DNA of 38,809 nt from Eubacteriales bacterium (GTDB taxonomy: Bacteria > Bacillota > Clostridia > Lachnospirales > Lachnospiraceae), in assembly GCA_030524745.1 (NCBI GenBank), contig JAUNGC010000026.1:17841-56649 (forward strand), in the 5' to 3' direction. Shown here in pieces: positions 1 to 38,809 of this stretch. Position 1 is the first letter of the stretch. Each line of letters opens with the position of its first letter. The translations under genes and the position numbers were made by a program. Under the pieces are notes generated by a model. That model was not told the origin of the DNA. It was given only the letters and a program-made list of their open reading frames with translations, and did no database searches.

Positions 1-48
1 CCCATTGTACGGAAGCCTGCACATCCCATTGTACGGAAGCCTGCATCA
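1..48. repeat. 24-bp tandem repeat inside the TPR gene
   Basis: Two adjacent copies of a 24-base unit beginning CCCATTGTACGG (1-24 and 25-48, nearly identical) encode a repeated VQASVQWD on the minus strand. The array touches the window edge, so its copy number is unknown. Being a multiple of three, it can change length without breaking the frame. Confidence 0.8.
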
Positions 49-1099
49 CCCTGGAAACATCCTCCTGATATTCGGCATCGTCTCCGCCGTATACGGGCTG
101 CTGTACCGAAGCTGCCTGCGGCATGACCGGCGCCTGCTGTATAACCGGTTCCTCCCGGCGCATCTGCGCTCCCTGTAAGCCCGGATCTATCCGCTGCATT
201 CCGGCTTCCGGCCGTATAACAGCAGGCTCTTCTTCCGACCGTATAGCAGCAGGCTCTTCTTTCGGCAGATTCTCCGATTCCTCCTGCGGTTCCATCACTT
301 CTTTCATGCTTTCCGCCAAAGCCGCCTGCAAATTGATGGTATTATACTGCCCCATATCCATGGGCTTCACATGAATGTCCAATTCCTCTTCTTTTACCGG
401 CGCTTCCTGAGGAACGGCAACGTCCGCGACAGCCTGCTTCTCCGGCTTTCCAACGGGTTCCTCTGCCTCCTGCGCTTCCTCATGCCTTCCGAACATCCTG
501 TCATATGCCTGTTGCTGCGCAGGGGACAGAGGCGCGTAACGCCGTTTCAGCTCCATCGCCTTCGCCACATATTTTCCTTCTCCAAACCAGAGAATCAACT
601 GATCGCACTCTTCCACACACTCCGTTGCAAGTCCGACGCGGCTGTACAGATTCGCCAGTTCATAAGCCCATTTCTCGCTGTACTCCCGTTTCTTATATTC
701 CTTTAAGACAGCAATCCTTTCATCCAGACTGATATCCTGCGCTTCATAAATCTTGTACAGCAGAATATATTTGCTGTTATCATTGGGCGCCAATTGTACA
801 AATTCTTTGTAATACTCCACAGCTTCCACAACCTGTCCCATCTTAATGGTCAGATCACAAAGAGAATATAAAATTCTTCTGTTCTGCGGACTCTGGGCGC
901 TCGCCAAAAGCAGGATTTCCTTCGCATCTTCAAATCTTCTGTTGACCTTATAAACATCGCTGATAATTCCCAGCGTCGAAACGTTGCGGACTTTTTTCCA
1001 GTCGATCGTATCCGCTACCTGGGCGGCTTCCTGAAAGCGTCCCTTTCTGTTCAGCGTTTTAATCTCTTCCAACCGTAACTTGTACTCGTATTTATCCAA
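1..1099 (-). CDS. TPR-repeat protein, N-terminal part (runs off left edge)
   Basis: An open frame of about 366 codons runs leftward without a stop to the window edge. The start chosen is a TTG at 1097-1099 (MDKYEYKLRLEEIK), preceded by AGGTG six bases upstream. Residues 1 to about 220 are helical and TPR-like: they hold repeated motifs of the type RFEDAKEILLLA and QVVEAVEYYKEFVQLAP. They are followed by a Pro/Glu/Gln-rich linker with two short tandem duplications, at 212-265 (unit EEPAAIR) and 1-48 (unit VQASVQWD). From memory, similar Lachnospiraceae proteins have this TPR head, and some carry an AAA-type ATPase domain after the linker. Here that part lies outside the window. It is probably a cytoplasmic scaffold; function unknown. 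Coding is certain, the exact start less so. Confidence 0.8.
   Translation of the reverse strand, partial: MDKYEYKLRLEEIKTLNRKGRFQEAAQVADTIDWKKVRNVSTLGIISDVYKVNRRFEDAKEILLLASAQSPQNRRILYSLCDLTIKMGQVVEAVEYYKEFVQLAPNDNSKYILLYKIYEAQDISLDERIAVLKEYKKREYSEKWAYELANLYSRVGLATECVEECDQLILWFGEGKYVAKAMELKRRYAPLSPAQQQAYDRMFGRHEEAQEAEEPVGKPEKQAVADVAVPQEAPVKEEELDIHVKPMDMGQYNTINLQAALAESMKEVMEPQEESENLPKEEPAAIRSEEEPAVIRPEAGMQRIDPGLQGAQMRREEPVIQQAPVMPQAASVQQPVYGGDDAEYQEDVSRVMQASVQWDVQASVQW
212..265. repeat. 27-bp tandem repeat in linker of TPR gene
   Basis: Two 27-base units containing AGCAGGCTCTTC lie head to tail. They encode two copies of an E-E-P-A-(A/V)-I-R segment on the minus strand, in the low-complexity linker after the TPR region. 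Confidence 0.7.
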
Positions 1100-1356
1100 G
1101 GTACTCACCTCATAAATCCCATCTTTTTGTGTCTTTGCCCGGTCCGGCGGAAACTCTTTTATTCCCCGCAGAAACCACATGATCGTTATTTCGTCAATTT
1201 TGTAAGGGCAAACCCGCCCACTATTTCACTTTCCTAAGTTTAACATAGGGCATATCGCTTGTCAAAGAAAAACGCGGGTTTCTTCCGGACGGTTTTAAAG
1301 GTGCGGTTCTTATTTTCCGGGAGCAGGGAACAAAAAATAAACGGATTCGGGATTGT

Positions 1357-2862
1357 TCACGGTTTTAAGAGCCATTTTCTTTTCCTGTATTCCGCCGGCG
1401 TAATCCCTACGGTCTCCTTAAAAACCCGTCCGAAATTTTTATAGCTGTCATATCCTACCTTTTCCGCCACCTCGCAGATGCGCAAATCCGTCCGGGTCAA
1501 AAGTTCCTTTGCATTTTCGATCCGCACATCCTTTAAATATTCCAGAAAGGCTTTCCCCGTGTACTTTTTAAAGGTTGCCGAAAAATAAGCATAATTTAAA
1601 GACACATGATTGGAAACCATGGCAAGCGTCAGGGTGGAGGCATAATTCTCCCGGATATACCGGATCGTTTCTTCCATCTCCGGATTTCCCTTATACGCCT
1701 GTCCATATTCCAGCACTTTCGTGTGCAGTTGCAGAATTTGTCCGGTCAGCGACAGCAAATAGCTCCTCATATCCGGGAAGTCCAGAGGATGGTTCGATTT
1801 TTCCATTCTGATAATCGGATCTCCCTCCTGCGGCAGCGCGCTCTCTATTTCCCGCAAATTTCTGTAAACGGTATCGCAGACAGCCTGCAGATAACCAATC
1901 CGGTACCGGGTCAGAATGTCCCGGTGAAATACCTTTGATACATAATCCTTCAGTTCCTCCTCGCTGCAGGAACCGATGATATCCTTGATCCGCTCAATCT
2001 CTCTGTTCGGCACCATAAAATCCTGCTTCAGATCAGCGATGTCCCGGTCCCACAGCATCTTTTTTTGCGGAAACAGATAGTGATGCACATAAATTTCCCG
2101 CGCTTCCAAAAATGCCTCCCGCAGCGTATCCGCGCCCTGACGCCGTCCGGCAACTGCCATTTTAACGGAATCGCGCGCCGTTATTTTTTCTCCCGTTTCC
2201 GCCGCTTCTTTTCCGTTGGGAAACAGGAAAAAAATGGTCCGCCTGTTTTCCCCTAAAAAAGCATAGGGAGTTTCCCTGACTTCTTCCCACACCGCCATCA
2301 CCTCTTCCGGTTCGATATCCTTTGGAAATCCCGCCAGCGCAAGATGATACCCGCTGCATATAAAAGGATATCTCTCTTCTATCTGTGAAAGCGTCCGCTC
2401 ATCCGTTTTTCCTTCTTCCAGCATTCCGTATACCCGACTCTCAAACCGCTTTCGTATGGCTTGGCCTTCCATATCCCGCATTGCCATTTGCTCCGTTCCC
2501 AGCCGGAAAAGAAGCTGCTGCAGCTTTTTGCGCTCCACAGGCTTCAGTAAATATCCTTTCGCGCCAAGTTCCAACGCCCTTTGCGCATATTTGAAGTCAT
2601 CGTATCCGCTGATCACAATGAATTCCACATTCTGCATGTTTTCCCTGACGCGCTCCATCAGAATGAGGCCGTCCATATCCGGCATCCGGATATCGGACAC
2701 CACGATATCCACGGTCTGCTCCTGCATGATCCGCAGCGCTTCCAGACCGTTTTGCGCCGTAAATACCCGCTCAAGCGCGAAGGGCAGTTTCATATTTTCA
2801 ATCATCGCCTTGATACCGGCCCTGATTTTCGCCTGATCGTCCACCACCAGAATCCGCAGCAT
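1357..2862 (-). CDS. YesN-type response regulator, receiver plus AraC HTH
   Basis: A 501-residue transcriptional regulator and the partner of the sensor kinase just upstream. The start is the ATG giving MLRILVVDDQ, preceded by a GGGGGA ribosome site; the longer frame from 2907 would overlap the kinase and adds no conserved sequence. Residues 1-125 form a CheY-like receiver with acidic pocket D8-D9, phospho-acceptor D57 (VVSDIRMPDMDG) and the Lys of GYLLKP. The middle is a variable region. The last 100 residues form an AraC double helix-turn-helix (LNYAYFSATFKKYTGKAF and GYDSYKNFGRVFKE). Last gene of the sugar-transport operon, 16 bases after the kinase stop. It probably activates the transporter and possibly the divergent GH16 gene, sensing a glycan through YesM. 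Confidence 0.95.
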   Translation of the reverse strand: MLRILVVDDQAKIRAGIKAMIENMKLPFALERVFTAQNGLEALRIMQEQTVDIVVSDIRMPDMDGLILMERVRENMQNVEFIVISGYDDFKYAQRALELGAKGYLLKPVERKKLQQLLFRLGTEQMAMRDMEGQAIRKRFESRVYGMLEEGKTDERTLSQIEERYPFICSGYHLALAGFPKDIEPEEVMAVWEEVRETPYAFLGENRRTIFFLFPNGKEAAETGEKITARDSVKMAVAGRRQGADTLREAFLEAREIYVHHYLFPQKKMLWDRDIADLKQDFMVPNREIERIKDIIGSCSEEELKDYVSKVFHRDILTRYRIGYLQAVCDTVYRNLREIESALPQEGDPIIRMEKSNHPLDFPDMRSYLLSLTGQILQLHTKVLEYGQAYKGNPEMEETIRYIRENYASTLTLAMVSNHVSLNYAYFSATFKKYTGKAFLEYLKDVRIENAKELLTRTDLRICEVAEKVGYDSYKNFGRVFKETVGITPAEYRKRKWLLKP

Positions 2863-2878
2863 TTTCCCGTCCCCCTTT

Positions 2879-4666
2879 TTACCAACCGCCCAGGTTGTTC
2901 TGCACATTGGGCATCACAACTTTCACCTGTGTGCAGACTCCTTCCCGGCTTTCCAGCACAATTCCGTATTCCACTCCATAATTCATCTGCAGCCGCTTGT
3001 GTACATTGACAATCCCAATCCCGTTTTTTCCGATTATCAGGCTTTCATCTTCATATCCCTGCAGCACGCGATTGATCCGCATGAGACGCTCCTTTTCAAT
3101 GCCGGCGCCGTCGTCTGTCACCTGCAGCACAAGCACTCTTCCGTTTTCAACCGCACTGAGACTGATGTGAACGGATTTTCCACCTTTTGGAATGCCATGC
3201 ACCACGCAGTTTTCCACCAGCGGCTGCAGGCACAGCTTCGGAATATCGGTATCCAGAAATCGTTCCTGAATCCTGATCGTCAATTCCACCTGATATTCGT
3301 TAATCATATTGATGAAAAAAACATATTTTTTTATGCTTTCCAACTCTTCCCGCAGAGACACCGTTTTGGATTTCCAACTCATCTGATACCGCATCAGATT
3401 TCCCAGCGATACCAGCGTATCCGCGACATCGCACTGACCTTCCACCTCCGCCATCATGCGGATGCTCTCCAGCGCATTATACAGAAAGTGACTGTTAATC
3501 TGGCTTTGAAGCGCATTGAGCTGCGCATCTTTGGCCGCCGTCTCCCGCTCCACATTCTGCCGGATCAATTCCTCCATCCGCTCCAGCATCCGATTAAAGC
3601 TTTCGGATATCTGATCCAGTTCATCTCCGTCCTCCCGTTGGGGCATCCGGATGGAAAGTTCCCCTTTCTGTACCTCCTCCATACCGCTTTTCAGCGCAGT
3701 CAGGCGGGACAACATCTTCCGATATACCAGCGAGGAAACCAGAAAGCAGAGCAACAGCAGACAGAATGCGGCGGCAATGGCGAGCCGGGCCTTTTCCCGG
3801 ATTTCCTCCATCAGCGCCCTTTCTGAGGAAAAACTTATCACATATACTTCAAAATCTTCCAGATACTGATAAACGCCGTAAAATTTCTCTTTTTCATATG
3901 TAAACCAGAAGGATTCGCTTCCCCTGTCCGGTTCCAGCCATTTTTCAAGTTCTTCCGCAAAATCATAGCTTTCCATGCCGTTTCCCAGGATCTGTCCATC
4001 CGACAGGCGCACAACGCAGAAGCTTCCCTCCGGCCGTGCTTCCTTTAAGCTGCCAAAAAATTTCTCGTAAGGAATCCGGATCTCCAATATGCCGACCGGC
4101 GTCGTATCCAGATATACTTCTCTGTAACATGCAAGCTTTCCCTTTGCCTGCTGCGTTACCCCTTCCGGAATATATACCGTCTTCTTCTGCTCATGCAGCC
4201 ATAAATCAAAATCTTTTTCTTCGATCCGGTCATACCGGTAAATAGTATCCCAGATTTCATAAACCTGAGGATTATAAAAATAAAAACCGCCGGATTCCAA
4301 CAGCGAATTGCAGAGAAAAATGTAGCGCATCCTCGCCAGTTCCTGCTGTGAAAATTTTACCAGTTTCAGCCCGTCCTGTCCCATATCGCCATTACAAAAA
4401 CGCAGAAATTCTTTCTGGTTCAAAGCAATCGTGATCGTATTATCTACCAGCATGCCGTTGGCAATCATATCCTTCACCATCGCCTCCACTTCGCTTCTGC
4501 ACTCCCGATATGCTTCCTGATAGGCCGTTTCCCGGCTTTTCTGCAGCCAGACCGACGTCAATATAATGGCGGGCAACATGATAATTCCGGACAAAGCCCA
4601 CACGATTTTGCTGACCAGACTCTGCCTTCTGAAAATTCTCTTCCATTTTTCCGCGATTTTTCTCAT
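2879..4666 (-). CDS. YesM-type sensor histidine kinase
   Basis: A 595-residue membrane histidine kinase. A first membrane helix (about 20-42) and a second (about 293-315) bracket an extracellular sensor domain of some 250 residues. HAMP follows (about 316-370), then the His_kinase motif QINSHFLYNALES with H393 as phospho-acceptor, and an HATPase_c domain (N box LVENCVVHG, G1 box DDGAGIEKE). The usual family motif has Pro where this protein has Ser (QINPHF to QINSHF). The start is supported by GAGGAAA seven bases upstream. It lies after the binding-protein gene and before the response regulator, the usual arrangement for polysaccharide-responsive systems. It presumably autophosphorylates on sensing an oligosaccharide or its bound receptor. 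Confidence 0.95.
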   Translation of the reverse strand: MRKIAEKWKRIFRRQSLVSKIVWALSGIIMLPAIILTSVWLQKSRETAYQEAYRECRSEVEAMVKDMIANGMLVDNTITIALNQKEFLRFCNGDMGQDGLKLVKFSQQELARMRYIFLCNSLLESGGFYFYNPQVYEIWDTIYRYDRIEEKDFDLWLHEQKKTVYIPEGVTQQAKGKLACYREVYLDTTPVGILEIRIPYEKFFGSLKEARPEGSFCVVRLSDGQILGNGMESYDFAEELEKWLEPDRGSESFWFTYEKEKFYGVYQYLEDFEVYVISFSSERALMEEIREKARLAIAAAFCLLLLCFLVSSLVYRKMLSRLTALKSGMEEVQKGELSIRMPQREDGDELDQISESFNRMLERMEELIRQNVERETAAKDAQLNALQSQINSHFLYNALESIRMMAEVEGQCDVADTLVSLGNLMRYQMSWKSKTVSLREELESIKKYVFFINMINEYQVELTIRIQERFLDTDIPKLCLQPLVENCVVHGIPKGGKSVHISLSAVENGRVLVLQVTDDGAGIEKERLMRINRVLQGYEDESLIIGKNGIGIVNVHKRLQMNYGVEYGIVLESREGVCTQVKVVMPNVQNNLGGW

Positions 4667-4730
4667 CTTAATTTCCTCTGTGCCCGCTGCCGTTTTGCTG
4701 CGCTTCTGATGATTCCTTAACGTGCGGCAA

Positions 4731-4762
4731 GACAGCAGACTATCTTCTGATAGTCCGCTGTC
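4731..4762 (-). terminator. Hairpin between binding-protein and kinase genes (attenuator or mRNA stabiliser)
   Basis: GACAGCAGACTATC and GATAGTCCGCTGTC pair over about 14 bases with one mismatch and a four-base loop. In the transcribed (minus) sense it lies just after the binding-protein stop and is followed by TTGCCGC rather than a U-run. A 3-prime stabiliser or partial terminator that makes binding-protein mRNA more abundant than kinase mRNA fits better than a full terminator. Confidence 0.6.
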
Positions 4763-4781
4763 TCAATATCGACCTTTCTGA

Positions 4782-6440
4782 TCAGCCCTTTCTGGCATCC
4801 AGAAGCTGCTGTTTATATGCGACGACAGAATCATAATCATAGCTGTCTCTCGCCTGAATGAATTCCTCAAAAATCCGGTCGAATTCCTCATCCGATCCCG
4901 CTGTAATCAGTTCCGGCAGCACCTCTTCCCATTTCTGGTTTACTCTGGTTGCCGCAATGGCCGCATCGGAATCTCCGGTAGGTTCCAGATTATTATAAAT
5001 ACCTCCGGCAATATATGCATGACTGTTTGCCCAATCATACATCTGTTTGATATATTCCGGCTTTTCAGGACGCCACTGATCCACAATCACGCTGTTTCTG
5101 AGCATCCAGTATGTATCGCCCAATCCATATGTGTTGGAAAATGTCTCCAGATCGCTGTTCATCATTTCCACAAATTCCGGTTTCATAGTGGGCACGCCAT
5201 CCACATAATCATAGGTTTCGCCTTCTACGCCGAGGAAAACATCCCTTTGACCTTCTTCACTGCACATATAGGTTAAAAAGGCGATTGCCCGGTCCGGATT
5301 CTCGCAGTTCTTGCTGATAAAGCAGCTCATCCAGCCATCCAGAGAACCGGGGAAAATGAGCGGCGCGTCGCCATTTTTCCCGGAAGGTCCGTCTATCGCA
5401 ATATAATAGCTATCCGGATTTTCGCTCTGCGCAAGAATCGTATTCGCCTCCTGCATGCCGCTCCATTCACGTAGCATGCAGAAATACTGTCCGTTGTTGG
5501 CCTTTTCTGTCACCTGATCGTCAGAATCCACCAGATAATCGATGCCGATCAGCCCCTCTTCATAAGCCTGACGCAGCGTCTTTAACCATTCCAGATAGTC
5601 CGGATCGGTGGTACGGTCATAAATTTCTCCGTCCTTCTCATAGGGCACCGCCAGGAAATTTTGCAGGAACGTGGAGAGACCGTAGCCGGAACCGCCCTGC
5701 GCATAGAAAGGCGTAATGTTCACTCCCTTATAAGTGCTGTAATTTTCCTTTAACTGCCGCAGCGCTTCCAGAAATCCTTCCGGGGTTGTCATATCGGGGC
5801 TTCCCATTTCTTCATAAAGATCCTTTCTTACAAGGAAGGTCTGTGTAGCCGCCGTCATGCCGGTCTGCGCCATCTGCTCTTCGCCATAGGCATCATTGGG
5901 AACGCAATACAAATTGCCGTCTTCTTTCGTATGCCATTTGATGATACTTCCGTCCACCACCTGATAAAAGTAAGGATCATATTCATCAGCCAGTTCGTTG
6001 AGACTATACACATAGCCGCCTTCATACAGCTTATTGTAGGAGGTTTCCCAGCTTCCAAGCGAAATCAGATCCGGCAGATCCCCGCTGATCATCATCAGGG
6101 AAAGTTCTTCATTCACATCGCCTGTAGGAGTCACAATTTCCACATTCACGCCGGTTTTTTCCGTAATGTTTTCAGACACCAGATTGTTTCCCCAGGTGTA
6201 AGGATACCAGGAAGCCCCCACAAACCAGGTCAGATCCACCGGAGACGTATCCTTTTTCCAGGCCGGTCCGTCTGCCTCTGCCGCTGCGCTCTCCTCCGCC
6301 GTTTCTTCCTCCTGCACGGCCGCCGCGCCGTCCTGTTCCTGCACCGTTTCCGCACTCTGCCCGTTTCCGCCGCATCCTGCCAGAGAAGCAAGCATTCCCG
6401 CGCAAAGCAGCACAGCCAAAATCTTTTTGTACTTTTTCAT
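4782..6440 (-). CDS. Extracellular solute-binding lipoprotein of a carbohydrate ABC transporter
   Basis: A 552-residue substrate receptor of the LplA/family-1 type. The start is the ATG giving MKKYKKILAVLL, with AGGAGG upstream; the longer frame from 6479 runs through that ribosome site. The signal peptide ends in a lipobox LAGC with lipidated C23, followed by an acidic Ala/Glu-rich tether. The body has features of large oligosaccharide-binding proteins (for example DLTWFVGASWYPYTWGNNL and the C-terminal EFDRIFEEFIQARDSYDYDS). It follows the two permease genes, 35 bases after the second. It should capture an oligosaccharide outside the cell for import. No ATPase is encoded nearby, so a shared MsmX-type ATPase elsewhere is likely. 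Confidence 0.94.
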   Translation of the reverse strand: MKKYKKILAVLLCAGMLASLAGCGGNGQSAETVQEQDGAAAVQEEETAEESAAAEADGPAWKKDTSPVDLTWFVGASWYPYTWGNNLVSENITEKTGVNVEIVTPTGDVNEELSLMMISGDLPDLISLGSWETSYNKLYEGGYVYSLNELADEYDPYFYQVVDGSIIKWHTKEDGNLYCVPNDAYGEEQMAQTGMTAATQTFLVRKDLYEEMGSPDMTTPEGFLEALRQLKENYSTYKGVNITPFYAQGGSGYGLSTFLQNFLAVPYEKDGEIYDRTTDPDYLEWLKTLRQAYEEGLIGIDYLVDSDDQVTEKANNGQYFCMLREWSGMQEANTILAQSENPDSYYIAIDGPSGKNGDAPLIFPGSLDGWMSCFISKNCENPDRAIAFLTYMCSEEGQRDVFLGVEGETYDYVDGVPTMKPEFVEMMNSDLETFSNTYGLGDTYWMLRNSVIVDQWRPEKPEYIKQMYDWANSHAYIAGGIYNNLEPTGDSDAAIAATRVNQKWEEVLPELITAGSDEEFDRIFEEFIQARDSYDYDSVVAYKQQLLDARKG

Positions 6441-6475
6441 GTAAAGTACCTCCTTCTTTATTTTATCAGGCTTTT

Positions 6476-7363
6476 TCAACCTTTAATAGCCCCTATCATG
6501 ACGCCCTTCACCAGATATTTCTGAATAAATGGATAAATGCAAATAATCGGCAGCGTCGCAATCACCATGGAAGCAAATTTAATCGTAACCGAGGGGGCCG
6601 AGCCGCCCAGGGCAAGCATCGCCTGCTGCTGCTGGGAAGTCATGGAACTTTCCGCCAGCACCTTATAGAGAATCGTCTGCAGCGGCTGCAGGGATTTGTC
6701 CCGGATATAGATAATTCCCTGATAATAGTCATTCCAGTGATACACGCCGGCAAACAACACGATCGTGGCGATGACCGCCTTACAGTTCGGCATCAGAATC
6801 CGCCAGAAAATGCGGTATTCCGACGCGCCGTCTATCTTCGCGCTTTCCATCAGGCTTTCCGGTATGGTCCTGAAGAAACTGATGAAAACCACCATATCGT
6901 AGAAAGTGAACATTCCCGGAAGCACAAATACCCAAAAAGAATTATACAGATGCAGCTTGAGCATCAGAATGAAGTTAGGAATCAATCCGCCGTTAAAGAA
7001 CATGGTCACCATGGCAATTTTCATATAAACCTTTTTCCCGATCAGATCATTTCTGCTCATGGCGTAAGCGACCATTGCGGTAAAAATCACATGCACGGCG
7101 GTAGCGACAACCGTTCTCAGCACGGATACCAAAAAGCCGCTCAGAATATATTCGTTCTGAAATACCACCTGATAGCTGTCCAGACTGACCGAAGAGGGCC
7201 ACCACGCCACCGCTCCCAGCCGCGCCGTATCGGAAGCCGCCACCGAATTTGCCACAATATACCACATGGGATAAAGGGTGATAAAGCAGACCCCGGCCAT
7301 GACCAGCGCCAGTGCATAATCGAACGCCGTATAATGCCCCAGTTTTCTCATTTTCGCTTTCAT
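6476..7363 (-). CDS. Carbohydrate ABC transporter permease (LplC/YtcP type)
   Basis: A 295-residue inner-membrane permease with about six membrane helices. The MalG-like coupling loop reads ESLMESAKIDGASEYRIFWRILMPNCKAV cut short here as EAA-type motif MESAKIDGA...ILMP. The C terminus KGVMIGAIKG is typical of the LplC/YtcP branch. AGGAGG lies six bases upstream of the ATG. It starts 10 bases after the upstream permease gene ends and should form the heterodimeric channel with it. It serves the binding protein encoded next. Confidence 0.95.
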   Translation of the reverse strand: MKAKMRKLGHYTAFDYALALVMAGVCFITLYPMWYIVANSVAASDTARLGAVAWWPSSVSLDSYQVVFQNEYILSGFLVSVLRTVVATAVHVIFTAMVAYAMSRNDLIGKKVYMKIAMVTMFFNGGLIPNFILMLKLHLYNSFWVFVLPGMFTFYDMVVFISFFRTIPESLMESAKIDGASEYRIFWRILMPNCKAVIATIVLFAGVYHWNDYYQGIIYIRDKSLQPLQTILYKVLAESSMTSQQQQAMLALGGSAPSVTIKFASMVIATLPIICIYPFIQKYLVKGVMIGAIKG

Positions 7364-7372
7364 CGGCCCCTC

Positions 7373-8293
7373 CTAAATAATGGTTTCTCCCGTCAGTTTT
7401 TTTGACACGAAATTACACAGTTGCAGCAGTCCGAAAGCAATTATGCTCCGGAAAAACAGAACCGAGGTGGAAAAGGAATAGCGCCCCTGTCCCAGACCCA
7501 TGTTGTAAATATAGAGATCTATGGTCTCCGCTTTCGGCATATTCGCAGAATTTTTCATAAAAAATATCTGATCGAAATTGCTGCCCAGACAGTTGCTCAC
7601 CTGTAAGATGAACAGGATTGCCACCGTCGGCCGGATACACTGCAATGTGATATGCCTCATTTTCTGCCAGCGGTTTGCGCCGTCCAGTTCAGCGGCCTCA
7701 TACAGCCCCGGATCAATGCCGGCTATTGCGGCAAGATAGATAATGGCGCTCCAGCCGGTCTCCTTTACGATATCCGAAAGAAAAGCGATTCCCCAGAAAT
7801 AATCCGGATTCCCGTTATACAAAACCGGTCTGCTCTGTAAGTGGAGCGCCATCATCAACTGATTGATAATGCCGGATTCCGACAGCCAGTTCAGCAGGAT
7901 TCCGCCGAAAATCGCCCAGGAAATAAAATGCGGAAGATAGGAGATTGTCTGCACCACTTTTTTGAATCTTGCGCTTTTCATTTCATTCAATAACAATGCG
8001 AAAAAGATCGGGATAAAAAATCCGATGCAGATTTTCAGGGCGCTCATGCCCAGCGTATTCACAACAGACCGCCAGAAGCGATCGTCCGCCAAAAAAGCCT
8101 TAAAGTGCTTTAAACCAACCCATTCATTCTGAAACAGCGGAACCGATATATCATAATTCATAAAAGAAATAACCAGATATACCAGCGGAATATAGGAAAA
8201 GACCGCCATCCATAAAAGGCCCGGCCAAACCATACTTTGCAACTGCCATTGCCGGATCAATAGCTTCATTTTCTTTTTTGCTTTGTTCATCAT
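7373..8293 (-). CDS. Carbohydrate ABC transporter permease (LplB/YteP type)
   Basis: A 306-residue membrane permease and first gene of the operon. It has a basic N terminus, about six membrane helices, and the EAA coupling loop YEAAELDGANRWQKMRHITL. The end GETII is usual for the LplB group. AGGAGG precedes two adjacent ATG codons (8293 and 8290); either could be used. The gene is divergent from the GH16 gene, with the regulatory region between them. With the second permease it forms the membrane part of the oligosaccharide importer. Which sugar is carried cannot be read from the sequence; the GH16 neighbour suggests a beta-glucan fragment. Confidence 0.95.
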   Translation of the reverse strand: MMNKAKKKMKLLIRQWQLQSMVWPGLLWMAVFSYIPLVYLVISFMNYDISVPLFQNEWVGLKHFKAFLADDRFWRSVVNTLGMSALKICIGFFIPIFFALLLNEMKSARFKKVVQTISYLPHFISWAIFGGILLNWLSESGIINQLMMALHLQSRPVLYNGNPDYFWGIAFLSDIVKETGWSAIIYLAAIAGIDPGLYEAAELDGANRWQKMRHITLQCIRPTVAILFILQVSNCLGSNFDQIFFMKNSANMPKAETIDLYIYNMGLGQGRYSFSTSVLFFRSIIAFGLLQLCNFVSKKLTGETII

Positions 8294-8346
8294 CCCTGCC
8301 TCCTGTTATCAGTGTAACAAAAGGATTTTCGGGAAAAAACATCGGT

Positions 8347-8375
8347 ATTTTGGATTTTATCTCAGAATTTTGGAT
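8347..8375. promoter_or_regulatory. Pair of direct repeats, possible YesN/AraC-type operator
   Basis: ATTTTGGAT occurs at 8347-8355 and again at 8367-8375, exactly 20 bases apart. It lies between the divergent transport operon and the GH16 gene and ends five bases before the GH16 -35 box. AraC-family dimers often bind direct half-sites about two helical turns apart next to the -35 box, so this is a plausible YesN site. Inference only. Confidence 0.45.
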
Positions 8376-8379
8376 CGCA

Positions 8380-8408
8380 TTGACTTCCTTAAACGGATTT
8401 CATAAACT
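8380..8408 (+). promoter_or_regulatory. Predicted sigma-A promoter of the GH16 gene
   Basis: TTGACT (8380-8385), a 17-base spacer and TAAACT (8403-8408). Transcription should start near 8415, giving a leader of about 50 bases before the chosen ATG at 8466. This also argues against the in-frame ATG at 8415, which would be at the 5-prime end with no ribosome site. Confidence 0.6.
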
Positions 8409-8465
8409 TCAGATATGACATTAGAATATGGCATTAAAGCAGCAGCAGAAACGGAGGATTCACAG

Positions 8466-9272
8466 ATGCCGTCACAAAAAAAATATCGCCTGATCTGGGA
8501 AGACAGCTTCACATCCGGACAATTGGATTTGACAAAATGGAACTACCGCTACGGAAACTGGATTCCCCAAAAGGAGCACATTCCCGCCGCAAAGGGATGG
8601 GGCAACGGAGAACTGCAATACTACACAGACTGGCCCGAAAATATCCGTCTGGAAAACGACCGTCTCATCATTCAGGCGCATCGCCGCAGCACCCATTTAC
8701 CTGACGGAGACGTCTGCTCCTACACTTCTGCCAGAATAGATACGAAAGGACTCTTTTCCTTTTGCTATGGGAAAATAGAATTCCGGGTCCGTTGCAGCGC
8801 CGGACCCGGCGCATGGCCGGCAGTATGGATGATGCCGGAAGATTCCGTGTACGGCGACTGGGCAGCCTCCGGAGAGATTGATTTATTTGAAGCCAGAGGC
8901 CGCCTGCCCAAACAGGTCTGCGGCACCATCCATTACGGCGGCGTAACTCCCAACAAGACCCACCGGGAATTTACAGGCGAACCTGGCGGCGGCAGCGATA
9001 TCAGTTCTTTCCATGTATATGAAGTGATCTGGGAAGAGGGTTATATCGCCTGGTATGTGGACGGATACCGCTATGCCTCGGTTTCCGCCTGGGAATCTTT
9101 TACCCCCGGCATCCCATACCCCGCCCCCTTTGACCAAAATTTTTACCTGATTATCAACCTGGCCATCGGCGGCTACTTTGATCTTCCTGCTGCGGAAAAA
9201 ATAGATATGCTCCGCCTGCCCGTCACCTTTGAGATCGATTATATACGGGTTTACCAGCGGCCCGGCAGATAA
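8466..9272 (+). CDS. Glycoside hydrolase family 16 beta-glucanase, apparently cytoplasmic
   Basis: A 268-residue protein. The start is the ATG giving MPSQKKYRLIWED, with GGAGG eight bases upstream; an upstream in-frame ATG at 8415 has no ribosome site. The GH16 fold is clear. It has an N-terminal WEDSF...LDLTKW strand, W/N-rich WGNGELQYYT, and the catalytic motif GEIDLFEA with E137 as nucleophile, D139 and E142 as acid/base, in the laminarinase/lichenase form. It ends FEIDYIRVYQ, the usual final strand. No signal peptide is visible, so it should act in the cytoplasm on imported beta-1,3 or mixed-linkage glucan fragments. It is divergent from the ABC transporter operon and probably co-regulated with it. 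Confidence 0.92.
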   Translation: MPSQKKYRLIWEDSFTSGQLDLTKWNYRYGNWIPQKEHIPAAKGWGNGELQYYTDWPENIRLENDRLIIQAHRRSTHLPDGDVCSYTSARIDTKGLFSFCYGKIEFRVRCSAGPGAWPAVWMMPEDSVYGDWAASGEIDLFEARGRLPKQVCGTIHYGGVTPNKTHREFTGEPGGGSDISSFHVYEVIWEEGYIAWYVDGYRYASVSAWESFTPGIPYPAPFDQNFYLIINLAIGGYFDLPAAEKIDMLRLPVTFEIDYIRVYQRPGR

Positions 9273-9525
9273 CCGGGAAATCACATCCGTCCGTGGGCAG
9301 GCCGCGCGCCGCAAGCGCCGTATCCTGCGGGGCGCATCCATCATTCTCCGGACCGTTAAAAACGCGTCGGCACTTGGGCTGCGTCCTGTGCAGCCTTATG
9401 TGCCGCTACGCGTTTTTCGAGCGAAAGCGTGTCCGGAAAGGATGGATGCGCCCTGCGGGATATGGCGCTTGCGGCGCGCGGACTGCCCACGAACGGACGC
9501 GTTTTCCCGGCCTTCTGCCGGGCCG
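9258..9525. repeat. 268-bp imperfect palindrome (large inverted-repeat element)
   Basis: The two halves are inverted copies. Both arms begin CGGCCCGGCAGA, continue through CGTGGGCAG and CCGCGCGCCGCAAGCGCC, and reach GGGCGCATCCATC and TCCGGAC. By eye the outer 95 bases match at about 85 percent. An inner stem AAAAACGCG...CGCGTTTTT with GGCTGC/GCAGCC closes the centre. It sits exactly between the convergent GH16 and symporter genes, and its left edge covers the last GH16 codons. No protein is encoded. A 41-base relative lies at 18183-18223. It could be a MITE-like mobile repeat, a REP-type element, or a very strong bidirectional terminator. Confidence 0.85.
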
Positions 9526-9538
9526 CGTCCTGCCTGCG

Positions 9539-11065
9539 TCACCGCTCTTCCCAATACTCGCACTTCGTCCCGATCACCTCTGAGGTAAAAGGCGTTCCGT
9601 CCGCCTTTTTATAATGCCGGGTCGCCTTAAGAATATACTTCATGCCGATATAAAGCAGCGGAATATTGGCGAACACGATCAGAATATTGCCCAGATCTGA
9701 AATCGCCCACAGATTGCTCAAATCAATGCCCGCAACGGAACAGAAAATGCCGAACGTGGTAATGCAGATGCCCAGTATCCGAATGGCATTGATAAAGTTC
9801 TGCTTCCTGGTAATCCGGTTTGCCGCAATCTCCGAAAAACTAATCATTCCCACCAGACAGGTGAAAGCAAACAGACAGAAGCACACGGTAATGGACAGCG
9901 CGATCGCGCCGTTCAACGCCGTTCCGGGCGTCAGTTCCTCTGCCGACGCCAGAAACTTCGGCAGCTTATCCAGCGCCATGAAAGCTTCCCCGCCGTCTCC
10001 GTCCCAGAGATGCGCCATGACAACGACAAATCCGGTCAGGGAACAGATGACCATCGTATCCAGAAATACGCCGATGGACTGCACGATTCCCTGTTCGCAG
10101 GGATGCTCGCTGTTGGCGGCCCCGGCCGCCATGGTAATCGTTCCCTGCCCCGCTTCATTGGACATCAGTCCGCGCTTTACGCCCTGCGCCAGCACGGTTC
10201 CAAACGCGCCGCCAAACACCGCCTCCGGCGTAAATGCGCCGCCGAATACCGCCTGAAAGAAATAAGGAATCCGGTTCAGGTTTAAGCAAATCAGCACCAA
10301 TACGGTAATCACGTAAAGAACCGCCATCACCGGAACCATTTTGTCCGTCACCTTCGTTACTTTTTTAATGCCGCCGAATGCAATGTACGCGGTGACTGCA
10401 ATGAGAATCGCCGCCACAATATAATAAAAGACCGCGTCGCTGGCAAGGGATCTGCCCGTCACGATTTCCGCCATCTGTCCGACGGAAGAAACGACGTTAA
10501 AACCCTGAGCCGGAAGACAGCACATCGCATAAACGATGAACATAACGGATAAAAAGACGCCGGCCGCCGCTTTATTTTTCAGCAGCTTCTTCCCGTAAAA
10601 AGGAAGGCCGCCGACCAGTTCGTCGCCCTTTTTCTCCTTGAAAATCTGCGCCAGCACCGCTTCCGCGTAGGCCGTCGCCATGCCGAAAAAGGCGGAAATC
10701 CACATCCAGAACAACGCGCCCGGACCGCCCACGGTGATCGCGCCGGTCACGCCCAGAATGTTGCCGGGTCCCACACGCATGGCCGAACTTAAGAAAAAGG
10801 CTGTCAGCGGCGAAAGTCCCGCTTCCTTTCCTTTCTTCCGCGCCAGAATTTTCAGGCCTTTCTTAAAATGCGTGACCTGAATGAACCCGGTTTTCACCGT
10901 GAAAAAAATACCCGATCCCACCAGCAGGATGATCGCCAGTGAAAAATTTCCCAATATCGGAATACTGCTGTACCACGACAAATTTGTGGGAAAATCCCAG
11001 AAAAAATCGGATACCGGAACGACAAAGTCAAAAACACGATTGATTGCTTCAAAGAAACGTTCCAT
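9539..11065 (-). CDS. AGCS family sodium:alanine/glycine symporter
   Basis: A 508-residue membrane transporter with about ten or eleven helices. Family hallmarks are GPGNILGVTGAITVGGPGALF near residue 95-115, the AYAEAVLAQIFKE stretch, and the signature MSNEAGQGTITMAAGAA. It imports alanine, glycine or a related amino acid with sodium. GGAGG lies nine bases before the ATG. The gene is alone, convergent with GH16 across the palindrome and divergent from an AraC-type gene at 11250, the likely regulator. The C-terminal ADGTPFTSEVIGTKCEYW is cytoplasmic. No glycine riboswitch was seen in the 184-base upstream gap. Confidence 0.94.
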   Translation of the reverse strand: MERFFEAINRVFDFVVPVSDFFWDFPTNLSWYSSIPILGNFSLAIILLVGSGIFFTVKTGFIQVTHFKKGLKILARKKGKEAGLSPLTAFFLSSAMRVGPGNILGVTGAITVGGPGALFWMWISAFFGMATAYAEAVLAQIFKEKKGDELVGGLPFYGKKLLKNKAAAGVFLSVMFIVYAMCCLPAQGFNVVSSVGQMAEIVTGRSLASDAVFYYIVAAILIAVTAYIAFGGIKKVTKVTDKMVPVMAVLYVITVLVLICLNLNRIPYFFQAVFGGAFTPEAVFGGAFGTVLAQGVKRGLMSNEAGQGTITMAAGAANSEHPCEQGIVQSIGVFLDTMVICSLTGFVVVMAHLWDGDGGEAFMALDKLPKFLASAEELTPGTALNGAIALSITVCFCLFAFTCLVGMISFSEIAANRITRKQNFINAIRILGICITTFGIFCSVAGIDLSNLWAISDLGNILIVFANIPLLYIGMKYILKATRHYKKADGTPFTSEVIGTKCEYWEER

Positions 11066-11249
11066 AAATATGCGCCTCCGTCATAAGATTTTTGCGGTAT
11101 GCCGCTTTCGCCTTCTCCTGCGTCCGGCATCTGCATTCCGCTGTTACTGTTTACTTTACGCTTCTTTTTTCAAGCAAAATACGGAAATAGGGCTTTTTTT
11201 CTTGCAAATAGTGCTGTAAAATGGAGATATCTTTTTCAGGGAGGCGCGC

Positions 11250-12095
11250 ATGGAAGGAATTTATCCGAAGACCGGCTATATCGACAGCAATTTCCGAATA
11301 TTTTATTTACACGAAGTTTCCGACAAAGATTTCACCTATCATTACCATGATTTCCACAAGATCCTTCTGTTTTTAAACGGCAACGTGGGTTACCGCGTGG
11401 AGGGCCGTTCCTATGAACTGCGTCCGCTGGACATCGTCCTTGTCAAAGCGGGAGAAATCCATCGCCCTGTCATCCATGACGCGCAGCCCTATGAACGGAT
11501 CATTTTGTACCTTTCCCCCGGCTTTTTGCTGCCCGACCTTCAGGAAGGCTGTGATTTAAACCTGATCTTTTCCGTGGCTGCCGAAACCGGTTCCAATCTG
11601 GTTTCCGTTCATCCCGTCCTGCGGCCCGCCCTTGACCGATATATCTGCCAGCTGAAAGAGGCGCTCGTTCCTCATGCGTATGCGGCCCAGCTTTTTCAGA
11701 AAACCGTCACGCTATCTTTTCTCATCTGGCTCAACCGCACGTTAAAAGACGGCTCCCTCTCCTACCGGAACGCCGCGGCCTCCAACCGGCTGATCCTGCA
11801 AATTCTGGAAGATATCAATCAAAATATTACCGCCGACCTTTCCGTCGACGGTCTGGCTCAGAAATACCATCTGAGCCGCTCTTACCTGATGCACCTGTTC
11901 AAGGCCCAGACCGGCTTTACCATCTTAAACTATATCACGGAAAAGCGTCTGTTTCTTGCAAAACAGTACCTCAAAAGCGGCATGGGCGTCACCCAGACCT
12001 GTTTTTTGTGCGGCTTTGCGGATTACTCCGGTTTCTACAAGGCTTTCCGGAGCAGATTCGGCGTCCCGCCCAAGGATGCGGCCAGACTTTTATAA
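11250..12095 (+). CDS. AraC family transcriptional regulator with cupin-like N domain
   Basis: A 281-residue regulator. The ATG has GGGAGG five bases upstream. The N-terminal half is cupin-like, with HYHDFHKILLFLNG, a Y-R-V-E-G strand, and RPLDIVLVKAGEIHRP, where a ligand would bind. The C-terminal 100 residues are the AraC DNA-binding domain: LAQKYHLSRSYLMHLFKAQ is the first helix-turn-helix and GFADYSGFYKAFRSRFGVPP the second. It is divergent from the AGCS symporter, with 184 bases between the starts, and probably controls it. Ligand unknown. A strong bidirectional terminator follows. Confidence 0.93.
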   Translation: MEGIYPKTGYIDSNFRIFYLHEVSDKDFTYHYHDFHKILLFLNGNVGYRVEGRSYELRPLDIVLVKAGEIHRPVIHDAQPYERIILYLSPGFLLPDLQEGCDLNLIFSVAAETGSNLVSVHPVLRPALDRYICQLKEALVPHAYAAQLFQKTVTLSFLIWLNRTLKDGSLSYRNAAASNRLILQILEDINQNITADLSVDGLAQKYHLSRSYLMHLFKAQTGFTILNYITEKRLFLAKQYLKSGMGVTQTCFLCGFADYSGFYKAFRSRFGVPPKDAARLL

Positions 12096-12109
12096 ATTTT
12101 ATAAAATGT

Positions 12110-12140
12110 GCGGAGCACACTTTCCGCAAATGTGCTCCGC
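12110..12140. terminator. Bidirectional rho-independent terminator
   Basis: GCGGAGCACA (12110-12119) pairs perfectly with TGTGCTCCGC (12131-12140) around an 11-base loop. It lies between the convergent AraC gene and the anti-sigma gene. The minus-sense flank ACATTTTATAAAATTT is U-rich; the plus-sense flank CTGTTTGATT is less so. Confidence 0.85.
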
Positions 12141-12161
12141 CTGTTTGATTGCCGTATTCTT

Positions 12162-13112
12162 TTATTTTTGAATTTCAAATTCCTGAAATCCCATATATCC
12201 CGGCGCAATTTCATATTTCGGGAACACGATCACCGGATTCCCATCGGCGTTTAAATAGAAATCAGTATCTTCCGTCACCGTTTCAAATCCCGGAATGCCC
12301 ATTTCCTTATCCTCTTCCCCGTTTGGACCGTATCCGAAGAATATGTTGTTTTCGTCCGCTGCAATTCGTTCTTTGATCTGCGCTACGATGCTCTCGTTGC
12401 AGATCTTCATATAATCTTCGCCCAAAACATCCTGCAGCGTCAGATGTTGTCCCGTGGAAAGATCCAGATTGTAATAATAGCGGTCTTCCTGCGCCGATAC
12501 CCAGGATTTGGCGGTCACAAGTTCCAGGGAAAGGATGTTTCCGCTTTGATATTTCACATCGTAGTCCACCGAAATATCCATCGTGCGGCCGCCCCATTCT
12601 TCTTCCGTGCCTCCTGTGGCAAAAAAAGCTTCCTTGTATTCCTCAAATTCCGTTTTGGCCTGCGCCATATAATCGTCCACAATCTTCTGAATTTCCGTAT
12701 TGATGTCCCCGGTAAATTCCTGGGTTCCGGCTGCGCTGCCGGACTCTTCTTCCGTTTCCGGCTCCTGCACGATTTCGGGCACTTCCATATCGATTTCATA
12801 ATCTCCGTCCGTTCCGTGATACGAACGTACCGTCAAAACTTCCGCCAGCGCCCCCAACACAGGGACCCCGCTCATTTCTTTTGCAAAAACTTCGCTTGTA
12901 TTTACGCCGACTGTAAAGCAGATTAAAAGTCCTGCCGCGGCGGCAGCCGCATAACGAAATATTTTCACCGCGCCCGTCCGTTTTTTTCTTTTCTCATAAT
13001 TCATCCGGATTTCCTCCTTATTTTTTGAAGCGATGGCCCTGTTTACAACCTCTGTCAACTCATCCGGAATCTCTGTGGAATCATAAATCTTCTTGCCGTC
13101 TTCCAGTTTCAT
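12162..13112 (-). CDS. RsiV-like anti-sigma factor, DUF3298-type
   Basis: A 316-residue single-pass membrane protein. A cytoplasmic N terminus (about 1-50) would hold the sigma factor. One membrane helix follows (about 53-70, AAAAAAGLLICFTVGV), then an extracellular part with an acidic linker and a C-terminal DUF3298-like domain (LDLSTGQHLTLQDVLGEDY, NADGNPVIVFPKYEIAPGYMG). RsiV in Bacillus subtilis and its Clostridioides relative bind lysozyme through this domain and are then cleaved to release SigV. The gene overlaps the sigma gene by ATGA, so they are translationally coupled. A lysozyme-type signal is therefore likely but not shown by the sequence. Confidence 0.88.
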   Translation of the reverse strand: MKLEDGKKIYDSTEIPDELTEVVNRAIASKNKEEIRMNYEKRKKRTGAVKIFRYAAAAAAGLLICFTVGVNTSEVFAKEMSGVPVLGALAEVLTVRSYHGTDGDYEIDMEVPEIVQEPETEEESGSAAGTQEFTGDINTEIQKIVDDYMAQAKTEFEEYKEAFFATGGTEEEWGGRTMDISVDYDVKYQSGNILSLELVTAKSWVSAQEDRYYYNLDLSTGQHLTLQDVLGEDYMKICNESIVAQIKERIAADENNIFFGYGPNGEEDKEMGIPGFETVTEDTDFYLNADGNPVIVFPKYEIAPGYMGFQEFEIQK

Positions 13113-13600
13113 ACCGCTGCCTCCTTTAAGCTTTTCTCCAACTTTCCCAATGCGCTGTAAAGTCTTGATTTTACCGTGTTTAAATTGGTATCCGTCACTT
13201 CCGCAATCTGCTTCAGCGTCAGTTCCTCGTAAAAATGAAGCACGATCACGGTTTTCATCGGTTCCTGCAGTTTCTGTACCGCTTCATAAACCTCCCGCTC
13301 CCGTTCATAGGCCGGTTCTTCATAGATCTGTTCCGGAAGTTCCCCGTCCGCGCTGACCTTTTCCCGCCTGTTCTTCCGGAGATACTGCAGGGATTCATTC
13401 ACCACAATGCGGTAAAACCATGTTTTCAGGGCATTCGGATTTTTCAGGCCATAGCAGCCTTCCAGCCCCTTGCACACCGCATTCTGCACCACGTCCAGCG
13501 CGCTGTCCCGGTCGCCCACATAGCTGTATGCAAGGCGGTAAAATTTTTCCTGGTTCTCCACGATATAAGAGACAGTCCGATCATAAATATCCTGTTTCAT
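13109..13600 (-). CDS. ECF RNA polymerase sigma factor (SigV-like)
   Basis: A 163-residue extracytoplasmic-function sigma factor. The start is the ATG giving MKQDIYDRTVSY, with AAGGAG upstream; the longer frame from 13648 reads through the presumed promoter. Region 2 covers about residues 15-80 (FYRLAYSYVGDRDSALDVVQNAV, ALKTWFYRIVVNESLQYLRKNRR). Region 4 covers about 105-155 (VIVLHFYEELTLKQIAEVTDTNLNTVKSRL). Its stop overlaps the start of the RsiV-like gene (ATGA), so the downstream product should be its anti-sigma factor. A candidate autoregulated ECF promoter lies at 13630-13658. Confidence 0.94.
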   Translation of the reverse strand: MKQDIYDRTVSYIVENQEKFYRLAYSYVGDRDSALDVVQNAVCKGLEGCYGLKNPNALKTWFYRIVVNESLQYLRKNRREKVSADGELPEQIYEEPAYEREREVYEAVQKLQEPMKTVIVLHFYEELTLKQIAEVTDTNLNTVKSRLYSALGKLEKSLKEAAV

Positions 13601-13629
13601 ACGCCTTTCTCCTTTTTCTCTTTGCTCTA

Positions 13630-13658
13630 TAGATGCAGAAAACGGCAATAAAGTTTTT
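13630..13658 (-). promoter_or_regulatory. Candidate ECF-type autoregulatory promoter
   Basis: On the minus strand AAAAACTT is followed about 15 bases later by CATCTA, just upstream of the sigma gene. This resembles the AAC-type -35 and CGTCTA-type -10 boxes of SigV-class promoters, with CATCTA in place of CGTCTA. Read by eye only. Confidence 0.4.
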
Positions 13659-13702
13659 CCTTTCCGTAAAATAATTTTCGCTCATTTGCCGCAAAGCAAA
13701 GA

Positions 13703-13724
13703 GCGGCTGTCCTGCGCCAGCCGC
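13703..13724 (-). terminator. Hairpin after the second anti-sigma gene
   Basis: GCGGCTG and CAGCCGC pair around TCCTGCGC, 19 bases after the stop of the 13743-14651 gene. In the minus sense it is followed by TCTTTGCTTTG, a weak U-tract. A weak terminator that may let some transcription reach the next sigma cassette. Confidence 0.55.
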
Positions 13725-13742
13725 CCTGTTTGATCGCCGTCT

Positions 13743-14651
13743 TTATTCCGAAACCGTAAATTCCGCATACATCGGATATGTCTTTTGTTCCTCCGCTTCT
13801 TTTTCCTCTTCCTTCTCATAATATTTCACCAGCCTGTACTGCCCCGGCGCAAGAGTGCCGTATATCGTCCCAAAATTCACCGTCTGATGAAAGCTGCTGC
13901 CGTCCCCCACCGTATACAGTTCTTCATTCCAGCTAATTTCCGCCTTCGGCTGCACGGTCTGCCATGTTCCTTCCGCATACTGTTCCAGTTCATACGCTCC
14001 CCCGAAGGAGATGGTGCCGGACGCTTTGTATTCCAGAACGAAAGTCACGCTTTGGGCGCTGCTTTCCGTTACGGTTATCACCACATTTTCCGACATCTGC
14101 TCCTGTACGGCGGTGCTCTCTCCTGCTCCCGATAAAGCGTCCCTGTCAGCGCTCCTGCCGGCCTGCTCTGCGCCCTGCTGTTTCCCGGTTGCTTTCGCCT
14201 GTTCTTCCGGTTGCTCTGTAAAAGATTCCATCAGCGCTTCCGGTTCTGCGGCGGCGTCTTCTGCCTCCGCATCTCTGGCCGCTGCGCCTTCCGTCATTGC
14301 TTCCTCTGCTGCTTCCATAGCCGCGCCTTCCATCATGGAAACATCCGCCGCACCCTGATCCATTGCAGCTTCCTGATTCTCTGCAGGCGCCTGGGTAGAA
14401 CTTGCGCCGAAAGGGCCAAACAGCATGCCGCTTCTTGTCAGGAATCCGAAAACGCCGACGCACACCGCCATCACCGCACAGGCAGCCAGCGCTCCCTGCC
14501 AGCGGTAAAGCGCCGCTTTTTTCCGCTTTTTCTTCCTTTTTTCTGTTTTCCCTGCCGCTTCTGTCTGTACCGTTCCAGCACCGGCGGCCTCTTCCACCAG
14601 CCTGTCGTCGATCTGCCCGATCGCATCCAAAAGCTTTTCACTTTTTTTCAC
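13743..14651 (-). CDS. Putative anti-sigma factor with extracellular Ig-like (Big_14-type) domain
   Basis: A 302-residue protein starting at a GTG that overlaps the stop of the ECF sigma gene (GTGA). The N terminus MKKSEKLLDAIGQIDDRLVEEA is the short cytoplasmic segment common in Firmicute anti-sigma proteins. A basic patch (KRKKKRKKA) precedes one membrane helix (about 50-70). Then come about 110 residues rich in Ala, Glu and Gln, probably a wall-spanning tether. The C-terminal 110 residues form a beta-rich domain (VTFVLEYKASGTISFGGAYEL, GTLAPGQYRLVKYYE) that I take for a Big_14-like immunoglobulin fold. Signal unknown. Anti-sigma role is inferred mainly from position and topology. Confidence 0.75.
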   Translation of the reverse strand: MKKSEKLLDAIGQIDDRLVEEAAGAGTVQTEAAGKTEKRKKKRKKAALYRWQGALAACAVMAVCVGVFGFLTRSGMLFGPFGASSTQAPAENQEAAMDQGAADVSMMEGAAMEAAEEAMTEGAAARDAEAEDAAAEPEALMESFTEQPEEQAKATGKQQGAEQAGRSADRDALSGAGESTAVQEQMSENVVITVTESSAQSVTFVLEYKASGTISFGGAYELEQYAEGTWQTVQPKAEISWNEELYTVGDGSSFHQTVNFGTIYGTLAPGQYRLVKYYEKEEEKEAEEQKTYPMYAEFTVSE

Positions 14652-15208
14652 AGCACGACCCCTTCTTTCTCCAGATGATCTTTCAACCGGTTTCTTGTCC
14701 GAAACAGCTGGGACTTTACCTTGCTTTCGCTGACGCCGAAGCGTTCTGCAATTTCCTTAATGGAATCCACATAAAAATACCGGCGTATGAAAATGTTCCG
14801 GCTCTCTTCCTCAATTCCATACAAAAAGCGGTCGATTGCAGCCGCCGTTTCCTTTCCCTCAATTTCTTCTTCCACGCTCTTTGCAGAAGGGAGACATTCT
14901 TCCAGTTCCAGAAGCAGCAAATCGACTTCGCCGCTTCCTCTCTTTCTGGCATGGCTCATCCGATACCGGCTGATCGAAAGATTTCTCGCTATTTTTCCCA
15001 GAAAAGCCGACAGAAAATCCGGCCGCTTCGGCGGCATGGAATCCCACGCCCGAAGCCACGTATCATTCACACACTCCTCCGAATCCTCCATGCTCTTCAG
15101 AATATGTAATGCAATGCTTCTGCAATAATTGCCGTACTTTTTATCCGTTTCCACAATCGCTGATTCCTGGCGCGCCCAGTAGAGATCGATTATTTTTTCA
15201 TCCTCCAT
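14648..15208 (-). CDS. ECF RNA polymerase sigma factor
   Basis: A 186-residue sigma factor. The start is the ATG giving MEDEKIIDLYWARQ, with GGAGG seven bases upstream; the longer frame adds only MAKGADKGGNP and includes the ribosome site. Region 2 lies at about residues 12-85 (YGNYCRSIALHILKSMEDSEECVNDTWLRAW, FLGKIARNLSISRYR). Region 4 lies at about 130-180 (IFIRRYFYVDSIKEIAERFGVSESKVKSQLFRTR). It belongs to a different ECF subgroup from the SigV-like one downstream. The stop overlaps the GTG start of the next gene, the likely anti-sigma. A TGCAAC-N17-CGTTAT promoter candidate lies upstream. Confidence 0.94.
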   Translation of the reverse strand: MEDEKIIDLYWARQESAIVETDKKYGNYCRSIALHILKSMEDSEECVNDTWLRAWDSMPPKRPDFLSAFLGKIARNLSISRYRMSHARKRGSGEVDLLLLELEECLPSAKSVEEEIEGKETAAAIDRFLYGIEEESRNIFIRRYFYVDSIKEIAERFGVSESKVKSQLFRTRNRLKDHLEKEGVVL

Positions 15209-15243
15209 CGGATTTCCTCCTTTATCCGCTCCCTTCGCCAAAT

Positions 15244-15272
15244 ATAACGCAGCTTTTCAGCCTCCGGTTGCA
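15244..15272 (-). promoter_or_regulatory. Candidate ECF promoter of the upstream sigma cassette
   Basis: On the minus strand TGCAAC (15267-15272), 17 bases and CGTTAT (15244-15249). The AAC core in -35 and CGT in -10 match the general ECF pattern, which would allow self-activation. Read by eye. Confidence 0.4.
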
Positions 15273-15370
15273 ATTTACAGGTATATTTTTTCCCATCGCC
15301 CATACTATTATAACAAACGGGAGCCATCCGGTATTTTTACAGTTCTCCCATCACCCTTTAAGGAGTTTTT

Positions 15371-15889
15371 ATGATTTCTGTTTCTTCCTTTGCGGATTCC
15401 AGTCCCTATCCGCCTTTGCGCGTTGAATGTCCCAACCCCGGTTATGCCGCCGAAATGCTCTCCAATATCGGTGCCTGCAGTTCAGAAATGTCAACGATCA
15501 GTCTTTACATCTATAACAGCACAATCCTCACAGACCGCTGTCAGGAACTTTCTCAAATCTTTCATAAGATCGCCATGGTGGAAATGCGCCATCTGGATAT
15601 CTTTTCCCACCTGGCGCACATGCTGGGCGCAGATCCCCGCCTGTGGACCTGCAGCGGCAAGCGTCCCTGCTATTGGTCTCCCGCCTGCAACCGTTATCCC
15701 ACGCAGACGGAATCGCTTCTGAAAAATGCGCTGCAGGGCGAACAGGACGCCATCCTGAATTACCGCCGTCAGGCCGAACAAATCTGCGACGCCTATGTGG
15801 TGGATATGTTAAACCGCATCATTCTGGATGAACAGATCCATGTACAGATTTTCCGGGAACTGCTGGCCGAACAAATGCAGCGCTGCTGA
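15371..15889 (+). CDS. Ferritin-like diiron protein
   Basis: A 172-residue helical protein with AAGGAG five bases before the ATG. Four helices carry the spaced diiron ligands of the ferritin/rubrerythrin superfamily. These are SEMSTISLYIYN (first Glu), VEMRHLDIF (Glu-x-x-His), GEQDAILNYR (third Glu) and DEQIHVQIF (second Glu-x-x-His). There is no rubredoxin domain; the N-terminal 25 residues are Pro/Cys-containing and may be disordered. The likely role is peroxide or oxygen handling or iron/manganese storage in an anaerobe. It stands alone, divergent from the ECF cassette, and ends at a strong terminator. Confidence 0.85.
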   Translation: MISVSSFADSSPYPPLRVECPNPGYAAEMLSNIGACSSEMSTISLYIYNSTILTDRCQELSQIFHKIAMVEMRHLDIFSHLAHMLGADPRLWTCSGKRPCYWSPACNRYPTQTESLLKNALQGEQDAILNYRRQAEQICDAYVVDMLNRIILDEQIHVQIFRELLAEQMQRC

Positions 15890-15940
15890 TTGTCGAAAGA
15901 CGTCCGGTTCATTTCCATTTCATGAAAGCGGTTGCTTCAG

Positions 15941-15984
15941 AAAAGGACTCTGACAAAATACAGACTTTGCCAGAGTCCTTTTTT
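15941..15984. terminator. Bidirectional rho-independent terminator
   Basis: AAAAGGACTCTG pairs perfectly with CAGAGTCCTTTT across an 18-base loop and is followed by TTTTTT in the plus sense. The A-run on the other side gives a U-tract for the convergent minus-strand operon ending at 16037. Confidence 0.92.
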
Positions 15985-16036
15985 CTTCTTCCGCCCAAAT
16001 CCTTCCAAATTCCGTCATCACCGCTCCCAAATCTTT

Positions 16037-16759
16037 CTAATTCGGAACCGGCCCCAGGCCAAGCCCCTGCGAAGATACCAGGAAAATAAACCATGCGGTA
16101 CACAGAATAATTCCCGCGACCGCCGCAAAAAAGATGATTCCGCTCCTCTTTTTCCGGACGGCACGAACAATTCCCAGCAGCAAAAGGACGATCGACGCCA
16201 CCATAACCGCAACAAACAGCCAGACAAATAAAAAACCGTAAATTCCGGCCTGATCGATTGCCAGAACAATGAAGGTAACGAGAAGTGCAAATTCCGCCGT
16301 ATGCCACAGGCTCTTTACCTCTTTTCTGCGCTCCTGCTTTACAACCGCCTTTGCCTCTTTCTTCTCCTGCTGCCGCCGCATTTTCTCTTCCAGCGCTTCC
16401 CGTTTCTGACGGGCCTTTTCTTCCAAAGCTTCCTGCTTTTGGCGCGCTTTTTCTTCCAGCGCTTCCTGCTTTTGACGCGCCTTTGCTTCCTTTTGCGCGG
16501 CCTTCTGCGCTTCGGCCTCTTCCTTTTCCTTCCGGCGCTTTTCTTTCCATGATAACGGCTTTTCTTCCTCATTCGCCGCCGCATTGTCTGCCTGCAGTTT
16601 TTCTTCCTCATTCGCTGTCGCATTGTCTGCCTGCAGTTTTTCCCTTGCCAGCGCCGCCGCATCCCGGTTGATCCGCCAGTTCTCTTCTCCGGAAGCCTCC
16701 TGCGAAATTTCTTTCTGCACAGGTTCCTGTGTCATCTCATTTGTTTTCTCTTCCGCCAT
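16037..16759 (-). CDS. Coiled-coil membrane protein with internal repeats
   Basis: A 240-residue protein. The start is the ATG giving MAEEKTNEMTQE, with GGAGG nine bases upstream, inside the last codons of the HD gene (23-base overlap). About residues 1-60 hold two 13-residue repeats (unit EEKLQADNA). Residues 65-150 are a highly charged Lys/Glu/Gln/Ala coiled coil with three 11-residue repeats (unit ARQKQEALEEK). The C-terminal 85 residues form about three membrane helices (LWHTAEFALLVTFIVLAIDQ, FLFVWLFVAVMVASIVLLLL, IIFFAAVAGIILCTAWFIF). No known family recognised. The cytoplasmic coiled coil may be a scaffold or spacer anchored to the membrane. Confidence 0.8.
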   Translation of the reverse strand: MAEEKTNEMTQEPVQKEISQEASGEENWRINRDAAALAREKLQADNATANEEEKLQADNAAANEEEKPLSWKEKRRKEKEEAEAQKAAQKEAKARQKQEALEEKARQKQEALEEKARQKREALEEKMRRQQEKKEAKAVVKQERRKEVKSLWHTAEFALLVTFIVLAIDQAGIYGFLFVWLFVAVMVASIVLLLLGIVRAVRKKRSGIIFFAAVAGIILCTAWFIFLVSSQGLGLGPVPN

Positions 16760-17345
16760 CAGCCTTATCCTCCGCTTCCTGCGCCGCAATTTTCTCCTTC
16801 GTCTTCTTCACAGCCTGTTCCTGCAGGCTTTCCAAAAAGGGAAAACCGATCACGTTTTTCGCCGCATAGGTCTGCTGCAGTTCATACTCCAACGGCAGCC
16901 AGGTGCTGATATCGCTTTCATTATGCTGAATCACCGCTTCCAGCTTATCCAGCGCCTTGTACACCTTCGCTTCTTTGGTTTCCTGCGCCTCCATCTCGGC
17001 AAACAGTTCCGACAGTTCCCGATACAACGGCTCCGGCAATCCCGACAGCAGATCGTCCACCGCCTTTTTCTCCACCTGCTCATGCTCTTCGTTTTTTAAG
17101 AAGGTGGGAATATCTCCGGTCACTGCCTCGCCGAGATCATGAATCAGACACATCCGGATCACCTTATCGATATCGATTTCTCCCAGTTCGTCCTTCATCA
17201 GATATGCCATCAGCGCCGTGCGCCAGCTATGTCCCGCGACATTCTCCTGTACGCCGTCTGACGTCACACAATGCCGCGGCACGGATTTGAGTTTTTCCAC
17301 TCTGTCCAGAAACGCAATGAATTGCGCCGCTTCAAACTTTTCCAT
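16737..17345 (-). CDS. HD-domain phosphohydrolase (YfbR/HDDC2-like)
   Basis: A 202-residue protein with GGAG before the ATG. The metal-binding HD motif is complete: H39 in VAGHSWRTAL, H69-D70 in CLIHDLGEAVTGDIP, and D133 in KALDKLEAVI. This spacing fits the YfbR/HDDC2 group of 5-prime-deoxynucleotidases. A likely activity is dephosphorylation of deoxynucleoside monophosphates in the cytoplasm. The C-terminal 30 residues are charged and overlap the next gene. It starts 17 bases after the HicB/DinB-like gene ends, so the three genes probably share one transcript. Confidence 0.9.
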   Translation of the reverse strand: MEKFEAAQFIAFLDRVEKLKSVPRHCVTSDGVQENVAGHSWRTALMAYLMKDELGEIDIDKVIRMCLIHDLGEAVTGDIPTFLKNEEHEQVEKKAVDDLLSGLPEPLYRELSELFAEMEAQETKEAKVYKALDKLEAVIQHNESDISTWLPLEYELQQTYAAKNVIGFPFLESLQEQAVKKTKEKIAAQEAEDKADGGRENK

Positions 17346-17362
17346 TCCCTGTTCTCCAAAAT

Positions 17363-18076
17363 TTAAACGTCAAAGCAAAATACATTCGGCACAACATCGG
17401 CGCCAAATGTTTTCACTGCCATCCGGTACATCGCCTTTGCGTGGATTCTGTCATGCCAGATAAAACGCCTCAGCACTTTTCTTAACGACCATTCTTCATC
17501 ATAACTCCCATGAAAAACAGTATTTTTCAGAAACTCTGGCTGGCTTTCCAATAATGCAAACCCTCGTTTCCTGCATTCCGCAATATTTCCTTCGTTATCA
17601 ACAGAAACACCGATTTCTCCAAAATAATAGTCATTGACATTCTTCGTATGTTCATACATTTCAAATGCGGTACGGGGAATCTGCCCATAAAAAGTCGCTC
17701 TGGCCGGCAGACAGCTTTTCTCTTTATCCGGTATTGCCTGATACAGCGTCAGGAAATCCTGTGCCGATTTCATCACAAGCGTTTTCATTTCTTCATATTC
17801 GGATATGCTTAACGGCTTTTTTTCTTCCTCAAAGAGAACATCTGAATCAGCATCGGAAATGGTGAGTTCGGACTCTTTTTCCTGAACAATTTCAATCTCC
17901 AAAGAATCCGGCACAGGATCGCCCTTCCATTTCAGGTAGGATCTGATTTCCGCAGGCATTTTCAAAACCGCCGCGTCTCTGGTCTCGCCTCTTGTAAAAG
18001 CGCCGATAAAATTGTCCGCATACAAGATACTGTCATTGCCGTTATGTTCCCATACGCACCGTATTTTCATAAGCAC
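17363..18076 (-). CDS. HicB-like N domain fused to DinB-like domain
   Basis: A 237-residue protein starting at GTG (18076), with GGGAG five bases upstream, or at an ATG six bases later. Residues 1-70 resemble a HicB-type antitoxin fold (WEHNGNDSILYADNFIGAFTRG, DAAVLKMPAEIRSYLKW). After an acidic linker, residues 95-237 form a helical bundle with DinB-like metal-ligand His residues (FEMYEHTKNVNDYYFGEI and RRFIWHDRIHAKAMYRMA). DinB/YfiT proteins are thiol-dependent metal enzymes or damage-related proteins. No HicA toxin is next to it, so a TA role is unlikely. It heads a three-gene operon with its own promoter at 18135-18163. Confidence 0.75.
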   Translation of the reverse strand: MLMKIRCVWEHNGNDSILYADNFIGAFTRGETRDAAVLKMPAEIRSYLKWKGDPVPDSLEIEIVQEKESELTISDADSDVLFEEEKKPLSISEYEEMKTLVMKSAQDFLTLYQAIPDKEKSCLPARATFYGQIPRTAFEMYEHTKNVNDYYFGEIGVSVDNEGNIAECRKRGFALLESQPEFLKNTVFHGSYDEEWSLRKVLRRFIWHDRIHAKAMYRMAVKTFGADVVPNVFCFDV

Positions 18077-18134
18077 ATTTTCTCCCGAATTTCGTTTTGC
18101 TGCTTTGCTTTCAAAATAAACTACTGCTTTTTAC

Positions 18135-18163
18135 AGTATATCCCTATTTCAGAAATCCGTAAA
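18135..18163 (-). promoter_or_regulatory. Predicted promoter of the HicB/DinB-HD-coiled-coil operon
   Basis: On the minus strand TTTACG (18158-18163), 17 bases and TATACT (18135-18140), about 60 bases before the start codon. Confidence 0.6.
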
Positions 18164-18182
18164 GTCCGTCTCGTCAATAAAC

Positions 18183-18223
18183 TTTTTCGAGCGAAAGCGT
18201 GTCCGAAAAGGATATGTGTGCCC
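18183..18223. repeat. Partial copy of the 9258-9525 palindromic element
   Basis: A 41-base segment starting TTTTTCGAGCGAAAGCGTG matches 9413-9453 in the right arm of the large palindrome, with 36 of 41 bases identical by eye. It lies between the end of the DUF6688 gene and the promoter at 18135. GTGTGCCC (18216-18223) can pair with GGGCGCAC just downstream, so the fragment may also end the DUF6688 operon transcript. Confidence 0.75.
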
Positions 18224-18256
18224 AAAAAGGCGGGGCGCACGCGGTTCACACACCCC

Positions 18257-19507
18257 CTAATAGACGACGTCCCTCACTTCTTTGGGCAGCCGGCCTGTAT
18301 ATTGTACTGCGATCCGGTTTTCCGGCTTCACATCACAGAAATAAAGCACGATCACAAAAAGCCATTCCAGCGGCTTCATCAGAAAATAGATCAGATCCGC
18401 TATATAGGGAGAATGGATTGCCTTTGCAACCGGAAATCCGTAGGTATCATAAAAACGGCGGACATGCCGATGGAAGCGCGGCGCACGCTCCTCCAGAATC
18501 TGCTCAAAGGCATTGGCGACACATAGCTGACGGTTTACGATTACCGAATGGCCATGCCGCACGCCCAGCCGCCGGGGCTTTACAACGTCCTCATGCCCGC
18601 CTGCCGCAACCGTGCACAAATAATGCTCGTCATAATAAATGTTCTGGGGCGCTACCCGCTGTGACAAACTCCAGTCGCTCGTCTCCGTCCATGCTTTGAT
18701 GACGGCGTCCGGCTGCTGTCCGAACAGCACCAGCAGGCAGACCAGGATTCCCAGCAGGGGCCACATCAGCACAAACGCCGCAGCAGGCCATCTCCTCGAT
18801 TTTGCCAGAACACCGTTGCACCATTTCAGCCAGCGGCAGCGGTAAGTTCTGTTTTCTTCCATCTCAGGATTCCATTCCAGAATCTTATTGCGTATGGTTT
18901 TTATCCCGATCATCACATACACAAAAGGCGCCAGACACATAATCAGATATTCCAATCTGGCAAAAATCTGAACGCTCCACAAAATACATTCCGCCATCCC
19001 CAAATAGATGGCCGCGATAGAGGACACGATCACCAGCGGCGGAAGCTTCCGCAGCGGGACGTAGGTCAGGATCAAATATCCCGTAAACGCAACCAATACG
19101 ACGGCGATCACCGTTGGCCATGCCTGCGTAAAAACGGGCGTATGCACTTCCGAATTGTAAAGGGTCTCGGTCCAGTCCTTATCAAAACAGATTTCCATTA
19201 ACACACCGTAAAGCGCCGTATAAATAAAACCCAGAACAAAGGTAATGAGATCGAATATTTTTCCCTGCCGAATCACCCGGGCGCTCCGGATCCCCAAAAT
19301 CAGACAAATAAATTCCACAACGGTCAGCACCAGCGGATAAATCACAAAAGTACCGATGATAAAACCTGTTAAAACGGCCTCCTGCAGGCTATGAAAAAAA
19401 TCCCCCCAGACATTCTGCGTCGTACACAAAAGCCCAAAGCAAAGTCCTGCGCCCTCCGCTGCAATAATCGAAGCGATAACCCCATGCTTTCTACAAAATT
19501 CCCACAT
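18257..19507 (-). CDS. DUF6688-like multi-pass membrane protein
   Basis: A 416-residue protein. The start is the ATG giving MWEFCRKHG, with GAGG six bases upstream; a TTG four codons earlier sits too close to AGGAG. Residues 1-260 contain about seven membrane helices. The last 130 residues are soluble and conserved-looking: YYDEHYLCTVAAGGHEDVV, KPRRLGVRHGHSVIVNRQLC and FEQILEERAPRFHRHVRRFYD. From memory this tail is the signature of DUF6688, for which no function is known. The His/Cys-rich tail could bind metal. Last gene of the XRE/DUF2975 operon. Confidence 0.8.
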   Translation of the reverse strand: MWEFCRKHGVIASIIAAEGAGLCFGLLCTTQNVWGDFFHSLQEAVLTGFIIGTFVIYPLVLTVVEFICLILGIRSARVIRQGKIFDLITFVLGFIYTALYGVLMEICFDKDWTETLYNSEVHTPVFTQAWPTVIAVVLVAFTGYLILTYVPLRKLPPLVIVSSIAAIYLGMAECILWSVQIFARLEYLIMCLAPFVYVMIGIKTIRNKILEWNPEMEENRTYRCRWLKWCNGVLAKSRRWPAAAFVLMWPLLGILVCLLVLFGQQPDAVIKAWTETSDWSLSQRVAPQNIYYDEHYLCTVAAGGHEDVVKPRRLGVRHGHSVIVNRQLCVANAFEQILEERAPRFHRHVRRFYDTYGFPVAKAIHSPYIADLIYFLMKPLEWLFVIVLYFCDVKPENRIAVQYTGRLPKEVRDVVY

Positions 19508-19526
19508 TTTAAACCTCAATACTCCT

Positions 19527-19865
19527 TTAATGGTACATTCTCAAAAATCCGTACAGCCACATGCCAATGAGACACAGCAGGCAGCACAGACAAATCATTC
19601 CCGGCAAAAAAATCAGAATGGTATTTCTTTTGGCATGCGCACCTGCCCGCACATCACTTACGGCATACATCCCGGCGCAGGCAATCAGCATCGGAATACA
19701 GCCCATTGCCATCCAGTTAACGGCCAGTTCCCATAGCTGCATCGGCAACATTGCGTCCGGAAACGGTACAAAATCGATATGCAACAAAAAGGCGGCACAC
19801 AGCGCCAGTACGATCAACGTTCCGATCGCATACATAATATGGACCAAAATTTTTTCCGTACTCAT
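19527..19865 (-). CDS. Small three-helix membrane protein
   Basis: A 112-residue protein. The start is the ATG giving MSTEKILVHIMYAIG, with GAGGTG nine bases upstream; the longer open frame overlaps the preceding gene. Three membrane helices are evident (YAIGTLIVLALCAAFLL, LWELAVNWMAMGCIPMLIA, ILIFLPGMICLCCLLCLIG). No family recognised. It lies between the other small membrane gene and the DUF6688 gene, 19 bases from the latter. Probably a subunit or accessory of the same membrane complex. Confidence 0.75.
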   Translation of the reverse strand: MSTEKILVHIMYAIGTLIVLALCAAFLLHIDFVPFPDAMLPMQLWELAVNWMAMGCIPMLIACAGMYAVSDVRAGAHAKRNTILIFLPGMICLCCLLCLIGMWLYGFLRMYH

Positions 19866-19873
19866 CTTACGCT

Positions 19874-20182
19874 TCACCTCTCTCTTCGTCCGGTCCTCCA
19901 AAATGCCGCAGCAACTAAGGTGATTGTGCTCAGAATCAATTTCCCGGACAGCCCGACGACTGCCCCGGAAGTGTCCATAAGCGCCGTCCAATCTTCAATT
20001 TCCACAAGATGATTCCCGTAACAGAGTTGCAAAAATACGGCTGCCATACAGAGAACAAGACTTCCCATCAGAAACATATATCCTTTTGCCGGCTCCGTTT
20101 TTTTTAAAAAAACGATAAGCGGAATCGCTAATCCTGCCAGTCCGAATATGATACTTCCCAGATTTAACAGACCATAAACCAT
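19874..20182 (-). CDS. Small three-helix membrane protein
   Basis: A 102-residue protein with a GGAGGAGGG ribosome site before its ATG. Helices lie at about 4-25, 35-54 and 75-95 (LGSIIFGLAGLAIPLIVFL, FLMGSLVLCMAAVFLQLCYG, GLSGKLILSTITLVAAAFW). No family recognised. It starts 18 bases after the DUF4153/4173 gene and ends eight bases before the next small gene. Same operon, probably same complex. Confidence 0.75.
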   Translation of the reverse strand: MVYGLLNLGSIIFGLAGLAIPLIVFLKKTEPAKGYMFLMGSLVLCMAAVFLQLCYGNHLVEIEDWTALMDTSGAVVGLSGKLILSTITLVAAAFWRTGRRER

Positions 20183-20200
20183 GAAAACCCTCCTCCGTTT

Positions 20201-21871
20201 TTACTCTTCTTGCACATACCAGTCCTCCAGACTTTTCTTCGCTTTCCAACGGGAAAAATTAAAATTACGCAGATTCATGTCTTCCGATCTTTTCAATATT
20301 TTCCCATAGTAAAGACGGAGCGCTCCCGTATCTCCCCACATTTCCCTGACCTTTTCCTGTGCCAGAAGGGGCGCCGCGTCCGCTGAAAGCTCACTCAGAT
20401 ACCAGTAATCATCAAAGCCTTCCACAATTTCTTTCTGCCCGTCCGCGCTCTCTATCTCATACGTCACTCCCACATATGCAAGGTCATATTTCGCCACCCA
20501 ATAGTCCGGTTTTGCAAAGGCCAGCCCGATATAACAAACCGTGACGACCGCCGTGCAGAAACCGAACAACGGAAAATTTCCCTTAAATATGGAAATGATA
20601 ACGCCGACAAATAAAATCGCAATCACTGCCAGAGACCAGAGCACGAACAGTCTTAAAAACGTCAGATAATAATTCAGAATGTATAAAATCATCCGATACG
20701 CGCTGGACGCGATCAAAATGTATGTCATCAACGAAATCGCCGTCAGTATCACCTTTAATATTCTGCTTTCCTTAAAGCAGGCAAGACACACAAGAACCAG
20801 CACCAGATTAATCAGGCAGACGAACAGAAGCTGGAAGAATCCCTGGCGCGCATAAGAGGCCCACGTCATTCCGTCCGGCAGTTCCATTTTTCCCATAAAC
20901 AGATACACCACCTGTATTGCACAGAAAATCAGATAGATTACTGCGATCAGGGAAGTAAACGTGATCGCCGCCACGGGTTCTCCTCTTTTTTCCTTTTCTT
21001 CTTTCTCCGGCATCCGATACGTGATAAGCCCTCGCACAAAGCTGTAAAAGAGCACATAAACCGTAAGGGCCATGAGGCATATGAGAATGATCGAACTCAG
21101 ATCAATATCTCCCAGAGCCCTCTCAAACAGATCCAAAAACACCGCGTCCGCGCTCAGAAGCAGCGCCAGTATGACAATCAGCAGCGGCACAGCCGCTAAA
21201 ATACCGATAAAAATATATTTGACATTTTTATTTTTTACCGTTTTATCCCGTTCCTTAAAAAAAGATGCTGCATCCGAAAACGGCGTGTCAATATAGTGCA
21301 GCAATTCCATCAGACTGCGGCCGATTGCACACAGGTATTTTGTAAAATTCCATCCCTTTGTGCGGTAAAAAAGCCGCAGCGTCAGCGTGATGGTCAGCAG
21401 AAAAATTCCCGTTTTTGTCATCCACAGTATTTTATTATCATCGGTCAGACATACGGAAATACCGAGCAAGCTGATGCTGAGTTCATAAAAAATTACCGTC
21501 AGGTTATCCCGCGTTCCCGCCGGGAAATCCGCCTGCTCCGGTTCTGTCTGCCCGCCGTTTAAGCCTGCTTTGCTGCCGGATAGAACCCTGAACTTTTTCA
21601 TACAGAAGAAGAAATAGACCAAGGTTCCTACGACGAAAAAAGGGTAGGTGATCCCGGAAGCATTCCGATACAGACAAAACGTATAAAACAAAGCGTAAAT
21701 CACGCTCGCAGCGCCCAGCACAGGATAAGGAAGCGCCGGTTGATCGGATCGTTTCTGCGTCTGCTGACCGTCATTTTTATCCGTTGTCTGCCGCCCATTG
21801 TCTTTCTGCCGTATCTGCTGTTCAAAACTTTCATTCGCCGGCTGATTATTCTCTTTTACAAATTCATCCAT
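20201..21871 (-). CDS. DUF4153/DUF4173 multi-pass membrane protein
   Basis: A 556-residue protein. The start is the ATG giving MDEFVKENNQPANES, with GAGG seven bases upstream, overlapping the end of the XRE gene by eight bases. After a hydrophilic N terminus of about 50 residues come about 11-13 membrane helices, including a typical segment IFIGILAAVPLLIVILALLLS followed by ADAVFLDLF. The C-terminal 80 residues are soluble (EGFDDYWYLSELSADAAPLL, LRNFNFSRWKAKKSLEDW). DUF4153/4173 proteins have no established function. The location directly behind an XRE regulator suggests expression tied to that switch. Confidence 0.82.
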   Translation of the reverse strand: MDEFVKENNQPANESFEQQIRQKDNGRQTTDKNDGQQTQKRSDQPALPYPVLGAASVIYALFYTFCLYRNASGITYPFFVVGTLVYFFFCMKKFRVLSGSKAGLNGGQTEPEQADFPAGTRDNLTVIFYELSISLLGISVCLTDDNKILWMTKTGIFLLTITLTLRLFYRTKGWNFTKYLCAIGRSLMELLHYIDTPFSDAASFFKERDKTVKNKNVKYIFIGILAAVPLLIVILALLLSADAVFLDLFERALGDIDLSSIILICLMALTVYVLFYSFVRGLITYRMPEKEEKEKRGEPVAAITFTSLIAVIYLIFCAIQVVYLFMGKMELPDGMTWASYARQGFFQLLFVCLINLVLVLVCLACFKESRILKVILTAISLMTYILIASSAYRMILYILNYYLTFLRLFVLWSLAVIAILFVGVIISIFKGNFPLFGFCTAVVTVCYIGLAFAKPDYWVAKYDLAYVGVTYEIESADGQKEIVEGFDDYWYLSELSADAAPLLAQEKVREMWGDTGALRLYYGKILKRSEDMNLRNFNFSRWKAKKSLEDWYVQEE

Positions 21872-22094
21872 CGCTTTCCTCTCCTTCCCCGTCGTCCACA
21901 TATTGTAAAATATCGCCCGGCTGACATTCCAGCGCCCTGCAGATCGCATTCAAGGTGGACAGCCGCACGGCCTTTGCCTTGTTATTCTTCAAAATGGATA
22001 GATTCGCAAGCGTAATATCCACCTCCCCCGCCAGTTCCGTCAATCCTTTCTTGCGCTTTGCCATCATGACGTCCAGATTGATAATAATCGACAT
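21864..22094 (-). CDS. XRE-family (Cro/CI-type, HTH_26) transcriptional regulator
   Basis: A 76-residue regulator with AGGAGG upstream of the ATG. A single helix-turn-helix covers about residues 14-65 (LTELAGEVDITLANLSILKN, RLSTLNAICRALECQPGDILQY), the YozG/YobR-like type. It follows the DUF2975 gene by 11 bases, a pairing seen often in Firmicutes, and overlaps the DUF4153/4173 gene. It probably regulates its own operon. Direct repeats at 22663-22699 are a candidate site. Confidence 0.92.
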   Translation of the reverse strand: MSIIINLDVMMAKRKKGLTELAGEVDITLANLSILKNNKAKAVRLSTLNAICRALECQPGDILQYVDDGEGEESDG

Positions 22095-22105
22095 TTGTGC
22101 ACCTC

Positions 22106-22552
22106 CTAAATTGTCAGGTCATTTTCCAGCTTGTAGGTGACCGCCTTATCAAATACCTGCGCCAGCACCCTGGAAAACAATCCGGCAATTACAAATACTA
22201 AAATTACAACCAATACGGCCGGTGTTAAATATAAAAACAGCCGGCAGGCCGTAACCGCCGCAATGCAGAAACTGTAAGTCCCCATGCGCCTTAAGCTGAC
22301 CACGTTCTCCCGAATGAAGCAATCATCGTCCAATACGGACTGAAACATTTTGCGGAGTTCAAAAATAATCAGAATTGCAAATACTCCGGATATCCCGAAC
22401 ATAATCACCAGCGGAATCCAGAATTCTGCAAAGTAAGAATTAAACCGTCCGTAAAACCGGATGGACAACGGCAGCGTCGCCGTTACGATAATTCCGGCAT
22501 AAAACATAAAATCCAGCAAGTATTTGGTGTAAAGCGTCAATTTGTCTCTCAT
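22106..22552 (-). CDS. DUF2975 membrane protein
   Basis: A 148-residue protein with GGAGG before the ATG. Four membrane helices are visible (FMFYAGIIVTATLPLSI, FWIPLVIMFGISGVFAILII, SFCIAAVTACRLFLYL, TPAVLVVILVFVIAGLFSRV). Between helices two and three lies the typical DUF2975 segment ELRKMFQSVLDDDCFIRENV, and it ends VFDKAVTYKLENDLTI. DUF2975 proteins nearly always precede an XRE regulator like the one here and may control its activity from the membrane. First gene of a six-gene operon. Confidence 0.92.
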   Translation of the reverse strand: MRDKLTLYTKYLLDFMFYAGIIVTATLPLSIRFYGRFNSYFAEFWIPLVIMFGISGVFAILIIFELRKMFQSVLDDDCFIRENVVSLRRMGTYSFCIAAVTACRLFLYLTPAVLVVILVFVIAGLFSRVLAQVFDKAVTYKLENDLTI

Positions 22553-22570
22553 CCCTGTCCTCCATACAAA

Positions 22571-22630
22571 AAAGGTTACTTCCCGCCTGACAGATACGCT
22601 TCCATCATCTGCCAGCGGATTGTAACCTTA
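22571..22630 (-). terminator. Terminator-like hairpin overlapping the DUF2975 promoter
   Basis: AAGGTTAC and GTAACCTT form the outer arms, and CCGC-TGGCAGAT with ATCTGTCA-GGCGG the inner stem. In the minus sense TTTTTTG follows directly, so read-through from the Rpn-like gene should terminate. The -10 box of the operon promoter abuts the outer arm, so transcripts starting at about 22623 would lack most of that arm. Confidence 0.7.
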
Positions 22631-22658
22631 AAATACTACATATCCCATTGAAAGTCAA
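22630..22658 (-). promoter_or_regulatory. Predicted promoter of the DUF2975-XRE membrane operon
   Basis: On the minus strand TTGACT (22653-22658), 17 bases and TATTTT (22630-22635). The leader to the ATG at 22552 is about 70 bases. Confidence 0.7.
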
Positions 22659-22662
22659 TATA

Positions 22663-22699
22663 TTTTTATTGTTTTTCGATAAATTTTTATTGTTTCGAT
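22663..22699. promoter_or_regulatory. AT-rich direct repeats upstream of the DUF2975 promoter
   Basis: TTTTTATTGTTT followed by CGAT occurs at 22663-22680 and 22684-22699, with starts 21 bases apart, directly upstream of the -35 box. Possible UP element or activator/XRE site. Confidence 0.5.
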
Positions 22700-22718
22700 T
22701 AAGAACATGCCGTTTTCA

Positions 22719-23696
22719 TTATATTTTATATTCCTGATAAAGCCTTTTCCTGACGCTTAGACAGGTTGCGGCTTTTTTCACGTCATCAATTCTGCCGTCT
22801 TTCATCAATCGGTCAATCAACGTTCCGAAACGTTTTTCAGCCTGTCTCTCTCCTCTTTTCTCTCCTCTCTTTTCTCCCTTTTCCCGCTCTTCCTTTGCCC
22901 AATCGTCAAACGCCTTGCACATATTGATTCCTCCCGCCTGTCTATCTCTGCATTTTTCCTTCTGTACGTTTAATGTTCTGATATGCAGCATGGTACATAT
23001 CAGATCGTAAGTATCATCATCCATATTTTTAAAACGCTCCGCATTTTCCCTGCAATAAATCTGCATATCCTTCTTGCTGTCCCTGCGCTTCATCATACCG
23101 ATTAATTCTCTCAGTCCTGTTTCAAATTTCATTTCATCCAACATCGTCAGTTCTACAACATGCAGGTGATAGTCCATCAGAAATTTCCTGAGCGTTTCAT
23201 CCGTTCCTGTCAGATCCAGCAATTCCTGCAGACGCGTTGCGGCCGTCCATTTTCCCGTTCCGTGAAACAGTACAAGCGTAATTGTCGGAATGAAACGATC
23301 CGTAACTTTTATTCCCGAAAGATACTCTATTCCCGGCTTCAATCCGCCCACTTTTTTATAATGACGTTTCATCCTTCTTAGCTGCTTCAGCAAATCTTCC
23401 ACATCATATTCCAGGCATCGCAGCGGCATACACAAATGAGATTCTCCCTGATTTTCTATTGCAATCAACACAAATCCTTCTTCCCTGCATAAAAGTCTTG
23501 CGATGTCCCTTTCCCGCCTCGGCGCACTCTTCCTTCCCCTTCTGTCCTGCAGGCTTTCCTGATAATTTTTTTGAACCTCTGCAAGATTATGCGGAAAAAT
23601 CACCTTTTTTCCATTATATAGAACGCCGTTGCACAAATCCGCAAAAATGTAGTCTTTATTCAGGTACCACCGCAGTTCGTCATCCTGTTTCCCCAT
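22719..23696 (-). CDS. Rpn-family PD-(D/E)XK nuclease/putative transposase-like protein
   Basis: A 325-residue protein with GGAGG before the ATG. The N-terminal half holds the nuclease-like core: DYIFADLCNGVLYNGK at the start, then ARRERDIARL-type and VLIAIENQGESHLCMPLR, whose E-x-Q matches the catalytic strand of the PD-(D/E)XK fold. The rest is helical, and the C terminus carries a charged repeat KGEKRGEKRGERQAEKR. This fits the Rpn/YhgA-like group that is multi-copy in Lachnospiraceae. Rpn proteins promote recombination by nicking DNA and some act in phage defence. It stands alone with a leader of about 150 bases. Confidence 0.8.
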   Translation of the reverse strand: MGKQDDELRWYLNKDYIFADLCNGVLYNGKKVIFPHNLAEVQKNYQESLQDRRGRKSAPRRERDIARLLCREEGFVLIAIENQGESHLCMPLRCLEYDVEDLLKQLRRMKRHYKKVGGLKPGIEYLSGIKVTDRFIPTITLVLFHGTGKWTAATRLQELLDLTGTDETLRKFLMDYHLHVVELTMLDEMKFETGLRELIGMMKRRDSKKDMQIYCRENAERFKNMDDDTYDLICTMLHIRTLNVQKEKCRDRQAGGINMCKAFDDWAKEEREKGEKRGEKRGERQAEKRFGTLIDRLMKDGRIDDVKKAATCLSVRKRLYQEYKI

Positions 23697-23852
23697 CCGT
23701 TGTCCTCCGTATATGATTTATCTGATTGGAAATTGGGCGAAGATACCCGATGAAAGAAAGAGACACGGCGCCGCAAACGCGGAAGCCATTCTGCAGATTT
23801 CCAATGATTCAGATTCCATTTAAGATTTTCTGTAATCCTAAAAGATATTTTC

Positions 23853-23880
23853 AGTATATCAGCCTGATTTAAAATTGCAA
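23853..23880 (-). promoter_or_regulatory. Predicted promoter of the Rpn-like gene
   Basis: On the minus strand TTGCAA (23875-23880), 16 bases and TATACT (23853-23858), with TGA before the -10 box as in extended -10 promoters. It leaves a 5-prime leader of about 150 bases. Confidence 0.6.
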
Positions 23881-24004
23881 GCGCCTTTTTTATTTTTTAC
23901 ACCGCGAACATGTAAAGGATAATGCGCAAAGAATGGAATGAGAAAACAAAACTGTCTTCTTTTGTCAGTTTTTGCATAAATATAACCAGTTTCTTCCAAA
24001 AATA

Positions 24005-24033
24005 TTGCGATATTATAAATTTCTTTGTATACT
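24005..24033 (+). promoter_or_regulatory. Predicted promoter of the channel-like gene
   Basis: TTGCGA (24005-24010), 17 bases and TATACT (24028-24033), about 35 bases before the ATG at 24068. Confidence 0.65.
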
Positions 24034-24067
24034 TAATCATAACAAATTTCATTAAAGGAGGAAGCAC

Positions 24068-25252
24068 ATGTTCACTTTTCTTAATTCTTTTCTGGCCGGC
24101 ATTCCCAACATATTATGGGCGATTATTCTGCTCGTAATCGCGTTTATTGCCGCTGTTATCGTACAGTCACTCGTCACCAGACTTTTGCAGAAATTCAATG
24201 CAGAAAAATGTCTGGGAAAATTAGGGGTAAAGGACGCCGACACCAAAAGCTCTGTCGTATTTGTTGCAAAACTGGCGTATTTTATCACTTTCCTTCTGTT
24301 TTTGCCGGCTGTTTTGGATAAGCTTGGAATGCAGAGCGTTTCTTCACCCATTATGAGCATGGTAAATACGTTTCTGGCATTCATCCCTAAACTTGTGGGA
24401 GCCGGCATCATTATCGCCGTCGGCATGTTTCTGGGAAAACTCATCAAACAATTGCTGATTCCCATATTAAAGGCGATTAAAATCGATTCTCTTCAGGAAA
24501 AAGCCGGTATCGAAACCTCCGACAGCACGGCGCTTTCCTCAATTCTTGCAAATATTGCTTATGCGATTATCATTCTTGTGGCAATCACTGCCGCTTTGGA
24601 ACAGCTCGGAATCGCTGCGATTTCGGATCCGGCAAACGATATTGTTTCCTCAATTTTTGCCATGATTCCCAATGTTCTGGGCGCTATCGTAATCGTTGCA
24701 ATCGGCGTATTTATTTCCAGACTGGTCTCTAAGCTGCTGGAAAATGTTCTTGCAGGAGTCGGCGCCGACAATCTGGTATCGAAAATTACGGGAAATCCAG
24801 AAAAGAAGGTTTCGCTTTCCAGGATTCTCAGCGAAGTTGTAAAATATGTGCTGATCGTTATTTTCCTGGTTCAGGGAATCAATATCTTAAATCTGCCGGT
24901 TCTTACACAGATCGGCGCCGCAATCATCGGCTACATGCCCGCAGTGCTCAGCGCAGTCATTATCATCGCAATCGGCATTTTTGCGGCCAATACCGCTGAA
25001 GCCGCTCTGGTTAAGAAGTTTCCTTCCGCCAAAGCAAGCGCGCTTGTGACTAAGATTGCGATTTACGCGCTTACTGCAGTCATGTGTTTCAGTCAGTTAA
25101 ATGTTGCCGCAAAAATTGTGGAGACTACGTTCCTCCTGATTATCGCAGCACTGTGCGTTGCGTTCGCTATCGCTTTCGGCATCGGCGGCCGCAAATTCGC
25201 TGCAGATACCATGGAAAAGCTCGAACAAAAAATGAAGGAAAACCAAAAATAA
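24068..25252 (+). CDS. Mechanosensitive-channel-type TM-helix repeat protein
   Basis: A 394-residue membrane protein with AAAGGAGG before the ATG. It has at least four internal repeats of one helix unit: GIPNILWAIILLVIAFIAA, FIPKLVGAGIIIAVGMFLG, MIPNVLGAIVIVAIGVFIS and YMPAVLSAVIIIAIGIFAA. Each starts with an x-P-x-(L/V) turn. This matches the conserved TM_helix repeat (PF05552 type) found at the N terminus of some MscS-like proteins. The MscS beta domain is not visible, so channel function is unproven. It has its own promoter and a strong terminator. Confidence 0.88.
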   Translation: MFTFLNSFLAGIPNILWAIILLVIAFIAAVIVQSLVTRLLQKFNAEKCLGKLGVKDADTKSSVVFVAKLAYFITFLLFLPAVLDKLGMQSVSSPIMSMVNTFLAFIPKLVGAGIIIAVGMFLGKLIKQLLIPILKAIKIDSLQEKAGIETSDSTALSSILANIAYAIIILVAITAALEQLGIAAISDPANDIVSSIFAMIPNVLGAIVIVAIGVFISRLVSKLLENVLAGVGADNLVSKITGNPEKKVSLSRILSEVVKYVLIVIFLVQGINILNLPVLTQIGAAIIGYMPAVLSAVIIIAIGIFAANTAEAALVKKFPSAKASALVTKIAIYALTAVMCFSQLNVAAKIVETTFLLIIAALCVAFAIAFGIGGRKFAADTMEKLEQKMKENQK

Positions 25253-25270
25253 TTTTCACATACATACCGG

Positions 25271-25299
25271 AAAAGAGCTGCCGCCCGACAGCTCTTTTT
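25271..25299. terminator. Rho-independent terminator
   Basis: AAAAGAGCTG pairs with CAGCTCTTTT around an eight-base loop and is followed by T-rich sequence, 18 bases after the channel-like gene. The A-run makes it usable for the convergent lipoprotein gene as well. Confidence 0.93.
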
Positions 25300-25322
25300 C
25301 CTTTTTACGCATATTCTTCGCC

Positions 25323-25799
25323 TCATTCTTCCGCAGTTGTTTTTTCCTTCTCAAAACGGATCCATCTCATATCATCCGAATCGCTGCCATACGGCAGAAA
25401 GATATCGATACTGTTTTCATCCACGTATTGATAACCATAGCCTGTGCCGAAATTGGACTGATCGTCCTTTGTGGGAATTTCCGAACCATCCACTTCCGAT
25501 GTGATTTCTCCGTCCATCGTGCCGCATCTGGCCGTGATATCCGAAACCTCTCCTGTGTCCAGATAAAGCTCTCCGTTCACCATGACCATGGGGCGGCGGT
25601 CTCCCAAAATCGCTTCTGTCGATTCCGCTTCCCGCTCAACAGTCTCATCGAACGAAGTCCCTTCGCTTTCTGCATCCGTTTGAATAAATCCGCTTTCTGT
25701 CCCGGGTTCTTCGCCAGGATGCTCCATTTTGCCGCCGCAGGCCGCAAACGACATAACTGCCGTCATGCAAAATAACAAACAACACCTCTTCATCCTCAT
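25323..25799 (-). CDS. Small lipoprotein of unknown function
   Basis: A 158-residue protein with a GAGGG site before the ATG. The signal peptide MRMKRCCLLFCMTAVMSFAAC ends in a lipobox (FAAC, C21). An acidic, Ser/Glu-rich tether of about 45 residues follows, then a compact domain with MVMVNGELYLDTGEVSDITA, YGYQYVDENSIDIFLPYG and MRWIRFEKE. It should be anchored outside the membrane. Family not recognised. It may be cotranscribed with the DUF3592-like gene 54 bases upstream, though a separate promoter is possible. Confidence 0.75.
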   Translation of the reverse strand: MRMKRCCLLFCMTAVMSFAACGGKMEHPGEEPGTESGFIQTDAESEGTSFDETVEREAESTEAILGDRRPMVMVNGELYLDTGEVSDITARCGTMDGEITSEVDGSEIPTKDDQSNFGTGYGYQYVDENSIDIFLPYGSDSDDMRWIRFEKEKTTAEE

Positions 25800-25853
25800 A
25801 AATTCTGCCCTCTTTTCCTTTTTCTATAAAGACGAAAAGCAACGGCATTGGTT

Positions 25854-26378
25854 TTATGTAAGATCCACAATTTTTTGAGACAGCTTCCGTTCCGCGTCCA
25901 CATAATATTTTCTGAAATCATTCGGATCCACATAAACTTCTATTTCACTGCCTTCCGGAAAAATGAGAGCCGGATTTGTCCAGAGATTGCCGCTTTTAAA
26001 CCGATAGAACAGATCCGCATACTCGTCTTTCCAGGTGCAGTAAATCACATAGGGGTTTCTTCCGTTCACATTATAACTTCTGTTTCTGTCAATACTTTCC
26101 ACGGTCGCATATAAAACTCTTCCCTTTTCGAGCAGGCGTTTGTTTTTTTGTTTTTTTATCCTCAAAATAATCAGCGGTACAGCTCCTGTACAGAAAAATA
26201 CAATGCCCAGGATCATGAGTATAAGAAACGCCACATACATACCTGATTGGGCCCGCACCTCCCATGGATCTCCAGTATCACATAAATTTGCCAAAAGAAT
26301 CATTGCGCCTGCCAGCAGTCCGATGCCGATTACTGCAAATATCAGAAACATCACCGTTAATACATTATTCTTTTTCAT
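25854..26378 (-). CDS. DUF3592-like membrane protein
   Basis: A 174-residue protein. The start is the ATG giving MKKNNVLTVMFL, with GGGGAAGG upstream; an in-frame ATG nine codons earlier has no ribosome site. Two membrane helices (about 6-30 and 45-72) are followed by a soluble beta-rich domain: GRVLYATVESIDRNRSYNVNG, PYVIYCTWKDEYADLFYRF, GSEIEVYVDPNDFRKYYVD. That order of strands is typical of DUF3592-type proteins. Function unknown. Confidence 0.75.
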   Translation of the reverse strand: MKKNNVLTVMFLIFAVIGIGLLAGAMILLANLCDTGDPWEVRAQSGMYVAFLILMILGIVFFCTGAVPLIILRIKKQKNKRLLEKGRVLYATVESIDRNRSYNVNGRNPYVIYCTWKDEYADLFYRFKSGNLWTNPALIFPEGSEIEVYVDPNDFRKYYVDAERKLSQKIVDLT

Positions 26379-26424
26379 GCCTTCCCCAACTCCCTTCACC
26401 TTCATTTTCTGGAAATGGAATCCT

Positions 26425-26619
26425 TTATCCGATCACACCGGTTTTCTCATACGTTTCAATCAACGCCATAATATGCCCCAGGTTCCCTTTTCCCGCAAAA
26501 ACCGACGCATCGAAAAAATTCTGTTTCCGGTCAATCCAGAGCAAATCGTTTTCTTCCCCATGCACCTGAACGTCACTGTTCAGAAATCCTGCATGATTTC
26601 CCGCCGTTCCGAATCTTCT
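26425..26619 (-). pseudogene. Orphan coding fragment (possible gene remnant)
   Basis: A 64-codon frame on the minus strand reads like real protein (NSDVQVHGEENDLLWIDRKQ, then FFDASVFAGKGNLGHIMALI and ETYEKTGVIG) and ends in TAA at 26425. It has no ATG and no ribosome site; the only starts are non-ATG, such as a GTG at 26565. Its 5-prime end overlaps the transglutaminase-like gene in another frame. It looks like the C terminus of a gene whose front was lost. Family not recognised. It could also be a short functional peptide. Confidence 0.4.
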
Positions 26620-27337
26620 TTACATTCCTGTTCATCAGATGTCTTCCCAGATTTTTATATAAAAACTCCTTAAAGCCGGACATTTCCTGATGATGCTCCT
26701 TCAGCAGTTCATCCGGAGAATTGTATACCCCGAAATCCTGATTGATTCCCTCGCTTTGAATATAGGTATTGTTGGCATTCCAATCGATCTGCGGGTTCTG
26801 AAAGTCGCTGACCGCCACCCCGTAGCCGCAGAACGCTCCGGTACAGGAACTGTTCTGTTTCTGCAGCTTTTCCAGATATTCCTTATCCAGAATAAACGCT
26901 TCCAGCTCATACCATTTTCCCTGATACAGGACCTCCACCCAACTGTGAAACACGTTATTCGGGGCATTCCGATACACAATTCCCGTCATGGCGCCCTTCT
27001 GCAGCTTTTTATCGATGGTAAAGCCGTGCACTCTGCAGCAGATTCCCACTGCCCGCAGCAGCGCCATAAACAGCGTTCCCTTTGTATTGCACTGTCCGTA
27101 GCCGTCCCGAAGCACCTGCGCTGCGGATATTTTATCGCTGACATTATAACCAAACGCGATCTCATCCCTGACAAAATTATAAATGCTTCCGATTTTGTGA
27201 AAATCATCCAGATTTTTCCATCCCCGCTGTTCCACCAGCGCCTGAATGGATTCCGACTGATAATCCAGCATTGGGGTTGCCTTCAGATATTTTTCCCGAT
27301 TTACGAAATCTTCCCTTTGTGATAAATCTTCCTTCAT
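26573..27337 (-). CDS. Transglutaminase-like cysteine peptidase-fold protein
   Basis: A 254-residue cytoplasmic protein. The transglutaminase-like core has C83 (YGQCNTKGTLFMALLRAVGI), H131 (NNVFHSWVEVLYQGKWYELEAF) and an acidic third residue, either E146 or D151. The usual Asp position in W-x-x-x-D appears to be Glu here. Upstream, YNFVRDEIAFGY is the common lead-in helix. No signal peptide. The C-terminal 15 residues may be frame-altered next to the orphan fragment. It starts 24 bases after the dCMP deaminase gene ends, in a run of minus-strand genes. Substrate unknown; this fold includes proteases, amidases and cross-linking enzymes. Confidence 0.88.
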   Translation of the reverse strand: MKEDLSQREDFVNREKYLKATPMLDYQSESIQALVEQRGWKNLDDFHKIGSIYNFVRDEIAFGYNVSDKISAAQVLRDGYGQCNTKGTLFMALLRAVGICCRVHGFTIDKKLQKGAMTGIVYRNAPNNVFHSWVEVLYQGKWYELEAFILDKEYLEKLQKQNSSCTGAFCGYGVAVSDFQNPQIDWNANNTYIQSEGINQDFGVYNSPDELLKEHHQEMSGFKEFLYKNLGRHLMNRNVKKIRNGGKSCRISEQ

Positions 27338-27361
27338 CCTCTATCTCTTCTTCCTTATTTC

Positions 27362-27856
27362 TTACTCACAATCCTGTATATACCATTCCAGTTCCTTTGC
27401 CGGAATAATCTCATAATTATCCTTCCCGTCGCCAACCCGCAGGATCACATTTCTGATCCCCGCCTGAATAATCAATCTTGCACACAGCGGGCAGGGCTTC
27501 GCTTTATGTACGGTGCAATCTTCCGGATTCACTCCTGCCAGATACAAATCAGCACCCAAAGTCTGTTCCCGTGAGCAATTCAGAAGCGCATTGGCTTCCG
27601 CATGTACGGCCCGGCACAGGCCATAGCCTTCTCCCTGATGCAGATTTCTCTTTATCCTGGGACATTCCCCGATATCGCAGCAATTCTCAAACCCTCTGGG
27701 AGAGCCGTTATACCCCGTAGAGATTACAGCGTCATCCTTCACGATCACCGCTCCGTATTTACGCTTTAAACAGGTGCTCCGGTAAGCGAAATTTTCTGCG
27801 CAGTTTAAATAGGTATCTGTTTTGGATATTCTCCTATTTCCGGTCGGCATCACCAT
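27362..27856 (-). CDS. dCMP deaminase-family zinc enzyme
   Basis: A 164-residue cytidine/deoxycytidylate deaminase-fold enzyme with GGAGG before the ATG. Zinc ligands are H85 (VHAEANALL, with E87 as proton shuttle), C122 and C125 (PCPLCARLI). Extra Cys residues at about 59, 60 and 65 (NCCDIGECP) match the second, structural zinc site of dCMP deaminases. The expected reaction is dCMP to dUMP, feeding dTMP synthesis. The residues GYNGSPRG bind the nucleotide. It starts 24 bases after the amidase gene ends. Confidence 0.93.
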   Translation of the reverse strand: MVMPTGNRRISKTDTYLNCAENFAYRSTCLKRKYGAVIVKDDAVISTGYNGSPRGFENCCDIGECPRIKRNLHQGEGYGLCRAVHAEANALLNCSREQTLGADLYLAGVNPEDCTVHKAKPCPLCARLIIQAGIRNVILRVGDGKDNYEIIPAKELEWYIQDCE

Positions 27857-27880
27857 GTCCGTTCCTCCGCTAAATCTTTA

Positions 27881-28663
27881 TTAACATCCGGGATGAATCA
27901 CATACATATCTGAAATCTGTTTTCTTCCCTGCTCTCCGAAATCCATCTCCGTGAAGTTCAAATCATATATCATCAAATTTTCCGTATTTCCTGCCGGCTC
28001 CTTCAGCACATGTCCGGAACGGTCAAAGAGAGCCGTCGGCGCAGTCTGATAGGGGTATATTGTATTTACAGTCAATGTATAACAGACGTTTTCCACCGCT
28101 CTCGTACGAATGTGGGATTTTATCAGTTCATATCTTTCAGGATCGTCTTTTTGCGAAACATCATAAAAGAGAATAATATTCAAATCCGTTCCCTCTTTAT
28201 ATAATTCTCTGAAAAATTCCGGAAATCTGACTTCATAGCAAATTCTGATGCCGATTTTTAAATTATCCGCTTTAAAAACCCCTATGCTGCTGCCTGCACG
28301 GAAGTTATCTTTGTCCCATCCCCACAAAGCTCTCTTATAATATACAGTATTTTCACCATCAGGAGCAAAAACAATTGCACTGTTTAAGTATTCATCCTTT
28401 TCTTTCAAAATGGTTCCCGCAACGATAAAAATATCATGCCTGACCGCCATTGTTTGCAGTTCTTCATGAAACCGGGCCAACTGTTCAAAATTAATATCGA
28501 CCGGACTCTCCAGATCATATGGAGGATAACCGGTCAGCGCACATTCCGGAAATACCAACAGTCTTACTTTTTCCAAAGCAGCCTGTTCCACCGCCTTTTT
28601 GATTATCTCCATGTTGCATTTCATGTCACCTGTTACGGCAAACTGATAAGCGCCTATTTTCAC
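27881..28663 (-). CDS. Nitrilase-superfamily carbon-nitrogen hydrolase
   Basis: A 260-residue enzyme. The start is taken as a GTG (MKIGAYQFAVTG), since GGAGG lies six bases before it inside a longer frame that begins with ATG at 28678. The catalytic residues are E40 (VFPECALTGYPP), K110 (YYKRALWGW) and C142 (IRICYEVRFPE). These hydrolyse amides or nitriles through a Cys-acyl intermediate. The protein is cytoplasmic and of usual size. Substrate cannot be told. First gene of a probable run with the dCMP deaminase and transglutaminase-like genes. Confidence 0.92.
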   Translation of the reverse strand: MKIGAYQFAVTGDMKCNMEIIKKAVEQAALEKVRLLVFPECALTGYPPYDLESPVDINFEQLARFHEELQTMAVRHDIFIVAGTILKEKDEYLNSAIVFAPDGENTVYYKRALWGWDKDNFRAGSSIGVFKADNLKIGIRICYEVRFPEFFRELYKEGTDLNIILFYDVSQKDDPERYELIKSHIRTRAVENVCYTLTVNTIYPYQTAPTALFDRSGHVLKEPAGNTENLMIYDLNFTEMDFGEQGRKQISDMYVIHPGC

Positions 28664-28867
28664 CTTCCGCCTCCGCATATTTTAATTTCCAGTTAAACCA
28701 GAAGACTGATATCTGCACAGCCAATTTATTCTAAAGTATAACACAGGACAAACGATAAATCCATTCGCTCCGACCGTAAAATTTGCAGCGCTGAGTAAAA
28801 CAGAAAAGAACGGACGCACCTTGCTTTGCTGGCTGCTTACAGGCAGCAAGTTTATTATACAAAGATA

Positions 28868-28896
28868 TTGCAACGGGCAAATCGCTGTCGTATAGT
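28868..28896 (+). promoter_or_regulatory. Predicted promoter of the 28937 lipoprotein gene
   Basis: TTGCAA (28868-28873), 17 bases and TATAGT (28891-28896), about 40 bases before the start codon. Confidence 0.65.
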
Positions 28897-28936
28897 ATAG
28901 TTCGTAAAGCGTGGGACGAAAAGGAGGCGTTTAGGC

Positions 28937-29605
28937 ATGAAAAAGAAGATGGTTTTAATATTGACATTAAATCTGATGATTTTCCTTGTCGCTTGTGGTG
29001 ATAAAGTTTCAGAATCTGAGCCGGAAGTTCCAGCAGAAATTGAAACATCGGACTCCACTATTCCAGTATCCAATGCTGATGAAGCAACGGCAGATGAACT
29101 ATTAGATTTGTTTATCAATGGCACGATAGGCGCTGTTGACTCCGCAGATTTGACATCATCATTTTACATTACTGATTTAGATATGGATTCAGAAGAATGG
29201 GATTCCTATTCCATTGGTGAAAGAGTCGATCTTGACAATGATGGAGAAAACGAACTGATTATTTGCGGACCTTATGGTGGCATATACCTTGATGCGCGCA
29301 ATAACAAGGTCTATGAATTTGCTGCAGGAGAGGGTGATTCTCTTGTGCTTTCTTATGTTTTTTATAATGGCTCCACATGGATTATGTACAGCAACAGAAT
29401 GCATACAGGATATGAAGCATACCATATGGAAAAATATGAAGGGGCAGATAATTTAGTTGCAGAAATGAATTTTCATGAAGAACTTGTTGATGAAGATAAT
29501 GTGGAGGGCAAAGAAAAATATACATTGAATGGATCGGAAATATCTTATGATGAATATTTTGAATTATGCAGCAAGATTTTTGCAACTGAAGAAAATACAA
29601 ACTGA
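28937..29605 (+). CDS. Lipoprotein with D-x-D-x-D-G calcium-binding-like motif
   Basis: A 222-residue secreted lipoprotein with AAAGGAGG before the ATG. The signal peptide ends in FLVAC (C20) and is followed by a Glu/Ser/Pro tether. The body contains DLDNDGENELIICGPYGGIYLDA, cut here to the motif DLDNDGENEL, which matches Ca-binding loops of FG-GAP/VCBS-type domains. Further downstream is LNGSEISYDEYFELC. It is noticeably more AT-rich than its neighbours, which suggests separate ancestry. Similar lipoproteins occur in many Clostridia without assigned function. Monocistronic. Confidence 0.82.
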   Translation: MKKKMVLILTLNLMIFLVACGDKVSESEPEVPAEIETSDSTIPVSNADEATADELLDLFINGTIGAVDSADLTSSFYITDLDMDSEEWDSYSIGERVDLDNDGENELIICGPYGGIYLDARNNKVYEFAAGEGDSLVLSYVFYNGSTWIMYSNRMHTGYEAYHMEKYEGADNLVAEMNFHEELVDEDNVEGKEKYTLNGSEISYDEYFELCSKIFATEENTN

Positions 29606-29726
29606 TAAAGCATTGAAAAATTGAATATCAGACGCCCATGCCCGCCGGAGTATGCAGATCGCAACACCCTATGGAACGCCCGGCTTGTCCGGTGAATCAT
29701 TCTTGCCATTCCAGGGGAAATTTCCC

Positions 29727-29755
29727 CCGGAGCGGCGGATTGTACCGCGCTCCGG
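29727..29755 (-). terminator. Hairpin downstream of the MBL operon
   Basis: CCGGAGCG (29727-29734) pairs with CGCTCCGG (29748-29755), 35 bases after the last gene of the operon. It is followed in the minus sense by the palindrome GGGGAAATTTCCCC rather than a clean U-run. Probable but untypical terminator. Confidence 0.5.
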
Positions 29756-29790
29756 CAGCATATTCTTTTTCGGCTTCACTTCCCCGTCCT

Positions 29791-30780
29791 TTATTTGCTC
29801 CCCTGATGATAATATCTGGAAAGATTCTCTACGACGTCCTCCGGATCGTACATGACATCGGAAAGTCCGCCTTCTTTTATACAGCGCTTTCCGTTCGCCC
29901 GTTCTATAACCATATCACAGGTATAAGGATCGGCAATAACCGCCTGAATCTCCCGGTTGATATCGGTCACACACTGTGCCGGACTGTCCACATATCCATG
30001 CCCTGCCATGACATAATCAAATTCCTTCACTCTTTCCGCCAGTTTTTCCATCTGCTTTGCGCAGTAGGAAATCCCCATGCATTCCGGATGCAGAACCCCC
30101 GGCTTTGCGCTGTTTAATCCCAGCGCCAGCCCTTTTCTCCGGGATTCAAAAACAGCGTCTCCCGAATAGAGAATCCGGGATTTTTTATCCAGAAAGCAGC
30201 TCAGTCCCGGCGCATGCCCGCCCACATGAATCAGTTCGAGATCATAATCGTCCCCCAGATTGATGATGCTGTGATTTTCCAGATGCAGCGCGCGGTAAGG
30301 GCGGTAGGGGATCACATCCTCGTCTCTGTAATAATGGCGGTGCTGCGCTTCTCCCACATGGTTGAACTTCTTCCACCAGCCTTCATAATCGATTGCCTGC
30401 ATTTCCAGCATTTCCGCGCAGTATTTATGGCAATAAATTTCCTCCCACTGAGGATTTCCGCCGACATGATCGCCATGGGAATGGGTAACGGCGCAGATCA
30501 CGGGTTTTCCCGTCAGGGATTCTCCCAGTCCCTTCAAATCGCCGATTCCGTAACCGTTATCAATAAATATCGCTTTCTGCGGCCCTTCTATCAGATACAG
30601 CCAGTTATCTGCCACCGCATGCGTACAGGGCGCAAACATCGCCCAGACATTCTCCCGGATCCGAAAAACCTCCACATACCGGTCGATCGGATACACCGTT
30701 CCGCCGTACTGACTCCGCAGTTTCTGCAAATACGGCTCCACATCATCATGAACCGGTTTCACCGACGTCAGTTTCTCCAT
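29791..30780 (-). CDS. MBL-fold metallo-hydrolase (second paralogue)
   Basis: A 329-residue protein with GGGGAG before the ATG. The metallo-beta-lactamase metal motif is H100-S-H102-G-D104-H105 (THSHGDHVGG). Further ligands are the His of HVGGHAPG, the Asp of YSGDAVF and the His of MAGHGYVD. All ligands for two metals are present. It is paralogous to the first gene of the operon (36281-37288): both share PYVEV/RYVEV, GxGDLKGL and GGHAPG. Likely a hydrolase of esters, lactones or thioesters; no signal peptide. Last gene of the seven-gene operon, after a 103-base gap with a hairpin. Confidence 0.92.
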   Translation of the reverse strand: MEKLTSVKPVHDDVEPYLQKLRSQYGGTVYPIDRYVEVFRIRENVWAMFAPCTHAVADNWLYLIEGPQKAIFIDNGYGIGDLKGLGESLTGKPVICAVTHSHGDHVGGNPQWEEIYCHKYCAEMLEMQAIDYEGWWKKFNHVGEAQHRHYYRDEDVIPYRPYRALHLENHSIINLGDDYDLELIHVGGHAPGLSCFLDKKSRILYSGDAVFESRRKGLALGLNSAKPGVLHPECMGISYCAKQMEKLAERVKEFDYVMAGHGYVDSPAQCVTDINREIQAVIADPYTCDMVIERANGKRCIKEGGLSDVMYDPEDVVENLSRYYHQGSK

Positions 30781-30811
30781 AAAAATCTCCCCTTTCCCTA
30801 TATATGATGGA

Positions 30812-30832
30812 ACCCCCAGCGCGCCGGGGGGA
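30812..30832 (-). terminator. GC-rich hairpin before the last operon gene
   Basis: CCCCC (30813-30817) pairs with GGGGG (30826-30830) around AGCGCGCC. No U-run follows in the minus sense. It may attenuate or process the mRNA between the NTF2-like gene and the last MBL gene. Confidence 0.4.
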
Positions 30833-30883
30833 ACTGCATTTTCAGCGCCCTGAGAGTATCATCCTGTTTTTGTCGGGGCTAAC

Positions 30884-31540
30884 TTATTCCAGCCCGAACC
30901 ACTCCGAACTTTCCCGGTAAAGCTTTTCTATCGTTTCCGGCTTATCGCTCCCCGCCCAGCGATCCGCGTTTTTCAGCCCGCCGATGTTGCTGCGGCGGTA
31001 AGCCATATTCCAGTTAATTGCCCGAAACCGCATGAGTTCCTGTCTCGTTACGGTCAGTGTGCTGTCCATAAAAACGGGATCCATCCGGTCTTTTTCGTAG
31101 ATTCCTTCAAAATAGAGAATCCCCCATTTTCCGTCCCGCTTTTCCAGCCTGTAGTGCATTCTGCACCAGCACTGGGAATCCATCCATTCTCCTTTGATCT
31201 CCGTGCGGAAGTTCAGAAAGCATAAAATCTCTGCAATCGCCTTATTGCCGTTGAGCCACACAATCGTATCGTTTACGCGATGACCGTGAGACTCTGCCGG
31301 ACTGTCCGGCGAAATATTCTCCTTCGGCGTAATCGTGGGATTTCCCAGATATTCGCTGACCGGGCCTTCAAACCAGGTGGTGAACAGCCGTCCGTCCTCA
31401 TGCCACAGTTTTTTCTGCTGCCGCTTATATCCGTAATCCGTGCAATACCGGTCATATTCCACAATCTCCCGGATTCTTGCCTTCTCCGTCATTTCCTCCG
31501 CGGATAAATTCCCCATCGGAGCTTCGTAAAAATATTTCAT
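30884..31540 (-). CDS. NTF2/SnoaL-like protein, putative dehydratase or isomerase
   Basis: A 218-residue protein whose ATG overlaps the MATE stop (ATGA). The N terminus has a helix EMTEKARIREIVEYDRYCTDY, then a cone-shaped alpha/beta fold typical of NTF2-like enzymes: LFTTWFEGPVSEYLGN, HGHRVNDTIVWLNGNKAIAE, RMHYRLEKRDGKWGILYFEGI. The fold includes SnoaL-type cyclases, ketosteroid isomerases and dehydratases, with a pocket for a small hydrophobic molecule. His and Asp/Tyr residues in HGHRVND and YDRYCTDY are candidate catalytic groups. It is larger than BaiE-type dehydratases. In this operon it most likely acts on the same substrate as the reductases. Confidence 0.82.
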   Translation of the reverse strand: MKYFYEAPMGNLSAEEMTEKARIREIVEYDRYCTDYGYKRQQKKLWHEDGRLFTTWFEGPVSEYLGNPTITPKENISPDSPAESHGHRVNDTIVWLNGNKAIAEILCFLNFRTEIKGEWMDSQCWCRMHYRLEKRDGKWGILYFEGIYEKDRMDPVFMDSTLTVTRQELMRFRAINWNMAYRRSNIGGLKNADRWAGSDKPETIEKLYRESSEWFGLE

Positions 31541-32943
31541 TGGTTTTTTCCCGCTTTCTTTTTCTCATCACTGTCCGTCAAAAGTTTTCTCGTCTTCCAC
31601 TTTCCGCTCAGGAAATAGGCGATCACCACAACCCCTGTCAGCGTCCTGGAAAACGCGGTGCCCCAGAAATAGCTTTCAACGCCCTGATGAAAAACATGCA
31701 GGAATAATAAGCTGAATCCGATTCTGCTGATTACGCCGTCCACAATTCCCAGCAGAAATCCCAGCGATACAAATCCGCTTCCCGTGACCATCGACTGAAA
31801 CGCTCCGGTCGTTCCGTTTACAAAAATTGTCATAACCATAATGCTCAGATAGGTGACGCCGAATTCGATTACCTCCTGATCCGTCGTGAACAGCCTGTAG
31901 AGCTGTCTGGGAATGAGCAGGAACATGAGCGATGAAATCGCCGCTACAACCATGCAGAAGCCCCACGTACACAGGATCGCCTTTTTGGCTCTCTCCGGTT
32001 TCTTTGCGCCAAGGTTTTGTCCCACCATGGAAGCGGCGGCGGATTCCACACCCTGCATAAACACTTCCATGAACTTCTGAATCTTGTTTCCGACGCTGTT
32101 GGTCGCCGCGGCAACCAGACCATACTCGTTGACATTCGCATTGACCCAAAGCATGGAAAAGCGTACCAGAGTGCTGCGCACCATCTGCGGAACGGCAAGA
32201 AGAATGATTTTTTTCGCCGCTTCTTTGTCTATTTTAAAATAGGAGAGTTTCAATTCAAATCCCATCTCTTCCTTATGCCGGTACATGAAAATAAACGCCG
32301 CCAAAAAAGAACCGAACTGGGAAAATACCGTCGCAATCGCCGTTCCGGCCGCTTCCAGGCGGAAAATCGCAACCAGAACGATATCAAATACAATATTGAC
32401 AACCGCCGCCACAATGATAAAATACATCGGCTTTTTGGATTCGCCCATTCCCCGCAAAACCCCGCAGACCCCGTTATAGCCGAAAATAAAAGGCATTCCG
32501 AGCACGGTAATAACCATATAGGCGCGCGCCTGCGACCAGGCCTCCTCAGGACAATTCAGAAGCCCCAGTATCTGATTGCAGAAAACCAGCGTCAGCACGG
32601 CAAAACAGGCGGATGCGATAAACATAATCGTAAGCAGCGTGCCGATTGTCCGCTTTGCCTTTTCATGTTCTCCCACTCCCGTCAACTGCGCAATATATAC
32701 CTGCCCGGACATGGCGAAGGCCGTCGCCAGAGGCGTCATGAAATCAGAAATTTCTCCGCCGGTAGATACGCCTACCGTTCCCGTGCTTCCCACAAACTGT
32801 CCGACCACCATGAGGTCAACCAGAGAATACAACTGCTGGATCAGATTGGTCAGAATAATCGGCACCGCAAACACCATCAGCGTTTGAAATACCGGTCCCG
32901 CCGTCAGATCCGCTCCTACTTTTTTCTTCGCCGTCGCTTCCAT
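31537..32943 (-). CDS. MATE family efflux transporter
   Basis: A 468-residue membrane protein with 12 helices. The start is the ATG giving MEATAKKKVGADLT, with GGAGG six bases upstream; the longer frame from 32985 overlaps the previous gene and includes the ribosome site. Typical MATE motifs are VFAVPIILTNLIQQLYSLVD with VVGQFVGS in the first half, and VPQMVRSTLVRFSML plus AAASMVGQNLGAKKPERAKK in the second. It exports organic molecules in exchange for sodium or protons. It starts 16 bases after the ceramidase-like gene and overlaps the NTF2-like gene by four bases. It should export the product or toxic substrate of the operon enzymes. Confidence 0.95.
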   Translation of the reverse strand: MEATAKKKVGADLTAGPVFQTLMVFAVPIILTNLIQQLYSLVDLMVVGQFVGSTGTVGVSTGGEISDFMTPLATAFAMSGQVYIAQLTGVGEHEKAKRTIGTLLTIMFIASACFAVLTLVFCNQILGLLNCPEEAWSQARAYMVITVLGMPFIFGYNGVCGVLRGMGESKKPMYFIIVAAVVNIVFDIVLVAIFRLEAAGTAIATVFSQFGSFLAAFIFMYRHKEEMGFELKLSYFKIDKEAAKKIILLAVPQMVRSTLVRFSMLWVNANVNEYGLVAAATNSVGNKIQKFMEVFMQGVESAAASMVGQNLGAKKPERAKKAILCTWGFCMVVAAISSLMFLLIPRQLYRLFTTDQEVIEFGVTYLSIMVMTIFVNGTTGAFQSMVTGSGFVSLGFLLGIVDGVISRIGFSLLFLHVFHQGVESYFWGTAFSRTLTGVVVIAYFLSGKWKTRKLLTDSDEKKKAGKNQ

Positions 32944-32959
32944 GAAGTTCCCTCCTCCC

Positions 32960-34336
32960 TCATTCGTATTCCAGAATTTCTTCAAACAGCGCCTTTTCGC
33001 CGTTCACAATCAATTCATCTGCGCTTCCCGGGATAACGCCTCCGTAGGCCATCGGCAGAAGAACATCCTTCGAGGTTTTATCAAATATGTAATTGCACTT
33101 TTCCCCGTAATGATGTGTGACAATAACCGTGTTCCGATAAGGAGAAGCCGCTTTCATATCTCTGCCGATTTCCGCAAAAAGTTCGGCGTTCGCAAACAAT
33201 AGCGCAATATGTCCGAGCGTTAAAAGATGTAAATGCAGGTGTCTGGGATCTCCCGGGACCATTGCGGGAACTTTTGCCGGCGCAGGAATCCGTCCTGAGG
33301 GAACCGCCGCATAATCCCGCTCTCCCTGACCGCCGTTGCGCACGAAAGAAAAGTCTCTGGGCGGCCATTCGTCTACGCACTTATTGGCGGGAAGGTCTAT
33401 CTCCTTTACGGAATGAGCAATCGGCATTCTATCGGAATACCGGGTGATCCGGTCGATCCCCCTGCAGCAGTCTGCGCCATGCTGTCTTCCCATATACTCC
33501 ATCTGCATATAGCCGGTTCCGTCCGGATATTGCATCTGCGTAGTCCAGCCGTCCGGATACTCGTACTGAAGCCCATGACTCAACAGCGGATTCTGGTTTC
33601 CGGCCGCGCCGGACGTCCACATCGCCACCGCGCCGTTTCCGTAATGTTCTTCCACAAACCGGCAGGCAATTCCGGTAAAATTTCCGGACGTCTTGGCTTT
33701 ATGATTCGCATCCTTCAGCATATAAATATTGGTGGCGTGCGTGGCATGATTGAGAAATGCAGCAATCAGTCTGCCCTGCTCATCTACAAACTTGACGACG
33801 GACAGCGTTTTATCGCTGTATCCGTCCATATTCCTGCCTTCCACCCAATAGCCGCCGAAGGTATACAAATTCCGGTTCACATTGATATTGCTGGCGATCT
33901 CCCCGTAGCCGTATCCGGCGGGACGCATGGAACCGACCGCTTCCCGGCAGGCACGGATTCCCGCCTCGTATACGATGTTTTCGTATTTTTCAATAAAATC
34001 CGCCAATTCTTTCGTATCGACCTGATTCTTCCGGTATCGGGGCGCGGAATGGTTATGCGTTCCCATAATAAAGATCATATCTTCGGGAACTTTTGTCGCC
34101 TCCGCAATGTCCCCCGGATAATGGGGGAACTCCGGCGCGCCGGCCAGTTCAAAGGTCAGAAACAGCAGTTTTTTCTTTCCGTTATCAACCGCAATCGCAC
34201 GGCAGTTCATATCGTCATAGGGCGCTTCCTGGCTCATCGGTTCCAGTCCAAAATCCGTGATCCGATTAGGGATCGGATACATATCCGGCGTCGGATTGAT
34301 ACATACCTTCGCCGCCCCCACTTTCAATTTACGCAT
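32960..34336 (-). CDS. Ceramidase-family-like metalloprotein, nucleophile motif absent
   Basis: A 458-residue protein overlapping the dehydrogenase gene by eight bases (ATGCGTAA). The N terminus KVGAAKVCINPTP and the zinc-site motifs THNHSAP (H94, H96) and NHATHATN place it with the neutral/alkaline non-lysosomal ceramidase N-domain family. The GDVSPN box that carries the nucleophilic Ser in true ceramidases reads GAAGNQNP here. The C-terminal beta domain of true ceramidases is also missing, and there is no signal peptide. It is probably a cytoplasmic metal-dependent hydrolase with another substrate. Confidence 0.85.
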   Translation of the reverse strand: MRKLKVGAAKVCINPTPDMYPIPNRITDFGLEPMSQEAPYDDMNCRAIAVDNGKKKLLFLTFELAGAPEFPHYPGDIAEATKVPEDMIFIMGTHNHSAPRYRKNQVDTKELADFIEKYENIVYEAGIRACREAVGSMRPAGYGYGEIASNINVNRNLYTFGGYWVEGRNMDGYSDKTLSVVKFVDEQGRLIAAFLNHATHATNIYMLKDANHKAKTSGNFTGIACRFVEEHYGNGAVAMWTSGAAGNQNPLLSHGLQYEYPDGWTTQMQYPDGTGYMQMEYMGRQHGADCCRGIDRITRYSDRMPIAHSVKEIDLPANKCVDEWPPRDFSFVRNGGQGERDYAAVPSGRIPAPAKVPAMVPGDPRHLHLHLLTLGHIALLFANAELFAEIGRDMKAASPYRNTVIVTHHYGEKCNYIFDKTSKDVLLPMAYGGVIPGSADELIVNGEKALFEEILEYE

Positions 34337-35300
34337 CTTTCTGTCCCCTTTCCGGATTATTTAGCGCAAACGGCGGACGTTCTCCGTTCATGGCGCAAAG
34401 AATGTTCCTGACGCACTGCTCCTGCGACCGCAGGCGGGCGTCCGGCGTATTCGCCGCATTATGGGGCGTCGCAATTACATTGTCCATCAACAGCAGCGGG
34501 TTAGCCTCTCTGACAGGTTCCGTCTCAAAAACATCCAGCGCGGCGCCCGCAATCACATGATTGGAAAGCGCATCGATTAAATCCGCTTCATTCACCACAA
34601 AACCTCTGGTCGTATTAATCAGGATCGCTTCCCGCTTCATCATAGCAAGCTTCGACGCGTCAATCATATTTCTGACGGACTCGCCTCCCGCCACATGCAG
34701 CGTCACAAAATCAGCCTCCGCAAGCGCGTCCTCCAGTGTGGCTGCGAGTGTGATGTATGCAGGCGCCTTTCGTGAATCCGCGTAAGGGTCGTATCCCACA
34801 ATTTTCATATCGAACGCATGGGCAAGGGAAGCCACTCTGCGTCCGATATTTCCCAGACCGATAACGCTCAGCGTCTTTCCGTTTAATTCAATGGAGGAAT
34901 AGCTTTTTGCCCTGTCCCAGTCCGGCTGCTGTTTGTGCAGCGCGCAGCTGACCGGATACAGCTTCTTTGCCGCCGCAAGCATCAACGCAATTGTATGCTC
35001 CGCTACCGCGATATAATTTGTCAGCGCCGTATTGGAAACCCAGACATTATGTCTGGTACAGGCCGGAATATCAATTTTGTCCACGCCCACGCCGAATTTG
35101 GAAACGATCTGCAGCCTGGGCGCTTTTTGCAGAACCTCTTCCGTCACGTAACATTTCCCCGGTATCAGGGCGTCGCAGCGTGCGAGCTTCTCTTCTTCTA
35201 TGGTTTTCCCGTCTCCCTGCAGAAATTCATAGCCCTGCTCTTCCAAAAGCTGCCGAATCCGTTCGCCTTCATCAATTACGCTATATACACATCTTTTCAT
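34329..35300 (-). CDS. D-2-hydroxyacid dehydrogenase (NAD-dependent)
   Basis: A 323-residue enzyme. The start is the ATG giving MKRCVYSVIDEG, with GGAG nine bases upstream; an ATG five codons earlier has only a weak site. The Rossmann motif is GLGNIG (148-153), with D171 favouring NAD over NADP. Catalytic residues are R232 (NTTRGFVV), E261 (VFETEP) and H280 (TPHNAAN), complete for the 2-ketoacid reductase family close to phosphoglycerate dehydrogenase. The substrate is probably a 2-hydroxy or 2-keto acid of the operon pathway. There is no ACT domain, so serine synthesis is less likely. It starts 21 bases after the aldo-keto reductase stop. Confidence 0.93.
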   Translation of the reverse strand: MKRCVYSVIDEGERIRQLLEEQGYEFLQGDGKTIEEEKLARCDALIPGKCYVTEEVLQKAPRLQIVSKFGVGVDKIDIPACTRHNVWVSNTALTNYIAVAEHTIALMLAAAKKLYPVSCALHKQQPDWDRAKSYSSIELNGKTLSVIGLGNIGRRVASLAHAFDMKIVGYDPYADSRKAPAYITLAATLEDALAEADFVTLHVAGGESVRNMIDASKLAMMKREAILINTTRGFVVNEADLIDALSNHVIAGAALDVFETEPVREANPLLLMDNVIATPHNAANTPDARLRSQEQCVRNILCAMNGERPPFALNNPERGQKDA

Positions 35301-35321
35301 GATTCGTTTCTCCATTTCCGC

Positions 35322-36269
35322 TCAGACTGCGAATAACCGATCCGCTTCCTCTGCGGTCATTTCAAAATCCGCCGCCGTCAGCGTTTCATACAGCATTTCC
35401 TTCGTGGTAGCCCCGAAAACCGGAAAACAGGGAAGTTTATTATTTATCAGATAGGCCAGCACCGGCACCGATACCGGAACATGCCGCTCTTGAGACAGCT
35501 TTTTTACCTTTTCAAGACGTTTCAGATTATCGGGGCTCAGATAGCATTTCGACAGCATCGCGTTTAAGGACGCCGCTCCGCCGCCTGCCATTTTGGAGAA
35601 AAACCCCTGAGCCTGCGGACTGAACGCAAAGACAGGCATTTTTTGTTCATAATACCAGTCATAGGACCTCTGATCCATCACCACCGTGGTAAACTGACGG
35701 AAATATTCCTCTTTTGTAGCCGCCAGGTTCCACTGAATCTGACTCATACAAAAACCCTGCTGTCCGCTTTTCTGGGCGTATGTATTTGCCGCGGCGATCC
35801 GGTCCACATGCCAGTTCGAGCACCCCACCGCGCCCACTTTTCCGCTCTGAATCAAAACATTGATATCGTCAATCACCGCCTCTGCCGGGTAGCTTTCATC
35901 GTCCTTATGCAGCCAGTAAATATCGATATGATCCGTACCGAGAGCCTTAAGACTGCTCTCAAGGTCTTCCTGCATATCCCTTCCGGTCAGCCGCGATTTT
36001 CCGTCCGGCGCGGGATGTCCGCATTTTGTGGAGATCAGAATATGATTCCGGTTCTCTCTTTTTTTCATATAACGGCCGATCAGTTCTTCGGCCTGCCCTC
36101 CGCCGTATGCCCTTGCGGTATCGATACAGTTTCCGCCCGCGTCCAGATAAATATCAAATAATTCAAACAGTTCCCGTTCCGAAAGCATCTGCATCTTCAC
36201 CGCCGAGCCGATGACCAGACCCGAAATTTCCAAAGTCCCCTGCAGCGTTTCAATTTGTTTATATTTCAT
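35322..36269 (-). CDS. Aldo-keto reductase
   Basis: A 315-residue NAD(P)H-dependent reductase. The start is the ATG giving MKYKQIETLQ, with GAGAGGAA upstream; the longer frame from 36284 only overlaps the preceding stop. The AKR tetrad is complete: D50 and Y55 (CIDTARAYGGG), K82 (ISTKCG) and H121 (YWLHKDD). The C-terminal coenzyme loop is FPVFGATTKEML. It would interconvert a carbonyl and an alcohol in the cytoplasm. It begins 11 bases after the first MBL gene ends, so transcription with the rest of the operon is near certain. Confidence 0.93.
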   Translation of the reverse strand: MKYKQIETLQGTLEISGLVIGSAVKMQMLSERELFELFDIYLDAGGNCIDTARAYGGGQAEELIGRYMKKRENRNHILISTKCGHPAPDGKSRLTGRDMQEDLESSLKALGTDHIDIYWLHKDDESYPAEAVIDDINVLIQSGKVGAVGCSNWHVDRIAAANTYAQKSGQQGFCMSQIQWNLAATKEEYFRQFTTVVMDQRSYDWYYEQKMPVFAFSPQAQGFFSKMAGGGAASLNAMLSKCYLSPDNLKRLEKVKKLSQERHVPVSVPVLAYLINNKLPCFPVFGATTKEMLYETLTAADFEMTAEEADRLFAV

Positions 36270-36280
36270 GGCGCTTCCTC

Positions 36281-37288
36281 TCATTTCTTCGGCTGATATA
36301 CGCCCTCCATTTTATACGCAAGCACGCTGAATCCCCGGATATACTTGAAAAACCGTTCGCTTGGCTCGCCGCCCTTGGGGCTTACGCTGACCGCCCTGTA
36401 ATCATATCGATCGGGATCTTTTAAAATCTCGTCGCAGGCCTTTAACTCTTCGATCAAAACGCCGCTCTCCACATTGACCATAAAGTGACTGGGGAAGACA
36501 TAGTCGATTTCATCCATGCGGTCGACCACCCTCGCCAGATTGTTGCGGAAGGTTTCAATATTCATATACTGCGCGTTATGAACGCCGGGACGCGGCCCGT
36601 TTCCCACGCCGGAAACATCGCTGCACAGATCGTCTCCCGGGAAAAATATGCGGTTTTGTTTATCCAGAAAACCGGAATTCCCCGGCGCATGTCCGCCCAG
36701 CCAGAACAATTCCACTTCATAGCCGTCCCCCAGATCAAACACATAGCCGTCCGGAACGCCGACGATTTCATATTCCCTGTAAACCGGAAGATCCTCTTTT
36801 TCAAATTCCAGCCAGATATTGTTGCCGTTTTCATCAAAGAGATAATCAAACATATGGGCATTCTGCTCCCGCAGATTCGGCACTTCGTATTCCTGGCAGT
36901 AAACCTTTTCAAAACGGCAGTTGCCGTAAGAATGATCCACGTGTCCGTGGGTATTGACTACCACCAGCTCTTTTCCGCCGGTGATTTCATCGCACAGCCC
37001 CTTTAAATCGCCCAGACCGAACGCCGTATCGATCAGCATCGCCTTTCGGGGCCCCACGATCAAAAACATCCAGACGTCGCCGGCGCCGTCGCAGTTCTGG
37101 GTGAAAAGACCATACAGGTTATCGCGGAACTGATATACTTCCACATAAGGATCGATCTCATATATTTTCCGGGTCTTATTATTTTCCCGCAGTTCCTTCA
37201 TATACGCCCAACTGATGTAATTCTGAGGCGCTCCCCATTTTATTCTCTTAGCCTTCAATTCATTTTTAATCGGAAAATTCTGTTTCAT
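36281..37288 (-). CDS. MBL-fold metallo-hydrolase (first paralogue)
   Basis: A 335-residue protein and first gene of the operon. The start is the ATG giving MKQNFPIKNELKA, with GGGAGG nine bases upstream; the longer frame adds MSIYGREQK and contains the ribosome site. The metal motif is H114-G-H116-V-D118-H119 (NTHGHVDHSYGN). Further ligands are the His of LGGHAPGNSG, the Asp of FPGDDLC and the His of FPSHFMV. Clearly homologous to the last gene of the operon, but with a 15-residue longer N terminus and a different active-site surround. No signal peptide. The substrate is presumably related to that of its paralogue. Confidence 0.92.
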   Translation of the reverse strand: MKQNFPIKNELKAKRIKWGAPQNYISWAYMKELRENNKTRKIYEIDPYVEVYQFRDNLYGLFTQNCDGAGDVWMFLIVGPRKAMLIDTAFGLGDLKGLCDEITGGKELVVVNTHGHVDHSYGNCRFEKVYCQEYEVPNLREQNAHMFDYLFDENGNNIWLEFEKEDLPVYREYEIVGVPDGYVFDLGDGYEVELFWLGGHAPGNSGFLDKQNRIFFPGDDLCSDVSGVGNGPRPGVHNAQYMNIETFRNNLARVVDRMDEIDYVFPSHFMVNVESGVLIEELKACDEILKDPDRYDYRAVSVSPKGGEPSERFFKYIRGFSVLAYKMEGVYQPKK

Positions 37289-37335
37289 CTTCTGTTCCCT
37301 CCCGTAAATCGACATGCTTTCGTCTGTTTAAAAAT

Positions 37336-37344
37336 ATTATAGCA
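37336..37344 (-). promoter_or_regulatory. Extended -10 promoter of the seven-gene operon
   Basis: On the minus strand TGC-TATAAT reads 37344 to 37336, about 50 bases before the start at 37288. No good -35 box is seen 17 bases upstream, so an activator or the extended -10 alone would be needed. Confidence 0.6.
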
Positions 37345-37407
37345 AGCGCCCTGAACCGGCGATATGCGGCAATTTTAAGAATATGTGCAAAAAAAAAAGA
37401 AAGTATT

Positions 37408-37435
37408 TTGACAACACCAGATAGCAACGTATAAA
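37408..37435 (+). promoter_or_regulatory. Possible second promoter upstream of the AbiE pair
   Basis: TTGACA (37408-37413), 16 bases and TATAAA (37430-37435) in the plus sense, about 150 bases before the antitoxin start. Good consensus match but no gene begins close to it. Confidence 0.4.
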
Positions 37436-37507
37436 CGCCTGCGTCCTGAAACGACCTCATTTCCGTCCGCGGCGTTGCAGTTAATACCCGACAGAATGTC
37501 TGTACAA

Positions 37508-37520
37508 AATTGTTACAATT
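37508..37520. promoter_or_regulatory. Palindromic operator candidate over the AbiE -35 box
   Basis: AATTGT-T-ACAATT is a perfect 13-base palindrome covering the -35 box TTACAA. AbiEi antitoxins repress their own promoters by binding inverted repeats, so this is a reasonable operator. Confidence 0.5.
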
Positions 37521-37541
37521 ATCTGAAACTTATGATACAAT
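37513..37541 (+). promoter_or_regulatory. Predicted promoter of the AbiE toxin-antitoxin pair
   Basis: TTACAA (37513-37518), 17 bases and TACAAT (37536-37541). Transcription should start near 37548. Confidence 0.6.
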
Positions 37542-37588
37542 AATTGCGTACATTTTTTGTTACTTGTATGCTGAAAGTTGGTGTCTGC

Positions 37589-38194
37589 TTGAATAAAACG
37601 GAAATTTTAAAAAGAGTAATTGAAGATAACGGCGGCATTGCAAAAACTTCAGATTTTGTCGCTAACGGGATAAATAAATACGAAGTTGCCGCTTTCTGTA
37701 AAGAAGGATTTATCGAAAGGATTCGCAGGGGATTTTATCAACTCCCACAAAGTAATAGCACGACGGAGGAACAGTTAATACACGAGTTGCTTCCACGGGG
37801 AATTATTTGTGTGGAGTCCGCTTTGTTTCACTACGGATACAGCGATTTTTCTCCTCGTGAATGGTCAATTGCTGTGCCGAGAACAGCATCCCGTGCCGTA
37901 AAGAACATTGAAGAATTCCCGCTGAAGGCTTATTATATTCAAAAGGAATTTTTAGATCTTGGTAAGTCCACAAGCAATTTTAACGGTGTAATATTGCCTG
38001 TGTATGACCGTGAGCGAACAATATGCGATTGCTTTAAGTACCGCACAAAACTTGACAACGAAATTTTTAATAAGGCTGTCAATGCTTATGCTGCTGATGA
38101 AAAAAAGAACCTTGCAAATTTGTCTAAGTACGCAAAGGAAATGAAACTTTATACAAAGGTTATGAATGTAATGGAGGTATTGCTTAATGGCTGA
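37589..38194 (+). CDS. abiEi: AbiEi-type antitoxin (type IV TA system)
   Basis: A 201-residue protein. The start is taken as the TTG giving MNKTEILKRVIEDNGG, with GGTG five bases upstream. An in-frame ATG at 37568 is possible, and the longest frame begins at TTG 37544. An N-terminal winged helix (ILKRVIEDNGGIAKTSDF, YEVAAFCKEGFIERIRRGFY) would bind DNA. The following domain has GIICVESALFHYGYSDFSP, VYDRERTICDCFKYRTKLD and NLSKYAKEMKLYTKVMNVMEV, typical of AbiEi antitoxins. It neutralises the toxin indirectly and represses the operon. The stop overlaps the toxin start by eight bases. GC is lower than in the rest of the window, consistent with transfer. Confidence 0.9.
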   Translation: MNKTEILKRVIEDNGGIAKTSDFVANGINKYEVAAFCKEGFIERIRRGFYQLPQSNSTTEEQLIHELLPRGIICVESALFHYGYSDFSPREWSIAVPRTASRAVKNIEEFPLKAYYIQKEFLDLGKSTSNFNGVILPVYDRERTICDCFKYRTKLDNEIFNKAVNAYAADEKKNLANLSKYAKEMKLYTKVMNVMEVLLNG

Positions 38195-38771
38195 TATGGC
38201 TGCGTCCGTGCTTGCACGGCTCAAAAACAAGGCAAAAGAAAGTGGAAGAAGCTATCAGCTTTGCCTGCAGCTTTTCTGTCAGGAGGAGTTTTTGCGCCGT
38301 CTGGAAAAGTCAAAGTATGCTGAGAACCTCGTGCTAAAAGGCGGCTTGTTTCTCTATTCACTTACCGACTTTGACAGCCGGGTAACGGTTGATGTAGATT
38401 TTTTGCTTCGGCAAATACCCAATACACCGGAACAGTTAAAGGGTATCCTCGCAGAAATTATCACGGTTCAGACTGGCAATGATTTTGTGACCTTCGAGAT
38501 AAAAGATATTGCGCCTATTGCCGTTACGAAGAAATATGCCGGTATAGGTGCTTCAATCGTTGCTCGTATTAAAAACACACGCACGCCGTTTAGTATTGAT
38601 TTCGGCGTTGGAGATGTCATTGTGCCGAATCAGGAAAAAAGAAAAATTCCCACTCAGCTTGATGGTTTTATTTCCCCGACTGTTAATACTTATTCCATTG
38701 AAACGACTGTTGCTGAGAAAATTGATGCAATCCTCAGCCTGATGGAATTTTCCAGCGTATATGGTAAATAA
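38187..38771 (+). pseudogene. abiEii: AbiEii-type nucleotidyltransferase toxin, C-terminally truncated
   Basis: The frame gives 194 residues, while AbiEii toxins are usually near 290-310. GGAGG precedes the ATG inside the antitoxin gene. Catalytic nucleotidyltransferase motifs are intact: KGG at 51-53 and R65-x-T67-x-D69-x-D71 (SRVTVDVDFLL). The middle is also normal (FSIDFGVGDVI, TYSIETTVAEKIDAIL). After FSS at about residue 190 the expected family segment around RMKDYYDI is missing and the frame stops at TAA. The cause could be an insertion, deletion or assembly break just before the window end. It is probably inactive, or else a shortened variant. Confidence 0.8.
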
Positions 38772-38809
38772 CCAGTCCTCCGGACAAAATAATGCCAGCC
38801 CAAAGGCTG

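Follow-up and report, generated by a model that had tools for sequence, protein, structure and literature searches.

A seven-gene operon in a Lachnospiraceae genome as the probable second half of a larger, modular locus

A compact bacterial operon that combines hydrolases, oxidoreductases and an exporter raises the question of whether its genes form a functional unit, and if so, on what kind of compound they would act and how that compound would enter the cell. Such an operon is encoded on the minus strand of a draft Lachnospiraceae genome (GCA_030524745.1; contamination 4.98%), within a 38,809-nucleotide stretch of contig JAUNGC010000026.1, the whole of which is referred to here as the window. 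Its seven open reading frames are intact and tightly packed, none with an internal stop, and run from a metallo-beta-lactamase-fold hydrolase with an HxHxDH motif (MBL1, 36281..37288, 335 residues from the start matching the related locus L011, or 344 from an alternative start at 37315) through an aldo-keto reductase with the motifs DTARAYG, STKCG and WLHK (AKR, 35322..36284), a D-2-hydroxyacid dehydrogenase (HADH, 34329..35315), a 458-residue ceramidase-like protein with an HxH motif and another conserved histidine (CER, 32960..34336), a MATE exporter (31537..32943, alternative start 32985) and a SnoaL/NTF2-fold protein (30884..31540) to a second MBL-fold hydrolase, 34% identical to the first (MBL2, 29791..30780). 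Successive genes are spaced by -4, +6, -8, +16, -4 and +103 bases, confirming the original prediction of a minus-strand series joined by overlaps or short gaps. The family labels given at that stage held at the level of Pfam for five proteins (Lactamase_B for both MBL proteins, Aldo_ket_red, 2-Hacid_dh and MatE), whereas CER and the SnoaL protein score below the gathering thresholds of Ceramidase_alk (29.4 against 32.1 bits) and SnoaL_4 (21.8 against 24).

Evidence that the genes belong together comes from related loci. Among six clostridial loci containing a homologue of the SnoaL protein, two (L011 and L012) also contain MBL1, CER, MATE and AKR homologues, although in varying order. Because five of the seven families co-occur in both, despite the L012 MATE being only 34% identical to that of the window, the grouping is, on the comparison of loci, more than chance, and the explanation of unrelated neighbours was rejected. 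The remaining two genes lack close equivalents there: HADH has no counterpart in L011 or L012, with homologues at 35-36% identity in L015 and L136, and MBL2 has no close counterpart in the same two loci, an MBL 30% identical to it being present in L014. Nor do the seven genes behave as a fixed set, with CER and AKR homologues in four of the six loci, MBL1 at 80% identity or more in two and a MATE of at least 50% identity in one; homologues of CER, AKR, MBL1 and MATE are all missing from L013, a locus of the cultured relative Diplocloster agilis, and L016 has, of these four, only a 34% MATE. Strong SnoaL homologues are present in 4 of 299 genomes of the family, and MBL1 in 1 of 13 genomes of the genus. 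Plasmid contexts of CER and the homologue listings for CER and MBL1 were also inspected, and no pathway emerged from them.

The region upstream of MBL1 suggests that the operon is incomplete as seen in the window. The leader (37289..37404, minus strand) still aligns with L011 and contains the T-run of a terminator whose full hairpin is present in L011, with homology picking up again at L011 position 5991. Beyond it on the plus strand lie an AbiEi-like antitoxin gene (37544..38194), which sits between the two halves of the proposed locus, and the 5' part of an AbiEii gene (38187..38771, profile positions 2-151 of 238), which is broken by a repeated, probably mobile element. The window closes with the end of this element (38757..38809), and an identical sequence ends the examined stretch of contig C6. 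At the end of another contig, C15, an AbiEii part matches profile positions 155-230, complementary to the part in the window, and an 8-bp sequence flanking the element (38749..38756), a likely target duplication, recurs there (L139 17467-17474). Since AbiEii is split into complementary parts, the 8-bp flank is common to both ends, the element ends are similar and L011 spans the break, being collinear first with C15 (5.9 kb) and then with the window, the right end of the window and C15 very probably adjoin. The seven genes therefore probably make up only the second half of a rare and modular larger locus, with the uptake and sensing half on another contig.

The genes on C15 comprise an Opp-type ABC importer, a ceramidase-like gene for which no Pfam family was matched at 0.001, an aldose epimerase, a response regulator, a kinase and an ABC pair without an SBP (Pfam Aldose_epim, response regulator, kinase and BPD_transp_2 for the genes other than the importer). 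By its Pfam families, the predicted Opp/Dpp-type importer is complete and contiguous (L139 3830-9356), with an SBP (SBP_bac_5) similar to generic family-5 proteins, two permeases (BPD_transp_1, one with OppC_N) and two ATPases (ABC_tran with oligo_HPY). The earlier argument from the lack of an importer consequently holds only for the window near the operon and fails for the genome, as C15 very probably continues the window at its right end; where a mobile element breaks a contig, an argument of this type may simply reflect the break. The association recurs in relatives, with OppB homologues near 10 of 14 MBL1 homologues (about 0.6 expected) and 8 of 12 CER homologues (about 0.5 expected), counts that leave out the window's own genes and include some tandem copies within one locus. 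L132 contains Opp genes, two CER genes, MBL1, MATE, an epimerase and sensor genes, and L098 contains Opp genes, CER, two carboxylesterases and a SnoaL gene; there were no Opp genes in the examined stretches of L011, L012 and L016. Detoxification of a compound entering unaided, one reading offered originally and one for which a MATE protein, hydrolases and reductases are the usual parts, is unlikely given the Opp-type importer encoded upstream in this genome as well as in several relatives, and import-coupled conversion is the more probable of the two.

The MATE exporter, too, shows an association with such clusters. Among the best 80 matches besides the window's own, 8 of the 11 homologues with at least 50% identity have an MBL1 or CER homologue within 12 kb and 3 lie away from such matches, compared with 3 of 69 weaker MATEs near them; matches ranking below these 80 are weak (at most 33% identity) with the exception of two further pieces (64-65%) of a broken copy, G198:C69, whose 50% piece was counted. 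Judged from gene neighbourhoods, the window MATE is a subtype tied to MBL1/CER clusters, which supports the original view of hydrolases, redox enzymes and efflux as one functional unit. MATE exporters beside modifying enzymes are common in secondary-metabolite clusters, and the arrangement here, together with weak NCBIfam similarity of the window MATE to solanimycin and guanitoxin exporters, would fit a cluster that makes and exports a small secondary metabolite. That reading is nevertheless very unlikely, given the importer and given that Pfam assigned none of the seven genes, and none of the C15 genes tested, to a synthase or carrier-protein family.

For the SnoaL-fold protein, the nearest folds by Foldseek are the fungal gallate/protocatechuate decarboxylases AGDC1 and PPP2 (7jmv, 7jmr, 7kd9 and 6w54; TM 0.79-0.85), at 17-23% identity in structure alignments and with hmmsearch E-values of 2.7e-37 and 2e-35, the latter for the AGDC1 profile. 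The protein resembles AGDC1/PPP2 (PMC7862292) in fold, length, the Asp-His dyad (AGDC1 D40-H86, window D35 and H87; kept in 32 of 32 aligned sequences) and the equivalents of W61, T60 and Y150, but differs in lacking the carboxylate clamp and anchor residues W35, R39 and Q192 (D30, T34 and R183 in the window) and the K+-binding E88 (V89 in the window protein, with either V or I across eight clostridial sequences). As the dyad is kept but the carboxylate clamp is lost, the protein is filed as a putative lyase, AGDC1-like in fold with an altered pocket; its earlier description as a possible dehydratase is, taken alone, not supported, the nearest fold being that of the gallate-decarboxylase family. 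An LdpA-type deformylase was considered and rejected, with a Foldseek TM of only 0.47-0.50 for the query.

This relationship raises the possibility that the operon is specific for phenolic esters of the tannin, chlorogenate or gallate type, with hydrolases freeing a phenolic acid, the lyase decarboxylating it and MATE exporting the phenol. Consistent with this are the nearest folds and the AGDC1 profile match, the recurrence of carboxylesterases among related loci, and the AGDC1 residues W35, R39, D40, T60, W61, H86, Y150 and Q192, which are all present in 24 of 24 aligned non-clostridial homologues (24 of 74 such loci were taken for alignment A1). Maleylacetate reductase and intradiol dioxygenase also occur in two of four annotated neighbourhoods of distant SnoaL homologues. 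However, the clostridial sequences are changed at W35 (D or E in 8/8), R39 (T, C or M in 7/8) and Q192 (R in 7/8), positions at which AGDC1 mutants are inactive (PMC7862292), and the 24 non-clostridial homologues depart from AGDC1 too, with R in place of Y146 and L or Q in place of E88. Phenolic esters as the specific substrate are a possible but doubtful reading. Alphaproteobacterial contexts were set aside as a pathway clue, being too varied, with open reading frame picks too noisy in GC-rich DNA; they include putative intradiol-dioxygenase-like genes in 7 of 74 loci and putative maleylacetate-reductase-like genes in 4 of 74. Processing of bile acids or steroids by way of a BaiE-like dehydratase is very improbable: BaiE structures are among the Foldseek matches, BaiE shares the Asp-His dyad (PMC7862292) and an AKR is present, but the query reaches a TM of only 0.46-0.51 with BaiE against 0.79-0.85 with AGDC1/PPP2, the importer is of Opp type, and Pfam showed neither a CoA ligase nor a CoA transferase family among the seven genes and the C15 genes tested.

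Neutral ceramidase coordinates zinc through two histidines, a glutamate and a tyrosine. CER aligns with it (2zws, 4wgk) over similar N-terminal halves, in which the HxH region and the second histidine correspond; the glutamate region scores only 3 bits, the tyrosine falls outside the alignment and the C-terminal half is hardly alignable. Sphingolipid or ceramide degradation, to which the similarity of CER to PF04734 might point, is highly improbable for a protein that is under the gathering score, is shorter (458 against 646 residues) and has its good match confined to the N-terminal half. In B1 metallo-beta-lactamases a cysteine is a Zn2 ligand; MBL1 has Asp228 at that position, invariant in the ten sequences of alignment A3, and its model (pLDDT 77.7) gave only generic MBL-fold matches.

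The remaining C15 genes suggest how the locus may be controlled. Two-component systems of the YesMN type are known to control ABC uptake loci, and the AraC-type response regulator and PF06580 kinase on C15 similarly adjoin ABC genes; they differ in that the kinase has no membrane segment and lies beside the SBP-less ABC pair. This pair is RbsA/RbsC-like, and in four of five loci its ATPase is without the Walker A lysine. A weaker ABC pair (31% and 24%) is present in L140.

Taken as one locus, the seven genes would be the processing-and-export half of a modular catabolic system of import, hydrolysis, redox, lyase and export steps, a reading held at about even odds (roughly 0.5). It is also in keeping with AKR genes lying no more than 5 kb from the distant SnoaL homologue in three of the four annotated neighbourhoods examined. 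The Opp-type importer would take up a plant-type ester or glycoside; MBL1, MBL2 and CER, by family, would open ester, lactone or amide bonds; AKR and HADH may carry out NAD(P)H-dependent redox steps on the freed carbonyl or 2-hydroxyacid part; the SnoaL-fold enzyme, through the aligned Asp35-His87 dyad, may carry out acid-base lyase chemistry on a polyhydroxylated ring, either decarboxylation or dehydration; MATE would expel the product, and the galM-like epimerase may work on a released sugar. Control would fall to the response regulator and the membrane-segment-free kinase beside the SBP-less ABC pair. As originally suggested, no described pathway with this seven-gene set was found, within a narrow literature search of partial coverage. 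The Lactobacillus tannin operon, with a tannase, a UbiD-type gallate decarboxylase and a permease, follows the same logic of de-esterification, lyase and transport but with other families, an ABC importer and MATE being used here; Pfam matched neither a tannase nor a UbiD family among these seven genes and the C15 genes tested. More tentatively, these loci may belong to an undescribed modular family with which anaerobes handle one class of complex plant compound. Its members would combine Opp import, a rotating set of ester, lactone and amide hydrolases, a MATE subtype of their own and a lyase of AGDC1 fold that has acquired a new reaction through replacement of the tryptophan/arginine carboxylate clamp with Asp and Arg. 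In some of them the degenerate RbsA/RbsC-like pair would have turned into a membrane receptor serving a soluble histidine kinase. If correct, this would point to a way, open to testing, in which gut-type Clostridia may convert plant polyphenols or similar esters; the lyase would be a pocket-altered relative of decarboxylases that find use in biotechnology, and the sensor design would possibly be new.

The seven minus-strand open reading frames at 29791..37288 of the window are uninterrupted and closely packed, with Pfam support for two metallo-beta-lactamase-fold hydrolases (Lactamase_B; MBL1 and MBL2), an aldo-keto reductase (AKR), a D-2-hydroxyacid dehydrogenase (HADH) and a MATE transporter, and with ceramidase-like (CER) and SnoaL-like assignments scoring slightly under the Pfam gathering thresholds. 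The sought motifs were found in MBL1, MBL2, CER, AKR and HADH. Of the seven families in the originally predicted operon for conversion and export of a small molecule, homologues of five (MBL1, CER, MATE, SnoaL and AKR) occur together in L011, a Lachnospiraceae MAG (MBL1-CER-MATE-SnoaL-AKR), and L012 (MBL1-AKR-CER-MATE-SnoaL, with the MATE at 34% identity). HADH and MBL2 had no close counterpart in the compared loci, the nearest for HADH being 35-36% identical (L015, L136) and for MBL2 an MBL at 30% (L014). L011 and L012 are among six clostridial loci (L011-L016) that headed the best 80 loci kept in the SnoaL genome-contig search. Among the others, L014 and L015 carry CER and AKR homologues at 26-33%, in L013 SnoaL is accompanied only by short MBLs, and L016 has a MATE at 34% and a second SnoaL copy, forming a tandem SnoaL-like pair in a different neighbourhood (L016:9365-10615, Clostridiales bacterium 1_7_47_FAA). 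In L015, from a Family XIII MAG, a glycyl radical enzyme (PFL-like) and a putative activating enzyme adjoin the SnoaL-CER pair (L015:11447-14609). No description of the seven-gene set appeared among the papers listed by literature searches on narrow terms.

The right end of the window is the end of its contig (C46), 53 bases into an element, the same end of which closes the examined stretch of contig C6. The element splits an AbiEii gene (window 38187-38809), with AbiEii profile positions 2-151 matched in the window and positions 155-230 at the end of another contig, C15. An 8-bp flank, the likely target duplication of the element, is common to the window element site and the C15 end, and the C15 element end, when reversed, agrees with the window element end at 18/24 positions. 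In L011, a 5.9 kb stretch 70% identical to C15 is followed, after approximately 45 bases, by a stretch 77% identical to the window MBL1 region. The split AbiEii, common flank, element ends and L011 collinearity make it very probable that C15 and C46 are neighbours in the genome, with AbiE inserted between the two parts close to a terminator. In L011 the full hairpin of this terminator is present (-13.5 kcal/mol, z -3.3).

By Pfam, C15 encodes an Opp-type ABC importer (SBP_bac_5, two BPD_transp_1 permeases and a pair of ATPases with ABC_tran and oligo_HPY domains) together with an AraC-type response regulator, a histidine kinase, an aldose epimerase and a BPD_transp_2 permease. Its other products are an RbsA-like ATPase, one small protein and a protein that shares 28-30% identity with CER and had no Pfam match. 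Across 15 genomes with MBL1 (1e-50) or CER (1e-30) matches, an OppB homologue lay within 12 kb of the MBL1 homologue in 10/14 cases and of the CER homologue in 8/12, versus approximately 0.6 and 0.5, respectively, expected from OppB density. The best 80 MATE matches separated into two groups on either side of an empty interval from 36 to 50% identity; 8/11 of those at 50% identity or above had MBL1 or CER at a distance of up to 12 kb, versus 3/69 of the weaker ones. The Fisher p of 8e-7 is indicative only, because the genomes were picked for carrying these genes and neither tandem copies nor related loci count as independent. Opp genes adjoin SnoaL in L013, L014, L015, L098 and L099, and were not seen within the examined stretches of L011, L012 and L016. 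L132, from another genus, combines a MATE (55%), an epimerase, MBL1 (53%), five Opp genes and two CER genes with an ABC pair, kinase and response regulator fragment, and L098 has four Opp genes in the examined stretch, CER, two carboxylesterases and SnoaL. A flavocytochrome c-like reductase, possibly an electron-acceptor reductase, lies close to the Opp-MBL1 cluster of a further locus (L134:3686-5704). At the family level, MBL1 was detected in 8/299 genomes (1e-50), CER in 10/299 (1e-30) and SnoaL homologues of at least 41% identity in 4/299 including the source genome, two of the six SnoaL matches being weak; the only other matches in a class-level SnoaL search (391 genomes, 1e-15) were two at 27-30%, and MBL1 at 1e-60 was found in 1/13 genus genomes.

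The SnoaL-like protein was modelled by AlphaFold at pLDDT 91, and the predicted structure shares its fold with the fungal protocatechuate/gallate decarboxylases PPP2 and AGDC1 (TM 0.79-0.85), with far lower scores for BaiE, scytalone dehydratase, LinA and LdpA (about 0.45-0.51); a 32-homologue profile likewise matched PPP2 (2.7e-37) and AGDC1 (2e-35) in the PDB. Relative to the AGDC1 active-site residues named in PMC7862292, equivalents of the Asp-His dyad (D40, H86), W61 and Y150 are present in 32/32 aligned sequences. W35, R39, T60 and Q192 are also kept in all 24 aligned non-clostridial homologues, drawn from 74 loci (L017-L090), in which Y146 is replaced by R (V in PPP2) and E88 is also not kept. 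In the 8 clostridial sequences, the W35 position is D or E, the R39 position is T, C, R or M, Q192 is replaced by R in 7 and T60 is kept in 6. As the dyad is kept and these pocket residues are altered, the window protein, as modelled, looks like a dyad lyase of the AGDC1/PPP2 fold and is not classed among the gallate decarboxylases, while the non-clostridial homologues are, by sequence, candidate bacterial phenolic-acid decarboxylases. Of four annotated neighbourhoods of distant SnoaL homologues, two (Shinella, Sinorhizobium) contain a maleylacetate reductase and an intradiol dioxygenase. Neither is present in the remaining two, one of which, from Listeria, has a gene annotated as ring-cleaving dioxygenase approximately 4 kb away.

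Five loci (L139, the C15 stretch, with the module at L139:12377-17117; L011; L012; L013; L132) contain a module in which a kinase is flanked on one side by a response regulator and on the other by an RbsA-like ATPase and an RbsC-like permease; the module lacks a binding protein. The kinase has no strongly hydrophobic segment in any of the five (highest 19-residue mean 0.8-1.5), and the Walker A lysine is missing from the ATPase in all except L132. With scoring limited to five candidates per genome, the RbsA-like ATPase was found at 1e-35 in at least 3/299 family genomes including the source genome, each time in such a cluster. The ABC pair is possibly a pseudo-importer serving as a sensor, and the module would then detect the substrate of the locus.

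The best reading is that the locus performs import, hydrolysis, redox, a lyase step and export, which would proceed in that sequence. What the analysis shows is the genes present, how far they are conserved, the predicted fold and the dyad, whereas the compound class, step order and lyase reaction are inferred. Phenolic esters are the leading substrate class, weakened because the lyase pocket is altered. The locus is filed as a catabolic uptake locus.
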